A DNA stretch of 64,000 bases, taken from Vulcanimicrobiota bacterium (GTDB lineage: Bacteria; Vulcanimicrobiota; Vulcanimicrobiia; Vulcanimicrobiales; Vulcanimicrobiaceae). The notes under the pieces were generated by a model, which was not told where the DNA came from, did no database searches, and saw nothing but the letters and a program-made list of their open reading frames with translations. The stretch spans positions 186,001 to 250,000 of the forward strand of contig DAIDHQ010000022.1 of assembly GCA_027459645.1 (NCBI GenBank), given 5' to 3'. This document shows positions 1-64,000 of the stretch, one piece after another (the stretch's first letter is position 1; each line of letters begins with the position of its first letter). The translations under genes were made by a program, and so were the position numbers.

Positions 1-781
1 TATCGACCATAACGGGTGAAACGTGATATCCGTCGGCGATCAGCTGCACGAGCGTGCGGCGGTCTTGAATGAACGCCGCCAAGATCGACGGATCGCGATG
101 GATCAACGGCGGCATGCCGTTGAACGCGTGCGTTAGCGAACGAAATCCCAGTCCGATTGCGAGCATTCCTTCGCGGTAGCGCGCTCCGGTATGCCCCGCC
201 GAACAGACGACGCCGTGATCGAGAAAGACGCGCATGGCATCGGCGGCGCCTTCGATTTCGGGGGCCATCGTCACGAGCAAGCACGCGCCTTTGCAAGCGT
301 CGATCATATCTTTGGCGCGCGCTGCGTTTGCCGGCAGCAGCCATTCTTGGCGATGGACGCCGCGAAATTTCGGATTGAGAAACGGCCCTTCGAAGTGGAC
401 GCCGAGGCAACGCGCGCCGCGTGGCCCATCCTCTTCCAAGCCGTGCGCCGCTTCGACGACTTCCGACGCTGCATGCAACATCGACTCGAAGGGTGCCGTC
501 ATAATGCTTGCGACGAACCCCGTCGCACCCATGCGCGCGTATTCGCTTGCGGCGATCGCTACGGCGTTTCCCTGATCCCGGTTGAACAGCGCGTCGCCGG
601 CGCCGTTGGTGTGAACGTCGATCAAACCGGGTGCGATGCTATAGCCGGGCGGGAGCGGATGGTCCGTCGGCCCGTCTGCGGGAAGAATTGCGCGAATTCG
701 GCCGTTGTCGATTTCAACGCGTCCATAGCACGACGTGCCGTCGCCTACCGCGATAGAAGCGGGTCCCAGCTTGATGCTCAT
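1..781 (-). CDS. nagA: N-acetylglucosamine-6-phosphate deacetylase, 3' part cut by window edge
   Basis: Amidohydrolase that removes acetate from GlcNAc-6-P in amino-sugar catabolism and cell-wall recycling, in the cytoplasm. About 260 N-terminal codons are present and the C-terminal third lies outside the window. Visible family motifs: PGLIDVHTNGAGD near residue 50 (first metal-binding strand), GVHFEGPFLN with the metal-binding Glu, SAGHT with a metal His, and LTHAFNGMPP with the next His. The ATG at 781 (MSIKLGP) gives the normal N-terminus. The gene lies 32 bp downstream of the dynamin-like gene on the same strand and may be co-transcribed with it. Assignment to nagA is clear; substrate preference is inferred from the family. 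Confidence 0.9.
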   Translation of the reverse strand, partial: MSIKLGPASIAVGDGTSCYGRVEIDNGRIRAILPADGPTDHPLPPGYSIAPGLIDVHTNGAGDALFNRDQGNAVAIAASEYARMGATGFVASIMTAPFESMLHAASEVVEAAHGLEEDGPRGARCLGVHFEGPFLNPKFRGVHRQEWLLPANAARAKDMIDACKGACLLVTMAPEIEGAADAMRVFLDHGVVCSAGHTGARYREGMLAIGLGFRSLTHAFNGMPPLIHRDPSILAAFIQDRRTLVQLIADGYHVSPVMVD

Positions 782-813
782 ATGCCGGCCTTTCCGATTC
801 GACGCGGGCGGCG

Positions 814-3558
814 TCAGAGCCCCTTACCGAACAGGCGCGCGAAGATGCCGCCGCGCTCCCGCTGCGGTTCCTGTCGTGGCGCTGTGTGCGCTTGCTCCGT
901 TGCTGCGCGCGCAAGGCGCTCGAGACGCGCCATATGCGCCTCTGCATGCGCTTCCAGGGTCGATCGAAGCGCTTCCATTTCGTTCCAAGGCGCGCTGGCG
1001 CGCTTCTCGCGCTTGGCTCCATCGTACTCGAGCGCGGAAATGGTAAAGATCCGTTCGCTCGTAATTTTTCGCTCCTGCAAGTACTGCGAGGCGAGTTCTA
1101 CGACGTGACGCCGTTCGTTCGGTGCTTCGTTGTCGGCAATCGTGTGTGCGAAAAGCATCGGTTTGTTGAATTCGGCCACGCGTTCGTATAAGGTCAACTC
1201 GCGTTCGGAGAGCTGGCGCGAGAAGAGGCAGAGAATTTCGCTTGCGTGCGATGCGACGACGACGTTGACGTCTTCGGCCGCTGGATCGCCCGAATCGAAT
1301 GCCGGCGCGTGCACGAGAACGAGTTCGCGCGGCAGCGACCACGGCACCAGCAAAAGCACCGGACCGTGCGCCGCCTGCGCGGTCGCCGTTGCGAACTCGA
1401 TCTCGCGCCACTCGCCGCCGTCTCCCAGCGCGAATGCCGTTTCTTTTTCCCCGTAGCGAACGTGAATCGGAAACCGTACGCTGCCGGCGACGTCGTCGGT
1501 CAAGACGGTGCGTCCGGCGAAGGCGTTGATCAGGCTGCTCTTTCCGCGACGCAGGGCCCCGAGGACGGCGACGCGCCAACGCGATGGGCGCAGTCCGCGA
1601 TCGTAAAGCGCCGCATCGAAATTCGCTTCCGCATCGGTGTGCGCGAGGCGCACGGCGTGGCTGCCCGGATCGGCCGGCGCGATCTCTTCCTCGTGGAGCA
1701 TGAAGTTCGCGACGATTTCCGCCATCGCCGCGCCTTCCGCCGCCAGGCGTTCCCGGCGCGATGCGAGCTCCGCGCGCGTCGATTCCGCGCTCCCGGTTTC
1801 GTGCGCGAGCAACGCGCGCTCGATGCTGCCGACGTCGGCGTCGCGTTTGGCGAGAACCGCTTCCGCCAGCCGCTGCGCGAGGTCGTCGAAGACGCGCTGC
1901 AGCTTTGCGCCGATGCGATCGGCGAAGGCCAACACTTCCGTGCGGAAGCGTGGAAAGATTTCGTCGCGCAGATCGGCGATGAGCTCGCGCTTCATGTACG
2001 AACCGGTTTGCCGGCTGTTGAAACGCGTGGCGATTTCGTGCACGAGCCCGATTGCCGGGCCGCCGATCGCTTCGAGCACGATCGTCGCGGCGATGGCGCT
2101 CGCGGAGTCGCCGCTCCAAAGGCTGCTCCCCGCTTCGGATCCGAACGCGCGCGCGGCGCTTTCGTTGATCGAGAAGCGAAACGGCACGATCGCTTCACTG
2201 CGCTGCAGCTGCAGCTCCAGGTGTTCGACGATGCGTGCGGCGAGCCGCCGGGAAAACTCCTCGACCACCCCGGCAACCACGCGATCGACGATGATGTGCA
2301 AGCGCGCGCGATCGCGCAGCCGTGCGACGTCGGCGGTATCGAAGCTCTGCGAAAGCGAGCGTTCGAGGTCGTCGGCCAGCTCGGCACCGCGTTCCGGCAT
2401 CAACGTACGCATCGCCAATCCCGCTTGCAGAAGCGAGGCGCCTTCGGCGCGCGCGCGCTCGTCGAGCGCCGCGAGCGCGGGCACGATCTGGGCGCGACGG
2501 GCGTTGAGCGCCGCATCGTCCAGCGCCAGCATCGCAAGATCTCGTTCGATCTGCGCCGTCTCGTCGGAAATCGCGCTGCTCACGCGTTCGTTCGCGCGGC
2601 GCAGTCTCGCGCGCCCCGTGCGCCGGATCAACGACGCGTCGAGCGCGGAGAGGAAGCGCGGGAAGCGGCTCTCTTCGATTGCCGGCGTGTCGTTGGTCAG
2701 CACCCCTTCGACGTATTCGCGGGCGGAGAGCGCGTATACGTACGTGCCGGGCGCGTGTATCGCGGCCATGGAGGAGATGCGCTCGTAAGCGTGTTCCCAC
2801 GCGGGCCGTCCGTCGCTCTGCGGCTGCTCCCACAGGTCGATCTTCGTCTGCACGATGAAGATCGAATCGATGTGCTGCCGAACGATGCCCAAGAACGACG
2901 CATCGCCTTCGGTGAACGGTTGTTGCGTGTCGATCAAATAGAGCACCGCGTCCGCCGTCGGCAAGAACTGCAGCGTCGCGCGGCGATGGGCCGGATTGAT
3001 TGACGCGAGTCCGGGCGTGTCGGCGACGATGAAGCCGCGCTGCAAGAACGGCGAGTCCGTGTGAACCACCACGCGCGAGGGCGCGTCGCTCACGTGTCCG
3101 GTGCCCGTTACCGTATCTTTCGTGGCGTCGTGCAGCGTGCCGGCGTCGCCGCTTCCGACGGCAATGAAGCGGTTCAGTCGATCGAGGGGAATGCGCTCGG
3201 TGCGCCCGTCTTCGAAGACGGCATTGGCTTCGGTGCTGCTGCCGTACTCCAATTCGGTAATCGTCGCGGTCGAGGGATTGATGTCGGTCGCGAGCAGGCC
3301 GACGAGTTGCCGTTGTCCGCCCGCGCCCTCTTCGTAGCGGAATTTGCCGAGCAAAGCGTTGAGCAGAAACGATTTGCCGCTGGAGAACTCGCCGACGACC
3401 GCAAGCACGAAACGCGAGCGTTCCAGACGCTTGCGGACGCGGGTGATCGGGGCGCGGCGGTCGCCGTGAAGCAGCGGCTCGATAACGAGCAAACGCGCGA
3501 CGAGATCGTCGCGCGTTGTTTCATAGCGCTGCATGGCATTGGAGTCGACCCTACTCAC
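814..3558 (-). CDS. Tandem dynamin-like GTPase (bacterial dynamin, DynA-like fusion)
   Basis: 914-residue large GTPase expected to bind and remodel membranes. The N-terminal GTPase head has a P-loop GEFSSGKS near residue 58, ADTPG (G3) and QTKIDLW (G4). Long helical, heptad-like segments follow. A second P-loop, GALRRGKSS, lies near residue 670. The second head looks degenerate: its G3 region reads HAPAFD instead of DTPG and no clear N/TKxD is seen. Two heads in one chain resemble Bacillus DynA, where two dynamin units are fused. The gene overlaps the stop of the upstream phosphohexomutase gene by 8 bp, so the two are probably co-translated. Family is confident; cellular role (membrane repair, fusion, phage defence) is unknown. 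Confidence 0.85.
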   Translation of the reverse strand: MSRVDSNAMQRYETTRDDLVARLLVIEPLLHGDRRAPITRVRKRLERSRFVLAVVGEFSSGKSFLLNALLGKFRYEEGAGGQRQLVGLLATDINPSTATITELEYGSSTEANAVFEDGRTERIPLDRLNRFIAVGSGDAGTLHDATKDTVTGTGHVSDAPSRVVVHTDSPFLQRGFIVADTPGLASINPAHRRATLQFLPTADAVLYLIDTQQPFTEGDASFLGIVRQHIDSIFIVQTKIDLWEQPQSDGRPAWEHAYERISSMAAIHAPGTYVYALSAREYVEGVLTNDTPAIEESRFPRFLSALDASLIRRTGRARLRRANERVSSAISDETAQIERDLAMLALDDAALNARRAQIVPALAALDERARAEGASLLQAGLAMRTLMPERGAELADDLERSLSQSFDTADVARLRDRARLHIIVDRVVAGVVEEFSRRLAARIVEHLELQLQRSEAIVPFRFSINESAARAFGSEAGSSLWSGDSASAIAATIVLEAIGGPAIGLVHEIATRFNSRQTGSYMKRELIADLRDEIFPRFRTEVLAFADRIGAKLQRVFDDLAQRLAEAVLAKRDADVGSIERALLAHETGSAESTRAELASRRERLAAEGAAMAEIVANFMLHEEEIAPADPGSHAVRLAHTDAEANFDAALYDRGLRPSRWRVAVLGALRRGKSSLINAFAGRTVLTDDVAGSVRFPIHVRYGEKETAFALGDGGEWREIEFATATAQAAHGPVLLLVPWSLPRELVLVHAPAFDSGDPAAEDVNVVVASHASEILCLFSRQLSERELTLYERVAEFNKPMLFAHTIADNEAPNERRHVVELASQYLQERKITSERIFTISALEYDGAKREKRASAPWNEMEALRSTLEAHAEAHMARLERLARAATEQAHTAPRQEPQRERGGIFARLFGKGL

Positions 3559-4900
3559 GAATGATCCCGAGAGCTTCGTCGCGATGCCGTTCCATCAGTT
3601 CCTTGGTGTCGCCTTCGACGTTGAGGCGCAGCAACGGCTCCGTGTTCGACGGACGGACGTTGAGCCACCAATCGGGATAGGCGATCGTCACGCCATCGAG
3701 ATGGTCGACCCGAGCATCCTTGAAGTAATCTTGCAGGCGCTTGAGCGCGGCCGGAACGTCGGCGACGTGCGAGTTGATCTCGCCCGACCGAAAGCGCGTG
3801 TCGAGCGGAGCGATCGTCGCGCTCACGCTCTGCTTGCTTTCGCTAAAGACTTCGAGGCACTGCATCAGCGCGATCATGCCCGAGTCGGCGTACCAATTGT
3901 CTTTGAAGTAAAAATGGCCGGAATGCTCGCCGCCGAAAACGACGTCGCGTTCGCGCATCGTCTTCTTGATGATCGAGTGGCCGACTTTCGAGCGGATCGG
4001 GACGCCACCGGCCTTTTCCACCATTTCCGGGACGCTTCGGCTGCAGATCAGGTTGTAAAGAATTTTCGCGCCGGGATGTTTCTTGATCGTGTTGAGCGCG
4101 ACGAGCAGCGTTACCGTGCTGCCGTCGATCAGCTCGCCTTTTTCGTCGACGATGAACATGCGGTCCGCGTCGCCGTCGAAGGCCACGCCGAGATCGCATC
4201 CGTGCTTGCGCACCGCGGCTTGCAGATCGACCATGTTCTCCGCTTCGATCGGGCTTGCCGGATGGTTCGGAAAGGTGCCGTCGAGTTCGAAGTAGAGCGG
4301 CACGACTTCGCAAGGAAGGTGCTTAAAGACGTGAGGCACGGTCTCGCCCGCCATCCCGTTGCCGGCGTCGATCGCAACTTTGAACGGCTTGATTTTTTTC
4401 GCGTCGATGAAGGACAGACAATGCTCCGCGAAACCGTCGAGGATGTTCTGCTCGACGATCTTGCCGATCGATTGCGCCGGCGCGGGAAGCTTGCCCGAGG
4501 AGATCTGATCGCGGATCGTAGACAAGCCGGTATCGAGCGAGATCGCCTCGGCGTTCGCGCGCGTGAACTTCATCCCGTTATACTGCGCGGGATTATGCGA
4601 CGCCGTGATCATCACGCCGCCGTCGAAGCCGTATTTCCCCACAGCAAAATATAAGGCGTCGGTAGATACCATGCCGATATAGGTGACGTCGGCGCCCGCC
4701 TCGGTCGCTCCGCGCGCGAATGCTTCGAAAAGGCTTTCGCCCGAGGGGCGCATGTCGCGGCCGACGACGATTCGGGCTCCGCCGACGAGCGATGGAAAGC
4801 AGCGACCGATGCCGTACGCGATGTCGTCGTTAAGCTCTGACGGATAAATCCCACGGACGTCGTAGGACTTGAAGAGGCCCGGATCTATCTGCATCTGCAT
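3551..4900 (-). CDS. manB: Phosphomannomutase/phosphoglucomutase
   Basis: 449-residue alpha-D-phosphohexomutase that interconverts hexose 1- and 6-phosphates and supplies sugar nucleotides for surface polysaccharide. It has the full signature set: N-terminal FKSYDVRGIYP, catalytic phosphoserine loop TASHNP, metal loop DGDADRMF, sugar-binding GGEHSGH and the phosphate-binding loop RPSNTEP near the C-terminus. Length matches the PMM/PGM (AlgC-like) subgroup. The gene is divergent from the phosphatase gene, with 26 bp between the starts, and is followed with 8 bp overlap by the dynamin-like gene. Whether mannose or glucose phosphate is the main substrate cannot be read from sequence. Confidence 0.9.
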   Translation of the reverse strand: MQMQIDPGLFKSYDVRGIYPSELNDDIAYGIGRCFPSLVGGARIVVGRDMRPSGESLFEAFARGATEAGADVTYIGMVSTDALYFAVGKYGFDGGVMITASHNPAQYNGMKFTRANAEAISLDTGLSTIRDQISSGKLPAPAQSIGKIVEQNILDGFAEHCLSFIDAKKIKPFKVAIDAGNGMAGETVPHVFKHLPCEVVPLYFELDGTFPNHPASPIEAENMVDLQAAVRKHGCDLGVAFDGDADRMFIVDEKGELIDGSTVTLLVALNTIKKHPGAKILYNLICSRSVPEMVEKAGGVPIRSKVGHSIIKKTMRERDVVFGGEHSGHFYFKDNWYADSGMIALMQCLEVFSESKQSVSATIAPLDTRFRSGEINSHVADVPAALKRLQDYFKDARVDHLDGVTIAYPDWWLNVRPSNTEPLLRLNVEGDTKELMERHRDEALGIIRE

Positions 4901-4926
4901 GGCTCTAGCCGCTTTCGGAAGGGTGA

Positions 4927-6312
4927 ATGTCCTTACCTACGCTTGGGGGACGCCGGATACCGGCCTCGCTCGTGACTACGGCGATTCTCGCAATCGCGGT
5001 GGTGCTCGCCGTACAGGGCGCCTTCTCAACGCGCGCCTCGATCGCGCGCACCTTCTCGGAGCAGGCGCAAATCGTGCAGGCGCAATTGGCGCTGGAACAG
5101 CTGCTCCGTCTGCAGATCCACGAGGAAGATTCCGTTCGGGGTTACTCGCTGACCCGCGACCCCTTCTACAAAGAACAGTACGCCTCCATCACCTCCGACT
5201 TTGCTCGCAAGGCGGCCGCGGTGCGGCACATCCTCTCGAAGGCCGGCCTCGAGAGCGGGCGCCAAAACCTCGACGACTATCTCTCGCTGCAATCGAATTG
5301 GCGCAAGAAAATAGCCGAGCCGCTGCTTGCGCATCCGGGACGCGACATCGCGCAAATCGATAAAGAGAACAAGGCGTTCACCGACTACGAGGCGCGAACG
5401 ACGGACGAGATTCGCGCCACCTTGGCACAAGCGAACGATCGCCTTGGCAAGAGCACGCAAGAGCAAGTCAACACGAACGCCTACCTGCGCGCGATGTGGC
5501 TCATCATCCTAGGGCTCGCCGCGATACTCGTGAACGGCTACCGTTCGCGTTTGGCGACCGAGCTACAGGAAGAGCGTTCGACGACGGAGGTCTTGCAGCG
5601 CGCCTTTCGCAGCGAACACGTGCCTCTCCCCAATTGCCAAGTCGGCAGCGCGTATGTTGCAGCAAGCAGCCACTTGGCCGTGGGCGGCGACGTCTTCGAC
5701 GTCTACCGCCTCTCGGGTACGCTTGCATTACTCTTCATCGCCGACGTCAGCGGAAAGGGCGTCGATGCGGCGGTCCTCACGGCGTTCATCAAATTCACGA
5801 TTCGCGGCATCGCCCTGCGTCGGCGCGATCCGGGCGCGATGCTCGCCGAGTTCAATACCGCCTTTGCCCAGACGGTCGAAAACCCGTATCTCTTCGTCTC
5901 GATGTTCGTCGCGGTGCTCGATACCGAAACGTTTCAGCTGCGATATGCGAGCGCAGGGCACGATTCGGCCTTCCTGCGCCGTTCTAACAATGCGGTGCAA
6001 CAGCTGGCGGTGACCGGACCGGTCCTCGGCGTGATGGAGGAGCCGTTCGAAACGAAGACCTTGTATCTGGAAGACGGCGATACGCTGGTTCTCGCGACGG
6101 ACGGCTTGACCGAAGCACGCACCCGGCAGGGCGCGACGCTCGGCGAGGCAGGCGCGATGGAGTTGATTGCGAGCACCAACCCCGCGCCGCAGCTCATGGC
6201 CGACGAAATCGTCGCACGCGTGCGAGCGCTGCGCGGAAATCAGCTGCGCGACGATCTCGCGGTGCTGGCCGTTCGCGTACGCGAAGCGGAGGATCGCGAT
6301 GCGGCGATCTAG
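4927..6312 (+). CDS. Membrane-bound PP2C/SpoIIE-type serine phosphatase with CHASE3-like sensor
   Basis: 461-residue RsbU-like phosphatase. A first membrane segment lies at about residues 13-33. An extracytoplasmic helical region follows (RLQIHEEDSVRGYSLTRDPF, typical of CHASE3), then a second membrane segment near 185-203. The C-terminal SpoIIE/PP2C domain has metal-binding aspartates in GGDVFD, DVSGKG and DGLTEAR. Such proteins dephosphorylate anti-sigma-factor antagonists in partner-switching general stress pathways. No anti-sigma or STAS gene lies in the window, so the target is unknown. The ATG at 4927 precedes a short basic segment and the membrane helix. The stop overlaps the next gene by 14 bp. 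Confidence 0.85.
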   Translation: MSLPTLGGRRIPASLVTTAILAIAVVLAVQGAFSTRASIARTFSEQAQIVQAQLALEQLLRLQIHEEDSVRGYSLTRDPFYKEQYASITSDFARKAAAVRHILSKAGLESGRQNLDDYLSLQSNWRKKIAEPLLAHPGRDIAQIDKENKAFTDYEARTTDEIRATLAQANDRLGKSTQEQVNTNAYLRAMWLIILGLAAILVNGYRSRLATELQEERSTTEVLQRAFRSEHVPLPNCQVGSAYVAASSHLAVGGDVFDVYRLSGTLALLFIADVSGKGVDAAVLTAFIKFTIRGIALRRRDPGAMLAEFNTAFAQTVENPYLFVSMFVAVLDTETFQLRYASAGHDSAFLRRSNNAVQQLAVTGPVLGVMEEPFETKTLYLEDGDTLVLATDGLTEARTRQGATLGEAGAMELIASTNPAPQLMADEIVARVRALRGNQLRDDLAVLAVRVREAEDRDAAI

Positions 6313-6703
6313 CTTCGTTCTGGCGCTGGTGCTTGCGCTTGCCGGTAGCGTTGCGCTCGCGCGCGCCGACTGCCGCGTGCGTACTGGCGACGTCGTCGTG
6401 CTGTACGGAACGAGCGACGATCCCGACGTCTTTTTGTGGGATTCCCGCTTCCGCATGCGACGGTATCAGGAAGGGACGTTCGATGAGATGAATGCGCTGT
6501 TGCCGCACGCGGTGCTCGCGCGCCCCGGCACGCGCGCCGTCGTCGTTAGTTGCGTTGCGCGTTTCGTGCGTTCGAAGTTTTCGGACGTTCCGGAGGACGC
6601 AATCGGCGTCAAGATCGTGAGCGGCCCGCTTCGCGGCCAAGAAGGCTGGGTGCTCGGATCGAGCATCCGCGGCATCTATCACCGCATCAGGAGACGGCGG
6701 TAG
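6299..6703 (+). CDS. Small secreted protein, possible SH3-like fold
   Basis: 134 residues from the ATG at 6299, starting inside the end of the phosphatase gene. A signal peptide is clear (MRRSSFVLALVLALAGSVAL, cleavage after ARA). The C-terminal part (GVKIVSGPLRGQEGWVLGSS) resembles the strand-turn-Gly-Trp-Val pattern of bacterial SH3-like domains. Two cysteines in the mature chain may form a disulphide. The overlap suggests co-translation with the phosphatase, so it may be a periplasmic partner, but the function is unknown. Its 3' end overlaps the convergent btuD gene by 17 bp. Confidence 0.65.
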   Translation: MRRSSFVLALVLALAGSVALARADCRVRTGDVVVLYGTSDDPDVFLWDSRFRMRRYQEGTFDEMNALLPHAVLARPGTRAVVVSCVARFVRSKFSDVPEDAIGVKIVSGPLRGQEGWVLGSSIRGIYHRIRRRR

Positions 6704-7463
6704 TCGCGGCAAAGACTCGCGGGCCGCGTGCCGTGTCGATGCGTTCTACGGCGATGCCATATGCCGATTCGATCAGCGCGGGCTGCAGCACGCGATCGGG
6801 CACGTCAAAGGCGAGCAGCCGCTCGCATCCGAGCAACATCAGCCGGTCGGCATAGGCCGCCGCATCGTTGAGATCGTGAAGCACGCTGACGACGGCGGTA
6901 CCGTCGCGCGCGATCGCGCGCAGCAGCGCGAGAATCTCGTGTGCGACCCGCACGTCCAGATGGCTCGTCGGTTCGTCCAGCAGCAGTACGGGCGTCGACT
7001 GTGCGAGCCCCATGGCGATCCACACGCGTTGCCGCTCGCCGCTCGAGAGCGTCGCAAAAAGGCGCTGCGCGTATTCACGCATGTGCACCGCGTCGAGCGC
7101 GCGCGCGACCGCTTCGTCGTCTTCGCGCGTCGCGCCCCATTGCCACCATTGGTGGTGGGGAAAACGCCCTAGCTCGACGACGTCCGCAACCCGAAGGGAT
7201 TCGCTCAAGAGATCGTCGCTGGTCACGAAGGCGATGTGTCGCGCGCGCTCGTTCGCCGACATCGCTTGGAGCGAGGTTCCGTCGATCGCGATTTCGCCCG
7301 ACGCGGGCGCGGCGATACCGCTTATCGTGCGAAGCAACGTCGTTTTGCCGACGCCGTTGGGACCGAGCACGCACACGAATTCGCCGGCTTCGATCGTCGC
7401 ATCGATGTCGCGAACGAGCGTGCGGCCCGGCACTTCAAGGGTTACCCGGTCGAGTGCAATCAT
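6687..7463 (-). CDS. btuD: Vitamin B12 ABC transporter ATP-binding protein
   Basis: 258-residue ABC ATPase of the FecE/BtuD group. Walker A GPNGVGKTT, signature LSSGERQR, Walker B VLLLDEPTSHLD and H-loop SVLHDL are all present. The start MIALDRVTLEV at 7463 overlaps the btuC stop in an ATGA arrangement, so this is the third gene of btuB-btuC-btuD. Sequence alone would also allow iron-siderophore or haem uptake. The cobalamin riboswitch upstream of the operon and nearby cobU make corrinoid import the best reading. Confidence 0.88.
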   Translation of the reverse strand: MIALDRVTLEVPGRTLVRDIDATIEAGEFVCVLGPNGVGKTTLLRTISGIAAPASGEIAIDGTSLQAMSANERARHIAFVTSDDLLSESLRVADVVELGRFPHHQWWQWGATREDDEAVARALDAVHMREYAQRLFATLSSGERQRVWIAMGLAQSTPVLLLDEPTSHLDVRVAHEILALLRAIARDGTAVVSVLHDLNDAAAYADRLMLLGCERLLAFDVPDRVLQPALIESAYGIAVERIDTARGPRVFAATTAVS

Positions 7464-8437
7464 GCGGGCCGCTCCGCATGCAGGTAGAGGTAGAGAAACG
7501 CGGGCACGCCGACGAACGCGAGCAACACGCCGATCGGCAATTCGGACGGTGCGACGATGCTGCGCGCGATTGCATCGGCGAGCGCACAAAAAGCCGCGCC
7601 GATCAAGGCGCATGCCGGCAGCATCACGCGCGCGTCGGATCCGGTGAAACGGCGGGCGACGTGCGGCACGATCAGGCCGATAAAGCCGACGAGCCCCGCC
7701 AGCATGACGCTTGCGGCGGCAAAAAGCGAGGTTGCAGCAAGAATGATCCATTGCGCGCGCGCCACGTTGAGTCCGATCGTTTGCGCGCGAACGTCGCCGA
7801 TTCGCAGCGCGTTGAGCGCCGGAATCGCGAGCGCCGAGAGGCCTGCGCCGATAACGACGTAGGGCAGCGCGAACGCGAGATCGCTCCACCCGCGCCCGGC
7901 CATCGATCCCGCGAGCCACGCAAGAATCTGCTGTGCCGCGTCGGGCGAGTTTGCGCGCGCGATAGCCAGTGCAACGATTGCCGAACAAAACGCGGAGACC
8001 GAAACGCCGGCGAGGATCAGGCGGTAGGCGTCGAGGCCGCTGCCGCGGCGCGCGAGCGTTGCGACGAGAATTGCGGTGACGATGCCGGCGGCAAAGCCCA
8101 AAACGCCGAGAAACGGCGTCGCGACGCCCGCGAGAATGGCGAGCGCGATGGCCGCGGCGGCTCCGGCGCTCACGCCCGTGAGATACGGGTCCACCAGCGG
8201 GTTTCGCAGCATGCCTTGCAGCAAAGCGCCGCCCAAGCCGAGTGCGGCCCCCACGACGGCCGCGATCGCGACGCGCGGCAAGCGCAGTTGCCACACGATG
8301 GTCGTGATGTCGTCGTGGGCGTGGGGATGAAGGAGCGCCGCGTATACCGCAAGCGGACTCACGCTGCTGCCGCCCGGGAGCAGGCTCAAGGCGCAAACCG
8401 CGAGCGCGATAACCGCGAGCGCCCCCAGGCGTAGCAT
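7460..8437 (-). CDS. btuC: Vitamin B12 ABC transporter permease
   Basis: 325-residue inner-membrane permease of the FecCD/BtuC family with about nine to ten hydrophobic segments. The typical signature is present: WQLRLPRV near residue 50 followed by LGGALLQGMLRNPL (the ABC-coupling helix region) and GVSAGA. It forms the transmembrane channel with BtuD and receives cargo from BtuF. Lies 5 bp downstream of btuB and overlaps btuD by 4 bp. Specificity for cobalamin is inferred from the riboswitch and neighbours. Confidence 0.88.
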   Translation of the reverse strand: MLRLGALAVIALAVCALSLLPGGSSVSPLAVYAALLHPHAHDDITTIVWQLRLPRVAIAAVVGAALGLGGALLQGMLRNPLVDPYLTGVSAGAAAAIALAILAGVATPFLGVLGFAAGIVTAILVATLARRGSGLDAYRLILAGVSVSAFCSAIVALAIARANSPDAAQQILAWLAGSMAGRGWSDLAFALPYVVIGAGLSALAIPALNALRIGDVRAQTIGLNVARAQWIILAATSLFAAASVMLAGLVGFIGLIVPHVARRFTGSDARVMLPACALIGAAFCALADAIARSIVAPSELPIGVLLAFVGVPAFLYLYLHAERPA

Positions 8438-8442
8438 CGCCG

Positions 8443-10254
8443 TTACTTCGTCGTTACTTCCACGGCAAACGATCGGCCGGGCATCGGATAGCCGGCCACT
8501 TCCGCATAGCGTTCGTTTCCGAGATTGTAGCCGCGCAACGCCAGACGCACGCGCCGGCTCAGATTGAAGCGCGCGAACGCATCGACCGTCGTATAGGGAA
8601 CGGCTTGGAAGAACGGCGGCTGCGTGGGATCGTAGGCGCCGCGCGCGCCGACGCTGCGTACGCTGATGCCCGCATCGTTGAAATTCGAGCGCGGTCCCCC
8701 AAGGAACTCGAGCCCGAGATCGACCGAAAAGACGGGATCGTCCGGCAGGCGCGTCTGCAGATAGAGGTCTTCGGCGCGGTAGAGGTCGGTAACGCTCACC
8801 GTCGCGCGCGTGCCGTGCAACGGTTTCGTGCGAGCATCCAGCGTGAAGCCTTGCATGCGCGCCTGGGCGACGTTTTCCGGGGCGTAATTATCGTTGGGGT
8901 TGGCGATGATGAGGTTCTTCGTGTAATTCGAGAACCAGCCCAACGTTACGCCGCCCAGCACGTGGGCGTCGGAGAGCGCAACGTCCCCCGTCACCGCACG
9001 TTCCGCGACGAGCGACGGATTGCCGTATCCCGGAAAGTAGAGTTCGCTCGCGTTCGGAGCCCGAAATGCGTGCGCGAGATTAACTTTGAGTAGCGTCTCG
9101 CCGAGTGCGACGCGATATCCGGCAGACGGCGAAAGCTCGCCGCCGAGCGACCCGTCGCGTTCGCCGCGCAGTCCGGCGTAGATGTTGCCGTGCGGCAATT
9201 GCCAGTTTTCTTGCACGTACGCGGCACTCTGCGCGAGCGCATCGCTCGAGATGTCGCCGGCCCCGTCGTCTCCACGGACGACGCCGCGGGAGAGATCGAT
9301 GCCGTAGATCGTGCGTGCGTTCGAAGACGATACGGCGTTGCGGAACGAAAGACCGGTGCGCGTTTCCGTGTTAAGGGCGGGCACCGGGAAGAAGCAATTG
9401 GGATCGCTCGTCGCGTCGCATGCGAACGTAATCTGCTGCTTTGAAGCAAAGATCTGCAAGGTCGGCGTCGCGTGCGGACGCTTGAGCGAAAACTGCACCG
9501 AGGCGAGTTGATTCACGTCGGCCTCGCGGCTCGTCGTCGAAAAAGCGGGATACGGACCAGGCGCGCCGAGCCGGTCGTTCTCGGCACTTGCGTTAAATGC
9601 AACGCCGAGATTTCCGAACGTGCGTTTTGCTCCGTACCGTAGCGTCGTGGCTTCGTAATCGCCGTTGGGATGTTGGTCGTAGCCGTTGTTGGCAACGACG
9701 CGTTCGGCCGAGAAACCGCCGGCCTGCACGCGCAGCTGCGCATCGTCGAACGTGCCGTACCGCAGGTCGCTCGAAAATGCGCGCGGTTCGCTCGTAATCA
9801 CGTTGATAATGCCGCCGATTGCGCCGGCGCCGTAGAGGGTCGAGCCGCCGCCTTCGACGACTTCGATGCGATGAATGCCGGCAGTCGACATCGTGCCGAA
9901 TTGCACGCTATTGGCGAAGCCCCCGGGCGCCGGAACGCCGTCGATCAAGACGAGGACCTGCGCGGAGCTGCTCCCGCGGATGCCGTACGAAACGTTCGCA
10001 CCGATCGGACCGTAGCGGTTGATCTCGACGCCGGGAATCGATGCGAGCGCGTCCCCGACGGTGCGATACCCATGGCGCGCGATCTGCGCCGCGCTCACGA
10101 CATAGGTCGTGCGGGTCGTGTTCTGCAGCGTCTCGTCGACGCGGTCCGTCGTTACGACGTGCGTGATCTCGGGTGGTTGCGCCGACGGCGACGGGGAGGG
10201 AGAAGCGATAACTGCGGCTGCGGCCAAAACGCGCAGCGCGTCCAATGCAAACAT
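8443..10254 (-). CDS. btuB: TonB-dependent vitamin B12 receptor
   Basis: 603-residue outer-membrane receptor. A signal-like N-terminus is followed by a plug domain (DALASIPGVEINRYGPIG, VLIDGVPAPGG, STLYGAGAIGGIINVIT) and a C-terminal beta-barrel ending in a strand with a hydrophobic alternation (RSFAVEVTTK). It should bind cobalamin or corrinoids outside the cell and import them using TonB energy; no tonB/exbBD lies in the window. The ATG at 10254 has the ribosome site AAGGAAG upstream and sits about 40 bp downstream of a cobalamin riboswitch. The terminal residue is Lys rather than the common aromatic. Confidence 0.9.
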   Translation of the reverse strand: MFALDALRVLAAAAVIASPSPSPSAQPPEITHVVTTDRVDETLQNTTRTTYVVSAAQIARHGYRTVGDALASIPGVEINRYGPIGANVSYGIRGSSSAQVLVLIDGVPAPGGFANSVQFGTMSTAGIHRIEVVEGGGSTLYGAGAIGGIINVITSEPRAFSSDLRYGTFDDAQLRVQAGGFSAERVVANNGYDQHPNGDYEATTLRYGAKRTFGNLGVAFNASAENDRLGAPGPYPAFSTTSREADVNQLASVQFSLKRPHATPTLQIFASKQQITFACDATSDPNCFFPVPALNTETRTGLSFRNAVSSSNARTIYGIDLSRGVVRGDDGAGDISSDALAQSAAYVQENWQLPHGNIYAGLRGERDGSLGGELSPSAGYRVALGETLLKVNLAHAFRAPNASELYFPGYGNPSLVAERAVTGDVALSDAHVLGGVTLGWFSNYTKNLIIANPNDNYAPENVAQARMQGFTLDARTKPLHGTRATVSVTDLYRAEDLYLQTRLPDDPVFSVDLGLEFLGGPRSNFNDAGISVRSVGARGAYDPTQPPFFQAVPYTTVDAFARFNLSRRVRLALRGYNLGNERYAEVAGYPMPGRSFAVEVTTK

Positions 10255-10289
10255 ATCCTGACTTCCTTTACGCGAGGAACGTGATTTTG

Positions 10290-10475
10290 AGTTCGCGTCG
10301 GTATCCTGACTCGCGGATCAACACCATCGTGCTTCGCGCCTTCCCGCCGGTTACGGCTGTGACGACGAAGCGGCTCCCCGCATACAGTGGCGCGACCGTG
10401 CCGGCATCCAACCGGCTTCCCGCGCGCGAACTAACCGGCCGGGAATTAGCAGAGGCGTCGTTCCTCACCTGCTGG
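10290..10475 (-). promoter_or_regulatory. Cobalamin riboswitch (Cbl/B12 box)
   Basis: Read on the minus strand, the leader of btuB carries the conserved cobalamin-aptamer blocks in order: CAGGTGAGGAACGAC, a GCCGGTTGGATGCCGGCACGG segment, the B12-box core CGCCACTGTATGCGGGGAG, and the terminal AGTCAGGATACC. Downstream, TTCCT (10275-10279) can pair with AGGAA (10263-10267) of the ribosome site, which suggests translational control. It should shut off btuBCD when adenosyl- or methyl-cobalamin is plentiful. The 5' end almost reaches the divergent btuF start at 10489. Confidence 0.9.
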
Positions 10476-10488
10476 AAAGGCGGATTTC

Positions 10489-11355
10489 GTGATCGTTCGT
10501 CTCTTTGCGGCCGCCTTGATGCTGACGTTTGGCGTCGCAGCGGCTGCGCCGTCTCCGCGCATCGTCACGCTCGTACCGTCGCTCGGCGACGACGCGTTCG
10601 CGATCGGTGCGAACGTCGTGGGCGTTTCGAAGTTCACGAACCTGCCTCGCGGCCGCACGGTGCCGTTCGTCTGCGACTTTCAAAGCGTCGATACGGAACG
10701 CGTGTTGGAACTTCATCCCGACGCCGTGATCGGCATCCCTGCGCAGGCGCGCTTTACGCGCTCGCTTGCGAACGCGGGCGTTCGCGTCGTTCTCGCCGAC
10801 GATGACTCGTTCGACGACATCTTCACCGACTTGCACACCGTGGGCGTGCTCGCGCACCGCGTGCCGCAGGCCGATGCGCTGGCGCGAAGACTTCGCGCGC
10901 AGACGGCCGCGCTGCAACGGCGCGTGACGTGGCGCGTTCGGCCGAGCGTCTTTTTCGTTCTCGGGACGGGACCGATTTGGACGGCCGGTCCGCATTCGTA
11001 TCTCGATCGCTTGCTGACGCTTGCCGGCGCGCGCAACGCGGCCGGTGCTCTGCGTGCCCCGTGGGGTGAGTTTAGCGCGGAAGCGCTGCTGCGCGCCCAA
11101 CCCGACGTGCTCGTTGCCGGCAGCGACGCCGACCTAGCGAGCGTCTTAAAACGCGAGCCGTGGCGGAGCTTGAGGGCCGTGCGCGAAGGACACGTCTTTA
11201 TCGTAAAGGACTCGCGCATCAATAACGCGCTCTACCGTCCTGGACCCGACTATAACGAGGGACTCCGCTGGCTGATCGAACGATTGTCGTCGCTGTCGAC
11301 GTCGACGACCCATCCCGCCCGCTCGAACCGGAACTCGCCGAACTCGAGGCGTTAG
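10489..11355 (+). CDS. btuF: Periplasmic B12-binding protein
   Basis: 288-residue class III solute-binding protein (TroA/BtuF fold). An N-terminal signal peptide (about residues 1-19) is followed by RIVTLVPSLGDDAFAIGA, VVGVSKFTNLP and LHPDAVIG, the typical first lobe of BtuF/FepB-type proteins, then GPIWTAGPHSYLDRLL and QPDVLVAG in the second lobe. It hands corrinoid to BtuC. GTG start with GAAAGG nine bases upstream. It is divergent from btuB, and the riboswitch occupies the shared intergenic region on the other strand. The last about 25 residues are low-complexity and overlap the hflX start region. Confidence 0.85.
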   Translation: MIVRLFAAALMLTFGVAAAAPSPRIVTLVPSLGDDAFAIGANVVGVSKFTNLPRGRTVPFVCDFQSVDTERVLELHPDAVIGIPAQARFTRSLANAGVRVVLADDDSFDDIFTDLHTVGVLAHRVPQADALARRLRAQTAALQRRVTWRVRPSVFFVLGTGPIWTAGPHSYLDRLLTLAGARNAAGALRAPWGEFSAEALLRAQPDVLVAGSDADLASVLKREPWRSLRAVREGHVFIVKDSRINNALYRPGPDYNEGLRWLIERLSSLSTSTTHPARSNRNSPNSRR

Positions 11356-12353
11356 CCGAAGCGGCCGGCGCCCAGATCGTCGAGCGCGTCGTGCAACGGC
11401 GACCGTTCGTCGATCCGGCAACGCTCGTCGGCTCCGGGAAGGCGCGCGAAATCGCACAATGGGTTCGCGATTTGGACGCAAAGCTCGTCCTCGTGCTCAA
11501 CGATCTGCGTCCGCGTCAGCGCAAGAATCTCGAGAAGATCATCGACGTGCCGATCGTCGATCGCACGATGCTGATCCTCGACGTCTTTGCGCGTCACGCG
11601 CGAAGCCGCGAAGGTAAATTGCAGGTCGAGCTCGCGCAGCTGCGCTACCGCCAATCGAATCTGATCGGCGTGGGCGCCGATCTGTCGCGTTTGGGCGGCG
11701 GCATCGGCACGCGCGGTCCCGGCGAAACGAAACTCGAAGTCGACCGGCGCCGCATTGCGTCGCGCATCAGCGTGCTGCGCCGTCAATTGGAAACCGTTGC
11801 GCGGCAGCGCGAGACGCGCCGCAGCGCGCCGCATCGCGAACCGCTCGTCGCGCTCGTCGGATATACGAACGTCGGAAAATCGTCGCTTCTGAACGCGCTC
11901 GCGCGCAGCGACGCGTTCGTCGCAAATCAGCCGTTTGCAACGCTCGATCCCACGATTCGCCGCGTCTTTCTGGGCGGCGATCGCTACGTGCGCTTGGCCG
12001 ACACGGTGGGTTTTATTACCGATCTGCCGCGCGATCTCGTCAACGCGTTTCGCGCCACGCTCGAGGAACTGCGCGAAGCGGACGTCCTCGTGCACGTCCT
12101 CGACGCATCGAACCCCGATTGGCCGCGCCAGCGCGATGCCGTCGAATCGATTCTGCACGAACTCAACCTGGATAGCGCGCCGCGCCTGGTCGTGTTTAAC
12201 AAGATCGACGCGGCCGCGTACGCCGACGCGCCGCTTTCCGGCGCGCTCGCCGTCAGTGCGAAGACGGGGCAGGGACTCGATGTGCTGCGAGCAGCGATCG
12301 ATCGCCGATCCACTGAAGCGGTGGAATCTCAAAGAAACGCGCCAACGCGTTGA
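11268..12353 (+). CDS. hflX: GTPase HflX
   Basis: Ribosome-associated GTPase that splits or rescues stalled ribosomes, mainly under stress. The HflX N-terminal domain (GSGKAREIAQW, IDRTMLILDVFARHARSREGK written in part, GGIGTRGPGETKLE) precedes a Ras-like G domain: GYTNVGKSSLL, TLDPT, ADTVGFI, NKID, SAKTGQ. The first canonical in-frame start is GTG 11391, but family-like coding sequence (VVAVDVDDP, ELEALAEAAGAQ) continues upstream to a stop at 11253. CTG at 11268, six bases after GAGGG, is the only start candidate in that stretch, so I use it. The 3' end overlaps the convergent channel gene by 101 bp. Confidence 0.85.
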   Translation: MADRTIVVAVDVDDPSRPLEPELAELEALAEAAGAQIVERVVQRRPFVDPATLVGSGKAREIAQWVRDLDAKLVLVLNDLRPRQRKNLEKIIDVPIVDRTMLILDVFARHARSREGKLQVELAQLRYRQSNLIGVGADLSRLGGGIGTRGPGETKLEVDRRRIASRISVLRRQLETVARQRETRRSAPHREPLVALVGYTNVGKSSLLNALARSDAFVANQPFATLDPTIRRVFLGGDRYVRLADTVGFITDLPRDLVNAFRATLEELREADVLVHVLDASNPDWPRQRDAVESILHELNLDSAPRLVVFNKIDAAAYADAPLSGALAVSAKTGQGLDVLRAAIDRRSTEAVESQRNAPTR

Positions 12354-13347
12354 GTTGCGGCGCATAGGCCGCGCGCAACGTGCTGAAACGCCGCCAGGCT
12401 TCTTCGCGCTCGTGCAGGTCCCAGCCGGACCGTTCCAGGCGCTCGCAGGCGACGTCGAACTCGAGGCGCGTGATACCCGGTTCGTGCGATTGGAACGTCA
12501 GATGGAAGTAGTGGATGAGATCCGTCGCCGCGTGGCGGCCGATCTCGTACATGATGCGCGCTTCGCCGGGTTCGCCGCGCACGGTCGTCATCATCAGGGT
12601 TGCCGCATCCATCAGCGTTCCGAGCGTTCCGACCCACGACTGGTAGTCGTGGCTGGAGCGAAAAAACGCGAGTACCGGATACGCCAGATGCGTTTCCATC
12701 ACGAGCGCCGTCCAGGCTTGCGCGCCGCGCATCGCCGAATCGAGGCCTTCGCGCGTCCCCGCTTCCGCGGCGACGACCAAGTAGCCGACGCCGTTGGGCG
12801 GCGTGCCGGCTCGAGCCGAGGTGAGGCTGACGAACTGCTCGCGCTGCTGAAACGCACCAAAGATGGCGAAGAGAAACGCGGTGACCGTCGAGACGACGCC
12901 GAAGCCGGAGGCGCCGGCGGCCAGTGAAAGCGCGCGCGTCCAGCCGCTACGGCCGACGAAGTCGCCGAAGCCGATCGTGAAGAACGACGTGCCCGCAAAA
13001 TAGAGCGCTTGATAGAACGTCGCCGGATGCGGTTCGATGCGTTTTGCCGAGGCAAAGAGCGCGAGGCCGAAACCGACGAGCAGCAAGAACGACCAGAGCA
13101 CGAGTTGCATCACGAGCAAGAGCGGCGCAAAGGTCGCCAGGAAATCCTCACGCTTTCCGGCGTCGGATGGGTGGATGCGCAGTGCCAGTTCCGGCCAAAT
13201 CTTCCACGCCCCGCGCCAAAGCACGTAGGTGACGCGATAGCTGCGCCCCACGGCGCGCGGAACGATCACGCTCTGAAATACGTCGAACAGAACGAGCAGG
13301 ATAATGGCGATGCCGACGATGTCCATTCCGACGTGTAGCGCCGTCAT
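12253..13347 (-). CDS. Two-transmembrane potassium channel-like protein
   Basis: 364 residues. Hydrophobic segments lie at about residues 5-27, 75-100 and 140-165. The pore loop FAGTSFFTIGFGDFVGR carries TIGFGD, a match to the K+ selectivity filter (T-x-GFGD/GYGD) of the Ion_trans_2 family. A cytoplasmic domain of about 190 residues follows and is not an RCK/TrkA-N domain I recognise: there is no GxGxxG motif. The start could also be GTG 13362; ATG 13347 has GGAAG eight bases upstream. The start is 21 bp from the divergent cobU. The C-terminus overlaps the hflX 3' end on the opposite strand. Confidence 0.8.
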   Translation of the reverse strand: MTALHVGMDIVGIAIILLVLFDVFQSVIVPRAVGRSYRVTYVLWRGAWKIWPELALRIHPSDAGKREDFLATFAPLLLVMQLVLWSFLLLVGFGLALFASAKRIEPHPATFYQALYFAGTSFFTIGFGDFVGRSGWTRALSLAAGASGFGVVSTVTAFLFAIFGAFQQREQFVSLTSARAGTPPNGVGYLVVAAEAGTREGLDSAMRGAQAWTALVMETHLAYPVLAFFRSSHDYQSWVGTLGTLMDAATLMMTTVRGEPGEARIMYEIGRHAATDLIHYFHLTFQSHEPGITRLEFDVACERLERSGWDLHEREEAWRRFSTLRAAYAPQLNALARFFEIPPLQWIGDRSLLAAHRVPAPSSH

Positions 13348-13368
13348 GCGAGGTGCTTCCACGCGCGC

Positions 13369-13959
13369 GTGCCGAAATGCTTTGCGGTGGTGACACTCGT
13401 AACGGGACCCGTGCGTTCGGGTAAGAGCCGGTTCGTCGTAACGCTAGCTTCGCGTTGCTCGGGCAGCGTAACGTATGTGGCGACGGCGATTCGCGCTGCG
13501 GCGGACGATGAATGGAACGCGCGCCTGCAGCGCCACGTCACCGACCGCCCCGCCCACTGGAAGACGGTGGAGACGGCGGAGCTCGGTCACGACGCCCTGC
13601 TCGAGATCTTTCGCCGTGGATCGAAGGGCGATTGCATCGTCGTCGATGCGGTCGGCACGTGGATCGCCGCACGCATAGCGACGCATCTCGACGCGCTCGC
13701 GCACGACTTTCCGGCATTCGAAGCGCAGATGGATCGCGAAGCCGACGAAATCTCCGCGGCGATGCTCGACTGCGCGTCCGACGTACTCGTCATCACCGAG
13801 GAGGTCGGTTGGGACATCGTTCCGGTTGCCGCATCCGCGCGGCTCTTCCGCGACGTCCTCGGACGCATGAAGCAACGCTTGGCGGCGCAAGCGGAGAACG
13901 TCTATCTGATCGTCTGCGGTTGCGCGCTCGATCTCAAAGCGCTGGGCACGTCGATCTGA
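13369..13959 (+). CDS. cobU: Adenosylcobinamide kinase/adenosylcobinamide-phosphate guanylyltransferase
   Basis: 196-residue bifunctional enzyme of cobalamin salvage and late biosynthesis that phosphorylates adenosylcobinamide and then transfers GMP. P-loop GPVRSGKSRF lies near residue 13. VTYVATA and the conserved RHVTDRPAHWKTVE contain the guanylylated His of the RHxxxRP motif. ITEEVGWDIVP precedes the C-terminal helix. GTG 13369 is used; GTG 13384 or 13387 (VTLVTGP) would also give a normal family start. It fits functionally with the btu genes nearby, but other cob genes are absent here. Confidence 0.88.
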   Translation: MPKCFAVVTLVTGPVRSGKSRFVVTLASRCSGSVTYVATAIRAAADDEWNARLQRHVTDRPAHWKTVETAELGHDALLEIFRRGSKGDCIVVDAVGTWIAARIATHLDALAHDFPAFEAQMDREADEISAAMLDCASDVLVITEEVGWDIVPVAASARLFRDVLGRMKQRLAAQAENVYLIVCGCALDLKALGTSI

Positions 13960-13997
13960 CGCTCAGGATGACGGTGCTTTTGTCGAAACAAAGGGTG

Positions 13998-14450
13998 ATG
14001 AGAACGCGTGCAATGCTCTTGGCATCGGCGATTGCGGCGGGCGTGTGCTTCGGCCCGGTCGCCCGCGAGCCGGCGTCGGCTGCCGTGATTTCGTGCGCCA
14101 ACATGGACCGTCCGGTTCCACTCGTTTCGAAGATTCCCGGCGCAACGGTTACCGGCTATCGGATGGATCGCGAGATCGATACGGATCTCTACGCGGGGTG
14201 CGGGGGAAGCGAAGATTCCGTCTATATCTTGACGCTGCAACTCCGTAATGCGACGCGCGGTACCATCTCGCAAGCGACCGTCGTCTGTAAGGTCTATAGC
14301 ACCGGCGGCCTCTTGTTGAGCCGGCTGACGTTTGAAGAGCGCTTCCCGGCGATGCTCGATCCGGGTGACTCCGGACGCACGACCGCCTCCGCCGCCGCCA
14401 CGCACGGCGCGGGCGAGCGGCTGGAGTGCGCGTTAGACTCCGCTACTTGA
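13998..14450 (+). CDS. Secreted hypothetical protein, FxLYD-like beta fold
   Basis: 150 residues. A signal peptide (MRTRAMLLASAIAAGVCFG, cleavage near SAA) is followed by a beta-rich domain. A VYILTLQLRNATRGTIS stretch, then VVCKVYSTGGLLLS and a later MLDPGDSGRT, resembles the N-S/T...Y-x-x-G...PG layout of FxLYD/Ig-like periplasmic domains. Four cysteines in the mature chain suggest disulphides. A potential hairpin (TTTGT-cgaa-ACAAA) lies just before the start codon. Function unknown. Confidence 0.6.
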   Translation: MRTRAMLLASAIAAGVCFGPVAREPASAAVISCANMDRPVPLVSKIPGATVTGYRMDREIDTDLYAGCGGSEDSVYILTLQLRNATRGTISQATVVCKVYSTGGLLLSRLTFEERFPAMLDPGDSGRTTASAAATHGAGERLECALDSAT

Positions 14451-14933
14451 GGTCGGCTGCGGCGAAGGCGAAAGCGTCGCGGCGGGAGACGTCGCGGGGG
14501 CGGCGGCCGAAGCGGCCGGGCTGGGCGGCGACCACGTCGGTTCGACGGAGGCCATCGGCGTCGGTGTCGGCGGGGGCGGCAGCGTCGGGACCGAGGCCGG
14601 ATTGGCGATCGGCACGAGGCGCAAATACCCCGCTTGCGTCGTGACGTTCTTCTTGATGCGTACCGTCGCGGCGGCGGTGGTATAGCCGGGCTGGCGCGCA
14701 TCGACCGTCTGTAAGCCGATCGGGACCTTGGGCAGCGTGAAGGCGCCCTGGGTGTCCGCGGTCGTCGTATACAGCGAGCCGACGGAGACGAGCGCGTGGG
14801 AGATCGGCCGGTTCGTGGTCGCGTCGAGTACGCGCCCGGTGATCGAACCGTAGTCCTGTACGCCCACGATGTTGTTGTTGCAGCTATCCGCAACGGTCAG
14901 AAGAAAGACGAGTCCCAGAATCAGTCGCCGCAT
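14433..14933 (-). CDS. Exported protein with carboxypeptidase-regulatory-like domain and Pro/Ser-rich tail
   Basis: 166 residues. The signal region MRRLILGLVFLLTVADSC may be a weak lipobox with Cys 18. Residues about 30-110 form one CarboxypepD_reg-like domain (GSITGRVLDATTNRPISHAL, DTQGAFTLPKVPIG). The remaining about 55 residues are a Pro/Ala/Ser-rich tail (PPPPTPTPMAS, SPSPQPTSSSG), probably a surface or periplasmic stalk. The ATG at 14933 is chosen because it begins the signal peptide. The 3' end overlaps the convergent preceding gene by 18 bp. Role unknown. Confidence 0.7.
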   Translation of the reverse strand: MRRLILGLVFLLTVADSCNNNIVGVQDYGSITGRVLDATTNRPISHALVSVGSLYTTTADTQGAFTLPKVPIGLQTVDARQPGYTTAAATVRIKKNVTTQAGYLRLVPIANPASVPTLPPPPTPTPMASVEPTWSPPSPAASAAAPATSPAATLSPSPQPTSSSGV

Positions 14934-15008
14934 AGGGTGAGTGTACGCGCGCGGAGCCGCCGGTTCATGCAAGCGCGCATTCGACCATCCAAGTTCGGTA
15001 TGACAACA

Positions 15009-15047
15009 GGCCAATCGGGAGAATTGGCCCGGCGCTTACCAAGGTAA
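15009..15047. promoter_or_regulatory. Two palindromes in the nuo promoter region
   Basis: Two perfect inverted repeats lie upstream of nuoA. GGCCAAT at 15009-15015 pairs with ATTGGCC at 15023-15029 around a 7-base spacer. TTACCAAGGTAA is a 12-base palindrome at 15036-15047. Either could be an operator for a dimeric regulator; the first could also form a short RNA hairpin. The MarR-family gene at the end of the operon is one candidate ligand for the compact palindrome. Confidence 0.5.
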
Positions 15048-15055
15048 TCGCCATT

Positions 15056-15077
15056 GCTTGTGAAAAAAATCACAAGC
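15056..15077. promoter_or_regulatory. CRP/FNR-type operator immediately upstream of nuoA
   Basis: A perfect inverted repeat with 8-base arms, GCTTGTGA and TCACAAGC, is separated by AAAAAA. It contains TGTGA-N6-TCACA, the exact consensus of CRP-family sites. It ends one base before the nuoA ATG at 15079 and occupies the place where a ribosome site would be expected. The symmetry is seen directly; binding by a CRP-type protein is inferred. As RNA the same sequence would form an 8-bp hairpin against the start codon. Confidence 0.6.
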
Positions 15078-15078
15078 C

Positions 15079-15432
15079 ATGAATCCGTACGGACCGGTCG
15101 CGATTTACCTTGTGGTGGCGCTCGCGGCAGCGCTGCTCTTTACCTTTTTACCAGGCTTGCTCGGTAGGGCAAAGCCCAACCCGCAGAAGCAAGACGCCTA
15201 CGAGTGCGGCGTCGAGCCTACGTCGGCCGTTCAAGGCCGTTTCCCGGTGCGCTTTTACCTAGTCGCCATGCTCTTCGTGATCTTCGATGTCGAAGCGGCG
15301 TCGTTTTATCCGTGGGCGGTGGAGATGCACGCGCTCAAAGCCTTCGGGCTCATCGAGATGGTCATCTTCATCATCGTGCTCGGCATCGGATACGCGTATG
15401 TGTGGAAGAAGGGCGGCTTTCAGTGGAGATAG
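15079..15432 (+). CDS. nuoA: NADH-quinone oxidoreductase subunit A
   Basis: 117-residue membrane subunit of complex I with three hydrophobic helices. The conserved YECGVEP loop near residue 42 and [18 protein letters not shown] identify NuoA. First gene of the nuoA-N operon. No Shine-Dalgarno sequence precedes the ATG; instead a perfect palindrome ends one base upstream. nuoB begins inside its 3' end. Confidence 0.95.
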
Positions 15433-15902
15433 GACCCGGACAATTTTTGCTCGCGCGGCTCGACGACGTCGCGCGTTGGGCGCAGAGTTCGTCGGTGTGG
15501 CCGCTCACGATGGGTTTGGCGTGCTGCGCTATCGAGATGATGAGCGTCACGTCGGCGGAATACGACATCGCGCGACTGGGATCCGAAGTGTTTCGCAGTT
15601 CGCCGCGCCAAGCCGATCTCATGATCGTCTCGGGGCGCGTCGCGCAGAAGATGGCACCCGTCGTCAAGCGCCTCTACGATCAAATGGCCGACCCGAAATG
15701 GGTCATCTCGATGGGCGCCTGCGCGAGTTCGGGGGGCGTCTTCGATAATTACGCAATCGTCCAAGGCGTCGATACCGTCATTCCCGTCGACGTCTACGTT
15801 CCCGGCTGCCCGCCGACTCCCGACGGTTTGCTCTACGCCGTCAATCTGATTCAGCAACAAATCAAAGAGGGCGGCCGCGGCGGAATTCTCGCCCGTTCGT
15901 AA
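15423..15902 (+). CDS. nuoB: NADH-quinone oxidoreductase subunit B
   Basis: 159-residue subunit carrying cluster N2. Ligand region [10 protein letters not shown] supplies the adjacent cysteines, with further cysteines in MGACASSGG and [14 protein letters not shown] at 15423 is chosen because it gives the normal short N-terminus ([15 protein letters not shown]) and has AAGGGCGG upstream; it overlaps the nuoA stop by 10 bp. Confidence 0.95.
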
Positions 15903-15912
15903 GGACTAACCA

Positions 15913-16554
15913 ATGCCCAGTACACAACAACCGCCGATCGCGGGTGCCGTGGTCGATCCGACAAGCGTGCGCCCGCCGATCGATGACGCAACGATCGAAC
16001 GCGTCGACGTGCACGGCGTTCGCGCGCGCCTAGAAGCGCTCAAGGCCGAAGGATACACGATGCTGTTGGACCTCGCGGGCGTCGATTATTTGCCGCGCTC
16101 GCCGCGTTTCGACGTCGTCTATCATCTTCTGAAGATGCCGACGGCGGCTGCGAGCGTGCAGCAGGTCGGCGCGCCGCAACGCTTCCGCTTGCTCTGCGGC
16201 GTCAACGACGGCGAAGCGGTGCCGAGCGCGATCGATCTGTGGCCGAACGCCGACTGGGCCGAGCGCGAAATCTTCGACCTCTTCGGCATCACGTTTTCGG
16301 GCCACGCGGATCTGCGGCGCATTCAAATGCCCTACGATTGGGTGGGCCATCCACTACGCAAAGATTATCCGTTGCGAGGGCCGGCGCAAGAGCGCTCGCC
16401 GCGTCCTTCTTTCGGCTTGAAGAGCAACGTGCTGGCCGGTACGCCGCCGTCGGGACGAACGCTCGAAGCGTTGCAAGAACAAGTCAAAAAGGCGCGCGCT
16501 GCGGATCGGCCGGAGGCCGAACGCGACGGGCTCGCCGGAGGTGAGCCCACGTGA
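15913..16554 (+). CDS. nuoC: NADH-quinone oxidoreductase subunit C
   Basis: 213-residue 30-kDa subunit of the peripheral arm. Hallmark ERE(I/M)xDLFGI (AEREIFDLFGITFSGH) and the following HPLRKDYPL motif are present. The C-terminal about 50 residues are charged and low in conservation. NuoC and NuoD are separate genes here, unlike the fused enterobacterial form. It overlaps nuoD by 4 bp. Confidence 0.95.
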   Translation: MPSTQQPPIAGAVVDPTSVRPPIDDATIERVDVHGVRARLEALKAEGYTMLLDLAGVDYLPRSPRFDVVYHLLKMPTAAASVQQVGAPQRFRLLCGVNDGEAVPSAIDLWPNADWAEREIFDLFGITFSGHADLRRIQMPYDWVGHPLRKDYPLRGPAQERSPRPSFGLKSNVLAGTPPSGRTLEALQEQVKKARAADRPEAERDGLAGGEPT

Positions 16555-17771
16555 GCCTTTCGACGCAGCCGCTCACTCCTGAAATCGTTTCGCAAGAAGG
16601 CAACGCGATGGTGCTTTCGATGGGTCCGCAGCACCCGTCGACGCACGGCGTGCTGCAGATCATGCTCGAAATCGAAGGCGAAACGATCGTCAAAGCCGAG
16701 CCAGAGATCGGCTACCTGCACACCGGCATCGAAAAGAACATGGAAAACCTCTTCTGGTCCCATGGTCAGACGAACGCCGAGCGCATGGATTATCTCGCGC
16801 CGTCTTCGAACGCGCTCTGCTACGCGCTTGCGGTGGAAAAACTTCTCGGCATCACCGATCAGATTCCCGAACGAGCGCAGCACATTCGCGTGCTGCAAGG
16901 TGAGTTGACGCGCATCGCATCGCATTGCGTGTGGTTGGGAACGCACGCGATCGACATCGGTGCGATCTCCGTCTTTTTCTACTGCTTCGACTTGCGCGAA
17001 AACATTCTCGATCTGCAAGAAGCGGCCGGCGGCGCGCGCATGCATCCGAACTACATCCGGATCGGTGGCCTCAACGGCGATCTTCCCGACGGCTATCTCG
17101 ACAAGCTCGATGCGCTGATTGCGAAATTCCCCGGACGGATGAGGGATTTGCGCGGATTGCTGCAAGCCAATCCCATCTTCCAGGACCGGACGATCGACGT
17201 GGGCGTCATCACGGCGCAGCAAGCGATCGAATGGGGCGTCACCGGGCCGGCGCTACGCGGCAGCGGCATAGCCTACGACGTTCGCAAAGCCTATCCGTAC
17301 AGCGGGTACGATCGCTATCAATTCGACGTTCCCACCCGCACCGACGGCGACGCGTACGCGCGCTTTCTCGTGCGTCTCGACGAGATGGAAGAGTCGCTGC
17401 GCATCATCAGTCAGGTGCGCAAGGATCTCAATACACCGGGACCCGTCGCCATCGACGATCCCAAGGTCTTTCCGGTACCGAAAGAAACGATCGCGCTCTC
17501 GATGGAAGCGTTGATCCATCACTTCAAGATCGTGAGCGAAGGCTTTCGCGTTCCGCCGGGCGACGTGTATTCGCCGATCGAAGGGCCGCGCGGCGAAGTC
17601 GCCTTCTATATCGTCAGCAACGGCGAAAACCGTCCGTACCGCGCGCGACTGCGGCCGCCGAGCCTGTACAACCTGCAGTGCCTCAAAGGCATGGCACCGG
17701 GAAATCTGATCGCCGATTTGGTCGTGATGATCGGTTCGCTCGACCCCGTCTTTGGTGAGGTGGACCGCTGA
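16551..17771 (+). CDS. nuoD: NADH-quinone oxidoreductase subunit D
   Basis: 406-residue 49-kDa subunit that forms the quinone pocket with NuoB. GPQHPSTHG near residue 25, IGYLHTGIEKNME, and the C-terminal RPPSLYNLQCLKGM and GSLDPVFGEVDR motifs match NuoD. GTG start overlapping nuoC. A 192-bp gap with a structured repeat separates it from nuoE. Confidence 0.95.
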   Translation: MSLSTQPLTPEIVSQEGNAMVLSMGPQHPSTHGVLQIMLEIEGETIVKAEPEIGYLHTGIEKNMENLFWSHGQTNAERMDYLAPSSNALCYALAVEKLLGITDQIPERAQHIRVLQGELTRIASHCVWLGTHAIDIGAISVFFYCFDLRENILDLQEAAGGARMHPNYIRIGGLNGDLPDGYLDKLDALIAKFPGRMRDLRGLLQANPIFQDRTIDVGVITAQQAIEWGVTGPALRGSGIAYDVRKAYPYSGYDRYQFDVPTRTDGDAYARFLVRLDEMEESLRIISQVRKDLNTPGPVAIDDPKVFPVPKETIALSMEALIHHFKIVSEGFRVPPGDVYSPIEGPRGEVAFYIVSNGENRPYRARLRPPSLYNLQCLKGMAPGNLIADLVVMIGSLDPVFGEVDR

Positions 17772-17794
17772 TGGCGTCGGTTCGGACTGCGACC

Positions 17795-17923
17795 TTCGCC
17801 CGCGAAGACGCTCCTCGCGGCACCTCCTGTGCCGCTCCTGCTGCGCGAGCTTCGCGCCACGATCTAAGGAAGTTCGCATCCTGCGAATGGCGCGAAACTT
17901 CGAGCCTTCGCTTGACGAAGGCC
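17795..17923 (+). repeat. Structured intergenic repeat, copy A (nuoD-nuoE gap)
   Basis: About 129 bp, roughly 85 percent identical to copy B at 20121-20246. Nested inverted repeats: TTCGC/GCGAA (17795-17806); GCGGCAC-5 nt-GTGCCGC (17817-17835); an outer stem TTCGCGCCA (17851-17859) with TGGCGCGAA (17888-17896) enclosing TTCGCA-tcc-TGCGAA (17873-17887); and GCCTTCG/CGAAGGC (17904-17922). One outer-stem base pair changes from C-G here to T-A in copy B, so pairing is preserved. It could act as an RNA stability or processing element between operon segments, or be a non-autonomous mobile element. No ORF is supported in it. Confidence 0.8.
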
Positions 17924-17963
17924 GCAATTCGAAGCGCGCAATCTTCGGTCCAGGTGATGAAGA

Positions 17964-18845
17964 ATGCATAGTCAGAACCCGCCCATGGGCGTCGGCGACG
18001 ACGTGAAGCTTGCGTCGCAGAACGCAGCCTCCGGCGCGCAGCCTCATCAACAGATGGACGGCGCCCAGGCGCACGAAGGCGAAACGTTCGCAAAGCTCTA
18101 CGCGCAGTTGCGTCCGCAGTGCGAAGCGCTCATCGCTCAATACGAAGAAAAGCGTTCGGCGCTCTTGCCGATGATGCACCTGTTTCAAGAGCACGAAGGC
18201 TACGTCTCGCACGACGCGATGCGCGCCGCAGCCGAGATGCTCGATCTCTCCCCGGCGGTGGTCGAGTCGACCGTTTCGTTCTACACGCTGTTCTTCCGCA
18301 AACCCGTCGGTAAATACGTGCTGCAGGTCTGCCGCGGCTTGATGTGCGAGCTGCGCGGCGCGGAAGAGATTCACAAGTATTTCCGCGAGAAACTCGGCGT
18401 CGGCCATTTGGAGACGACCGACGACGGCTTGTTCTCCTACGAGGAAGTCGAGTGTCTGGCGGCCTGCGATCGCGCGACGTGCATGCAAGTCAATCTCGAG
18501 TTCGTCTACGACCTCACGCCGCAGATGATCGACGAGATGATCGATCTGATGCGTGCCGGGACGTATAAGACCAAGCCGATGGCGCAAACGGCGAAGCCCG
18601 GGCGCACCTGGAAGGTCGACCAAGACCTGCAGGTCTCGCGCGGCGGAAAAGCCCCGGGAACGCTCAACTCGACGCGCCCGAACAATGCGGGCGGCGTCGG
18701 CGATTCCAGCGGCGTCATCATGCTCGACCGTTTCGTCACGAACATCGGCTTTTCGCCCGCGCGAACGCACGAACGCACCGTGCGCGACGCGCGCGGCGTC
18801 TACGAGCTGGCAGAAGAAGGAAGCAACAACAATGCCGGTCACTAA
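17964..18845 (+). CDS. nuoE: NADH-quinone oxidoreductase subunit E with C-terminal extension
   Basis: 293-residue 24-kDa subunit with the thioredoxin-like [2Fe-2S] cluster N1a. Ligands appear as CRGLMC (C-x4-C) and ECLAACDRATC (C-x3-C set). The conserved core ends near residue 200, where NuoE proteins normally finish; a further about 90 residues rich in Gly/Ser/Asn follow (SRGGKAPGTLNSTRPNNAGG, DARGVYELAEEG). The N-terminus also has about 35 extra polar residues. The ATG at 17964 has AGGTGA upstream. nuoF starts 14 bp before its stop. Confidence 0.93.
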   Translation: MHSQNPPMGVGDDVKLASQNAASGAQPHQQMDGAQAHEGETFAKLYAQLRPQCEALIAQYEEKRSALLPMMHLFQEHEGYVSHDAMRAAAEMLDLSPAVVESTVSFYTLFFRKPVGKYVLQVCRGLMCELRGAEEIHKYFREKLGVGHLETTDDGLFSYEEVECLAACDRATCMQVNLEFVYDLTPQMIDEMIDLMRAGTYKTKPMAQTAKPGRTWKVDQDLQVSRGGKAPGTLNSTRPNNAGGVGDSSGVIMLDRFVTNIGFSPARTHERTVRDARGVYELAEEGSNNNAGH

Positions 18846-20094
18846 AGTTCTGACCGAAGGCATCGGTGAAGCGAATTTGCGCGACATCGACGTCTATCGT
18901 CAGCGCGGCGGATACGTGCAGTGGGAGCGCGCGGTGCGCGAACTCACCCCCGCACAGGTGATGGAAGCGGCCGATAAATCCGGCCTTCGCGGCCGCGGCG
19001 GCGCCGGCTTCCCGACGGGCCGCAAGTGGGGCTTCTTACCGAACAACGGAAAGCCGCGCTATCTGGTCTGCAACTGCGACGAGGCCGAGCCGGGCACGTT
19101 CAAGGATCACATGCTGCTCGAGCAGACGCCGCACTTGGTGCTGGAAGGCATCTTGCTCGGCGCCTACGGCATCGGCTGCACGCACGCGTACATCTATATT
19201 CGTGGCGAATTCAAAGAAGGCTACGAGATCTTCACGAAGGCGCTCGCCGATGCGCGCGCCGCGGGGATGTTCGGCAAGAAGCTCTTCGGCACGGACTATA
19301 GCTTGGAAGTTACCGCGCACCGCGGTGCCGGCGCGTATATCTGCGGCGAAGAGACGGGCCTGCTCAATTCGCTCGAAGGCAAACGCGGCGAGCCGCGTCT
19401 GAAGCCGCCGTTCCCCGCAATTGCCGGTCTGTACGGCATGCCGACCGTCGTCAACAACGTCGAAACGCTCGCCTATCTGGTCCCCGTGCTCAAGAACGGC
19501 GCCGAGTGGTTTAGCTCGGTCGGCACCGAACGCAGCAAGGGATATAAGATCGTGAGCGTTTCGGGACACGTGCAGAAACCGGGCAATTACGAAATGCCGC
19601 TCGGCACGACCGTTCGCGAGATCATCGAGATCGCTGGCGGATTGTTGCCCGGCCGCAAATTTGCGGCGGTGCAGCCCGGCGGTCAATCGTCGGCGTGCAT
19701 CTTCGAAGAACACCTGGATTATCCGTACGACTATGAATCGATGGCGAAAGCCGGATCGATGCTGGGATCGGGCGCGTTCACCGTCTTCGACGACTCGACC
19801 GATTTCGTCAAAGCCGCATTCAATTCGGTGCGCTTCTACGCGCACGAATCGTGCGGACAGTGCACGCCCTGCCGGGAAGGTGGCCATTGGCTGGAACGCG
19901 TGCTGCATCGCTTCGTGGAAGGCCGCGGCCTCGCGAGCGATCTGGAGATGATCGAACGCGTCGGCACGACGATCACGGGCTTGAATCTCTGCGCTCTCGG
20001 CGACTCGATCGAGCCGTTCCTGATCTCGGTATTCCGCCGATTCAAACCCCAATTCGAAGCCCGCATCCAACGTGAGGAAGCGGTGGGCGTATGA
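18832..20094 (+). CDS. nuoF: NADH-quinone oxidoreductase subunit F
   Basis: 420-residue 51-kDa subunit that binds FMN, NADH and the [4Fe-4S] cluster N3. GRGGAGFPTGRKW (NADH/FMN site) lies near residue 50, CNCDEAEPGTFKD follows, then GAGAYICGEETGLLNSLEG, and the cluster ligands ESCGQCTPCREG with a later LNLCALGD. The start MPVTKVLTEG at 18832 overlaps nuoE. A 190-bp gap with repeat copy B follows. Confidence 0.95.
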   Translation: MPVTKVLTEGIGEANLRDIDVYRQRGGYVQWERAVRELTPAQVMEAADKSGLRGRGGAGFPTGRKWGFLPNNGKPRYLVCNCDEAEPGTFKDHMLLEQTPHLVLEGILLGAYGIGCTHAYIYIRGEFKEGYEIFTKALADARAAGMFGKKLFGTDYSLEVTAHRGAGAYICGEETGLLNSLEGKRGEPRLKPPFPAIAGLYGMPTVVNNVETLAYLVPVLKNGAEWFSSVGTERSKGYKIVSVSGHVQKPGNYEMPLGTTVREIIEIAGGLLPGRKFAAVQPGGQSSACIFEEHLDYPYDYESMAKAGSMLGSGAFTVFDDSTDFVKAAFNSVRFYAHESCGQCTPCREGGHWLERVLHRFVEGRGLASDLEMIERVGTTITGLNLCALGDSIEPFLISVFRRFKPQFEARIQREEAVGV

Positions 20095-20120
20095 GCTCCA
20101 CTTGTGTCGAACGCAAGGCG

Positions 20121-20246
20121 TTCGCCCGCGAAACCGCTCCTCGCGGCACATCGTGTGCCGCTCCTGCTACGCGAGTTTTGCGCCACGTCCAAAGGAAGTT
20201 CGCATCCTGCGAATGGCGCAAAACTTCGAGTTTTCGCTTGGCGAAC
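20121..20246 (+). repeat. Structured intergenic repeat, copy B (nuoF-nuoG gap)
   Basis: Second copy of the element at 17795-17923, same orientation. It keeps TTCGC/GCGAA (20121-20132), GCGGCAC/GTGCCGC (20143-20161), outer stem TTTGCGCCA (20177-20185) with TGGCGCAAA (20214-20222), inner TTCGCA-tcc-TGCGAA (20199-20213, identical in both) and TTCGC/GCGAA (20233-20245). Differences from copy A fall mainly in loops or are compensated in stems. It explains why nuoG appears to have a long upstream open frame; that frame is non-coding. Confidence 0.8.
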
Positions 20247-20284
20247 GCCGTGCGCTCGCCCCAACCGGAGTCATACGCTTAAAA

Positions 20285-22288
20285 ATGGCCGACGCACAAG
20301 AACTCGTCAACCTCACGATCGATGGCGTTCCGCTGAGCGTGCCGAAGGGTACGCTTCTGGTCGAAGCTGCGAAGCAAATCAAACAAGAGATTCCGGTCTA
20401 CTGCTATCATACGAAGCTCGGACCGGCTGGTTTGTGCCGCGTGTGCTTGGTCGAAGTCGAAGGCATGCCGAAGCTGCAGATCGGGTGCAACACGCCGGTC
20501 GCCGAAGGCATGGTCGTCCACACGCAAAACGCCAAGGTCAATGCCGGACGCGGCATGGTCCTCGAATTGCTGCTGGTCAATCACCCGCTCGACTGTCCGA
20601 TCTGCGACAAGGGCGGCGAGTGCGATCTGCAAGACTACGCGATGGCGTACGGACGCGGATCGTCCGATGTCGCGGATCCGAAGCAATCGAAACCCAAAGG
20701 CGTCGATCTCGGGCCGACGATCGTGCTCGACGAAGAACGCTGCGTGGTCTGCCAGCGCTGCGTGCGTTACGACGACATCATCGCTGCCGAAAGCCAGCTC
20801 GTCGTGAAGGATCGCGGCCACAACGACATTATCGCGACCGCGACGGGCGATCCGTACGCGCACAATTTCACGGGTAACGTAACCGAGCTGTGCCCCGTCG
20901 GAGCGCTGACGTCGAAGACGTATCGCTTCAAGTCGCGCCCGTGGGATCTGGTTCGCACGCAGACGAGTTGCACGCAATGTGCCGTCGGCTGCCAGCAGTT
21001 CGTCGATCAGCGGTCGGGCAGCTTGTTGCGCGCGCAGATGGTCGAGAGCGACGATCGCGTCTCGGACGGATGGCTCTGCGACCGCGGGCGCTACAACATC
21101 GGCTTTTACACTGCGGACGATCGCATCACGCAGCCGCTCTACAACGACAACGGCACGTTCGTGCAGGTCGGGTGGGACGACGCGCTCTCGATGTGGGCGA
21201 AGGCCATTCGCGAAGCGCAGACCGCGGGTAAGGCGATCGGCGCGATCGGCGGCGGCCGGTTATTGAACGAAGAAGCGTATTTACTGCAGCACGTCTTCCG
21301 TGCGATCGGAACGCAGAACCTCGACTGGCGCGCCGGGCGGCAAGCGGTCGCGACGCCCGCCCGCACGGGGACCTATCAGGATCTCGAAAAGGCGGCGGCG
21401 ATTCTGATGATCGGCGAAACGCCGGAAGAGCGCGCGCCGGTGATGTGGCTGCGCGTCATTAAAGCGGTGACGCGCAACGGGGCGAAGCTGATTCGCGTCG
21501 CGACGGCCGACAAGGCGCCCAACATCGCGCACGTCGATGCAAAGAGCGTGGAAGAAGCGCTCTCGCTGCTGCCGGCGCAAGGCCAAGTCGTGGTCGTGTG
21601 GGACGGCATCGACACGTCGGTTGGCGCGAAGATTCGCGACGCGATGGCATCGCGCAACGGCATGGGACTGATCGCAAGCGAACAGCCGAACGCGCGCGGT
21701 GCGGAAGCGATGGGCATGCTGCCGGCGAGCGGCGGCATGGATACCGGCGCAATGTTCGATGCGGCGGGACGCGGCGAACTGGGCGCGCTCTCGCTCTTTG
21801 GCGTAAATCCGGTGCGCAATTTCAGCAATCCGGAGCGCGCGCGTGCCGCGCTCGAAGCGACGCCGTTCGTCGTGGTGAGCGAGCTCTTTATGACGGAGAC
21901 GGCGCGGCTTGCAACGCTGGTGTTGCCGGCGCGCGGGGCTTACGAAAAGAGTGGAACCGTGGTGAATATCGCGGGCGATCTGCTGCCGGTCAATGCGTCG
22001 GTGCAAGGGCCGGTCGGAACGCTTTCCGATCTCGAAATGCTCGTCGGACTCGCGCAGCAATTCGGCTTGCCGCTTCCGACGGTTGAAGAACTGGAACGCA
22101 CGGTGATCGAGAAGGCGGCGACCGCGGGTCCGGTCGCGCTTCGAGAGCTTCACGGCGAGGCAGCGCACGATACGATCGCGCGGCCTGCGCGCACGATCTG
22201 GGACGGCGGCGGCACCGCCGCGCACGACCCGCGCATCACGCGAATGCTCGCCGACAAAATGATTCCGACCGAACTGGTGGAGGCCTAA
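20285..22288 (+). CDS. nuoG: NADH-quinone oxidoreductase subunit G
   Basis: 667-residue iron-sulphur subunit. The N-terminal [2Fe-2S] domain has CYHTKLGPAGLCRVC and a fourth Cys in IGCNTPV. His/Cys cluster: HPLDCPICDKGGECDLQD. Two-[4Fe-4S] region: CVVCQRCVRYDD and ELCPVGAL. A further CTQCAVGC cluster (N7 type) precedes the molybdopterin-oxidoreductase-like domain. The ATG at 20285 (MADAQELVNLTIDG) is the family-like start; upstream open frame is the repeat. Confidence 0.95.
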   Translation: MADAQELVNLTIDGVPLSVPKGTLLVEAAKQIKQEIPVYCYHTKLGPAGLCRVCLVEVEGMPKLQIGCNTPVAEGMVVHTQNAKVNAGRGMVLELLLVNHPLDCPICDKGGECDLQDYAMAYGRGSSDVADPKQSKPKGVDLGPTIVLDEERCVVCQRCVRYDDIIAAESQLVVKDRGHNDIIATATGDPYAHNFTGNVTELCPVGALTSKTYRFKSRPWDLVRTQTSCTQCAVGCQQFVDQRSGSLLRAQMVESDDRVSDGWLCDRGRYNIGFYTADDRITQPLYNDNGTFVQVGWDDALSMWAKAIREAQTAGKAIGAIGGGRLLNEEAYLLQHVFRAIGTQNLDWRAGRQAVATPARTGTYQDLEKAAAILMIGETPEERAPVMWLRVIKAVTRNGAKLIRVATADKAPNIAHVDAKSVEEALSLLPAQGQVVVVWDGIDTSVGAKIRDAMASRNGMGLIASEQPNARGAEAMGMLPASGGMDTGAMFDAAGRGELGALSLFGVNPVRNFSNPERARAALEATPFVVVSELFMTETARLATLVLPARGAYEKSGTVVNIAGDLLPVNASVQGPVGTLSDLEMLVGLAQQFGLPLPTVEELERTVIEKAATAGPVALRELHGEAAHDTIARPARTIWDGGGTAAHDPRITRMLADKMIPTELVEA

Positions 22289-22291
22289 CGC

Positions 22292-23275
22292 GTGCCCGAT
22301 TGGCTGATCATTCTCATCAAATCGGCGATCTTGCTGCTCGTCGTCGTTACGACGTTCGCCTACGCCATGCTCGCGGAGCGTAAGGTGCTCGGCTGGATGC
22401 AGTTGCGTCCCGGGCCCAATCGCGTCGGCCCATGGGGTTTGATGCAGCCCGCTGCCGACGCCGCGAAGCTGATTCTGAAAGAAGATCTCACGCCGCGCAC
22501 GGCCGATCCGCTGATCTACCGTCTGGCGCCGTTTATCTCGCTTCTCACCGCATTTTCGGTCTACGCCGTCATTCCGTTCGGCGCGAGCAACGCGGGCGTC
22601 TGGGCGATCGGCACGCCGAACGCGGGCATTCTCTTCCTGCTCGCGATCACGTCGATCGGCGTGTACGGCATCACGCTCGGCGGCTGGGCGTCGGGTTCGA
22701 AATATCCGCTGCTCGGCAGCGTGCGCGCGACCGCGCAGATGATCAGCTACGAACTCGGCATGTCGCTCTCGTTCATCGGCGTGCTGCTGCTCGCCGGAAC
22801 CACCTCGCTCGACGGCATCGTCTCGGCGCAGGAAAAGTGGTGGTTCATCATCCCGCAATTCGTCGGGTTCATCGTCTATATCATCACGGCCGTAGCCGAA
22901 ACCAACCGCGTGCCGTTCGATCTCGTCGAAGCGGAAACCGAACTGGTCGCGGGATTCCACACGGAATATTCCGGACTGCGCTTCGGCCTGTTCTTCATAG
23001 CCGAGTACGTCAACATGTTGACGGTCTCGTGCATCGCGTCGCTGTTATTCCTCGGGGGCTGGAACGCACCGTTCGGAATTCTGCCGATGGTTCCCGGCGT
23101 CGTCTGGTTCATCCTCAAAGTCGCGTTCTTTATGTTCTTCTATATGTGGCTGCGCGCAACGTTACCGCGCTTCCGTTACGACCGCCTGATGGCGTTCGGC
23201 TGGAAGGTGCTGTTGCCGCTGGCCACGCTCAACCTCGTCGTTACCGCGATTATCGTCGCGTTCTTGGGGCACTAA
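22292..23275 (+). CDS. nuoH: NADH-quinone oxidoreductase subunit H
   Basis: 327-residue membrane subunit linking the peripheral and membrane arms. AERKVLGWMQLRPGPNRVGP near residue 30, GWASGSKYPLLG, and ETNRVPFDLVEAE with the acidic quinone-channel loop are diagnostic. About eight membrane helices. GTG start three bases after the nuoG stop; the TAA overlaps the nuoI ATG as TAATG. Confidence 0.95.
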   Translation: MPDWLIILIKSAILLLVVVTTFAYAMLAERKVLGWMQLRPGPNRVGPWGLMQPAADAAKLILKEDLTPRTADPLIYRLAPFISLLTAFSVYAVIPFGASNAGVWAIGTPNAGILFLLAITSIGVYGITLGGWASGSKYPLLGSVRATAQMISYELGMSLSFIGVLLLAGTTSLDGIVSAQEKWWFIIPQFVGFIVYIITAVAETNRVPFDLVEAETELVAGFHTEYSGLRFGLFFIAEYVNMLTVSCIASLLFLGGWNAPFGILPMVPGVVWFILKVAFFMFFYMWLRATLPRFRYDRLMAFGWKVLLPLATLNLVVTAIIVAFLGH

Positions 23276-23895
23276 TGCGCAAGCAGTTATATAACGTCGG
23301 CGCGATCTTGAAGGGACTCTCGATCACCTTCAGATTTATGTTCGCGAAACGGCCGACGATCGAATATCCGTCGGTGAAAAAGCAGCACGCGCCGCGCTTC
23401 CACGGCCTGCACGAGTTGCGCCGCTACGCCGACGGCAAGGAGCGCTGCATCGGGTGCGAACTGTGCTCGAGCGCCTGTCCGGCCAACGCGATCACGGTGA
23501 TCGGCGCCGAGAACACGCCCGAAGACCGCAAGTCGCCGGGCGAACGTCACGCGGCGCGTTATGAAATCGACGAACTGCGCTGTATTTTCTGCGGAATGTG
23601 CGAAGAGGCGTGCCCGACCGACGCGATCGTGTTGACGCCGCGCTTCGAGATGTCCGACTATAAGCGCGGCGCGCTGATTTACTCGAAGGACCGGTTGCTG
23701 GTTCCCGCCGACGCCGGCGTTGGCGCCGCACCGGACGAACGTCCCAACGGCATCCCGGGCGATCTGGGGCGCGTGGCCGAAATCAAGTCCACGACCGACA
23801 TCGAGCGCGGATATAGTGCGACCAACCGCGGCGAGATCTTGAAGAAGCAGACCCGCGGCCTCGCGATACTGCCGCCGCAGCGGGAGGACGTATGA
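23275..23895 (+). CDS. nuoI: NADH-quinone oxidoreductase subunit I
   Basis: 206-residue ferredoxin-like subunit with clusters N6a and N6b. Two C-x2-C-x2-C-x3-CP motifs: CIGCELCSSACP and CIFCGMCEEACP. The C-terminal about 60 residues after the second cluster are longer than in many homologues and polar. The ATG at 23275 overlaps the nuoH stop by one base. Confidence 0.95.
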   Translation: MRKQLYNVGAILKGLSITFRFMFAKRPTIEYPSVKKQHAPRFHGLHELRRYADGKERCIGCELCSSACPANAITVIGAENTPEDRKSPGERHAARYEIDELRCIFCGMCEEACPTDAIVLTPRFEMSDYKRGALIYSKDRLLVPADAGVGAAPDERPNGIPGDLGRVAEIKSTTDIERGYSATNRGEILKKQTRGLAILPPQREDV

Positions 23896-24494
23896 TCGCG
23901 TTTTGGATTCTCGCGGTGATCATGCTCGGATCGGCAATCTGGTGCATCAGCGCGTCGAAGCCGGTCTACAGCGTCGTCGCGTTGCTGCTGCACTTTGCCG
24001 CCCTTGCCGCGATGTACTTGACGCTCAATGCCGAGTTTCTAGCGGTGATTCAGCTCATCGTGTACTCGGGCGCGATCTTGATCCTCTTCTTGTTCGTGAT
24101 CGCGCTGCTTTCGAGCGGCGTCGCGTCCTTTTCGGTCGGTCCCAACCGGTTGCCGAGGATCGCGATTCCGGCGATCGTCTTGATCGCACTCGCGCTCGGC
24201 TTTTTCACCTACGCCATGGGGCACGCCGGCGCGGTGGTTCCGGCGGCGCAAGCCGGCTCGCCGCTGGGACCGGTCGGTACGGCGGACGTCTTCGGCTCGG
24301 TCAACGACTTCGGCAAAGCGCTCTTTACGTCGTATCTGCTGCCCTTTGAAATTACCGCGCTGCTGCTGATGGTCGCGGTCATCGGCGTCATTCTCCTCGC
24401 CGGCGACCACGCGCCGTACGTTGCGACGCGCAAGCACGCCGCCGAGGTGCGGCGCGAGATGCGCGAAGCGATTCTGCGGGAGGGCCGCCAATGA
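23892..24494 (+). CDS. nuoJ: NADH-quinone oxidoreductase subunit J
   Basis: 200-residue membrane subunit with five hydrophobic helices. The conserved stretch NAEFLAVIQLIVYSGAIL, containing the pi-bulge helix of NuoJ, is present. It overlaps nuoI and nuoK by 4 bp each, indicating coupled translation. Confidence 0.93.
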   Translation: MIAFWILAVIMLGSAIWCISASKPVYSVVALLLHFAALAAMYLTLNAEFLAVIQLIVYSGAILILFLFVIALLSSGVASFSVGPNRLPRIAIPAIVLIALALGFFTYAMGHAGAVVPAAQAGSPLGPVGTADVFGSVNDFGKALFTSYLLPFEITALLLMVAVIGVILLAGDHAPYVATRKHAAEVRREMREAILREGRQ

Positions 24495-24808
24495 GTCAGA
24501 TGATGGCCGTGCCGGTCAGTTACTACGTCGGACTTTCCGCCGTGATTTTTTTCATCGGCGTCGCGGGCGTGTTGGTCCGCCGTAACCCGTTGATCATGCT
24601 GATGTCGATCGAATTGATGTTCAACGCAGCGAACCTGCTCTTTATGGCGTTCGCTCGCGCGTGGCTGCATAACGCCGGCCACATCTTCGCGTTTCTGGTC
24701 ATCACCGTCGCGGCCGCCGAAGCGGCGATCGGCTTAGCCATCGTCGTGACAGTGTTCCGCAGTGCCAAGCACGTCGACGTCGACGACGTCGCGTTGATGA
24801 AAGGGTAA
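24491..24808 (+). CDS. nuoK: NADH-quinone oxidoreductase subunit K
   Basis: 105-residue three-helix membrane subunit. GVLVRRNPLIMLMSIELMFN carries the conserved Glu of helix 2, and VAAAEAAIGLAIVV carries the second membrane Glu; both are proton-path residues in the family. It lies 6 bp before nuoL. Confidence 0.95.
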   Translation: MSQMMAVPVSYYVGLSAVIFFIGVAGVLVRRNPLIMLMSIELMFNAANLLFMAFARAWLHNAGHIFAFLVITVAAAEAAIGLAIVVTVFRSAKHVDVDDVALMKG

Positions 24809-24814
24809 GCGCGA

Positions 24815-26833
24815 ATGACGCATCACGTGATGGGCGTGGACGGCAGCTATCCGCTGCTGCTCGTATTGTGGCTGTTGCCGCTCGCGGGCGCGATCCTCGC
24901 TTGGGCCTTCGGACCGCAACTCAAGACCGCTGCCGGATGGATATGTTCGGCGCTCGTCGGCATTTCGTTCATCTGCGCGGTCGCGATGTGGGGACCGGGA
25001 ACGCAGAGCGTGAGCGGCGCGCTCGGCGCGCATCAAGCACTCTTCAGTTGGCTGCCCGGATTCGATTTCGGTCTGCTGATGGATCCGCTCTCGCTGCTGT
25101 GGACGCTGATTATCACCGGCGTAGGTTTCCTGATCCACCTCTACTCGATCGGGTACATGGACGGCGACCGCGCGTTCGCGCGATTCTTCGCCTATATGAA
25201 CTTCTTCGTTTTTGCGATGCTCACGCTGGTGCTCTCCGACAATTTCGTCGGATTGCTCGTGGGTTGGGGCCTCGTCGGCCTTGCGTCGTACTTCCTGATC
25301 GGCTTCTGGTTCTTCAAACCGAGTGCGGTCGCGGCGGCGCGCAAAGCCTTCGTCATCAACGTCGCAGGCGACGTCGGCATCATGTTCGCGATCTTCATGA
25401 TCGTCGCGTCGGTGCATTCGACCGCGTTCGGCGACGCGTTTGCGTTTGCGGGATCGTATAACAGCGGATGGCTGCTCGCCATCTGCGTCTGTCTCTTTAT
25501 CGGCGCCGCCGCAAAATCGGCGCAGATTCCGTTGCACACGTGGTTGCCGGATGCGATGGAAGGTCCGACGCCCGTCTCCGCGCTGATCCACGCTGCCACG
25601 ATGGTCACCGCGGGCGTCTACCTGGTCGCGCGCTGCGCACCGCTGTGGAGCCAAAATCACGACGCGCAGATGCTGGTCGGCACGATCGGCGCGCTCACGG
25701 CGATCGCAGGCGCGATCTTGGGCTGCGCGCAGTGGGACATCAAACGCATTCTCGCCTATTCGACCATGTCGCAGATCGGGTACATGATCATGGGCGTGGG
25801 CGTCGGCGCATACGAAGGCGGCGTCGCACACTTCTTTACGCACGCGTTCTTTAAAGCGCAGCTCTTCCTGGGCTCGGGCTTGATCATCCATGCGCTCAAC
25901 AACGAACAGGACGTGCGGCGCATGGGCGGCTTGATGAAGAAGATGCCCTTTGCCTTTATCGCGATGCTGACCGGCGTGATCGCCATCTCTGGCATCCCCT
26001 TCCTGGGTGCCGGGTTCTTCAGCAAAGACCTCGTGATCCAGGGCGCGCTCGAACACGGTCATCCGTATCTCTATGCGGTCGGGATTATTACCGCAGGCAT
26101 CACCGCGTACTATATGTGTCGACTGCTCTTCGTCACGTTCTTCGGAAGCTATCGCGGCGACGTGGATCCGTCCGAACTTGGCATCCGCCATCCGGAACTC
26201 GCTGGAACGCCTGCTCACGGTGCGGATCAGGCGGAGGCCGAACACGAAGGGAGTGGTCACGGCCAAGCCCACCATGCGCCGGCGTGGATCATGAACGTTC
26301 CCGTCGCCATTCTGATCGTACCGACCGTGTTGATCGGCTGGTTGATGTTCGGCGGTGACAACTCTCCGTGGGCGCACTTTTTCGCGCAGCAATTCCCGCA
26401 TCCGCAACTGTCACCCGCGCCGATCGGCGAGGGCGTCACGGGGCTGATTACCTTCGGTGCCGTGCTCGTCGGTATCGCGGTTGCGTGGTGGCGCTATGCA
26501 ACGGCATCGGCGCAGAGTCGTGCGGTCGAGCGCCTGCGCGGCGAATCGATTCGCATGCCGGGCATCCTGACCCATGCCTACTATTTTGACTTGGCGCTCG
26601 ATCTGCTGTTCGTGCGCACGTCGCAACTGTTCGGGACGATCTTCGGCCGCTTCTTCGATCCGCAGATCATCGACGGCGCGGTTCGCGAATCCGCGTTTTC
26701 GGCGCAGTGGCTCGGCACGCTCGTGCGGTCGTTCCAGACGGGACTGCTGCGCGCGTACGCGCTGCTGCTGGTGGTCGGCGTCGCCGCCTTCATGATCTAC
26801 TATGCGGTTATCGCCGGAGGAGTGCATCCGTGA
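24815..26833 (+). CDS. nuoL: NADH-quinone oxidoreductase subunit L
   Basis: 672-residue antiporter-like proton-pumping subunit with about 16 hydrophobic helices. LPDAMEGPTPVSALIHAATM and the C-terminal extension with the long lateral helix region (after residue about 540) distinguish it from NuoM and NuoN. Residues about 455-480 contain an unusual His/Glu-rich loop (HGADQAEAEHEGSGHGQAHH) between helices. The stop overlaps the nuoM GTG by 4 bp. Confidence 0.95.
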   Translation: MTHHVMGVDGSYPLLLVLWLLPLAGAILAWAFGPQLKTAAGWICSALVGISFICAVAMWGPGTQSVSGALGAHQALFSWLPGFDFGLLMDPLSLLWTLIITGVGFLIHLYSIGYMDGDRAFARFFAYMNFFVFAMLTLVLSDNFVGLLVGWGLVGLASYFLIGFWFFKPSAVAAARKAFVINVAGDVGIMFAIFMIVASVHSTAFGDAFAFAGSYNSGWLLAICVCLFIGAAAKSAQIPLHTWLPDAMEGPTPVSALIHAATMVTAGVYLVARCAPLWSQNHDAQMLVGTIGALTAIAGAILGCAQWDIKRILAYSTMSQIGYMIMGVGVGAYEGGVAHFFTHAFFKAQLFLGSGLIIHALNNEQDVRRMGGLMKKMPFAFIAMLTGVIAISGIPFLGAGFFSKDLVIQGALEHGHPYLYAVGIITAGITAYYMCRLLFVTFFGSYRGDVDPSELGIRHPELAGTPAHGADQAEAEHEGSGHGQAHHAPAWIMNVPVAILIVPTVLIGWLMFGGDNSPWAHFFAQQFPHPQLSPAPIGEGVTGLITFGAVLVGIAVAWWRYATASAQSRAVERLRGESIRMPGILTHAYYFDLALDLLFVRTSQLFGTIFGRFFDPQIIDGAVRESAFSAQWLGTLVRSFQTGLLRAYALLLVVGVAAFMIYYAVIAGGVHP

Positions 26834-28251
26834 TCGAACTCTTGCTGATCCTCGTTCCGGTCGTTATCGGCGCCGCGATGCAGTTCGGACGCGACGACGA
26901 AAACGAAAAATGGTCGCGCTGGACCGGCGCGCTCGTAGCCGCCGTGATGTTCTTCTTGGCGCTCGCCTCGCGCGGCACCGAGTGGAGCTTCCGCTGGCTC
27001 TCGCGTCCGTTCACGTCGGCGTTCCACTTCGGACCGACCGCAATTTCGTATTGGATCGTGCTGCTTCTCGCGGTCTGCACGTTCTCCGCGATACTTGCGG
27101 TGAATCAGCCGCGCAGGCGCCGCTTCATCGGCCAGCTGCTGATGCTCGAAGGCACGATGATGGGACTCTTCCTGGCGCGCGATCTGCTTGCGTTTGCGCT
27201 CTTCTGGGACGCGATGCTGCTGCCCGTATTCTTCACGCTGCTGGGATGGGGCGGTCACTCCGGCACCGCGTGGCGTTACTTCCTCTATAACTTTGCCGGC
27301 GGTTTGACGCTGCTGCTCGCAACCGCCGCCTTCGGCATGCTCTACGGGTCGACCGACGTGATCGGCCGCACCGACGTGCATCTGGTCGGCGCGTGGGTGC
27401 CGTGGATCTTCATCGGCTTCAGCTTCGCCTTCTTGGTGAAGACGCCGGTGTGGCCGCTGCACACGTGGATGCCGATCACCTACAGCGATACGCCCTCGCC
27501 GATGGTCGCGGTCGTGAGCGCGGTGCAGTCGAAGGCCGGTCTGTACGGCTTTATCGCGATTGCCATGGCAACGATGCCCGACTACGTAAAAACCTACGCG
27601 CCGTGGCTGATCGTGCTCGGCATCGTGTCGCTGCTCTACGGCGCGTTTATCGCGCTCACGCAGAACGACGCGAAGCGCATCGTCGCCTATTCGTCGCTCT
27701 CGCACCTCGGGCTGATCGTGGTCGCGATCGCCTCGTTCAATCCGATTGCACTGCAGGGTGCGGTGCTCTACATCATCGCGCACGGACTCTTCAGCGCCGC
27801 CATCTTCTTAACGCTCGGCTACGTCGAATCGCGCGAAGAGACGCGTTCGCTCGTGCGGCTGGGAGGTTTGGGTGCGAGCAATCCGCGCTTGGCCGGCGCC
27901 TTGTGTATCGCCGCGCTCGCCGCGCTCGGGCTTCCGGGTCTGGCCGGCTTCGTTGGAGAGATCGTGATTCTCACCGGCGTCTTCCAAGCGGGGCTCGTGT
28001 GGCCCGCGATTCTCGCGTTGATTCCGATCGTGCTCGCGTCGGCATATATGCTGCGTTTATTCCAAGGCATCATGAACGGACCCGAAGTTCCCGATCTTCC
28101 GGTGCGCGCGGATCTGAACTGGATCGAAGGGCTGGCACTCGCGCCGCTCGTTATCGCGCTCGTCGTACTCGGCGTCAATCCGCATGCGCTCACGACCTTC
28201 AATCCGTCGGCGTATAACGCGACCACCGTTTCGCAAGGAGCGAGCAAGTGA
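26830..28251 (+). CDS. nuoM: NADH-quinone oxidoreductase subunit M
   Basis: 473-residue antiporter-like proton-pumping subunit with 13-14 helices. LPVFFTLLGWGG, LVKTPVWPLHTWMPITYSDT and ALTQNDAKRIVAYSSLSHLG are typical. GTG at 26830 follows a strong GGAGGAG and overlaps the nuoL stop. Confidence 0.95.
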   Translation: MIELLLILVPVVIGAAMQFGRDDENEKWSRWTGALVAAVMFFLALASRGTEWSFRWLSRPFTSAFHFGPTAISYWIVLLLAVCTFSAILAVNQPRRRRFIGQLLMLEGTMMGLFLARDLLAFALFWDAMLLPVFFTLLGWGGHSGTAWRYFLYNFAGGLTLLLATAAFGMLYGSTDVIGRTDVHLVGAWVPWIFIGFSFAFLVKTPVWPLHTWMPITYSDTPSPMVAVVSAVQSKAGLYGFIAIAMATMPDYVKTYAPWLIVLGIVSLLYGAFIALTQNDAKRIVAYSSLSHLGLIVVAIASFNPIALQGAVLYIIAHGLFSAAIFLTLGYVESREETRSLVRLGGLGASNPRLAGALCIAALAALGLPGLAGFVGEIVILTGVFQAGLVWPAILALIPIVLASAYMLRLFQGIMNGPEVPDLPVRADLNWIEGLALAPLVIALVVLGVNPHALTTFNPSAYNATTVSQGASK

Positions 28252-29681
28252 CGATCAACGTAACCAACGCCGACTGGAACGCGGTCGCGCCGATCATCAT
28301 CGTCGCGATCACGGGGCTGCTCGTGCTGCTCTTGGATTTGCTCTCGCCGAAGAACATCTCGCGCTATGCGGCGATTCTTCTGGGCGCCGCCGGCATGATC
28401 GTCGCCGGCGTCGTCGCCTCGCTCGCATATTGGTCGCCGGCATACGTCGCGTTCGGAGGAGCGTTCATCCAGAGCGGCTTCGGCATCGTCTTTCAACTCA
28501 TCATTCTGATCGCCGGCATCGGCTCGCTGATCCTCGTTCGACCGCCGGTGCAGAACGAGCGCATTGCCGGGGCGACGGCGCTCATGCTCTGGGGCACGTG
28601 CGGCGCCATGCTCATGGCTGGTGCCGGTAACTTGATGGTCGTCTTTCTCGGCCTCGAGTTGCTCTCGCTCGCCCTCTACTGTTTATGCGGGCTCGCGGAC
28701 CGTCCGTCGTCGCGCGAATCGGCGTTGAAGTATCTGATTCTCAGCTCGACGGCTTCGGGCTTTATGCTCTACGGCATGGCGTTGCTCTTCGGAGCCAGCG
28801 GGAGCGTTGCGTTCGCCGATCTCGCCAATCCGGCGCTCGCATCGTCGGCGTTATTGTGGGTCGGCGGCGGACTCTTTCTGGTTGGTATCGCGTTCAAACT
28901 CAGCTTGGTGCCGTTCCACGCCTGGTCGCCCGACGTTTACGAAGGCGCGCCGCTTCCGGTGACGGCGTTCATGAGCGTCGCGACCAAGGCGGGTACGCTC
29001 GCGGTCTTCGCGCGTTTCATGTATGCCGCGCTGCCGGCGGGAACCGCCGACCGCCTCTTGTTGCCGATCTGGATCGTTGCGGCGATTTCGATGATCGCCG
29101 GGAACGTCGGCATGCTCGCTCAGCACGATCTCAAGCGTCTGATCGCATATTCGGGCATCGCGCAGGTGGGCTACATCCTCACCGCGCTCGCGGGCGGCAC
29201 GCACCTGGGCTTGCGCTACGCGATCTATTATCTCGCGGCCTACACGTTCATGAACCTGGGCGCGTTCGCGATTGCGACGACGATGAGCGGCGACCGCGAA
29301 GAGGGATCGCACCTGGCCAACTATCGTGGTTACGGACGGCGCAATCCGGTCGGCGCGGCGTTGATGACGTTCTTCTTGCTTGCGATGGCCGGCTTGCCGC
29401 CGACCGCAGGCTTCCTCGGCAAAATCTTGATCCTCTCGTCGAGCGTGGGCGCGGGCTATGCGTGGCTCGGCGTCGTGCTCATTATCGGAACCGCGATCTC
29501 GCTCTATGCCTATGCGAAGGTCGTGCGCGCGATGTATCAGCGTGACGAGCACGTGCACGCGTTCGAAGGTCATGCACCCGCACCGCTTGCCTGGGCGAGC
29601 GCGGCCATCTGTTTCGTCGTCATTATCGTGATGACGTTCTATCCGTACACGCCGAGCAACGTTCTTCCCATCGTGAAGTGA
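28248..29681 (+). CDS. nuoN: NADH-quinone oxidoreductase subunit N
   Basis: 477-residue antiporter-like subunit, about 14 helices. LGLELLSLALYCLCGL, FKLSLVPFHAWSPDVYEGAP and AQHDLKRLIAYSGIAQVGY match NuoN. It completes the A-N set in canonical order. GTG start overlaps nuoM by 4 bp; its TGA overlaps the ATG of the MarR gene. Confidence 0.95.
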   Translation: MTINVTNADWNAVAPIIIVAITGLLVLLLDLLSPKNISRYAAILLGAAGMIVAGVVASLAYWSPAYVAFGGAFIQSGFGIVFQLIILIAGIGSLILVRPPVQNERIAGATALMLWGTCGAMLMAGAGNLMVVFLGLELLSLALYCLCGLADRPSSRESALKYLILSSTASGFMLYGMALLFGASGSVAFADLANPALASSALLWVGGGLFLVGIAFKLSLVPFHAWSPDVYEGAPLPVTAFMSVATKAGTLAVFARFMYAALPAGTADRLLLPIWIVAAISMIAGNVGMLAQHDLKRLIAYSGIAQVGYILTALAGGTHLGLRYAIYYLAAYTFMNLGAFAIATTMSGDREEGSHLANYRGYGRRNPVGAALMTFFLLAMAGLPPTAGFLGKILILSSSVGAGYAWLGVVLIIGTAISLYAYAKVVRAMYQRDEHVHAFEGHAPAPLAWASAAICFVVIIVMTFYPYTPSNVLPIVK

Positions 29682-30139
29682 TGTTCGCAAAGCCCGACGT
29701 TCTGGCCGCGGTCGGTCTGGCGGTTCGCGCGTTGCGCGCGCAACTGGACCGCGGCCTGCAAGCGTCGGGTCTGCGGTTGGGACAGTACCAGTTGCTGCGC
29801 CTGCTGTGGGAGCAGGACGGCTTGACCCCGCGCGAGCTTGCCGACCGGTTGACCGTTGAGATGCCGACCGTCACGCGGACGGTGCAGCGCATGGTGCGCG
29901 ACGGCTTCGCGCGGCGTGAGGCACATCCGCAAGACGCCCGATCGGTGCGCATCTACCTGACCGAGCGCGGCCACCACCTGCGCCGGCGCGTCGAGGCCAT
30001 CTTTGCCGAGGAGACCGAACGCGCGCTTCAGGGCTTCAGTCCGTCGGAACGCGCGGCGCTCACCGACTTTATGGCGCGGATCGCCGCCAACTGCCGTCAC
30101 GACGCCCCCTCCCCAAACGCTGATTCGGGAGTAGAATAG
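29681..30139 (+). CDS. MarR-family transcriptional regulator coupled to nuoN
   Basis: 152-residue winged-helix regulator. The recognition-helix region ELADRLTVEMPTVTRTVQRM and the wing FARREAHPQDARSVRIYLTERG match MarR. The ATG at 29681 shares a base with the nuoN stop (TGATG), so it should be translated with the last complex I gene. It may act on the operon or on a divergent target; the palindrome TTACCAAGGTAA upstream of nuoA is a plausible operator, but this is inference. No ligand can be predicted. Confidence 0.85.
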   Translation: MFAKPDVLAAVGLAVRALRAQLDRGLQASGLRLGQYQLLRLLWEQDGLTPRELADRLTVEMPTVTRTVQRMVRDGFARREAHPQDARSVRIYLTERGHHLRRRVEAIFAEETERALQGFSPSERAALTDFMARIAANCRHDAPSPNADSGVE

Positions 30140-30162
30140 ACCCACAGCTCGGAGGGCAACAA

Positions 30163-31371
30163 ATGATTCGGCGTCTTGCGGTTGCGTGCGTCCTTCTGAC
30201 GGCCGCCTTTGCCATACCGGCTACGCCGGTTCGCGCGCAGATCATCGAAGAATCGAGCCCGATCGAGCTCATCATCAATCGCTTTCCGTCAGATCCCAAG
30301 GGTGCGATCGCGGCGGCCCGGCAACTCATTGCCGCCGGCAAGTTGGACCTGGCGATCCAGAGTCTCGCGCGCTACGTGGCCGTTCATCCGCAGGAAGCCG
30401 CTCCGCGCCGGTTCCTCGGCGATCTCTACTTCCGTGCGGGAAATATCACGCAGGCGAAGTGGACCTACGAAGAGATCCTCAACGAATATCCGTACGACAA
30501 AGAGACGCACAATCGCTTGGGCACGGTGTACTCGGTCGAAAACGACATCGACGACGCCATCAAGCAATTCAATGAAGCGCTGCCGGGCACGGACTCCGTC
30601 GGCGATCTCGTCGCGCTGCACGAGCGCAAGGGCGATCTCCCGAAATACCGCGCCGAGATGGAACATCTCGCCGACGTGTATCCGAACGATCCGGCGTTGC
30701 AGGGCGAACTCGCTCAAGTGTATATGGCGATTCACGAACCCGTGCTCGCTATGCGCTATTTCGAACGCGCCTTAGATCAAGATCCGCGCGACATCACCGC
30801 GCTCAACGGCCTCGGTCTTGCCTATATGGCCGAGCACCAGTACCCCAATGCGATAAAGCAATTCCAAGCCTGCCTCGGCATCGCGCCCGAGACGTATCAG
30901 TGCGAGAATAACCTGGGAGCGGCGCAGCTCAACGCAGGCCAGCTCGATGTCGCGAAAAAGGCACTCGATATCGCCTTCCATCTGGCGCCGGAGCGTGCCG
31001 AAACGTTCGTCAACTACGGTTTTTACGACGACGCGAAGGGTGACTGGCGCGGAGCGGTGGCGGATTACGCCAAAGCGATTGCGATTTGGCCCTATCAGCG
31101 CGAAGCGTACATCGATATCGCTCTCGCGTATGAAGCGCACGATCTCTATCCGTTGGCGCAAGCCGCTTTGCTGAAAGGCCTCGCCTCGGTTCCCGATGAC
31201 GGCCGCATGCGCTTCTTGCTAGGCCGCGCGTATGAAGCGCAGGGGCGCCGCGCCGACGCGCTCGCGCAATTCCGCCTGGCGGCCCAAGGTACCGATCCTC
31301 AAGCGGCGAGAATCGCAAAAGCCGAATTCACGGGCATGTCGCCCAACGCAACGCCCACCCCGCAACGCTAA
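30163..31371 (+). CDS. Secreted tetratricopeptide-repeat protein
   Basis: 402 residues with a signal peptide (about residues 1-26, cleavage after VRA). At least seven TPR-like units follow, for example GKLDLAIQSLARYVAVHPQE, ARYFERALDQDPRDITALNG-type and KGDWRGAVADYAKAIAIWP segments. It ends in a Pro/Thr-rich tail. A strong ribosome site GGAGGG lies six bases before the ATG. TPR proteins of this type scaffold periplasmic or outer-membrane complexes; the partner is unknown. Confidence 0.85.
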   Translation: MIRRLAVACVLLTAAFAIPATPVRAQIIEESSPIELIINRFPSDPKGAIAAARQLIAAGKLDLAIQSLARYVAVHPQEAAPRRFLGDLYFRAGNITQAKWTYEEILNEYPYDKETHNRLGTVYSVENDIDDAIKQFNEALPGTDSVGDLVALHERKGDLPKYRAEMEHLADVYPNDPALQGELAQVYMAIHEPVLAMRYFERALDQDPRDITALNGLGLAYMAEHQYPNAIKQFQACLGIAPETYQCENNLGAAQLNAGQLDVAKKALDIAFHLAPERAETFVNYGFYDDAKGDWRGAVADYAKAIAIWPYQREAYIDIALAYEAHDLYPLAQAALLKGLASVPDDGRMRFLLGRAYEAQGRRADALAQFRLAAQGTDPQAARIAKAEFTGMSPNATPTPQR

Positions 31372-31377
31372 CACGCC

Positions 31378-31404
31378 GTCATGCTTCGATAAGCTCAGCA
31401 TGAC
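31378..31404. repeat. REP-like hairpin between convergent genes
   Basis: GTCATGCT (31378-31385) and AGCATGAC (31397-31404) form a perfect 8-bp stem with an 11-base loop containing an inner CTT/AAG pairing. It lies between the convergent TPR and ridA genes and could end both transcripts, though no T-tract follows. The sequence resembles the widespread GTCATGCTGAGCTT-type palindromic repeat. A partial relative (GCTCAGGATGAC) lies near 13961. Confidence 0.6.
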
Positions 31405-31417
31405 AGACGGATCCGCG

Positions 31418-31795
31418 TTACTTTTTTGCGATCGCGTCGATTTCGACGCGCACGCCGCGCGGTAGTCCGCTCACAGCGACGGTCGAGCGCGCGGGTTTGG
31501 AATCGCCGAAGTATTTCGCGTAGACCTCGTTGACGGCGCCGAAATCGTTCATGTCGATCAAAAAGATCGTGGTCTTAACGACGTCGGCGTAGTCGTAGCC
31601 GCCCGCCGTAAGGACCGCGCCGAGATTCTGCAGCACGCGCTCGGCTTGCGCCGCGACGTCTCCTTCGACGATCGTGCCGCCGGCCGGATCGAGGGCGATT
31701 TGGCCGGAGCAGAAGAGCTCGCTTCCGCTCTGGACGGCTTGGCTGTAGGGACCGATCGGCGCCGGCGCGGCGTCCGTGTTTACGACTTTGTGCAT
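31418..31795 (-). CDS. ridA: RidA family reactive-intermediate deaminase
   Basis: 125-residue YjgF/YER057c/UK114 protein that hydrolyses reactive enamine/imine intermediates such as 2-aminoacrylate made by PLP enzymes. PIGPYSQAV near residue 16 and RSTVAVSGLPRGVRVEIDAIA with the conserved Arg are present. The ATG at 31795 gives the usual N-terminus. It is divergent from the PLP-dependent decarboxylase gene, which is a sensible partner for an imine-removing enzyme. Confidence 0.9.
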   Translation of the reverse strand: MHKVVNTDAAPAPIGPYSQAVQSGSELFCSGQIALDPAGGTIVEGDVAAQAERVLQNLGAVLTAGGYDYADVVKTTIFLIDMNDFGAVNEVYAKYFGDSKPARSTVAVSGLPRGVRVEIDAIAKK

Positions 31796-31835
31796 GCGGC
31801 GGGCTTCGCAAGTGCGGACCGCCAACCTTCAAGGC

Positions 31836-33275
31836 GTGGACGAGTTCGATTTCGAGCGGGCCTTCGCGCGCGTCAGTACCTGGATCGACGAGTACTTTTC
31901 GCATCCGGAGCGCTACGACGTGCTGCCGCGCGTCGAACCGGGCTCCATCGAAGCGCAGTTGCCGCGTTCCGCTCCCGAGTCCGGCGAGCCGTTCGACGCG
32001 ATTCTCGCCGACTTCGAGCGCGTCATCGTTCCCGGCATAACGCACTGGAATCACCCGCGCTTCTTTGCATACTTTGCGACGAGTGCCGCGCCCGCGGCCA
32101 TTGCCGCAGAAGCGCTCGCCGCGGCGCTCGACGTGAAGGTGATGCTCTGGCGCACCTCACCCGCCGCGGCCGAACTCGAAACCGTCGTCATGCGGTGGCT
32201 GGGCGAGCTGATGGGCTTGCCGCCGTCGTGGACCGGCATCATCTACGACACGGCGTCGATCGCGGGCTTTACCGCACTAGCGGCGGCCCGCGAGTCGCTC
32301 GGTCTGGACGTACGTGAAGCCGGAATGAGCGGACGCGATCTGCCGGCGTTGCGCATCTACGCGACGCAGCATACGCACTCACACGTCGAGAAGGCTGCGA
32401 TCGGACTGGGCATCGGTTTGCGCAATGTCGTCAAGGTCGACTGCGATGCGTCGTTTCGAATGAGCCCGGCGGCGCTGGAAGCGGCGATCGAGCGCGATCT
32501 ACGCGCGGGGCTCAGGCCGATGGCGATCGTCGCGACCGTCGGCACGACGTCGACGACGTCGGTCGATCCCGTTGAAGCGATCGCCGACATCGCGCAGCGC
32601 CACGGTATCTGGCTACACGTCGATGCCGCCTATGCCGGCGTCGCGGCGATCTTGCCCGAGCAGCGCTCGTTGCTGCACGCGGTCGATCGCGCCGATTCGC
32701 TCGTCGTCAATCCTCACAAGTGGCTCTTCATTCCGATGGATCTCTCGGTGCTGTACTTGCGCGATGAAGCGACGGTGCGACGTGCGTTCACGCTCGTTCC
32801 CGAGTATCTCACGACGACCGACGGCGACGTTCGCAACTATATGGATTACGGACTGCAACTCGGGCGCCGGTTCCGCGCGCTCAAGCTGTGGTTCGTGTTG
32901 CGGCACATGGGCGTGGAAACGATGCGTGAGAAACTGCGCGGCCATATCGCGCTCGCGCAAACATTTGCATCGTTGGTGGCGGCCGAATCGGATTGGGAGA
33001 CGCTCGCGCCGCATCCGCTCTCCGTCGTGTGCTTCCGGTATAAGCCCACCGGCATCGACGACGAAGCCGAATTGGAACGACTCAACGCCGCGATCCTCGA
33101 AGCGGTTAATGCAACCGGCGAAATGTTCATCTCGCATACGAAGATCGACGGACGTTACGCGCTGCGGCTCGCGATCGGGAACCTGCGCACGGAACGAAGC
33201 GACGTCGAGGCCGCGTGGCGCATTCTTGGCGACGCCGCCGCGAGGGTCGGCATGACGATGGGAAGCTCGGCATGA
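31836..33275 (+). CDS. Aromatic-L-amino-acid decarboxylase-like PLP enzyme (group II)
   Basis: 479 residues from GTG 31836 (VDEFDFERAF), the start most like the family; ATG 31794 is an alternative. TSAAPAAIAAEALAAALDV, ATVGTTSTTSVDP, HVDAAYAG and the PLP-lysine motif NPHKWLF identify the DDC/AADC family, acting on tryptophan, tyrosine, phenylalanine or DOPA. In plants and some microbes, relatives make aldehydes rather than amines, so the reaction is not certain. It overlaps the following histidine kinase gene in an ATGA. Confidence 0.85.
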   Translation: MDEFDFERAFARVSTWIDEYFSHPERYDVLPRVEPGSIEAQLPRSAPESGEPFDAILADFERVIVPGITHWNHPRFFAYFATSAAPAAIAAEALAAALDVKVMLWRTSPAAAELETVVMRWLGELMGLPPSWTGIIYDTASIAGFTALAAARESLGLDVREAGMSGRDLPALRIYATQHTHSHVEKAAIGLGIGLRNVVKVDCDASFRMSPAALEAAIERDLRAGLRPMAIVATVGTTSTTSVDPVEAIADIAQRHGIWLHVDAAYAGVAAILPEQRSLLHAVDRADSLVVNPHKWLFIPMDLSVLYLRDEATVRRAFTLVPEYLTTTDGDVRNYMDYGLQLGRRFRALKLWFVLRHMGVETMREKLRGHIALAQTFASLVAAESDWETLAPHPLSVVCFRYKPTGIDDEAELERLNAAILEAVNATGEMFISHTKIDGRYALRLAIGNLRTERSDVEAAWRILGDAAARVGMTMGSSA

Positions 33276-34321
33276 CGGCCGATGCGCGGTTGTCGGCAGC
33301 GTTTGAAGAACTCGAACGGCAGCGGGTGTCGCTCGTTGAACTCAATCAGCTCAAGAACGATTTGATCGCCATTTTGGCGCACGATATCAAGGGACCGCTC
33401 ACGTCGGTGATCGGCTTTGCCGAGTTGCTCGAGGAAGGATATCTCGAAGGCGACGCGGCGCTGGATGCGGCGAAGACGATCCGCACGAACGCGCAGCGGC
33501 TGGCCACCTTGGCGAACGATATCTTGGCGCTCTCGCGTTTCGAACACGGTGCGCTCGAGATCGCCGACGACCGCGTCGATCTCAAGGCGGTCATCGCAGA
33601 TTCGATCGAGCCGCATCGTGCGGAGCGCGAGATCGTCTTCGAGCACGACGCCGCGGCAACCGTTCGCGGGGATGCCGAACGCCTGCGTCAGGTCTTCGAT
33701 AACCTGATTCGCAACGCGATCAAGTACTCGCCGGAGGGCGAAGCGGTTACGGTGACGCTCGCGCACCAAAACGACGAGGCGCTCGTGAGCGTCAGCGATC
33801 GCGGCATGGGTATCCCGCCCGACGAGTTGCCGAAGCTCTTTCATCGCTTCAGTCGCGCATCGAATGCAAAAAAAGCAAAAATTTCAGGAACGGGTATCGG
33901 GCTCTTCATCGTGCGCATGATCGTCGAACGGCACGGCGGCACGGTGAACGTCGAAAGCCGCCTGGGCGAAGGCAGCACGTTTAGCGTGCGCTTGCCGACC
34001 ATCGAGTCGGTCGCCGCATCGGCACCGATGCGCGTCACGCTGCTCACGCCCGACGAGCGGCTGCGCCGCTTTACCGCATACGAACTGCGTTCGCGCGGCT
34101 ATCGAGTGCGCGAGGCCGGTTCGCTTGACGACGTCACCGGCGTACGCGGCGGCGACGTCGTGCTCGTCGATGAAGGCGCGGTGCCTCCGGAAGAGCTCCG
34201 CGCGCAGTTCGGCTCGGGTGTCCGCCTCGTCGCACTCGGTCCCGCGGATGGAACCGCCGGCTGGGACGCGTGCCTTGCGAAGCCCTTTCTGGTTGCCGAC
34301 CTTCTGCGCGTGATTCAGTAA
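33272..34321 (+). CDS. Soluble sensor histidine kinase with C-terminal receiver-like domain
   Basis: 349 residues, no membrane helix. An N-terminal short coiled coil is followed by HisKA with H-box AILAHDIKGPLTSVIG (phospho-His near residue 33), then HATPase_c with N-box DNLIRNAIKYSPEG, DRGMGIPPDE, and GTGIGLFIV. From about residue 255 a REC-like fold follows (RVTLLTPDERLR, VVLVDEG with a candidate phospho-Asp, CLAKPF with the Lys). No sensory domain is visible, so the signal may come from a partner. Translationally coupled to the decarboxylase gene. The 3' end overlaps glutamine synthetase by 7 bp. Confidence 0.85.
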   Translation: MTADARLSAAFEELERQRVSLVELNQLKNDLIAILAHDIKGPLTSVIGFAELLEEGYLEGDAALDAAKTIRTNAQRLATLANDILALSRFEHGALEIADDRVDLKAVIADSIEPHRAEREIVFEHDAAATVRGDAERLRQVFDNLIRNAIKYSPEGEAVTVTLAHQNDEALVSVSDRGMGIPPDELPKLFHRFSRASNAKKAKISGTGIGLFIVRMIVERHGGTVNVESRLGEGSTFSVRLPTIESVAASAPMRVTLLTPDERLRRFTAYELRSRGYRVREAGSLDDVTGVRGGDVVLVDEGAVPPEELRAQFGSGVRLVALGPADGTAGWDACLAKPFLVADLLRVIQ

Positions 34322-35589
34322 AGCCGCAGGTACGCGCGGTGCTCCCACGGATGCACGGCACGGCGGTACTGTTCGTATTCGGCGAGCTTCGCGTCGCGAA
34401 ACGCGTGATACAAGTGATCGCCGAGCGCCGCACGTACGACCGTGTCGCGATCGAGTTCACCGATTGCTTGTCGAAGCGATTTCGGCAGCGTGCCGATGCC
34501 GCGTTCTCGCCGCTCCCGATCGTCCAAGTCATAGGTCGATCCGGGAAGAGAACCGCCCGGTAAGAGCGCGTTCGAAACGCCGTCGACGGCCGCACCCAGC
34601 AGCACCGCAAGCGCGAGATACGGATTGCATGCGGGATCGGGGCTGCGCATCTCGATATGGCGCGGACGTTCCGCCGCCGGAACGCGGACCAGCGAATTCG
34701 CGCTGCGTTCCGACCACACGGTGTAAATCGGCGCATCCCACGCCGCGACCAGCCGCTTGTAGGAATTTACGGTCGGATTGCAGACCGCCGTCATCGCGGC
34801 GGCGTGTTCCAGCAAACCGCCGACGACGTAGAGCATCGTCTCCTCGTCGGCATCCGGTCCGAGCAGCAATTGCACGTGCAAACCGTTGCCGGCGCGATCT
34901 TCGATCGGCTTGGGCATGAAGGTTGCATCGAGCCCGAATTGCGCGGCGACGTGCTTCGCTACGGTGCGCAGCGTGAGCATGTTATCGGCGGCGGCAAGAG
35001 GGTCGGTATACGCAAGGTCGATCTCGTGCTGCGCGGCGCCGTGCTCGTGATGCGCCGAGGAGACGCGAATCCCCATATTTTGCAGCGCCGCGACGATGGC
35101 GTTGCGCGCATCCTCACCGCGATCGTTCGCGGAGAAATCGAAGTACGAACCGACGTCGCGCGTCTCGGTGCCGCCTTCGAAAAGATAGAACTCGGCTTCC
35201 AGCGCGATCTGCAGGCCGGGGAGCGCTTTCTGCGCGCGTTCGACCGCGCCTTTGAGCGTGGTGCGGGGGCAGCCTTCGAAGGACGAACCGTCGGGCATCG
35301 CGATGTCGCACACCATGCGCGCCTCCGCGCCGTCACCGCTCGGCCACGGATAGAGCGCGAAGGTTGCGGGATCGGGACGTAAGAGCATGTCGAGTTCTTC
35401 GCCGCGTACGAATCCGTCGATCGAGCCGCCGTCGAAGGTGACGCGGCCGTCGAGCGCCGCTTCGAGTTCGGTCGCGGGAATCGAGACGTTCTTGCTGACG
35501 CCGAAGATATCGGCGAAGACCAGCCGCACGAAGCGGACGTTGCGTTCTTTCGCCAGTTTGACCAGGTCGCGTTTATGTGTTGAGTGCAT
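34315..35589 (-). CDS. glnA: Glutamine synthetase, type I family
   Basis: 424 residues from ATG 35589 (a TTG at 35598 is also possible). Motifs: FADIFGVSKN, FDGGSIDGF, LEAEFYLF metal-binding region, HHEHGAAQHEIDL, MPKPIEDRAGNGLHV, NPTVNSYKRLV, RSANSLVRVP and EMRSPDPACNPYLA. It lacks an NLYxLP adenylylation site, as in alpha-type or GlnA-like enzymes. It lies directly downstream of, and overlaps, a PucR-type regulator gene, a context common for enzymes that glutamylate amines or polyamines, so gamma-glutamyl-amine synthesis is an alternative to ammonia assimilation. Confidence 0.85.
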   Translation of the reverse strand: MHSTHKRDLVKLAKERNVRFVRLVFADIFGVSKNVSIPATELEAALDGRVTFDGGSIDGFVRGEELDMLLRPDPATFALYPWPSGDGAEARMVCDIAMPDGSSFEGCPRTTLKGAVERAQKALPGLQIALEAEFYLFEGGTETRDVGSYFDFSANDRGEDARNAIVAALQNMGIRVSSAHHEHGAAQHEIDLAYTDPLAAADNMLTLRTVAKHVAAQFGLDATFMPKPIEDRAGNGLHVQLLLGPDADEETMLYVVGGLLEHAAAMTAVCNPTVNSYKRLVAAWDAPIYTVWSERSANSLVRVPAAERPRHIEMRSPDPACNPYLALAVLLGAAVDGVSNALLPGGSLPGSTYDLDDRERRERGIGTLPKSLRQAIGELDRDTVVRAALGDHLYHAFRDAKLAEYEQYRRAVHPWEHRAYLRLY

Positions 35590-36670
35590 CGATCGCAATC
35601 GCTAGACGAAGGGTGAGTTGGTCGTGAGGACTTTCCAGGCTGCGTCCGGTGATTTCACCGATCTGGCGCAGGCGGTAAAAGACGGTGTGCCGGTGGACGG
35701 CAAGATCGGCGGCCGACGTTTTGACGTTTTGGCCGCTCGCGAAATAGAGTTTGAGGGTGCGCTCCAATTCGGTTTGGTGCTTGTCATCGTAGGCTCGCAG
35801 CGGCTCGAGCGTTCGTCGTGAAAATGCGCGCAACTCATCCGCGCTCGCACCGCGATAGAGCAGCGCGTACGCCCCCAAATCGTCGAACGACGTGACGCGC
35901 CCGAAGCCGTAGAGCTTGCGCGCGATCGCGAGCGCGGCTTGCGCCTGAGAGACGCCGTGCGCGATCTCGCCAAGCGGCGTCGCGGCCGAGATGCCGCCCG
36001 CAATCGTACCTTCGACGTGCCGCTTCGTTGCGGTCTTCGGCAAGAGCGTCGCGGTCGTGCGTGCATTTTCGGCATCGATCTCACGCGTGGCGGGGACCAG
36101 CACGATGCATTGTGCTCCCCGGTCGATCACGCCGACGTCGCCTTCGCCGGGGCGGAAGCTCTCGCTCGCGAGACGCGCCAGGTTCGCGCCCGCATCGCTT
36201 TCCAAAGCGACGCACACGAAACTGTTGGCGAGAGCGATTCCACGCGTCGCGGCTTCTTCGCGCGCGGCAGCCGCATCGGGATATCCGCCGTCGATCAATC
36301 GCTCCCAGAAGCTGCGCTTTCTGCCGGCGCCCCGGCCCGCTTCGCGCGAAAGTTCGACTGCGAGCGCGCTCGCCGTCAATCGTAGCGCCGAGTCGACATC
36401 GTCGGCGCCCGCGGTAGAGATCGAAAGCCACCCGAACTGGGCTGCTCCGGCGGCGATCGGAATCGTGCGCACGCCGTTGCCGCCGCTGCGCGAGCTGGCC
36501 GGCAGCGAGCCTTTTCCGGCGGTAGCGATCGGGCGGCGTTCCGCGTCTTCGACGAGCACGGGGCGCCCCGTGGCTCCTGCGAGAGCGGCGGCGAGTGCTG
36601 CGGCGCCGCCGCCTCCGGCGGCGACCCGGGCGAGAGCCTCTGCGAACTCCACGACCTCCTCGGCAGTCAT
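35573..36670 (-). CDS. PucR/CdaR-type transcriptional regulator
   Basis: 365 residues from ATG 36670. The N-terminal half looks GAF-like (AAALAGATGRPVLVEDAERR). A middle CdaR-GGDEF-like domain follows (about residues 125-280). The C-terminal HTH_30 is clear: LERTLKLYFASGQNVKTSAA then VHRHTVFYRLRQIGEITG. Such regulators control purine, glycerate or nitrogen-source genes. It overlaps glnA by 17 bp and is divergent from the diguanylate cyclase gene with 38 bp between starts, so it probably autoregulates the pair. Confidence 0.88.
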   Translation of the reverse strand: MTAEEVVEFAEALARVAAGGGGAAALAAALAGATGRPVLVEDAERRPIATAGKGSLPASSRSGGNGVRTIPIAAGAAQFGWLSISTAGADDVDSALRLTASALAVELSREAGRGAGRKRSFWERLIDGGYPDAAAAREEAATRGIALANSFVCVALESDAGANLARLASESFRPGEGDVGVIDRGAQCIVLVPATREIDAENARTTATLLPKTATKRHVEGTIAGGISAATPLGEIAHGVSQAQAALAIARKLYGFGRVTSFDDLGAYALLYRGASADELRAFSRRTLEPLRAYDDKHQTELERTLKLYFASGQNVKTSAADLAVHRHTVFYRLRQIGEITGRSLESPHDQLTLRLAIAIDALNT

Positions 36671-36708
36671 GCGGCGCCTTTCGGCGAAGAAGACTTCGGT
36701 TCTTGGAG

Positions 36709-38517
36709 ATGGACGCCGAAGTTCTCCGCGAGGCCGTTGCCTCGTTATACGCCGATACACCCGATGCGGTCGTACTTTACGATCTCACCGGGCATACGAT
36801 TGCGGCGAACGAGGCGGCCCAGCTGCTGACCGGCTATGCCCCCCACGAATTCCGAGGATCGTCCTTCGAAAAACACGTCGCCCCGCGCGACCTGGAGCGG
36901 GTGCGGCTGGCCGTGAAGACGGCCCTCGCGGGCGGCACGGACCACTTCGATACGAGCGCCCGGCATAAGGACGGCTCGATCATTCCGGTCGAATGCTACG
37001 TCTTTCCCGCGCGTTTCAACGACCGCATCGTCGGCATTTTCGGACAAGCTCGCGACATCGTGGCGCTGCGTTCGGCGGAACAATCGCTCTCGCTCAATCA
37101 AGAAAAATTCCGCTCGCTCTTCGAATACCACCCCGACGGCATCATGGAAATCAAGAGCACCGGCGCGATTTCGCGGGTGAACGTCTCGCTCGAAAGCGAG
37201 ACGGGATTCTATGGCGAGCAACTCGTCGGCAAACATTGGACCGAACTGATCGCTCCCGAAAACCGGGCGGATGCCGAGCAGCTGCTGGCGGCGGCGATGC
37301 GCGGCGAGGCAGAAGAGCGCGATTCGCTGCTGCTCGATCGGCTTGGCAACCGCCTTGACGTTCAGTTAAAGCTCGTGCCGCTGCACATGAACGACGCGAT
37401 CATGGGCGCGTACGCGATCTTCAAAAACGTCACCGCCCAGAAGAACGCCGAACGCGCGATCGCCACGCGCAGCGAGCAGATTCGCCGCCTCTACATGGTT
37501 GCGGCTATGCGCGGCGGCTCGCTCGACGAACAGATCGACGACACGCTCGAACTGGGCATGGAACTCTTCGGCTGGGATCTCGGGTTCGTCACGCACGTCG
37601 ACGGCGATCGCGTCGTCATCTGCAACGCCGTCGGTGCGAGCCCGGTTGCGAAGGGGGTAACCTATCCGACGAGTACGTCCCTCTCGCGCCACCTAAGCGC
37701 CGATGTCGACCACGTCTACATTCAAGATATGGACGACGAGCGGTGGCGAAAGGATCCCGCGCGTGCTACGTCACCGTGGCGTTCGTATTTTGCCGTGCGG
37801 CTTACCGTGTTCGACGAATGTTACGGCGGCCTGGTCTTTGCCGCGCGGGCGCCACGCAGCGACGCGCTCGATACGAGCGAACGCGACATCGCGCAATTGA
37901 TGGGCCTTTTCGTATCTGCGGCGCTCGAGCGCGCGGCTCAGAACGAACGTATCGAGCAGATGGCGTTCAACGATGCGCTGACCGGGCTACCCAATCGCGT
38001 GCTCTTCAGCGATCGCATCGAGCAGACCATCGCCACCGCCCGCCGGTACGACCGCGGCTTTGCGGTGATGTATCTGGACATCGATCATTTCAAGCGGATC
38101 AACGATTCAAACGGGCACGCCATCGGGGATCGCGTGCTGCAGCAGGTCGGCGCGCGGCTGCGCGAAGCGACGCGCGAAAGTGATACGGTTGCGCGTTTCG
38201 GCGGCGACGAGTTCGTCATTCTGCAGCCGATCGTTGACGGGCCGAGCGATGCAGCCGACTTGGCGCGCAAGCTTCACGTCTCGATGCAAGAACCGATCGC
38301 AATCGACGGCGTGAAGCATAAAGTGCACGTGAGCGTCGGCATCGCGCTCTATCCGGGCGACGCCGTCACGATCGATGCGTTGATGGATGCGGCGGATCGT
38401 GCGCTCTATCGCGCGAAGAAAGAAGGACGCAACCGCTGGTGCTTTGCCAATGCCGAATTAGCACGGCGCGGCCTGCAGCGTCCTATCCACCGAGAAGCTG
38501 CGGAAAAAGCGAATTAG
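36709..38517 (+). CDS. Diguanylate cyclase with two PAS domains and a GAF domain
   Basis: 602-residue soluble cyclic-di-GMP synthase. The first PAS begins near residue 8 (TPDAVVLYDLTGHTIAANEA), the second near 135 (FEYHPDGIMEIKSTG), then a GAF-like domain at about 255-415, and GGDEF at about 420-590. The active site reads RFGGDEFVIL, intact. The inhibitory I-site RESD lies five residues upstream, so product feedback is expected. PAS/GAF domains suggest cytoplasmic signal sensing. The 3' end overlaps the convergent Nramp gene by 35 bp. No EAL domain is fused. Confidence 0.92.
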   Translation: MDAEVLREAVASLYADTPDAVVLYDLTGHTIAANEAAQLLTGYAPHEFRGSSFEKHVAPRDLERVRLAVKTALAGGTDHFDTSARHKDGSIIPVECYVFPARFNDRIVGIFGQARDIVALRSAEQSLSLNQEKFRSLFEYHPDGIMEIKSTGAISRVNVSLESETGFYGEQLVGKHWTELIAPENRADAEQLLAAAMRGEAEERDSLLLDRLGNRLDVQLKLVPLHMNDAIMGAYAIFKNVTAQKNAERAIATRSEQIRRLYMVAAMRGGSLDEQIDDTLELGMELFGWDLGFVTHVDGDRVVICNAVGASPVAKGVTYPTSTSLSRHLSADVDHVYIQDMDDERWRKDPARATSPWRSYFAVRLTVFDECYGGLVFAARAPRSDALDTSERDIAQLMGLFVSAALERAAQNERIEQMAFNDALTGLPNRVLFSDRIEQTIATARRYDRGFAVMYLDIDHFKRINDSNGHAIGDRVLQQVGARLREATRESDTVARFGGDEFVILQPIVDGPSDAADLARKLHVSMQEPIAIDGVKHKVHVSVGIALYPGDAVTIDALMDAADRALYRAKKEGRNRWCFANAELARRGLQRPIHREAAEKAN

Positions 38518-39778
38518 CGACCTGCACGATCGATAGGCCGCCGATCACGGCGATCGTAACCCAAGCGATCGTATTCCCCAAGATGCCGTTGGTATGCTCT
38601 CCCATCACCGACTTGCGGTTGATGATGATCAACATCAGCACGAGTTCGAAGGGCAGCAGCATACCTTGCAGTAGCTGTGCGAAGAGAATCAGTTGCAGCA
38701 GCGGCAGGCCGGGCAGCAGCACGAAACCGGCGCCCAAGAGTAAGCCCGCGGCGAAGAGCGTAAAAAAGACGGGCGCTTCGGAGAACTTGCGCTCGACCGC
38801 GGCTTCAAACCCGAGTGCTTCGCAAATGATGTAGCTGGTAGAGAGCGGCAGCACGGTAGCGGTAAAAAGTCCCGCATTCAGAATGCCGAGCGCAAAAATC
38901 AGCGAGGCTGCCGGGCCGGCGAGCGGCTTGAGTGCGATGGCGAAATCCATCGCTTGCTGCGGGTTCAGCTTTGCGCCGTGTTGGTTCGCCAAGAAGATCG
39001 TCGCGGCATTGGCGATCATCATAAAGCCGGCAAGGGCGATCGCCAGGATCGAGCCGTTAATGACGTCGGCGCGCGCGAGCGGAAGATCTTCCGCGCGAGA
39101 ACCTTTTTCGACGACTTGCGACTGCAAGAAGAATTGCATGTACGGCGAGATCGTGGTGCCGATGATGGTGACGACCATAGCGAGCCATCCGGCGGTCTTC
39201 CATTCGAAGTGCGGAATCAGGGATCCGGTCACGACGTCGTGCCAATCGGGTTTGCCGAGCACGGCCGACGCGATATACGTCAGGTAGATCAGCGAGAAGA
39301 CGACGAAGGTGCGTTCGATCGTCTTGCTGTTGAAGCGCAGCACGAAGAAGAAGACTGCCAGCACCGTCGCCGGTACGGCGAGATAGCGCGAGACGTGCCA
39401 GCTCTCGGCGGCGGCAGCAACGCCGGCGAATTCCGTGGACGTGATGAGCGTGTTGATCAGGAAGAGCACGACCATTGCGAGGAACGAGATCCTCACGCCG
39501 AAGTTCTCGCGGATCAGCGCGGCCAGCCCTTTGCCCGTGACGCAACCCATGCGCGTGGACATCTCTTGCACGACGATGAGCGCTACGGCGAGCGGAATCA
39601 TCACCCACAGAATGTCGTAGCCGAACTGCGCGCCGGCTTGCGAGTACGTGGCGATGCCGCCGACGTCGTTGCCCGCCGATGCGGTGACGAAGCCGGGCCC
39701 GAGCACCGCTGCAATCAGCAGCAGCGAACGCCACCAGGGTTTAGCCTGGCGCGTTTGCATTCGCGCGACGTCCTCCAT
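38483..39778 (-). CDS. Nramp-family transporter with non-canonical metal site, likely Mg2+
   Basis: 431 residues from ATG 39778 (ATG 39760 also possible), about 11 membrane helices. Helix 1 reads GPGFVTASAGNDVGG: the canonical DPGN is DVGG. Helix 6 reads GTTISPYMQFF: the canonical MPHN is SPYM, so the metal-binding Met is Ser. In classical Nramps that Met disfavours Mg2+ and Ca2+; its loss fits the Nramp-related magnesium transporters. It overlaps the upstream MgtE-N/CBS gene and lies in an operon led by an M-box Mg2+ riboswitch. Mg2+ import is inferred, not shown. Confidence 0.85.
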   Translation of the reverse strand: MEDVARMQTRQAKPWWRSLLLIAAVLGPGFVTASAGNDVGGIATYSQAGAQFGYDILWVMIPLAVALIVVQEMSTRMGCVTGKGLAALIRENFGVRISFLAMVVLFLINTLITSTEFAGVAAAAESWHVSRYLAVPATVLAVFFFVLRFNSKTIERTFVVFSLIYLTYIASAVLGKPDWHDVVTGSLIPHFEWKTAGWLAMVVTIIGTTISPYMQFFLQSQVVEKGSRAEDLPLARADVINGSILAIALAGFMMIANAATIFLANQHGAKLNPQQAMDFAIALKPLAGPAASLIFALGILNAGLFTATVLPLSTSYIICEALGFEAAVERKFSEAPVFFTLFAAGLLLGAGFVLLPGLPLLQLILFAQLLQGMLLPFELVLMLIIINRKSVMGEHTNGILGNTIAWVTIAVIGGLSIVQVANSLFPQLLGG

Positions 39779-41045
39779 GACGCGAGATAAACTTGGGCAA
39801 TCGTTTTGCCAGGTCTTCGGGCATGATGGCATCGATCGCGTCGTCAACCGTTACGATGCCGAGCATCTTCCCGTGGTCGTCGACGACGGGCACGGCAAGC
39901 AGATCGTAACGAGCGATCGTTGCCGCCACCTCTTCGGCCTCGGCGTTGGGATGCACGCTCAGAAGGTCCGTCTCCATGATCGACTCGATCGTGGCATCGG
40001 GATCGGCCAGAAGAAGCGTCCGCAGCGAGAGCGCTCCCAGAAGCGCGTCGTGTTTATCGACTACGTACAGGTAGTAGATGAACTCCGACTTCGGCGCGAT
40101 CTCGCGAATCTTGCGGATCGTCGCTTCTGCCGTGCGGTGCGGATAGATCCACGTGTAGTCGGTGGTCATCAGGCCACCGGCCGTGTCTTCCGCATACTGC
40201 ACGAGCTGCCGCAGCTCGCTTGCCGTATAGGCGTTCATCTCGGCCAGCAGCTCTTGCTGCTGCTCTTCGTCGAGTTCGGATAAGAGATCGGCCGCATCGT
40301 CGGCGTCCATTTCTTCGATGATGTCGGCGGCGCGCTCGGTCCCGATGTCTTCGATCAGCGAACGCTGCACGTCGGGATCCAGGTGTTCGAATGCGTCGGC
40401 GGCCGTCTCGTCGTCGAGTTGACGGACGACGGCGGCAGCTTCGCGCGCCGAGAGATCTTCGATGATGTCGGCGAGCTCGGATGGATGCAGACGCGAGAGC
40501 TTGCTCTCCGATACGGCCAGGCTGACCTGCGACGGATTCGTGTCGCGGATCGGCGCGACGGAATCCCACGCGATCATCGACCGCGGAACGCGCCGGTAGA
40601 TCGCCGGGGTGAAGCGCTTGCCGAACGATTTGAGGCCGAGCCTTCGTAAGAGCCCGGCAACGCCGACGTCCGCCGCGACCACGCGCAGGGAATCGCCCGC
40701 ATGCGCGATCTCGAGATCGTTGATCCGGACGACCTTGCGCCCGTCGACGTCGACGATCTGCTTGTCGAGAAGATCGGCGACCAAATAGAGCGAGTCGCGC
40801 TCGGGCGGCGCAGGCTCGGCGGGGGTGCTGCGAAGCACGACACTGCCGTCGGCATCGACGTCCTGCACGCTCTCCATCGGGGCGTAACGAAGCCCTTTGG
40901 CCGTCTTAATGACGAGACCGTCGATCTTCGGAAAGACCTCATCGGGATTATTGACCAGGAAATCGCTAACTTTCCCGATCGGAATTTGGTTGACCGTGGC
41001 CGTGCGCCCCACGAGTTCTGAGACGAATCCCTCGGCGAACGCCAT
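39741..41045 (-). CDS. PRC-barrel plus MgtE-N and CBS-pair protein without a channel domain
   Basis: 434-residue soluble protein. Two N-terminal PRC-barrel-like segments (about 8-70 and 88-140: VGRTATVNQIPIGKVSDFLV, DKQIVDVDGRKVVRINDLEI) precede an MgtE N-domain superhelix (about 170-285: LHPSELADIIEDLS, LDPDVQRSLIEDIG, MDADDAADLLSEL) and two CBS motifs (about 295-420). In MgtE these parts form the cytoplasmic Mg2+ sensor that gates the pore, but here the five-helix pore is missing. It is probably a detached Mg2+-sensing regulator for the overlapping Nramp gene. A strong GGGGAGG ribosome site precedes the ATG. Confidence 0.88.
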   Translation of the reverse strand: MAFAEGFVSELVGRTATVNQIPIGKVSDFLVNNPDEVFPKIDGLVIKTAKGLRYAPMESVQDVDADGSVVLRSTPAEPAPPERDSLYLVADLLDKQIVDVDGRKVVRINDLEIAHAGDSLRVVAADVGVAGLLRRLGLKSFGKRFTPAIYRRVPRSMIAWDSVAPIRDTNPSQVSLAVSESKLSRLHPSELADIIEDLSAREAAAVVRQLDDETAADAFEHLDPDVQRSLIEDIGTERAADIIEEMDADDAADLLSELDEEQQQELLAEMNAYTASELRQLVQYAEDTAGGLMTTDYTWIYPHRTAEATIRKIREIAPKSEFIYYLYVVDKHDALLGALSLRTLLLADPDATIESIMETDLLSVHPNAEAEEVAATIARYDLLAVPVVDDHGKMLGIVTVDDAIDAIMPEDLAKRLPKFISRHGGRRANANAPG

Positions 41046-41054
41046 ATAAAATCA

Positions 41055-41087
41055 CCTCCCCTCATCACCTCGCGGTACGAGAGAAGG
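41055..41087 (-). promoter_or_regulatory. Possible ribosome-site-sequestering stem downstream of the M-box
   Basis: On the minus strand CCTTCTCTC (41087-41079) can pair along its whole length, with two G-U pairs, to GAGGGGAGG (41063-41055), which is the Shine-Dalgarno of the PRC/MgtE-N gene. This offers a translational output for the riboswitch just upstream. Seen by base complementarity only; alternative folds were not computed. Confidence 0.5.
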
Positions 41088-41094
41088 CGCGCCA

Positions 41095-41280
41095 CAGCGG
41101 CTTGCTACCTCAATCGCAGTTTGAGCTTTGGCACCACGCATCGTGACCCCAAAAAATGGGGAGCCGCGTTAGACACCGCCTTGGTTCGGCGTAGTCTGGT
41201 CTACCTCACTTGGCGTCTCTCGACGTTTCGGGGCAGCGGCTTGTATATTGCGTGGACGCCTCACCTAGCGAGGTATCCAC
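41095..41280 (-). promoter_or_regulatory. M-box (ykoK) magnesium riboswitch
   Basis: Read on the minus strand the 5' leader holds the conserved M-box blocks in order: CGCTAGGTGAGGCG, GCTGCCCCGAAACGTC, GAGAGACGCCAAGTG, GACCAGACTACGCCGAACC with AAGGCGGTGTC, and the distal GGTGCCAAAGCTC with AGGTAGCAAGCCG. This family senses intracellular Mg2+ and turns off transporter genes when Mg2+ is plentiful. It lies about 50 bases before the MgtE-N/CBS gene start. Confidence 0.9.
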
Positions 41281-41309
41281 TTCAAGTATAGGCCCCGGGG
41301 TCAACCCCG

Positions 41310-42734
41310 CTACAGGATGAGCGCGGTGATCAGCTCGTGCGCGATCGTCTGCTGATCGAAGTTGAACTGCGAGAGAATGCTGGTGCCGACCGAATTGAGG
41401 ATCTGTTCGCGCGTGAATTCGGTGACGGCCGGCCCGATACTGAGATCGGCGATGTTGCTGGCCGATGCCGTCATATTGACGGCTTCGCTGACGGCGTTTT
41501 GCGCATCGCCTTGCGTCGCGACCATCTCCGAGCCGAGCGTCGCACGAAGATCGGCGATCGCTTGCAACGCCTGCTGCACCCGAGCCTGCGCGTCCATCGT
41601 CGCGTATTGATTGCTGGAATCGACGCCCGTCGCAGTTCCGAGATTTCCGAAATTGCTGTCGTAACCGTCAACCTGCGTCGGACGTAGTACGCTGATGTCG
41701 CCTACCTGCAGCGCACCCGTGCTTAAGGTTGGAAGCGAGACGGAAACGACTTGGCCTTCTTGGCCTCCGTCGTTGATTTGAATTGCCGTGCCGCCTCCGG
41801 ACTGCTGCGGCGCAAGCACTTCATAACCGATCGCAACGCCGACGTCCGACGCCGAGAGGTTTTGAATATTGAAAACATACGCATTGGCGCCAGAAGGAAC
41901 GCTCTGCGATACCGGTGCGGTCGTGCCGGTGATCCCGTTGAGGTTCGCACCCTCATTCGTCCACAGTGCTTGCGTGAAAACGGACTCCGTCCCATTTCCA
42001 TTTGCGAATGCCGTGTCCGTACTGTACTCGACGGTGCGAACGTATACTCCGGGCTGTCCCAACGAGCCGTTCACCGGATCGCTCGGATTGCTGGAGTAAC
42101 CCGTGACCTGGAAGATCAATAGCCCGGTTACCGGCGGATCGATAGACAGGTTTTCGGTAACGCCCGAGACGAGTTGCGCGCTCGTCAGGCCGGTCGAATA
42201 ATCCGGATTTGTAACGGAGTCACTCGTCGGGGTACTTCCGTCCGGATTCAATCCCGGGTTGATCTCGACAACTTGCATCGCGTACCCGGGTGATCCCTGC
42301 GCTGGCGCTACGTACGTGTCGTGAGAGCCGTCGAATAGCTTCAATCCGTTGAAGTTGGCGTTGCCGGCGATCGTGTTGATCTCTTTCAACATCTGTTCGA
42401 TTTCGTTTTGAATCGCCGAGAGTTGCTGATCGGAGTTGATGTCGGAGCTGGCTTCGACGATCAGGGAATTGATGCGCTGCAGAATCTGCTGAATGCTCGC
42501 TGCCGCATTATCGGCGACGTTGAGCATGTTCGTTCCGTTTTGAACGTTTTCGGCGGCTTGCTGGAGACCGCTGGCCTTATTCTTCAGCGAGGTGGATATG
42601 GAGTATCCGCTGGGGTCGTCGACGGCGCTTTGAATGCGCAAACCGCTCGCGAGCTGGCTCGTGAGCGTTTGGAGATTGCCTCGATTGTTCTCGAGGTTGT
42701 TGAGAATGTTATCCGCTCCGCTGAGGATCCTCAT
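41310..42734 (-). CDS. fliC: Flagellin
   Basis: 474-residue filament protein. The conserved N-terminal D0/D1 helices include LENNRGNLQTLTSQLASGLR, DDPSGYSIST and NGTNMLNVADNAAASIQQIL. The C-terminal D1/D0 helices include LRATLGSEMVATQGDAQNA and REQILNSVGTSILSQFN. A variable, beta-rich middle spans about residues 140-370. No signal peptide, as expected for type III export. It is the only flagellar gene in the window. ATG 42734 overlaps the stop of a small upstream ORF as ATGA, and a sigma28-like promoter lies about 320 bp upstream. A GC hairpin (CGGGG/CCCCG) follows the stop but lacks a T-tract. Confidence 0.92.
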   Translation of the reverse strand: MRILSGADNILNNLENNRGNLQTLTSQLASGLRIQSAVDDPSGYSISTSLKNKASGLQQAAENVQNGTNMLNVADNAAASIQQILQRINSLIVEASSDINSDQQLSAIQNEIEQMLKEINTIAGNANFNGLKLFDGSHDTYVAPAQGSPGYAMQVVEINPGLNPDGSTPTSDSVTNPDYSTGLTSAQLVSGVTENLSIDPPVTGLLIFQVTGYSSNPSDPVNGSLGQPGVYVRTVEYSTDTAFANGNGTESVFTQALWTNEGANLNGITGTTAPVSQSVPSGANAYVFNIQNLSASDVGVAIGYEVLAPQQSGGGTAIQINDGGQEGQVVSVSLPTLSTGALQVGDISVLRPTQVDGYDSNFGNLGTATGVDSSNQYATMDAQARVQQALQAIADLRATLGSEMVATQGDAQNAVSEAVNMTASASNIADLSIGPAVTEFTREQILNSVGTSILSQFNFDQQTIAHELITALIL

Positions 42735-43012
42735 CTACGCACCGCCCTCGTGGCTGGTGGGTGAAGTTCGCAGCGGCAGCGGCCGTAGGCAAAGGCATAC
42801 TGGAACGAGCGGATGTGCTGGATACGCTCGTTGCGCTGATGCCGGCTCACGGCCGTGATGGAAACGGATACATTTGCGATCGTGCTGGGAGCAATCAAGA
42901 CAGCACAAAGCACGCGAATGATCTCGTCGTTCGCGCGCATCAAGCCATCCTTGATTACATTGAGTTTGGGAACGGCTCCGCAGAGCATCTCCCTCACTCC
43001 CAGCACATCCAT
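42731..43012 (-). CDS. Small ORF coupled to flagellin, hypothetical
   Basis: 93 codons. Its TGA overlaps the flagellin ATG (ATGA), and its ATG lies about 40 bases downstream of the predicted sigma28-type start point, with GGGAGG 13-18 bases upstream. There is one hydrophobic stretch, VLCAVLIAPSTIANVSVSI, and a basic C-terminus. No family recognised. It could be a short membrane or leader peptide that tunes flagellin translation, or the overlap may be chance: an opposite-strand frame of 126 codons covers the same DNA. Confidence 0.35.
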   Translation of the reverse strand: MDVLGVREMLCGAVPKLNVIKDGLMRANDEIIRVLCAVLIAPSTIANVSVSITAVSRHQRNERIQHIRSFQYAFAYGRCRCELHPPATRAVRR

Positions 43013-43055
43013 GAAGAAGTCGTTTCCTCCCTGAAACTGACTTTCCGTACTACCC

Positions 43056-43083
43056 TTATCGGCAGGTTAGGCCGAAAAGTTTG
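43056..43083 (-). promoter_or_regulatory. Sigma28 (FliA)-type promoter for flagellin
   Basis: On the minus strand CAAACTTT, 12 bases, GCCGATAA. The -10 block matches the enterobacterial FliA consensus GCCGATAA exactly, and the -35 block matches TAAAGTTT at six of eight positions. The remaining intergenic DNA (about 43084-43145) holds the upstream region of the divergent beta-barrel gene, where I see no clear promoter. Confidence 0.6.
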
Positions 43084-43145
43084 GGCCAAGGCCGTAATTC
43101 CAGCGTTAAGCTGCCGAAGCGCCGCTCCGAAACCCCTATAGGAAG

Positions 43146-46100
43146 ATGGACCAACTCCCGGGTAGCAAGCGTGTCGGGCGCGCCCTTCAAGGAGCCGGCT
43201 TTGCCCTTATGGGGGTCGCCCTCGCGGCGGCCCTTACGCTTGACGCTCCCGGCGGGGCGGCGGTGCTGGCGCCTTTCCAGGCGGCGGCCCTTCGAATCGA
43301 ACACATGGTCGCTATCCAGCCGGCAGCGGGTGTGACCCCCGTCCCCAGTGCTTCCCCCTCGCCGAACGGCACCCCAACACCCCACGCCTACGCGCCATCG
43401 CGAGGGTACTTGCAATTCAGCCTGACCGGCAGCCTTTCGATGGGCGAGCGGCAGTCGAGCCAGACGCAGACCATCGGCGGCTTCCCGGTCTTTGGCCCCT
43501 CGCCGAGTGCGTCGCCCTCGCCGGCGACGGTCTCGCAGATCACCACCTCGCAGAATCAGGCGCTCTCGAACGTCGGCATGCTGGCCGACATCCAGCGTCG
43601 CTCGGCCTATAGCTCGTTCGACCTGAAGCTGCCGGTCGGATTTGCAACCAATTCTCGAATTGGCTTCGGCCAAGTCTCCGCGCTTTATGCCACCGCTCAC
43701 TATGGGCTCGGGTACGGCCCTCAGACCGTCTCGGTCTTCGGCCAGCTGCTTCTCGGAAGCACCCTGCGGGGTGAATACCTCATCTTGCCGGAGACCAGCG
43801 GTGATTTGACGCTGATCGCCGGTCCTACCATCGGGGCGCAGAGCGAGCAGATCCCGATGGAGGCGTTGCGCTGGCGCCACTTCAGCGGGCGCGACCTCTA
43901 TGAAGTCGGGTTGATGAAGGCCGACGGCCGGCTCACCGGGCGTTCGCAAACCCTGTTGGTCGGCGCGGCGACCTCGCGCGGCAACGTTACCGCCATCGCT
44001 GAAGCGGCCGTTCAGGATCGCACGGGCGGCGACATATCGCCGCACGGCATCACGTATCAAGGCCGCCTCGACGACGGCAGCTTGAATTCGTACTTCACGG
44101 CGATTTCACGCCACATCGCGCCGGGCACCGTCGAATACGGCTCCGGCGAATACTACGGCGAGAACTTTTGGGATCTCGGTATCCACGAGAACCGTCAATT
44201 GCAGAGCTTCTCGTTCGATACCAGCAAGGATATCTTGCAGAGTCCGTTATTGGGCGGTGGTTCGATGACGCGCGTATCGTCGCTGAACTACGGAGGACCG
44301 TTCTTTAGGGCGGGCAGCTACACGATCACGTTGCAGTCGACGGGAACGTCTTCGACCGGCGGCCCAACGCAGTGGAACGGCTTAGGGAATCTGCAGCTTT
44401 CATCGCAGGTCGGCAACGGTGAGCTGCTGCTCGCTTCGACGGTTCAACGGCTGACGCAATCGCTCGGGGGTAACGATTCCAGCCAAGTCGGGCTTTCGGC
44501 CAACTTCCAGCAACCGTTGCGCTCGATCTTTGCGAGCGTCGGCATCACGTCGTACCGGCAAACGACGCAAGCTTTCGGGGCCAGCAATCAGACGACCGAA
44601 ACGATCGGCCTCACGAAGAATTTCCTGCGCACGAACTACGGCATCCAAGAAACGTTCACGCACACGAGCGGGGCGCTTTCGAATGCGTTGTCGCGCAGTA
44701 CGCAATTTTCGGTAACGCGCCAAATCTCGCCGGTATTCAACGTTCAAGCCAACTATCTGATATCGAGCATCAAAGACCGGCTCAATCCCGCCGCCAACAA
44801 TAAGACGCATACGTTCAGCCTTCAATTGAACGCTCCGTTCGCGTTCGGTAACGGCGTCGTCAGCGGCGCGATCGATCCTCATCTGCCGGCGACGATCGTC
44901 GGGCGCGTTTTGACGGACACGACATCGAATCCAACCTTCGCCGGATTGATCAGCTCCGGCGTGAGCAACGTGCAGATCGTGCTCGACGACAAAACGGTGC
45001 AGCGCACCGACGTCAGCGGCGGTTTTCAGTTTTCGTTCGTGACGCCCGGCCAGCATCAATTGCGCATTGAGACGGCGTCGCTGCCGCGCGGCGTTACCGT
45101 CGATATTCCGGTGTATACGCTCAACGTCGACGGCGGTCAGACCGCGCAGGTTTCGTTCCTCGTCGGCGACTTCGGCGGCATCAAAGGGCACGTGTACGGA
45201 ACCAACGGTGAAGGCCAGACCGTGCCGCTGGCAAACGTGGCGGTGCGCGTCGACGGTGGTACCTATTCCCATACCGACCTGACCGGCGCCTATGGCTTCG
45301 GGCGCCTGCGGCCCGGTAAGCACAAGGTGACGGTCATCGAAAGCACGGTTCCGGCTTTCGCGACGATCGACCCGAAAAAAGCGACTGCGGACGTGGACGT
45401 CAAGAACGGCGTCTTCACGACGCTCAATTTTAGTGCGGAGCCGCTCGGATCGATCTCGGGCACCATCCTTTTCGATAACGACGAAGGGCCGAACAGCGGC
45501 AAGCCGGTGCCCAACGCCTACGTGGTTGCAGAGCCAGGCGAGCATGCGGCCATCGTCGATGACAGCGGCAGCTTCATCGTCGATGACCTGCCTCCCGGCG
45601 ACTACACGCTCTCGGTCGACAATGAAACGGTGCCCGAAGGGCTTGGCGCCGCTCCCGATTCGATCGCGGTCCACTTGGGCCCACAGGAGCACTACAAGGG
45701 CGCGGCCTTCCTCGTGGGCCATACCGAGAAGAAGGTCGTCTTCAGCTTCATCGGGGGCAGCACACCAAGCGCCCCGGCGCTTCCGAAGGTGAGCGTAAGC
45801 GAGCGGCGGCTGCCGCCCAGGGGCACGGCGACGGTTTCGGTCGATGCCCCCGCTTCCGCGAAATCGGTCGAGATCGAGGTCTTCGATCGCGCCTTCTCGC
45901 TGCGCTACCTCGCACGCAGCAAGACCTGGGTCGGCACGCTGGAGGTGCCCACGAACGTCAAGGCCGGTACCTATGAGGTCCGGGCCAAGGACGGTTCCGG
46001 GACGCAACCTCGGGGCGCCAAGCTGACGGTCGATCCGAAGATGCCGCTGGTCATCATGCACCTAGAACCGGCCAATCCCCAGCCCGGCCAGTACGTCCGG

Positions 46101-46286
46101 GTGAGGGCTCGCTTCCTCGTCGATGTGCGCCCGGGAGACCAGATCCAATGGGCGGACGGCCAGATCACGGTGCTCGGGAAGCCCGTCGCGGGACGCGTCT
46201 TTACGTTTAACCTGCGGATTTCTTTACGGCCCCTGCACGGAGTGCTGCTAACCAAGGGGACGAGGTTGCCGATAAGTCTTATGTAA
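43146..46286 (+). CDS. Large outer-membrane beta-barrel protein with carboxypeptidase-regulatory-like repeats, putative usher
   Basis: 1046 residues. A signal/anchor lies at about 18-38, then a Pro/Ser linker (ASPSPNGTPTPH). Residues about 95-575 alternate polar and hydrophobic residues with frequent aromatic turns, like a beta-barrel (FGQLLLGSTLRGEYLILPET, FNVQANYLISSIKDRL). From about 584 there are three CarboxypepD_reg/SdrD-B-like modules (VGRVLTDTTSNPT; IKGHVYGTNGEGQ; ISGTILFDNDEGPNSGK), then two Ig-like modules to the end. Barrel plus Ig-like domains plus adjacent chaperone and subunit genes resemble a fimbrial usher, but I do not see a classic FimD signature. Export platform role is inferred. 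Confidence 0.7.
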   Translation: MDQLPGSKRVGRALQGAGFALMGVALAAALTLDAPGGAAVLAPFQAAALRIEHMVAIQPAAGVTPVPSASPSPNGTPTPHAYAPSRGYLQFSLTGSLSMGERQSSQTQTIGGFPVFGPSPSASPSPATVSQITTSQNQALSNVGMLADIQRRSAYSSFDLKLPVGFATNSRIGFGQVSALYATAHYGLGYGPQTVSVFGQLLLGSTLRGEYLILPETSGDLTLIAGPTIGAQSEQIPMEALRWRHFSGRDLYEVGLMKADGRLTGRSQTLLVGAATSRGNVTAIAEAAVQDRTGGDISPHGITYQGRLDDGSLNSYFTAISRHIAPGTVEYGSGEYYGENFWDLGIHENRQLQSFSFDTSKDILQSPLLGGGSMTRVSSLNYGGPFFRAGSYTITLQSTGTSSTGGPTQWNGLGNLQLSSQVGNGELLLASTVQRLTQSLGGNDSSQVGLSANFQQPLRSIFASVGITSYRQTTQAFGASNQTTETIGLTKNFLRTNYGIQETFTHTSGALSNALSRSTQFSVTRQISPVFNVQANYLISSIKDRLNPAANNKTHTFSLQLNAPFAFGNGVVSGAIDPHLPATIVGRVLTDTTSNPTFAGLISSGVSNVQIVLDDKTVQRTDVSGGFQFSFVTPGQHQLRIETASLPRGVTVDIPVYTLNVDGGQTAQVSFLVGDFGGIKGHVYGTNGEGQTVPLANVAVRVDGGTYSHTDLTGAYGFGRLRPGKHKVTVIESTVPAFATIDPKKATADVDVKNGVFTTLNFSAEPLGSISGTILFDNDEGPNSGKPVPNAYVVAEPGEHAAIVDDSGSFIVDDLPPGDYTLSVDNETVPEGLGAAPDSIAVHLGPQEHYKGAAFLVGHTEKKVVFSFIGGSTPSAPALPKVSVSERRLPPRGTATVSVDAPASAKSVEIEVFDRAFSLRYLARSKTWVGTLEVPTNVKAGTYEVRAKDGSGTQPRGAKLTVDPKMPLVIMHLEPANPQPGQYVRVRARFLVDVRPGDQIQWADGQITVLGKPVAGRVFTFNLRISLRPLHGVLLTKGTRLPISLM
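46249..46275 (+). promoter_or_regulatory. Possible second sigma28-type promoter
   Basis: TAAC, 15 bases, GCCGATAA, ending inside the last codons of the beta-barrel gene. The -10 block is identical to that of the flagellin promoter; the -35 is weak. It would start transcription about 57 bases before the first small subunit gene at 46340. Confidence 0.4.
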
Positions 46287-46339
46287 CTCGCTTTCCCTCT
46301 CTGCCAAGGACGGCCACACTCGCGCATGGTGAAAGGACG

Positions 46340-47053
46340 ATGAACCAAAAACGCATTGCAGCCCTCGCATTCGTAGCGAGCCTCGCTGCCACAACGATCC
46401 CGAGCTTCGCGGCTACGACCGGTACGGTCACCGTGAAGTGGAATACCCAAGCTCTGGCCAGCATCATCGTGAACTCGCAGGCTTCGACCGGCGGCCCCAC
46501 GATCACGCAGGCAACGCAAAATATCTACTGGAACGGCAACACAAGCGTAACCAGCGGTTGCGCAGGTAGCATTAACACAGCAACCGCGGGCACCGACCCG
46601 GCCTCCGGTGCGTCGCCGATCGTCAACTTCGGTAACGTGACGCCGGACTCGGCTCAGTACACCGATTGTATGGAAACCAATGCCGTCGAAGCCTACGTCG
46701 TGACGAACGACACCAACGGCTGGAAGGTTCAAGCGGGCATCAGCGCCGCTGCACCGGCGAACTACGGCGTGGCCGGTGGAACGAACCTCTGCCTCCTCCC
46801 GAACGGCACATGGGCGAACAATCTCGCCTATACCGCCTCGGGCCGCTCGGCGGCTCCGTCGATCGTCAGCGCAACGGCGTGTCCGGCGGGTGATTTCCAG
46901 ATCGGTGCCACCGCTCCGGGAACTACGTTGCTTTCGACTACGGCATCTACGGCGGGCACGAACCTGAACGCGGACCTTGAACTGGTCCTCGGACCGAACG
47001 CACCGTCGGGTGCTCAGGCACCGGTCGTTACCTACACGCTAGTCGCTCTCTAA
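46340..47053 (+). CDS. Secreted beta-rich protein, putative fibre subunit 1
   Basis: 237 residues with a clean signal peptide (MNQKRIAALAFVASLAATTI, cleavage after SFA). The mature protein starts TGTVTVKWNTQALASII, which is shared with the protein at 47957 (GNVTVKWQTQYLVSM). It is Thr/Ala/Asn/Gly-rich, has four cysteines and ends in PVVTYTLVAL, an edge-strand-like tail also seen in the other secreted proteins of this locus. This resembles pilin-type or spore-coat-U-like subunits in layout, but I cannot assign a family. AAAGGA lies just before the ATG. Confidence 0.65.
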   Translation: MNQKRIAALAFVASLAATTIPSFAATTGTVTVKWNTQALASIIVNSQASTGGPTITQATQNIYWNGNTSVTSGCAGSINTATAGTDPASGASPIVNFGNVTPDSAQYTDCMETNAVEAYVVTNDTNGWKVQAGISAAAPANYGVAGGTNLCLLPNGTWANNLAYTASGRSAAPSIVSATACPAGDFQIGATAPGTTLLSTTASTAGTNLNADLELVLGPNAPSGAQAPVVTYTLVAL

Positions 47054-47115
47054 GAAGAGGAGCTTTGCTCGCTTCGTCGCGGAACGTCCGCGTTTCGCGA
47101 CGAACGGGTTTCGGC

Positions 47116-47910
47116 ATGATGAATCGTCGGGTCGTTCTCTCGCTGATACTCGCTACTTTTTTTGGTGCGTTGCCCATTCACGGAGACCCCATAAACCTTG
47201 GGTTACAGGTGACGCCCGGTAAGCTCGAAATCTCGATCCCGCCGGGCGTCTCCTACAATATCCCCGTGACGGTGCACAACTCCGGTTTCAACAGTACGCA
47301 CGTTCTGACGGCGCTGGTGGATTTCGGAGTCAACCAAAATGGCGATTACGAATTCAAAAAGGTCGGTTCGGAGCCGTACTCACTCTTGAAGTGGGCGGCG
47401 CTTCGGCCCCGCGAATTCGATCTACCGGCGAATACCACGGAGCAGGTTCAGCTGACGATTTCGGTGCCGCAAAACTCCCACCTCAGCGGAGAGTATGCAG
47501 GGATCGTGTTCTTCCAAACACGTCCCGAACGGCGCGCCGGCAATGCGGTTGCATTCTCGGCACGCGTCGCCTCGAAGATCTACGAAACGATTCCCAATAC
47601 GGTCAAGATCGACGGAGCGATTACCAAGATGACGGCGGTTGCGTCCGGCGGGGGTGAAGTCTACCGCGTCGTCTTCAAAAATACCGGGAACGCCCACGTG
47701 TACGCGCGGGGCCAGCTCATGGTTCAAAAAGGCGGTTCGGTCGTGTTCCGCCAGGCAATGCCGGATAACATGCTCGTCGAACGGGGCGGCGTGCGTGTGA
47801 TCGAACTTCGCGGGAAGAAGCTCGGAGCCGGAACGTATCAGGCCATTGCCACGATGGATTACGGTGGCAAAACGGAGACGGGTGGGCAGATCCAATTTGA
47901 CGTCCGCTAA
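47116..47910 (+). CDS. Periplasmic PapD/DUF916-like Ig-fold chaperone
   Basis: 264 residues with a signal peptide (about 1-23). The mature chain opens with LGLQVTPGKLEISIPPG and YNIPVTVHNSG, the first-strand pattern of PapD-like and DUF916-like domains. LPANTTEQVQLTISVPQN followed by SGEYAGIVFF matches the second half of the same fold. A second Ig-like half (about 150-264) ends in YGGKTETGGQIQFDVR. Its place between subunit genes suggests a periplasmic chaperone for them. The start is uncertain: ATG 47116, ATG 47119 or TTG 47065, the last next to AGAGGAG. Confidence 0.65.
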   Translation: MMNRRVVLSLILATFFGALPIHGDPINLGLQVTPGKLEISIPPGVSYNIPVTVHNSGFNSTHVLTALVDFGVNQNGDYEFKKVGSEPYSLLKWAALRPREFDLPANTTEQVQLTISVPQNSHLSGEYAGIVFFQTRPERRAGNAVAFSARVASKIYETIPNTVKIDGAITKMTAVASGGGEVYRVVFKNTGNAHVYARGQLMVQKGGSVVFRQAMPDNMLVERGGVRVIELRGKKLGAGTYQAIATMDYGGKTETGGQIQFDVR

Positions 47911-47956
47911 CGGATAGCGGATCGGAACTCGCACAGGGAGTGTGTAGGACGCTGGT

Positions 47957-48649
47957 ATGAAACGGCATTTCAGGGATCTCATGGGGGTGTTGATTGCGGC
48001 TGTCGCGATCGCTGCCGCCTTTGCTCCCTCCGGCGTTCGAGCCGCTAGCGGCAATGTGACCGTCAAGTGGCAGACGCAGTACCTTGTCTCGATGTCGCTC
48101 ACGCCGAACTATTACACCGGATTCGGACAAGTGAAGGCGGTCTTCGGGACGCAGCCTGCTCCGACGCACGGTCCCAATGCGGGGCCAGCCGTCGGCCAAG
48201 GCGATGTCGACTTCGGCAACCTGCTGGCCGGCATAACCTACATTTACAAGTACGCTACGCACCTCAACGTGACGACCAACGATCCGAGCGGATTCAAGGT
48301 CTACGGTGAAGGCGCTGCGGCGTTTTATAACCAGACCGACTCCAGCTCGCTGCCGTTAAATACGACGCTCTTCTGGCTAAATTCCACGAGCGGTTCGCCG
48401 GCTGATTCGAATACCGGCTTTACGCCCGGGCAACCGTTCGAACAAACGGGTGGCGTCGTCGCTCCCGCGCAGCCGAATTATGGGACGCCGCCGACGATCA
48501 ACTACGGCGTGACGTACCCTAGCATTCCGGTTGCAACGTCCATAACTCCAACGAAAGATCTTTACTACGATTACGTCCTGAAGGTGCCCCCGACCGCAAC
48601 GCAAGGGCAGTACTTCGTGTGGATCGTCTATACGGTGGTGCCGAATTGA
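47957..48649 (+). CDS. Secreted beta-rich protein, putative fibre subunit 2
   Basis: 230 residues with a signal peptide (about 1-29, cleavage after VRA). The N-terminal SGNVTVKWQTQYLVSM aligns with subunit 1. DVDFGNLLAGITYIYKYATH matches a VNFGNV-type motif in subunit 1 and IDFGNIGNNTTYTFSN in the 1366-residue protein. C-terminus FVWIVYTVVPN again has the YTL-type strand. No cysteine is apparent, unlike subunit 1. The stop overlaps the TTG start of the next gene. Confidence 0.65.
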   Translation: MKRHFRDLMGVLIAAVAIAAAFAPSGVRAASGNVTVKWQTQYLVSMSLTPNYYTGFGQVKAVFGTQPAPTHGPNAGPAVGQGDVDFGNLLAGITYIYKYATHLNVTTNDPSGFKVYGEGAAAFYNQTDSSSLPLNTTLFWLNSTSGSPADSNTGFTPGQPFEQTGGVVAPAQPNYGTPPTINYGVTYPSIPVATSITPTKDLYYDYVLKVPPTATQGQYFVWIVYTVVPN

Positions 48650-49347
48650 AACGCGTACGCATAAGCATTGCGCTCTTTGCGGCGCTGATTCTCATACCAA
48701 TCGTTGCGCAAGCGATTCAGATACAGCGCGATCAAATCGGTGTGACCATCATCATTAACGCTACGCCCAATCCGCTGGGAATTGTCGGCCCGCCCGCGCC
48801 CGCAAGTGCGATTGCGGTTAGGGCCTCGCTGGAACACGCGCCCGTGGCAATCGAGCGCGAATTCGAGGCACAGCAGTTGCATTTTCAGGCGATCGGTCAG
48901 AACGTCGTTGCGCAAACGGCTCAGAAAGCGGTACGCGTTGAAGCCTCGATCGCTCCAAATCCGAACGCGACGCTTCTCTACAGCGATCAGACGGCAGTCG
49001 TACTTAATGCGGAAGCCGGCATACCGACGTCGTTCACCTGTGCATACCATGTGACGGTGGACGCCTCAGTCGGTAGCTGGAATCTCAAGCATGGACTCTC
49101 GGCGGACTTTAATAACGGCGCCGGCGGCTCGTTCTTTGGCGGCGACGTGGCAAACAATTCGTACCTTTCCACGCCGCTGCCCACGGCAACGCCGTTCGCG
49201 GTCTACGCTGACGATGGTGGCACTTGGGCTCAGCTGGCTGTTGGGGGCTACAAGGAAACGTTTTGCGTCGATCTCACCGTCGATATGCCAATAACAACGC
49301 CCCAAGGGACGTATAGTTCGAATGCGATCTATACGCTGTACTACTAA
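48646..49347 (+). CDS. Secreted protein, putative fibre subunit 3
   Basis: 233 residues from TTG 48646, which overlaps the preceding stop (TTGA) and begins a signal peptide (KRVRISIALFAALILIPIVA, cleavage after AQA). The mature protein has an aliphatic N-terminal strand (IGVTIIINATPNP), an Ala/Gln-rich helical-looking stretch (about 70-105) and a C-terminal beta region ending in NAIYTLYY. Two cysteines could pair. No family recognised; place and C-terminal pattern link it to the locus. Confidence 0.6.
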   Translation: MKRVRISIALFAALILIPIVAQAIQIQRDQIGVTIIINATPNPLGIVGPPAPASAIAVRASLEHAPVAIEREFEAQQLHFQAIGQNVVAQTAQKAVRVEASIAPNPNATLLYSDQTAVVLNAEAGIPTSFTCAYHVTVDASVGSWNLKHGLSADFNNGAGGSFFGGDVANNSYLSTPLPTATPFAVYADDGGTWAQLAVGGYKETFCVDLTVDMPITTPQGTYSSNAIYTLYY

Positions 49348-49351
49348 CATC

Positions 49352-52300
49352 ATGCGTTCGCTAAAGATTGTTTGGGCGTTCGTTCTTATAGCGGTGATTT
49401 CGATCGCCGCCGTTGCGCTCGCCGCGCCGCCCTCGCAGCAGCAGAAGGCGCCCCCGGGGCAGCGCATCGTTCCGGTGGCCCCCGGGCTGCCGACCTCCGG
49501 TCCGTTGATCGTGCACACGCCCGTGCCGATCGTCACGATGCCGCTGCCGGCCGCTCCCATCAACGGCGGCCGATACGTCGGCGGCGTTCCGGATGGGACG
49601 AAGGTGCCGATCTCGCGCCTGCCGCGCTTGCCGATGAAGACGCTTGCGAATACGGCGACGCCGAAGAATTACCGCACCCTGCGTCCGATGGCCGCCAGCG
49701 GTGCCTACATCGACATCACCGCGACGAATTGTGGCGGCTCCGGTTCGCTCGGCGATCAGTTCAACGTCGGTTGTCAGTTGGCGTGGCAGTCGCTTAACAA
49801 TACCAACGGCGACACCAAGCAAGACTACTACATCTTCGAAAATAACGGCAACGAATTTACCTCGAGCGCGACCGCTGCCGGTGGCACCTATACCGGAACG
49901 GCGGGCAACGGCCACAATACGACGATGACCAATCAAGGTACGTACATCTTTGGTACATACGACGTTACCGCGGGGCAGTGGTCGTCTATCATCTACGTTA
50001 ACGCCGGTCAGGTCTTCGGAATCAAGGTCTATCAAGATCCGTTCCACACGCAGGAGACCTACCAGTTCGACGCGTCGACGAGCAACAACGCGTACATCTA
50101 TTTGCAAAACGTCGCGCAGGGCGACTACTACGTGGTCGGCGTCAACCGCACGGGTGCGGCACCGCAATGCGTCTTCATGGGACCGGCGCCGTTGCCGTCG
50201 CCGTACAGTTATCCATCGAATCAGCTTTGCAATCTTACGCTCTCGACGGGCGTGCAAGCACCGGGCGGCAACCTCTCGGTCACGTGGCCGATTACCGCAG
50301 GCTTGAGCGCGGGAACCTACTCCGTCGAAGTCTATGATCTGACCGCCGGCACGCGCTTGGGTCAGGTCCAAGTCTCGGTAACCGGTTCGAGCGGTCTCGT
50401 CCTGATTACGAAGCCCGACGTCAGCGGCCCCAATGCGAATCCATCGCCGAATCCCGCGCCAGCTGCAACTGCCGCGACCGTGTTTGATTGGGACGGCGCG
50501 TTTCCGCCCGACGAGTCCGTCACCGGTATTAATGCGTCGATTAACGGCATTACGAACGGCGTCAACTACCAGTGGGTGATGAGCGACCCGCAAGGGCAGG
50601 TCATCGATATCACTCCTGCCGGTACCGTCAGCGCAAATTCGGCGACCGCGACGCTGACCTTTGACGGCCTCACCGGCGGCGCCGCGACGATGCTTTCGCC
50701 CGGGCAATATCCGGCGAACAGCTTCACGCTGCAGTTCTACGACATCACGCATAAGAACATCGTCGCATCGCAGGCGTTCAAAGTTCTCGGTTATTCGACG
50801 CTCACGCAGTTCAATAACGCAGGAACGCTGGGAACGTCGATCATCGTGCCACAGGGCGGCGGCTACGGGTCGACGATCATGCGCTTTACGAACAACGGAA
50901 ACGGTATCTTCAACGGCTTCGGCGACAACCTGCGCGAGATCGAATTTTCGACCGGCGTCGACTTCACGCTCAGCACGACGAACAGCTACGGCATCTATAT
51001 GGGAACGTCATCGGCCGGTGCGTGCAACACGACCTGTACGACGACGGCCACCGATTCGTCGGGGAACACCTGGAATGAGACGATCACGTGTCCCGCCGGC
51101 GGTCTCCAGAAGAACGGCGAATGTAATTTGTTGCTCACCCCGGCGTCGTCCTCGACGACGCTTGCCCCCAACGCGTATATCCAAACGCCAACGCTCTATT
51201 TCTTCAGCACGAGCGGCGCGGGATGCGGAAATGTGTGCGAAGGCATCACCTCGGAGTTGCCCGTCAACGGCGTGAAGTGGTCCAACACCGGAAGCGCGCT
51301 TGCGTGGCAGCCGGTGTACTTTGGAAAGAACAACGCGAGCGAAAGCGGGACGGCGGCCTTTAACCTGGTCGGTTCCTGGAACCAGGGGACGCAGAACATC
51401 AACGGCGGGCCGCCCTTCGCGGCATCGTTCGTCGGCACCCATTTCTATCGGACGAACTTCAACCAGGCCGACTATAATAACAACTCCCCGTACTCGGTTC
51501 CGTTCGGCAATAATCTAGCCACCTCCAACGACGACATTTTTGCCTATACGATCAGTAATACGGGCAACAACACCATTTCGGAGTTGGCGATCGCGTTGCC
51601 GTCGCTGTTCCTCTACCAAGGGTTCTATGCGGTCGATCCGGCGAGTGCGGGAACGTGGGGTCCCGTTGGATGTCCGGCAAACTTCAGTTCGCAGTGGTTC
51701 TGTCTCGCCGGTGGCAACATCGCCAAGGGGACGTCGACGACCATCTACATCGATCAGACGATCACCCTGCAGAGCTTCCCGTATACCGACATTCAGATGC
51801 AGGGCTACGCGAACAGTCAGTGGTTTGCAATGACGCCGGCATCGACCGGGATCACGACGCCGGATGGTTTGAATTCCCTGGATTCTCTCGCAATGGGCGT
51901 CTATTCGCTCATTGGCACCGATATGACGTTCGCGGCCAATCCGTCGACGATCGGCCAAGGTTCGACCGCGAATCTCGGCTTCCAAGTAACCAACACATCG
52001 ACGAGCGTGGACCCGAATCCCGATTCCATCGATGCGATCGTTATTGAGGCGCCTTCGACCGGTTTGTCGCTCAGTTCTACGCCGAGCGTCAGCAACGCCG
52101 GCTGGAGTTATCTCGGCCAATTCAAACTCAACGGCGGCACGACGACCCAGTATTGGTTTGGGTTGTGTGCCTCGCAGTTTACCAATGGTGCGCAGCAGGG
52201 CGCGGGCAGCTACGGCGGTCCGCCAAATGCAAGCGCAGCGCCGCAGACGACGCCTTTTACGTCGCCGTACAAGTCGATTGGTACTTGCAGTAACGAAACG

Positions 52301-53452
52301 CAGTCGGCGGGACCCGGTACGAAGGTGACGATCAGCAATATGCAGCTGACGAACTTTAATACCTCGGGCACGCAGACGTGGAAAATGTACGCGCACGGCA
52401 CCAACGCCGGCGGCTGGTCGCAGGCGCAAACGACGACGATCACCGTCACGCCCGAGTCCGCGTCGATCTGGTTCAATCAGGTCAACGGTACGAACGTGAC
52501 CTCCGGCTCGATACCGACGATCGGCGGCAGCCCCAACAGCTATCAGTACGCCGTGAAAAATACGTCCGGCACGAGCAAAATTTCGACGATCAACATCACC
52601 CTGCCGGGACTCGACATCAATAATCAAAACGCCTACGACGGGACGAATTGGTGGGACATAGCCAATATCACCAGCGGCGGCGTTACGATTACCGCGCCCG
52701 GCGGACAGGCCGACGGCACGGCTGGTTGTACCGTAAATACCAATGCGGCATATACCTATAACGCGACGAGCGCGGGTGCGAACGGGCAGATTCAGGTCAA
52801 CTGCACGAATCTGAATCCGAACGACACGATCTATGTGAACTTCACCGCGACCAATCCGCAGGTGCAGAGCGATTCGTATCTCTTCCCCACGACGGTCGAC
52901 GGCAGCAATGCCGGTCCGGCGTGGCTCGGCTCCAATGAGGTCACCGAGTTGTTCTCGCTGGGTCTGGACGTCGTCGTCGATCCGAGCAATCCTGGACCGG
53001 GCGGTTCGACGCCGGTCGTTACCTGTCAGAATACATGCGCGTTCTCCGGAACGACGATCGACTTCGGCAATATCGGCAACAACACGACCTACACGTTCTC
53101 CAATGTGGTTCGCACGAGTATCGATTACACGGGCGCGACCTCGGGTGGACACACGCTTGACTTATACGTCAGCGCGAATCAGAACCCGGCGACCACCGCC
53201 GATCCCACGGCAGCGAACGAATTGTTGAGTTCGGTAGATTCGACGAATTCGACGACCGGCGCCGGCATCACGTTCAATCAGACCACGTATAACGTCGTGC
53301 CGACGACGAATCCAGGAATGCTGATGGCGACGGCGCCTGAGACGTATCGGTCGACTCCATACGACATCATCGATAACTATGAGGTCACGATCGGTACCGA
53401 AGCACTCTCGGCACACATCATTACGCTCACGTATACCTTGATCGCGAACTAA
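49352..53452 (+). CDS. Very large secreted Thr/Asn/Gly-rich protein, putative adhesin or fibre tip
   Basis: 1366 residues from ATG 49352 (4 bp after the previous stop), starting a signal peptide (MRSLKIVWAFVLIAVISIAA). A Pro-rich linker (about 24-85) precedes a long beta-rich chain of predicted Ig/fibronectin-like modules, with NNT/GTS-rich loops and short-spaced cysteine pairs (CNTTC, CGNVC, CQNTC). Near the C-terminus, TIDFGNIGNNTTYTF and the final IITLTYTLIAN match the smaller subunits, so it may be assembled by the same chaperone and barrel. No recognised adhesin domain. The 3' end overlaps the convergent gene by 26 bp. Confidence 0.7.
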   Translation: MRSLKIVWAFVLIAVISIAAVALAAPPSQQQKAPPGQRIVPVAPGLPTSGPLIVHTPVPIVTMPLPAAPINGGRYVGGVPDGTKVPISRLPRLPMKTLANTATPKNYRTLRPMAASGAYIDITATNCGGSGSLGDQFNVGCQLAWQSLNNTNGDTKQDYYIFENNGNEFTSSATAAGGTYTGTAGNGHNTTMTNQGTYIFGTYDVTAGQWSSIIYVNAGQVFGIKVYQDPFHTQETYQFDASTSNNAYIYLQNVAQGDYYVVGVNRTGAAPQCVFMGPAPLPSPYSYPSNQLCNLTLSTGVQAPGGNLSVTWPITAGLSAGTYSVEVYDLTAGTRLGQVQVSVTGSSGLVLITKPDVSGPNANPSPNPAPAATAATVFDWDGAFPPDESVTGINASINGITNGVNYQWVMSDPQGQVIDITPAGTVSANSATATLTFDGLTGGAATMLSPGQYPANSFTLQFYDITHKNIVASQAFKVLGYSTLTQFNNAGTLGTSIIVPQGGGYGSTIMRFTNNGNGIFNGFGDNLREIEFSTGVDFTLSTTNSYGIYMGTSSAGACNTTCTTTATDSSGNTWNETITCPAGGLQKNGECNLLLTPASSSTTLAPNAYIQTPTLYFFSTSGAGCGNVCEGITSELPVNGVKWSNTGSALAWQPVYFGKNNASESGTAAFNLVGSWNQGTQNINGGPPFAASFVGTHFYRTNFNQADYNNNSPYSVPFGNNLATSNDDIFAYTISNTGNNTISELAIALPSLFLYQGFYAVDPASAGTWGPVGCPANFSSQWFCLAGGNIAKGTSTTIYIDQTITLQSFPYTDIQMQGYANSQWFAMTPASTGITTPDGLNSLDSLAMGVYSLIGTDMTFAANPSTIGQGSTANLGFQVTNTSTSVDPNPDSIDAIVIEAPSTGLSLSSTPSVSNAGWSYLGQFKLNGGTTTQYWFGLCASQFTNGAQQGAGSYGGPPNASAAPQTTPFTSPYKSIGTCSNETQSAGPGTKVTISNMQLTNFNTSGTQTWKMYAHGTNAGGWSQAQTTTITVTPESASIWFNQVNGTNVTSGSIPTIGGSPNSYQYAVKNTSGTSKISTINITLPGLDINNQNAYDGTNWWDIANITSGGVTITAPGGQADGTAGCTVNTNAAYTYNATSAGANGQIQVNCTNLNPNDTIYVNFTATNPQVQSDSYLFPTTVDGSNAGPAWLGSNEVTELFSLGLDVVVDPSNPGPGGSTPVVTCQNTCAFSGTTIDFGNIGNNTTYTFSNVVRTSIDYTGATSGGHTLDLYVSANQNPATTADPTAANELLSSVDSTNSTTGAGITFNQTTYNVVPTTNPGMLMATAPETYRSTPYDIIDNYEVTIGTEALSAHIITLTYTLIAN

Positions 53453-53849
53453 CCACCAACGCGCCGAGGGCGCACACTAACACGGCGGCATACACGCCGC
53501 TGCTCTGCCGGTGAAGGCTTTCGTAGGCCGGCGTGAGCAGCGGCGTGTTTTGCATCTCGGGAACGATGAGCGACGTTTCGATCGATCCGAAGAAGATGGC
53601 GAGTGCGACGCAACCAATGACGGCGGCTTTGGTCCGAGGTGACTCGCGTAGCACGAGCGTGGCTACGACCGCGAGAATGCCGAGCAGATTTCCCGCGGTC
53701 GTGATTGCGCGCACGCTTGCAGCTATGGTCGATGCAAATGCCGGGGTGGGGCCGATGTGCGTGAAGGCGATCGGCGCAAACAGGAAGGCGAAGCCGGCCA
53801 TCGCACCTACCCAAAGTCCAAGCGCCACGATTCGAAAGACGGAGAGCAT
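53427..53849 (-). CDS. Small membrane protein, DUF4149-like
   Basis: 140 residues with four hydrophobic helices. The N-terminus FRIVALGLWVGAMAGFAFLF and a later IPEMQ-like LIVPEMQNTPLL followed by a YESLHRQSSGVYA segment resemble DUF4149/CopD-type membrane proteins. ATG 53849 is chosen; it overlaps the divergent IMPase start (shared CATG). Function unknown. Confidence 0.65.
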   Translation of the reverse strand: MLSVFRIVALGLWVGAMAGFAFLFAPIAFTHIGPTPAFASTIAASVRAITTAGNLLGILAVVATLVLRESPRTKAAVIGCVALAIFFGSIETSLIVPEMQNTPLLTPAYESLHRQSSGVYAAVLVCALGALVVSSRSRYT

Positions 53850-54635
53850 GACGACCGGTTCCACTCGCGCGAAGCCTGACCCGCTGCAGACCGCATTGGA
53901 GGCCGCGCGCGAAGGCGCGGCTGTACTTTTGGAACATGCAGGCCGGCCTCTCGAGATCCAGGAGAAGGGTCGTCGCGCCGATCTGGTGACCGCCGCGGAT
54001 CGCGCGAGCGAACGGATCATCCTCGAAAAACTCCGCGGAGCGTTTCCGAACGCTTCTGTCCTGGCGAAGAGAGCGGCGCTTCCGCGGGGACGAGCGACGA
54101 ACGCTGGATCGTCGATCCGCTCGACGGTACGACGAATTACGCGCACGGCTATCCGATCTATTGCATTTCGATTGCGTTCGAACGCGCGGGCGAACTCGTC
54201 GCAGCGGTCGTATATGCGCCCGCGATGAACGAGTGCTTTGCTGCGGAGCGCGGTGCAGGCGCGATGCGGAACGAAACGTCGATTCACGTTTCTCACATCG
54301 ATGCACTGAGCGATGCGATGGTGTGCACCGGGTTCCATCCGGCCGATTTCGCCCGCAACGGGGCATACTTCGGCGCCATGTCCGGACATGCGCAAGCGGT
54401 ACGGCGCGACGGCTCGGCGGCGCTCGATTTAGCCTATACGGCTTGTGGGCGTTTCGACGGCTTTTGGGAGTGGGACTTGAGCCCTTGGGACGTTGCCGCA
54501 GGGACGCTGCTCGTCTTGGAAGCCCGCGGTCACGTCACGCGCATCGACGGAACCGCGCCGGGGGTTGACGGCCGTTCGATTCTTGCAACGAACGGCCGTA
54601 TTCATGGCGAGATGCTCAGGACGCTGGATTTTTGA
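53848..54635 (+). pseudogene. Inositol monophosphatase family gene with a single-base frameshift
   Basis: Frame 1 from ATG 53848 encodes the IMPase N-terminus (LVTAADRASERIILEKLRGA FPNASVL in two pieces). Around 54061-54066 the frame must shift for the rest: EESGASAGTSDERW, IVDPLDGTTNYAHGYP (metal-binding DPLDGT) and WDLSPWDVAAGTLLV up to the stop at 54633-54635. The expected CTGGGCGAAGAG reads CTGGCGAAGAG, one G short. All catalytic motifs survive, so this may be an assembly error or a recent mutation. Intact, it would dephosphorylate myo-inositol phosphate or a related sugar phosphate. Confidence 0.85.
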
Positions 54636-56088
54636 AGGTACGAACGAATAGCACGCAGCAGCGGTCGCCGGTGGCCGTAGTCTCTTGCCAGTTTGGAAGT
54701 GTTTGCATGCGCGATTCAAAGAAGCCGCCGCGCCACGCGATCACCGAATTGATGTCGTAGTGGTTCAATAATCGCCGCCAGCCCGGTTGTGCGTGCGTGA
54801 TGGTGCCGTAGGCCTGCCACACCGCTGCGGGATACGGATCGGTGCGCCCATCGAGAAAAATGCGGATATTGCCGGTTCCTAGCGCAACCGAACACCAGGA
54901 GTATTCGGCGCAGAACAATCGATGCTCGCCCGGAAGTGCTTCCAGTGTTTTTACCGATCCAAACGGTCCCGGCCATTGAACGCCGGGATTGCCTGTTTGA
55001 AGGCCATACCAGCCGAAAAAAATCACGGCCGCGGGAAGCGCGACGGCTTCCAAAATGAGCGCGCTCCGGAGCCATCGTTGGGAAGGAGGCTTGTCCAACG
55101 CCCAGCTCAATGACAGCGAACCCGGGATAACGGCCGCAAGCCCGTAGAGTCCCAGATTTCGCCCGGCGAAGAGCGTTGCGATCGCTACGACGATCGACAA
55201 CGCGAAGTCGAACGCGTGAGTCTTCCAGAGGCGGCGTACGAGCCCCGTGACGAGGACGATGATAAGCGGCAAATATCCGTACTGCACGTAGATGCTAGAA
55301 AATGGAAGCGGTTTCCAGCCCGCGATATATGGCTTCATCGGATTGTGCAGAACGCTAAGTGCATACGCCGGAAGGCTCGGGCCGAAGGGCGTGCAGAGCG
55401 TTGCAAGCGGCAGAATGACGCACAGCGCAATTCGCAGCCGAAGGTCCTTGCGACGAATGACAGCTGAGACGATCGTGTTCAACCACATCGTCGGAACGAT
55501 TAATGCCACGCTCCCGTGAAGGTTCGCCCAAAGGACGGTCAAAGGGACGAGCGCCCAAAGTATTGGGCCTTCGAGGTCGAGAATCACCAAGGCCAGCGCA
55601 AAGAGCGGCCATACCCAAACCTCTGCACGCACGGCGAAGTTCGGTGAAATACAGAGACCGGCAAAAAACAAGACCACGGTCGTCGCAAACGCCGATGCTC
55701 CCAGCGAATACGCGCGCCAAGCCAGGACGGTAAGGGCCGCAACCATCAGAACGCCGGTGATAGCCGTGACGATCCACAACGTTCCGGTATCAAACGCGCG
55801 GGCAACGGCCACACTGAAGAGCCACTCATGTGGAATCCACGGGGCTCCGGGCGAGGAAAAGACGTCGTGCCCGAGCGTTCGCGGGATCGCGTGATGAGCG
55901 AGGACGTATTCACCGAGCCGGCGTTGCCAGAAGAGATCTCCATCCGCGAAAGGGTCTCGCAGAAGACCGCCTACGCGATAGGCAACCATCGCCGCAATAA
56001 GAATCGAACTGACGCCGAAACCAACAAGCCGAGCCCGCTCTCCGCGTCGCTGTGTCTTGCCGTCCGCGTCCTTGCGCTGGCGTTTCAC
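54616..56088 (-). CDS. Multi-spanning membrane protein, possible glycosyltransferase-like
   Basis: 490 residues from GTG 56088; the frame is open further upstream to GTG 56199, but that part is basic and non-conserved in look. About ten to eleven membrane helices follow an N-terminal loop DPFADGDLFWQRRLGEYVLA and PWIPHEWLF, and a C-terminal soluble domain of about 110 residues (EYSWCSVALGTGNIRIFLDG RTDPYP region). The acidic first loop (D-G-D) and layout resemble GT-C-type membrane glycosyltransferases, but no family is certain. It overlaps the IMPase gene end by 20 bp. Confidence 0.65.
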   Translation of the reverse strand: MKRQRKDADGKTQRRGERARLVGFGVSSILIAAMVAYRVGGLLRDPFADGDLFWQRRLGEYVLAHHAIPRTLGHDVFSSPGAPWIPHEWLFSVAVARAFDTGTLWIVTAITGVLMVAALTVLAWRAYSLGASAFATTVVLFFAGLCISPNFAVRAEVWVWPLFALALVILDLEGPILWALVPLTVLWANLHGSVALIVPTMWLNTIVSAVIRRKDLRLRIALCVILPLATLCTPFGPSLPAYALSVLHNPMKPYIAGWKPLPFSSIYVQYGYLPLIIVLVTGLVRRLWKTHAFDFALSIVVAIATLFAGRNLGLYGLAAVIPGSLSLSWALDKPPSQRWLRSALILEAVALPAAVIFFGWYGLQTGNPGVQWPGPFGSVKTLEALPGEHRLFCAEYSWCSVALGTGNIRIFLDGRTDPYPAAVWQAYGTITHAQPGWRRLLNHYDINSVIAWRGGFFESRMQTLPNWQETTATGDRCCVLFVRTFKNPAS

Positions 56089-56189
56089 GAGCACCGTTTT
56101 TCGACGAGATCTCACTTCGCTCCGGCGTGCCGTTCGGACGAGGAACCGGGTTTGCAGGGCGTCTCTGCGCGGGCGGGTAAGGTTGGCCC

Positions 56190-56624
56190 ATGAGCGCACC
56201 CCTGATCGCGCGTTTTCTCGGGTTGCTGTTTGCCGTTATCGGCGTACTCGGCTTACTGCCGTGGACGTCGCCCGCGGCGCCGTTCGATGCGCCGGTCGTT
56301 TCGATCGAGATTCAATACCGTTTGATCGCCGGCATTTTTCCGGCCAATCTTGCGAGCGACGTCTTTTACCTGGTTTTTGCGTTGTGGGGATTGCTCGCCG
56401 GCGGCCGATGGAACGCCGCGATCTGGTATTTGCGCGTTATGACGTGGGTGTTCTTGGTGATCGCGCTCTTTGGCGTCATTCCGTACTTCCCGCTCTACAC
56501 GCTCTTCGGCGTCGCCCCGATCTACGGTTGGGACGCTCTGCTGAACTTCATCGTCGCGATTCTTGCGGCGTACGGCGGGTACGGCCGGGGTTCGATCCAG
56601 CCGGCAGAAGGCGAAGCGCTCTAA
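56190..56624 (+). CDS. DUF4383-like membrane protein
   Basis: 144 residues with four predicted helices (about 8-26, 50-70, 80-102, 113-132). The pattern FAVIGVLGLLPW near the N-terminus, a LLFG-type HIxxGV-like turn (LYTLFGVAPIYGWDALLNFI) and the overall size fit DUF4383. Short C-terminal tail. It is divergent from the preceding membrane-protein gene. Function unknown. Confidence 0.65.
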   Translation: MSAPLIARFLGLLFAVIGVLGLLPWTSPAAPFDAPVVSIEIQYRLIAGIFPANLASDVFYLVFALWGLLAGGRWNAAIWYLRVMTWVFLVIALFGVIPYFPLYTLFGVAPIYGWDALLNFIVAILAAYGGYGRGSIQPAEGEAL

Positions 56625-56626
56625 AA

Positions 56627-57982
56627 CTACGCGCTGATCGGGGCGCGCTGCGCCCAGCTTTCGCGACGGAGTTTCAGCGCTGTGAGGGCCGCGCGTGCGC
56701 TCCATGCGAGAATCCACGCGAAGGGCACGCTGTAGAGACCGATATGCAGGCGTTCGATGCCGTACCACGTCAGCGGCAGCACGAGCGCGGCGCAGAGCAG
56801 GCCGACCGTCATAGAAAACTTCGTATCGCCGGCGGCGCGGATGGGCGAGATGGCAACCATCGCCCAGCCCTTGATCGGCATCGTGATCATGTGCACCGCA
56901 AGCGGAAATGCCGCGGCCGACGCAACGACCGGGTTGAGCGTAAAGAGCCATGCGAGCGGCCACGCTAGAATCGCTACCGCGATTCCGGTGATGGTCGTGA
57001 CGAAGAGCGTCGAGCGCAACGCTTTGCCGAGAAATTGCCGCGCCCCGTCGGGGTCGCCTGCACCGAGGCGCTGGCCGATCACCGTCTGCGTCGCGCTCTG
57101 CAGCGGACCCGGCACCACGAACGTCAGATCCGAGACCACGTTGAGCGCACGAAAGCCCGCGATCGCAATCGCCCCGAGCGGAGCGAGCATCGCGACGATC
57201 GCCATGTCGGGTGCAACGATCGCAAAGCCGAAGACGCTTTCGGGTAGGCCCAACCACGCGCACCGCCACGCCAAGCGCCAATCGACGGCAAGCGAATGAA
57301 AGATGCGATAGATGGGTTTGCGTGCAACGTAGATCACCGCGGCGATGGCCGCAATCGTCTCGGAAATCATCGTGCTCACACCGGCGCCCACGATGCCGAA
57401 CGGATGGCCGGTCCACCATCCGAGCGCGAGCGCGAGCAGCAACGGGATGTGCACGAGATTGATGATCCCAAGCAGATAGATGCCGAGCTTGCGATTTCCC
57501 GCGGCGCCCAGTCCGACGATGAGCGTCGCCGAGACGTTCATCGGAATCAGCGACGCAACGCGCAGGATTAAGTACGTCGCGCTCTCGTTTGCCGAGGCGA
57601 TGCCGGGCAGCATCGCATGCAGCAGCGGATGTGCGCCCGCGAAGCTCACCAACGTCAACGCGACGGCCAATAAGCCCGGAACGATCGCCCCCGCGCGAAC
57701 CGTCCGCGCGAAGCCGTCGAGATCGTGCGCGCCCACGCGCTGCGCCGCAATAATGCCGAGGCCGCTCCAGAGCCCCTGAATCGTCATAATGAGCGTGAAA
57801 AAAACGGTCGTCGCCGCCGTCACGCCGGCCAGCGACACCGCGCCGAGCGAACCGATCGCGATCGTGTCCGCGACGCCGAGCACCTGATCGCCGAGCTGCT
57901 GCACCGCAAGCGGAATCGACAGCCGCCGAAACGCAGCAGCGACGCGCGTATGATCGACGACCATACCGCGTACGTCAGCCAT
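56627..57982 (-). CDS. MATE-family multidrug/Na+ (H+) antiporter
   Basis: 451 residues with 12 predicted helices arranged as two MatE halves. RLSIPLAVQQLGDQVLGVAD in helix 1 and the equivalent second-half opening (WRCAWLGLPESVFGFAI) with GAGDPDGARQF loop are typical. It exports cationic or other small toxic compounds. The ATG at 57982 follows about 30 bp after the inverted-repeat element at 58016-58147. Substrate unknown. Confidence 0.88.
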   Translation of the reverse strand: MADVRGMVVDHTRVAAAFRRLSIPLAVQQLGDQVLGVADTIAIGSLGAVSLAGVTAATTVFFTLIMTIQGLWSGLGIIAAQRVGAHDLDGFARTVRAGAIVPGLLAVALTLVSFAGAHPLLHAMLPGIASANESATYLILRVASLIPMNVSATLIVGLGAAGNRKLGIYLLGIINLVHIPLLLALALGWWTGHPFGIVGAGVSTMISETIAAIAAVIYVARKPIYRIFHSLAVDWRLAWRCAWLGLPESVFGFAIVAPDMAIVAMLAPLGAIAIAGFRALNVVSDLTFVVPGPLQSATQTVIGQRLGAGDPDGARQFLGKALRSTLFVTTITGIAVAILAWPLAWLFTLNPVVASAAAFPLAVHMITMPIKGWAMVAISPIRAAGDTKFSMTVGLLCAALVLPLTWYGIERLHIGLYSVPFAWILAWSARAALTALKLRRESWAQRAPISA

Positions 57983-58015
57983 GATTGAGAGGCCTTATGG
58001 AGGCGCTTGAGATGT

Positions 58016-58147
58016 CGTAACGCATGGTTCGTGAGCGGGCTCTAAACGAGGCACGGAGCCAGGATGGCGAGAGTGCCGAGGAAGCGCAGCAGGAGCGGAG
58101 GCAGGATGCCGGAGCGAGGAGCGGCCGCGAACGGGCCATGCGTTACG
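58016..58147. repeat. 132-bp element bounded by 12-bp inverted repeats
   Basis: CGTAACGCATGG (58016-58027) and CCATGCGTTACG (58136-58147) are perfect 12-base terminal inverted repeats. Inside are purine-rich stems GGCAC/GTGCC and GGCA-gga-TGCC. The 15-mer GCGCAGCAGGAGCGG (58084-58098) is the reverse complement of 17832-17846 in repeat copy A, and CGAGGAGCG follows in both. It may be a MITE-like relative of the nuo repeats, in the opposite orientation. It begins 4 bp after the kynureninase stop and could serve as its terminator. Confidence 0.65.
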
Positions 58148-58150
58148 GCA

Positions 58151-59296
58151 TCAAACGAGCCGGTCGAGGGCTTTGAAGAACGTGGCGATCTCGTCGTCGG
58201 TCGTGTAGAAGTGCGGGCTGACGCGGATGCCGCAGCCCGGACGGTAATCGACGAAGATGCGTTCGGCGATGAGCGCTTTGCACGCGCGGTCCGATCCGTC
58301 GAAATCGATGCCGATCCAGCCCGTGCGTTTCGCCGGGTCGAGCGGCGTGTTCACCGTGAGCTTGCGTTCGAGTGCCATTTCGGCGAGCTGCGTCGTGAGC
58401 CGGATGTTGTGCTCGCGAATGCGCGCGATGCCGACGTTGCGGATCAGATCGTGTCCCGGTTTTGCGACCACATAGCCGGGAATGGTCGGCGTTCCGGTTC
58501 CGAAGCGATACATCGAGGGTGCGTAGCGCATCGGCGCATCTTCGAATGCAAACGGCGACGCGTGCGCCATCCATCCGGTGACCGCCGGCCGGAAGCGTTC
58601 GAGCAGTGACGGCTTGACGTAGATCCAACCGCAACCGGGGCCGCCCATCAGCCACTTGTGCGAACCGCCCGTCACGATGTCTAAATCCCACGCGGTGACG
58701 TCGTAGGGATAGACGCCGGTCGTTTGATACGCGTCGACGCAGAGCAGCGCGCCGACCTTGCGGCAGTGCGCTTGGATCGCGCGCACGTCGGCGACGGCAC
58801 CCGAAACGTAGTAGGCGTGCGAGAGCACCGCGATCGCGGTGCGCTCGGTGATTGCCGCGCAGATCGCTTCGGTCGGAATCGTGCGGGCATCGGGCGAGGG
58901 CACGACGCGCACCTTCGCGCCGAAGCGCTCCCACTCGCGCCACACGTAGGTGAGCGACGGAAACTGCAGTTCTTCGTAGACGACTTCGTTGCGCTCGCCG
59001 TGGAAATCGATCGAGGTTGCAATCGCCGACTGCAACACGGACACGTTGGGTCCAAGGAAAATCGATCCGGGTGCGGCGCCGATAATTGCGCCGATGCCGT
59101 CGGAGATTGCGCCGATCTGGGGCAGCCACCGCTCCCACGCCTCGGGTCCGTCCTGCGCCCAATCCTGCCAATAGGCATCGAGCGCGGTGCGCGCGCCGAG
59201 CGGCGCGGCACCCATCGAGTGGCTAACGAGATACGTCGCGTTTTCGAGAATGGGAAATTGCTCGCGATGGAGCGCGTTCGTGGTGGTGGTCGTCAT
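58151..59296 (-). CDS. Kynureninase-like class V PLP enzyme
   Basis: 381 residues from ATG 59296. Fold-type I PLP enzyme: LGPNVSVLQSAIATS, LSHAYYVSGAVADV, CVDAYQTTGVYPYDV, then the PLP-lysine motif GGSHKWLMGGPGCGW and RPGCGIRVSPHFY at the C-terminus. It is translationally coupled (ATGA) to tryptophan 2,3-dioxygenase, which supports kynureninase, splitting kynurenine to anthranilate and alanine. Isopenicillin-N-epimerase-like or cysteine-desulfurase-like enzymes share the fold, so the name rests partly on context. No kynurenine formamidase gene is adjacent. Confidence 0.8.
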   Translation of the reverse strand: MTTTTTNALHREQFPILENATYLVSHSMGAAPLGARTALDAYWQDWAQDGPEAWERWLPQIGAISDGIGAIIGAAPGSIFLGPNVSVLQSAIATSIDFHGERNEVVYEELQFPSLTYVWREWERFGAKVRVVPSPDARTIPTEAICAAITERTAIAVLSHAYYVSGAVADVRAIQAHCRKVGALLCVDAYQTTGVYPYDVTAWDLDIVTGGSHKWLMGGPGCGWIYVKPSLLERFRPAVTGWMAHASPFAFEDAPMRYAPSMYRFGTGTPTIPGYVVAKPGHDLIRNVGIARIREHNIRLTTQLAEMALERKLTVNTPLDPAKRTGWIGIDFDGSDRACKALIAERIFVDYRPGCGIRVSPHFYTTDDEIATFFKALDRLV

Positions 59297-60075
59297 GATG
59301 AAGCGTAGGTCCCCGATCCCAGATGCGTGCGCACTTCCCACAGTTCCGGGAAGAATTTGTGCACCAGCGTGCCTTGCAGATATTCGGCCCCCGAAGAACC
59401 GCCCGTCCCCATGCGATGGCCGATCATGCGCTCGACCATGCGCACGTGGCGTCCGCGCCACAGCAAAAAGCGCTCGTCGAATTCGATCAGATCTTCCAGC
59501 AAGAGATAGAGGTCGTAATGGTCGTTGGCGCGCGTGTAGATCGTGCGAAACGTTTCGATGACCGCTTCATGCGAATCGACCGCGAACCCCCGGCGCTTCA
59601 GCAGCGCCTTTACGTGATCGTACAGCGACGGTTCTGCAGCCGCGCGTTCCAGGCGCGCCCGCTGGCCGGGCTCCATCTCGATGTACTGCAGCGTATCCAG
59701 CCGGCGGACGCCGCAGATAAATTCCATCTCGCGGAATTGCAGCGACTGAAATCCGCTCGCCGGATTGAGATTGTCGCGAAACTCGTTGAACTCTTGCGGC
59801 GTCATCGTTTCGAGCACGTCGACCTGTGCTTCGAGTAACCGCTGGATTTCGTGGATGCGCCGGAAATATTTTGCGACCCTCAGCAGTTCGTCGCGATCGA
59901 GCGCTTCGATCACCGCACGCAATTCGTGGTGCAGTTGCTTGAACCACAGCTCGTACACTTGATGGATGATAATGAACAGCATCTCATCGTGGTGTTCCGG
60001 CTGCGAAAGCGGCCGCTGAAGGCCGAGGAGCTCCCCGACCTTCAGATACGAACCGTACGAGAGGGAACGATCCAC
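59293..60075 (-). CDS. kynA: Tryptophan 2,3-dioxygenase
   Basis: 260-residue haem enzyme that opens the indole ring to N-formylkynurenine. YGSYLKVGELLGLQ, HHDEMLFIIIHQVYELWFKQ (haem-pocket His), NPASGFQSLQFREMEF, and RHVRMVERMIGHRMGTGGSSG with the proximal-His and substrate loop GTGGS are all present. GTG start overlaps the stop of the upstream chagasin-like gene by one base. First enzyme of the kynurenine route, with the kynureninase-like gene next. Confidence 0.93.
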   Translation of the reverse strand: MDRSLSYGSYLKVGELLGLQRPLSQPEHHDEMLFIIIHQVYELWFKQLHHELRAVIEALDRDELLRVAKYFRRIHEIQRLLEAQVDVLETMTPQEFNEFRDNLNPASGFQSLQFREMEFICGVRRLDTLQYIEMEPGQRARLERAAAEPSLYDHVKALLKRRGFAVDSHEAVIETFRTIYTRANDHYDLYLLLEDLIEFDERFLLWRGRHVRMVERMIGHRMGTGGSSGAEYLQGTLVHKFFPELWEVRTHLGSGTYASS

Positions 60076-60446
60076 TACTGGACCTGGATGGTAAAGGTCA
60101 CCGTGCGTTCCGGCGCCTTATCGGGTTCGAAGGGGCGCGAGTACGAGAACGTGATCGTGGTCGATCCGGCACGGTTGGCGTGATAGATGAAGATCTGCTG
60201 GCCCGGCGCGCCCGGCATCGCCTGCGCGGGGTTCTCTTTCACGTTGCCTTCGTAGGCTAGAATCACGCCGTCGGCGATTTTCTGCGTCCACGAATAGCCG
60301 GTGGACGGATTGGACTGCATGGCGATGAAAAAATCTTCGCCGGACTGAACGACGACGGGCGCGGCCGCGTCGGATTCTTGAATCACGGGTGAATGCGGGG
60401 TGAGGGCCAGAAGCGCTAGCGCGAGCGCAGGGAGTAATCGTTTCAT
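60075..60446 (-). CDS. Chagasin-like (I42) cysteine-protease inhibitor, exported
   Basis: 123 residues with a signal peptide (MKRLLPALALALLALTP). The three inhibitory-loop signatures of the ICP/chagasin family are visible: NPSTGYSW, the loop around AMPGAPGQQIF, and SRPFEPD in place of RPW. It should block papain-like proteases in the periplasm or outside. It overlaps its neighbours by one and four bases, so it belongs to a DUF962-chagasin-TDO-kynureninase run. Confidence 0.8.
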   Translation of the reverse strand: MKRLLPALALALLALTPHSPVIQESDAAAPVVVQSGEDFFIAMQSNPSTGYSWTQKIADGVILAYEGNVKENPAQAMPGAPGQQIFIYHANRAGSTTITFSYSRPFEPDKAPERTVTFTIQVQ

Positions 60447-60763
60447 GCAATCTTTCCTTGAGCGCGTTCGATCTCGTCGCCGATGCTTCCGCGCAACACG
60501 TGCCATGCCATCAAATAATCGCCGCGCAACGACGCGAACGGCGCCCGAAACGTTTCGGGTTTGTTGTGTTCGATGAACGCGTGCGAGAACCACGCCGGGC
60601 CGTAGCCCGCAACGAGTCCGGCTGCGACGAGCCAGGGCTTTCGCAAGGCGATCGCTCCGAGAACGATAGCCGTGCCCGCGATCGTTCCGGCCACATGAAA
60701 CGCCCTCGTACGGGGATCGCTGTGCGCGCGCAGATAGCGCGGCCAGAACTCCTCAAACGTCAT
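60443..60763 (-). CDS. DUF962/Mpo1-like membrane protein
   Basis: 106 residues, with two to three hydrophobic segments. FWPRYLRAHSDPRTRAFHVA near the N-terminus and a later SHAFIEHNKPETF carry the conserved His residues of DUF962/Mpo1, whose yeast member is a 2-hydroxy fatty-acid dioxygenase. ATG 60763; ATGA overlap with the chagasin-like gene. Enzyme activity here is unproven. Confidence 0.8.
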   Translation of the reverse strand: MTFEEFWPRYLRAHSDPRTRAFHVAGTIAGTAIVLGAIALRKPWLVAAGLVAGYGPAWFSHAFIEHNKPETFRAPFASLRGDYLMAWHVLRGSIGDEIERAQGKIA

Positions 60764-60811
60764 ACAGCGGAATACGGGGCCCGGAGGCCTTCTCCTCGAA
60801 AGCGCGCGGTC

Positions 60812-61468
60812 ATGAAGAAGCTGTTCCTCGCGACCGTCGCGGTGCTGGCCGTCGCCGCGTGTTCGCAATCGAATACCTCGACGAAAACTGGCGCCACGGC
60901 CGCCGGTTCGCCCGCGCCTGCGCCGACCAACGTAACCGGATTCCCGCTCTACGCCGAAAGCACCGTGCTCGCGTCCAAGGTGTGGAAGGAAAACACCGGC
61001 TCCGAGCATTTTGGCGGCGTGGAAGTCGTCGCAAGTTCGCCGGCGACGCTGGATGCACTTGGCGCCTGGCTCCACGGCCTCTCCGCGAGTCCGCCGCCGG
61101 GATACACGGTTGCGGCGAGCGGAAACGGGATCGAAGTCGCGCGCGCGCGTGCCGCCAAGATGGGCGTCGATTTTCAAGTCTTCGATCACAACGTCAACGG
61201 CAAGCATCACGCGTTGATTGTGCTCGCGATCGATCCGTCGACGTTCGACCGCAAGGCCGGTCCGGTGCTCGGCATGATCTCGAAGTATAAGATGCTGCCG
61301 CAGAGCCTGCGCGATCCGATCGATCAGCAGGTCAAGGCGCGCACCGGCTTCACCGTGAGCGAAGCGCTTTCGCCCAACACCCCGATCGGTGCCGCCGTCG
61401 CGGCCGTCGATCAGTTGCGTTCGACGGGGTCCCGCGGCGTCGTCCTGGTCGATGGCACCAAAGAGTAA
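60812..61468 (+). CDS. Hypothetical lipoprotein
   Basis: 218 residues. The lipoprotein signal MKKLFLATVAVLAVAACSQS has a lipobox VAAC at Cys 17. A Ser/Thr/Ala/Pro-rich linker (to about 40) is followed by an alpha/beta domain with a VFDHNVNGKHHALIVLAID strand pair. No family recognised. It is divergent from the DUF962 gene and overlaps the next gene by 17 bp. Confidence 0.7.
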   Translation: MKKLFLATVAVLAVAACSQSNTSTKTGATAAGSPAPAPTNVTGFPLYAESTVLASKVWKENTGSEHFGGVEVVASSPATLDALGAWLHGLSASPPPGYTVAASGNGIEVARARAAKMGVDFQVFDHNVNGKHHALIVLAIDPSTFDRKAGPVLGMISKYKMLPQSLRDPIDQQVKARTGFTVSEALSPNTPIGAAVAAVDQLRSTGSRGVVLVDGTKE

Positions 61469-62180
61469 CTTTCGCTGGATCGCCGCCGCGCTCGCCCTGC
61501 TGGCGACCGCGCAAACACCGGCCCCGCCGCAGCGCTCGTACGTCGGCGTGCAGGCGCTCGTCATGACGGGCGTGCATCGCGACGTGGCCGGAAGCCAGTA
61601 CGGCATCGGCGGCGGCCCGCTCGTGCAGGCGCGCATCGTTTCGCATCGATTCGCGCTCTCGCTCGAAGGCATTCCGGTCGTCAGCATCCCCGATACGCGT
61701 CCCTCGGTCGCCTACGGGCAAGCGACGCCGAAGCTCGGCATCTTCAACGGGCAGTTCGAATACGCGCTCGACACGCGGAGAACGTTGTGGTTAGGCCTCG
61801 GTGAAACGATCTATAACCAACGCACGCCGCTTCCGGCGAAGGCGCAAAGCGTGTCATCACGGCTCGCAGGCGTCCGGTACACCGCGCGATACTTGCACGC
61901 GTTCAACGCCTCGCATTGGCTGGAAGCGTTCGTCGGAACCGCGCCGATGCTGACCGGTTCGGACGTCTACGTCTATTTGGACGGCTCGCCGAACACGGTC
62001 AAGCCGGAACGCGCATCGGAGATCGATGCCTCGCTCGCCTTCGGCTATCGCCGGCGCCGGACCGAATGGCTGATCGGCCTTCGCACGCTCAACTTTGCGG
62101 CGCAATTCGTGAACACGGGTGAAGGCGCCGACCGTAACGTCGGCATCGGTCCGATGCTCGAGTGGCGCCACACGTTCTAG
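61452..62180 (+). CDS. Putative outer-membrane beta-barrel protein
   Basis: 242 residues from ATG 61452, inside the end of the lipoprotein gene. A signal peptide (about 1-20) is followed by about ten amphipathic beta strands with aromatic girdles (RSYVGVQALVMTGV, LWLGLGETIYNQ, YTARYLHAFNASHWLEAFVG) and a last strand ending GPMLEWRHTF, a C-terminal Phe as in many barrels. Likely forms a unit with the preceding lipoprotein. Function unknown. Confidence 0.7.
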   Translation: MAPKSNFRWIAAALALLATAQTPAPPQRSYVGVQALVMTGVHRDVAGSQYGIGGGPLVQARIVSHRFALSLEGIPVVSIPDTRPSVAYGQATPKLGIFNGQFEYALDTRRTLWLGLGETIYNQRTPLPAKAQSVSSRLAGVRYTARYLHAFNASHWLEAFVGTAPMLTGSDVYVYLDGSPNTVKPERASEIDASLAFGYRRRRTEWLIGLRTLNFAAQFVNTGEGADRNVGIGPMLEWRHTF

Positions 62181-62647
62181 GACACGCGTAGGCCTTCGAA
62201 TGCGAGCAAGCGGCGGCGCATCGAATGCGGGTGCGCGCCCTTCACGCGCCCGTCTGCGCCGATGACGCGGTGCGCCGGGATCAGCAGATCGTACGGCGAG
62301 CGACCCATGGCGGCGGCCACGCCGCGATGGGCGCCCGGCGAGCCGATCGCGCGCGCAACGTCGGCGTACGAAATGAACTCGCCCGTTTCGAGGTCTGCGA
62401 CGAGCCGCCACACCGCGACTTGAAACGGCGTGCCCGAGAGCGCGAGCGGAAGATCGAAGCGGCGCAGCCGTTTTGCCAGGTACGCTCGCATTTGCGCCTG
62501 CGCCTCGAGCAGGAGCGCGTGGCCTGGAGGCGGCGCGACGGCGCGACGGCGCGGCGTAAAATCGCAGGCGACGATCTCGTGCTCGGTCGCTTCGACGCGT
62601 AACGGGGCGCCGAACGGCGTGGCGAGGACGAACGTGGCGGTGGGCAC
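62177..62647 (-). CDS. Alkyltransferase-like protein (MGMT homologue lacking the catalytic Cys)
   Basis: 156 residues from GTG 62647. The N-terminal RNase-H-like half (ATFVLATPFGAPLRVEATEH) and the C-terminal DNA-binding half (GTPFQVAVWRLVADLETGEF, SYADVARAIGSPGAHRGVAAAMG) match O6-alkylguanine-DNA alkyltransferases. The active-site PCHRV reads IPAHRVIG; the codon is GCG (Ala). It therefore cannot accept alkyl groups and should act like ATL proteins that flag alkylated bases for nucleotide excision repair. The stop overlaps the preceding gene by 4 bp. Confidence 0.85.
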   Translation of the reverse strand: MPTATFVLATPFGAPLRVEATEHEIVACDFTPRRRAVAPPPGHALLLEAQAQMRAYLAKRLRRFDLPLALSGTPFQVAVWRLVADLETGEFISYADVARAIGSPGAHRGVAAAMGRSPYDLLIPAHRVIGADGRVKGAHPHSMRRRLLAFEGLRVS

Positions 62648-62703
62648 GCGGGGCACTACCACGCCCGAGAGGGTTTGTCTTGCGAGCACGGCAAGCAAGC
62701 GCC

Positions 62704-63564
62704 ATGGCACGAACCTTGTTCATTACCGGCGCGAGTCGCGGCATCGGTCTCGCGATCGCGCTGCGCGCGGCGCGAGAGGGCGCAAATATCGCCGTCGTTG
62801 CAAAAACGACCGAGCCCCATCCACGCCTGCCCGGCACGATCTTTACCGCAGCAGAAGAGATCGAAGCGGCGGGCGGCAAGGCGCTGCCGATCGCATGCGA
62901 CATCCGCTACGAAGAGCAGGTTGCCGACGCGGTTGCAAAAACGGTCGAGCATTTCGGCGGCATCGATGCCTGCATCAACAATGCGAGCGCGATTTCGCTC
63001 ACGCCGGTGCTCGACACGGATATGAAGCGGTACGACTTGATGAATTCGATCAACGCGCGCGGCACGTTTCTCTGTTCGAAGATGACGGCGCCGCATCTCG
63101 CCAAGTCGTCGAACGGCCACATCCTGAACATGGCGCCGCCGCTCGATGTGAATCCGCGGTGGTTCGCTCGCCATACCGCCTATACGATTGCAAAGTTCGG
63201 CATGTCGATGTGTACGCTGGGAATGGCCGAAGAGTTCCGCGAGATGGGCGTCGGCGTCAATTCGCTCTGGCCGATGACCGCCATCGACACGGCCGCCGTG
63301 CGCAACGTCCTCGGAGGCGATGCGATGGCGCGTGCGTCGCGCAAGCCGGAGATCGTGGCCGACGCGGCATGGGCGATCCTCAATCGCGATCCCGCTACGT
63401 GCACGGGAAACTTTTTTATCGACGAAGAGGTCTTGCGCGAAGCGGGCGTGAGCGACTTCTCGATCTATGCGAACGATCCGAAATCGCCGCTCTTCCCCGA
63501 TTTCTTCGTCCCGGACGCGGTACTCGCGCGTACCTCGACGCCGCTGCTTCCGCTTCCGTGGTGA
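62704..63564 (+). CDS. HSDL2-like short-chain dehydrogenase/reductase
   Basis: 286-residue SDR. The Rossmann motif TGASRGIGLAIALRAAREGA is followed by AKTTEPHPRLPGTI (typical of HSDL2), NNASAISLTP, and the catalytic Tyr-Lys in HTAYTIAKFGMS. The catalytic Ser position reads LNMAPPL: Ala replaces the usual Ser, as HSDL2-like proteins often show Ser-Pro-Pro here. A probable acyl or fatty-acid substrate is suggested by the enoyl-CoA hydratase gene 4 bp downstream. ATG 62704 gives the normal start. Confidence 0.85.
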   Translation: MARTLFITGASRGIGLAIALRAAREGANIAVVAKTTEPHPRLPGTIFTAAEEIEAAGGKALPIACDIRYEEQVADAVAKTVEHFGGIDACINNASAISLTPVLDTDMKRYDLMNSINARGTFLCSKMTAPHLAKSSNGHILNMAPPLDVNPRWFARHTAYTIAKFGMSMCTLGMAEEFREMGVGVNSLWPMTAIDTAAVRNVLGGDAMARASRKPEIVADAAWAILNRDPATCTGNFFIDEEVLREAGVSDFSIYANDPKSPLFPDFFVPDAVLARTSTPLLPLPW

Positions 63565-63568
63565 GAGC

Positions 63569-64000
63569 ATGAGCGAACAGATTATTTATAGCAAGGACGG
63601 CGCCGTGGCGTCGATCCGGTTAAATCGCCCCGAGAAGAAGAATGCCATCACCGTCGCGATGTACGACGCGATGGTGAACGCGCTCGCGGACGCGGCCGCC
63701 AGTAAAGAGGTGCGCGCGGTCGGTATCTTCGGCGGCGAAGCTTTTACGGCCGGAAACGATCTTGGCGACTTTCTTGCGGCGGGCGGTTTCGATGCGAACC
63801 ATCCCGTGATTCGCTTCCTGCACGCGATCAACGCGTTCGAAAAGCCGCTCATCGCGGGCGTGCGCGGTCCCGCCGTCGGTATCGGTACGACGCTCTTGAT
63901 GCATTGCGACGCGGTCGTTGCGGGAACGACGGCCCGCTTTTCGCTGCCGTTTACCAAGTTGGGTCTCGTGCCGGAAGCGGCCTCGAGCGTGCTCTTTCCG
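63569..64000 (+). CDS. Enoyl-CoA hydratase/isomerase family protein, truncated by window edge
   Basis: The first 144 codons are present. Crotonase fold: ASIRLNRPEKKNAI near residue 14, FTAGNDLGDF (oxyanion-hole strand and substrate loop) and IAGVRGPAVGIGTTLLMHCD with the second oxyanion Gly; then FSLPFTKLGLVPEAAS with a candidate catalytic Glu. It hydrates or isomerises trans-enoyl-CoA esters in fatty-acid breakdown. It starts 4 bp after the SDR gene, so the two are likely an operon. Confidence 0.9.
   Translation, partial: MSEQIIYSKDGAVASIRLNRPEKKNAITVAMYDAMVNALADAAASKEVRAVGIFGGEAFTAGNDLGDFLAAGGFDANHPVIRFLHAINAFEKPLIAGVRGPAVGIGTTLLMHCDAVVAGTTARFSLPFTKLGLVPEAASSVLFP

What the first reader, a model, noticed from the sequence alone, without database searches (positions are those of the whole stretch)
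17795..20246. Two copies of a structured repeat inside the complex I operon with a compensatory base change
Elements at 17795-17923 and 20121-20246 sit in the only two long gaps of nuoA-N (D/E and F/G), bracketing nuoE-nuoF. They are about 85 percent identical, have four to five stems each, and the outer stem switches C-G to T-A with pairing kept. That supports selection on structure. The element may set the ratio of NADH-module subunits by RNA processing or stability, or be a REP/MITE family.
Basis: seen in the sequence. Interest (0 to 1): 0.65.

Follow-up and report, generated by a model that had tools for sequence, protein, structure and literature searches.

The report
Hairpin repeats with self-copying arms
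The two look-alike structures in this soil bacterium's respiratory-complex operon are copies of a small mobile hairpin repeat that lands just behind genes in many related genomes; its core is strongly conserved, and its long outer stem stays paired apparently because one arm is repeatedly copied from the other, so base-pair 'compensation' here need not mean selection.

Summary
Both copies are about 190 bp (17761-17952 and 20087-20278): a ~107-nt branched core inside 41-44-nt inverted arms. They belong to a dispersed family: 9 copies in this genome and hits in 38 of 149 Eremiobacterota genomes, up to 26 per genome. They are insertions. The sister species has nuoD/nuoE and nuoF/nuoG directly abutting.

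The family has unusual features. The core is shared, but nearly every copy has its own arms, mostly 20-49 bp. Copies sit just behind stop codons (about 35 convergent, 30 tandem, 1 divergent site). Where an empty site is resolved, the right arm ends in an inverted copy of native left-flanking DNA, including the ends of nuoD and nuoF. Between two species sharing sites, cores differ 0.7%, flanks 8.9% and arms 11%. In the arms 23 pairs changed on both sides with pairing kept, against 0.8 expected, nine by double transversion. That fits arm-from-arm copying (template switching) plus selection on the core.

Copy-rich genomes lack detectable reverse transcriptase (PF00078) and REP-type transposase (PF01797), so what moves it is unknown. 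It is not a dedicated nuo regulator; an RNA-processing side effect remains possible.

The parts
17761..17801 (+). left arm of copy 1; its first 13 nt (TGGACCGCTGATG) are native DNA: the end and stop codon of nuoD plus the ancestral overlapping nuoE start
   Evidence: pairs with 17909-17952; native because G001 and other relatives have the same nuoD end with no element
17802..17908 (+). core of copy 1 (107 nt, branched: one hairpin plus a longer arm carrying an internal hairpin)
   Evidence: 125 bits to covariance model R1
17909..17952 (+). right arm of copy 1; outermost part AATCTTCGGTCCA is a decayed inverted copy of the native TGGACCGCTGATG (about 10 of 13 positions)
17769..17773 (+). TGATG at the left junction, repeated at 17955-17959 (possible target-site duplication)
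   Evidence: read from sequence against empty site L129
20087..20127 (+). left arm of copy 2; starts with GCGTATGA, the end and stop codon of nuoF
20128..20234 (+). core of copy 2 (107 nt)
   Evidence: 132.8 bits to R1
20235..20278 (+). right arm of copy 2; ends with TCATACGC, the inverted copy of the nuoF end; likely orthologue in G057 (L070) keeps TCATA
16551..17771 (+). nuoD, upstream gene of copy 1
17964..18845 (+). nuoE, its start displaced about 190 bp from the nuoD stop by copy 1
18831..20094 (+). nuoF, upstream gene of copy 2
20285..22288 (+). nuoG, displaced from the nuoF stop by copy 2 (TAAATG junction in G001 and G012)

Best explanation
Both elements are copies of a small (~170-190 bp), non-coding, dispersed and mobile (at least until recently) hairpin repeat of Eremiobacterota, inserted at stop/start junctions of the nuo operon. 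SHOWN: shared core, dispersal, empty sites, preference for gene 3' ends, unique paired arms, inverted copies of native flank at the right end, conserved core, and concerted change of the arms. INFERRED: the core nucleates a hairpin in single-stranded DNA during replication. The 3' end of the new strand folds back and copies the opposite arm, and at insertion or later also the host DNA beyond it. This re-perfects the arms and extends the palindrome into the neighbouring gene end. The core itself is kept by selection, possibly as a structured RNA or single-stranded DNA of the - strand. In nuo the copies are tolerated because they sit exactly between cistrons. Any effect on nuo mRNA (for example RNase III cleavage of the long stem) would be a by-product. 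The enzyme that moves the element is unknown.
For: Copies: 9 in this genome and hits in 38 of 149 genomes. Unique arms: median arm score 42 against 14 +/- 5 for left and right arms of different copies, and comparably strong palindromes are nearly absent from 74 kb of flanks (2 others found). Empty sites in G001, G012, G077, G058, G000 and G062. Inverted copy of native flank at the right end: L102 (12 bp), L086 (6), L097 (~17), L074 (4), and the nuo copies. Placement mostly 0-60 nt behind stop codons: 35 convergent, 30 tandem, 1 divergent. Nine orthologous pairs G007/G077: core 7/963 changed, flanks 73/821 (p = 3e-18); arms 23 double changes keeping pairs against 0.8 expected (p = 4e-26), 9 of them transversions. 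Core 107/107 identical but inverted between the arms in one pair. Template switching between inverted repeats is reported to homogenise arms, invert spacers and create perfect stems (PMC8604942, PMC8794818).
Against: The genomes are mostly draft assemblies; assemblers can mis-join or flip a 190-bp palindrome (one G077 contig is a mirror image of itself), so the core inversion is not secure. The direction of copying rests on about seven resolved sites, four of them without ascertainment bias. The inner 17-28 nt of the arms match neither the native site nor other copies beyond ~8 nt, so arm origin is only partly explained. The A.C-over-G.U bias is expected from selection on a - strand RNA and is not predicted by template switching alone. 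No mobilising enzyme was found.
Confidence: 0.68

Rival explanations
1. A functional non-coding RNA family (transcribed from the - strand, antisense to the upstream gene) whose whole structure, arms included, is kept by ordinary selection; arms are free in sequence but must pair.
For: Core conserved 12-fold more than flanks at orthologous sites and closest to its orthologue, not to paralogues. Mismatches favour G.U on the - strand in arms and core. Conserved unpaired motifs: two loops reading CAGGAUG on the - strand, and a UUCCU stretch that could pair with one of them.
Against: Double changes are as frequent as single changes in the flanks, include nine double transversions and a co-ordinate indel, which selection through single mutants explains poorly. 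Arms extend into host gene ends. Sites come and go between sister species.
Confidence: 0.3
2. Retrotransposition: the - strand RNA is reverse transcribed at a nick behind a gene, and the cDNA snaps back on itself to copy the left flank.
For: Explains - strand pairing bias, one-way (left to right) inverted copying and small direct repeats in one scheme.
Against: No reverse transcriptase (PF00078) in G000, G001, G007, G014, G057, G072, G073, G077 or G090, although several copies appear younger than the G007/G077 split.
Confidence: 0.07
3. The core inserts into pre-existing terminator or other hairpins of the host, so that the unique arms are host stems.
For: Position right behind stop codons; each arm pair is unique.
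Against: Empty sites show no palindrome and long palindromes are nearly absent elsewhere in the flanks.
Confidence: 0.03
4. One reading: a regulatory element that sets the ratio of NADH-module subunits by RNA processing.
For: Both gaps bracket nuoE-nuoF, and elements recur in nuo gaps in other genera (D/E in G057 degraded, G005, and in reverse orientation in G014; F/G in G057 and G103; behind nuoK in G073). RNase III is known to cut Correia repeats in Neisseria mRNA (review PMC10969869).
Against: G001 of the same genus lacks both; orientation and site vary; the same element sits behind dozens of other genes across the family.
Confidence: 0.08

Closest known systems
Prokaryotic MITEs such as ERIC (127 bp) and Correia/NEMIS elements
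   Same: Small, non-coding, dispersed, foldable, intergenic near gene 3' ends, empty sites in relatives
   Different: Conserved unit is an internal core; the arms differ from copy to copy and include inverted host DNA; no shared terminal repeats and no parental IS found
REP / BIME palindromes (GTAG- and CGTC-tagged families, PMC3733652)
   Same: Behind genes, between convergent or tandem genes, G-T pairing noted in stems
   Different: REPs are 20-40 bp with mostly 6-13-bp stems and are linked to RAYT transposases; here 170-190 bp with 20-49-bp arms and no Y1 transposase in the copy-rich carriers
Template-switch (quasipalindrome) mutations, PMC8794818 and PMC8604942
   Same: Arm homogenisation, multi-base compensatory change, reverse-complement insertions, spacer inversion
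   Different: There, scattered single events; here a whole repeat family shows it at most compared copies, next to a core that hardly changes

Membership tests
MITE (sense of review PMC10969869) | 50-500 bp, non-coding, multicopy, dispersed | tested here: met
MITE (sense of review PMC10969869) | terminal inverted repeats shared by the copies and with a parental transposon | tested here: not met
   arms differ between copies, except one group in G073; no parental transposon was identified, though a full survey was not made
MITE (sense of review PMC10969869) | target-site duplication | tested here: inconclusive
   possible 3-6-bp duplications: GTGA at L074, CTA at L086, TGATG at copy 1
REP / RAYT system | Y1 (RAYT) transposase in the genome | tested here: not met
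   PF01797 absent in carriers of the element except weak partial hits in G113
Retroelement (group II intron, retron, DGR) | reverse transcriptase gene | tested here: not met
   PF00078 absent in all copy-rich carriers
Described RNA family (Rfam 15) | covariance-model match | tested here: not met
   no credible match even at E up to 10
CsrA-sponge RNA (CsrB-like; motif recalled from memory) | CAGGAUG-type loops and CsrA in the same genome | tested here: inconclusive
   loops present on the - strand and CsrA common, but CsrA is also common in genomes without the element
Integron attC | integrase and gene cassettes | not tested
   only the structural analogy of a one-strand hairpin

The most novel reading that the evidence does not exclude
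A mobile structured element with no detected transposase or reverse transcriptase of the usual kinds, whose long arms are rebuilt from the opposite arm and from host DNA by fold-back synthesis, while its core is under strong selection as a one-strand (- strand) RNA or DNA structure. It would be a new mode of palindrome growth and a natural case of compensatory base change produced by mutation rather than by selection.
Probability: 0.4. Interest if true: 0.8.

Novelty: new variant of a known kind. Interest (0 to 1): 0.58.

Why it matters
Covariation is the standard proof of RNA structure. Whether template switching maintains stems is called less clear, with circumstantial evidence, by its own proponents (PMC8794818). 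This family offers dozens of paired arms next to a slowly changing core, in species pairs with known flank divergence, so the question can be tested with numbers. It also shows palindromes growing into gene ends, and gives a warning for covariation-based annotation of bacterial repeats.

Tried and rejected
Insertion into existing hairpins (rejected by empty sites). Inverted host duplication as the only source of the arms (rejected: 17-28 nt of arm are non-native at L102, L086, L097 and L074, and four G073 copies share arms). Slow divergence of one ancestral arm (rejected: L095 and L109 have identical cores and unrelated arms). Reverse-transcriptase or REP-transposase mobility. Known RNA family. 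CsrA titration: suggestive loops only, presence of CsrA not informative. No similar DNA in plasmid, phage or viral collections; one exact core match in another Eremiobacterota MAG, isolate palsa_1484. The polarity test at the oppositely oriented G014 D/E copy was unclear.

Full report
CHECK. Copies 1 and 2 are 88% identical and sit in the two ~190-bp gaps of the nuo operon. Folding z-scores are -3.3 and -6.2 on the + strand and -5.1 and -6.5 on the - strand. The real palindromes are 17761-17952 and 20087-20278.

FAMILY. BLAST finds seven strong copies in the 3.14-Mb draft genome. A covariance model of their cores (R1) finds nine in this genome and hits in 38 of 149 Eremiobacterota genomes, mostly in one family: 26 in G007, 14 in G077, 10 in G072, 7 each in G057 and G073. 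Nothing similar was found in plasmid, phage or viral collections. Rfam has no match.

ANATOMY. The core is about 107 nt and branched, with many two-sided pair changes across 73 aligned matches. Outside the core nearly every copy has its own inverted arms. Arm pairing scores have median 42 against 14 +/- 5 for arms taken from different copies. In 74 kb of G007 flanking DNA only two other comparably strong palindromes occur. In G007 only the innermost ~8 nt, and a C at distance 12, show a consensus. L095 and L109 have identical cores and unrelated arms, whereas four G073 copies do share arms.

PLACEMENT. With genes called by codon usage, the core starts within about 20-60 nt of a stop codon in most cases, so that the arm abuts or overlaps the gene end: 35 between convergent genes, 30 between tandem genes (21 with the + strand sense, 9 antisense, p = 0.04), one between divergent genes. 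Such a preference is also reported for REPs (PMC3733652).

INSERTION. The sister species G001 and most relatives have nuoD and nuoE overlapping or touching; G001 and G012 have nuoF-TAA-ATG-nuoG. G077 (~93% identical to G007) lacks the copies at L086, L096, L097 and L102. At L102 the empty site reads CACGAGTTGAGC|GCTAAACTTCGG. The filled site keeps CACGAGTTGAGC on the left and ends the right arm with GCTCAACTCGTG, its reverse complement, before the native right flank resumes. The same is seen with 6 bp at L086, ~17 bp at L097 and 4 bp plus a repeated GTGA at L074; with a decayed ~13 bp at copy 1 from the end of nuoD; with 8 bp at copy 2 from the end of nuoF, shared in part by its likely orthologue in G057; and in a separate element at the G103 nuoF end. 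Copying is always left flank to right end in the + orientation at these sites, but the number is small.

EVOLUTION. Nine sites are filled in both G007 and G077. Four of these were found by their flanks, not by the core model. Cores differ at 7 of 963 positions, flanks at 73 of 821 (p = 3e-18). Arms change at 11% of positions, and 23 of 301 pairs changed on both sides with pairing kept, where independent mutation predicts 0.8 (p = 4e-26); 14 are double transitions and 9 double transversions. In L092/L110 both arms carry a matching length change. For the eight pairs compared, cores are nearest to their orthologue, not to paralogues, so the low core divergence points to selection rather than homogenisation among copies. 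In L101/L164 the core is 107/107 identical but flipped between the arms; this is a known product of template switching (PMC8604942) but also a possible assembly error.

STRAND. Arm mismatches on the + strand are A.C 96, G.T 40 (p = 2e-6), similar in tandem-sense, convergent and tandem-antisense settings; core pairs show 31 to 10. G.U is thus preferred on the - strand, antisense to nuo. This is unexplained by arm copying alone and is the best hint of a - strand RNA or DNA role. Counts are by copy and are not corrected for shared ancestry.

MECHANISM. Reverse transcriptase and Y1 transposase are missing from the copy-rich carriers. I therefore favour replication fold-back for arm maintenance and extension, a process with published precedent (PMC8794818), and leave the mobilising activity open. 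The step from fold-back to insertion is inference.

FUNCTION IN NUO. There is no evidence of a dedicated role. Elements recur in nuo gaps of other genera at different junctions and orientations, as expected of tolerated insertions between cistrons, but a stem this long could be cut by RNase III, as known for Correia elements (review PMC10969869).

LIMITS. Draft genomes, mostly short contigs; no transcript data; gene calls by a simple codon score; pair counts on a model-fitted alignment lean towards the model; the family was sought by covariance model only in one phylum.

Noticed in passing
L103, L104, L105 (G007 contig ends): The same IS end, whose ORF resembles the C-terminus of IS110-family transposases (PF02371, E 0.02, below cut-off), sits in the apical loop of the core's first hairpin in three copies. 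The hairpin loop may be the target site of this IS and may cause the contig breaks.
   Followed up: partly
L215 (G072), L217 (G064), L228 (G062): At gene ends where one species carries this element, other species of the same genus carry different long hairpins with other cores (AACTCGTTGTCG...CTCCTAGATT; ATGACGCCGCGGAACCGCTCAC). The phenomenon may be general in this lineage.
   Followed up: partly
L130-L132 (G101-G103), nuoE start: CCCTTCGACAAGCTCAGGGTGACA-type repeats, partly in tandem, at the start of nuoE: the nuoD/nuoE junction is a recurrent landing site for palindromic repeats.
   Followed up: no
L163 (G077:C118): Contig with the same gene flank on both sides of the element in mirror image; probably an assembly artefact of the long palindrome.
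   Followed up: no
window 41102-41279 (-) and 10279-10459 (-): M-box magnesium riboswitch and cobalamin riboswitch.
   Followed up: no
L031, L032, L033 (another family of the order): A distant relative of the element at one orthologous-looking site in three species, with arms that differ and still pair.
   Followed up: partly
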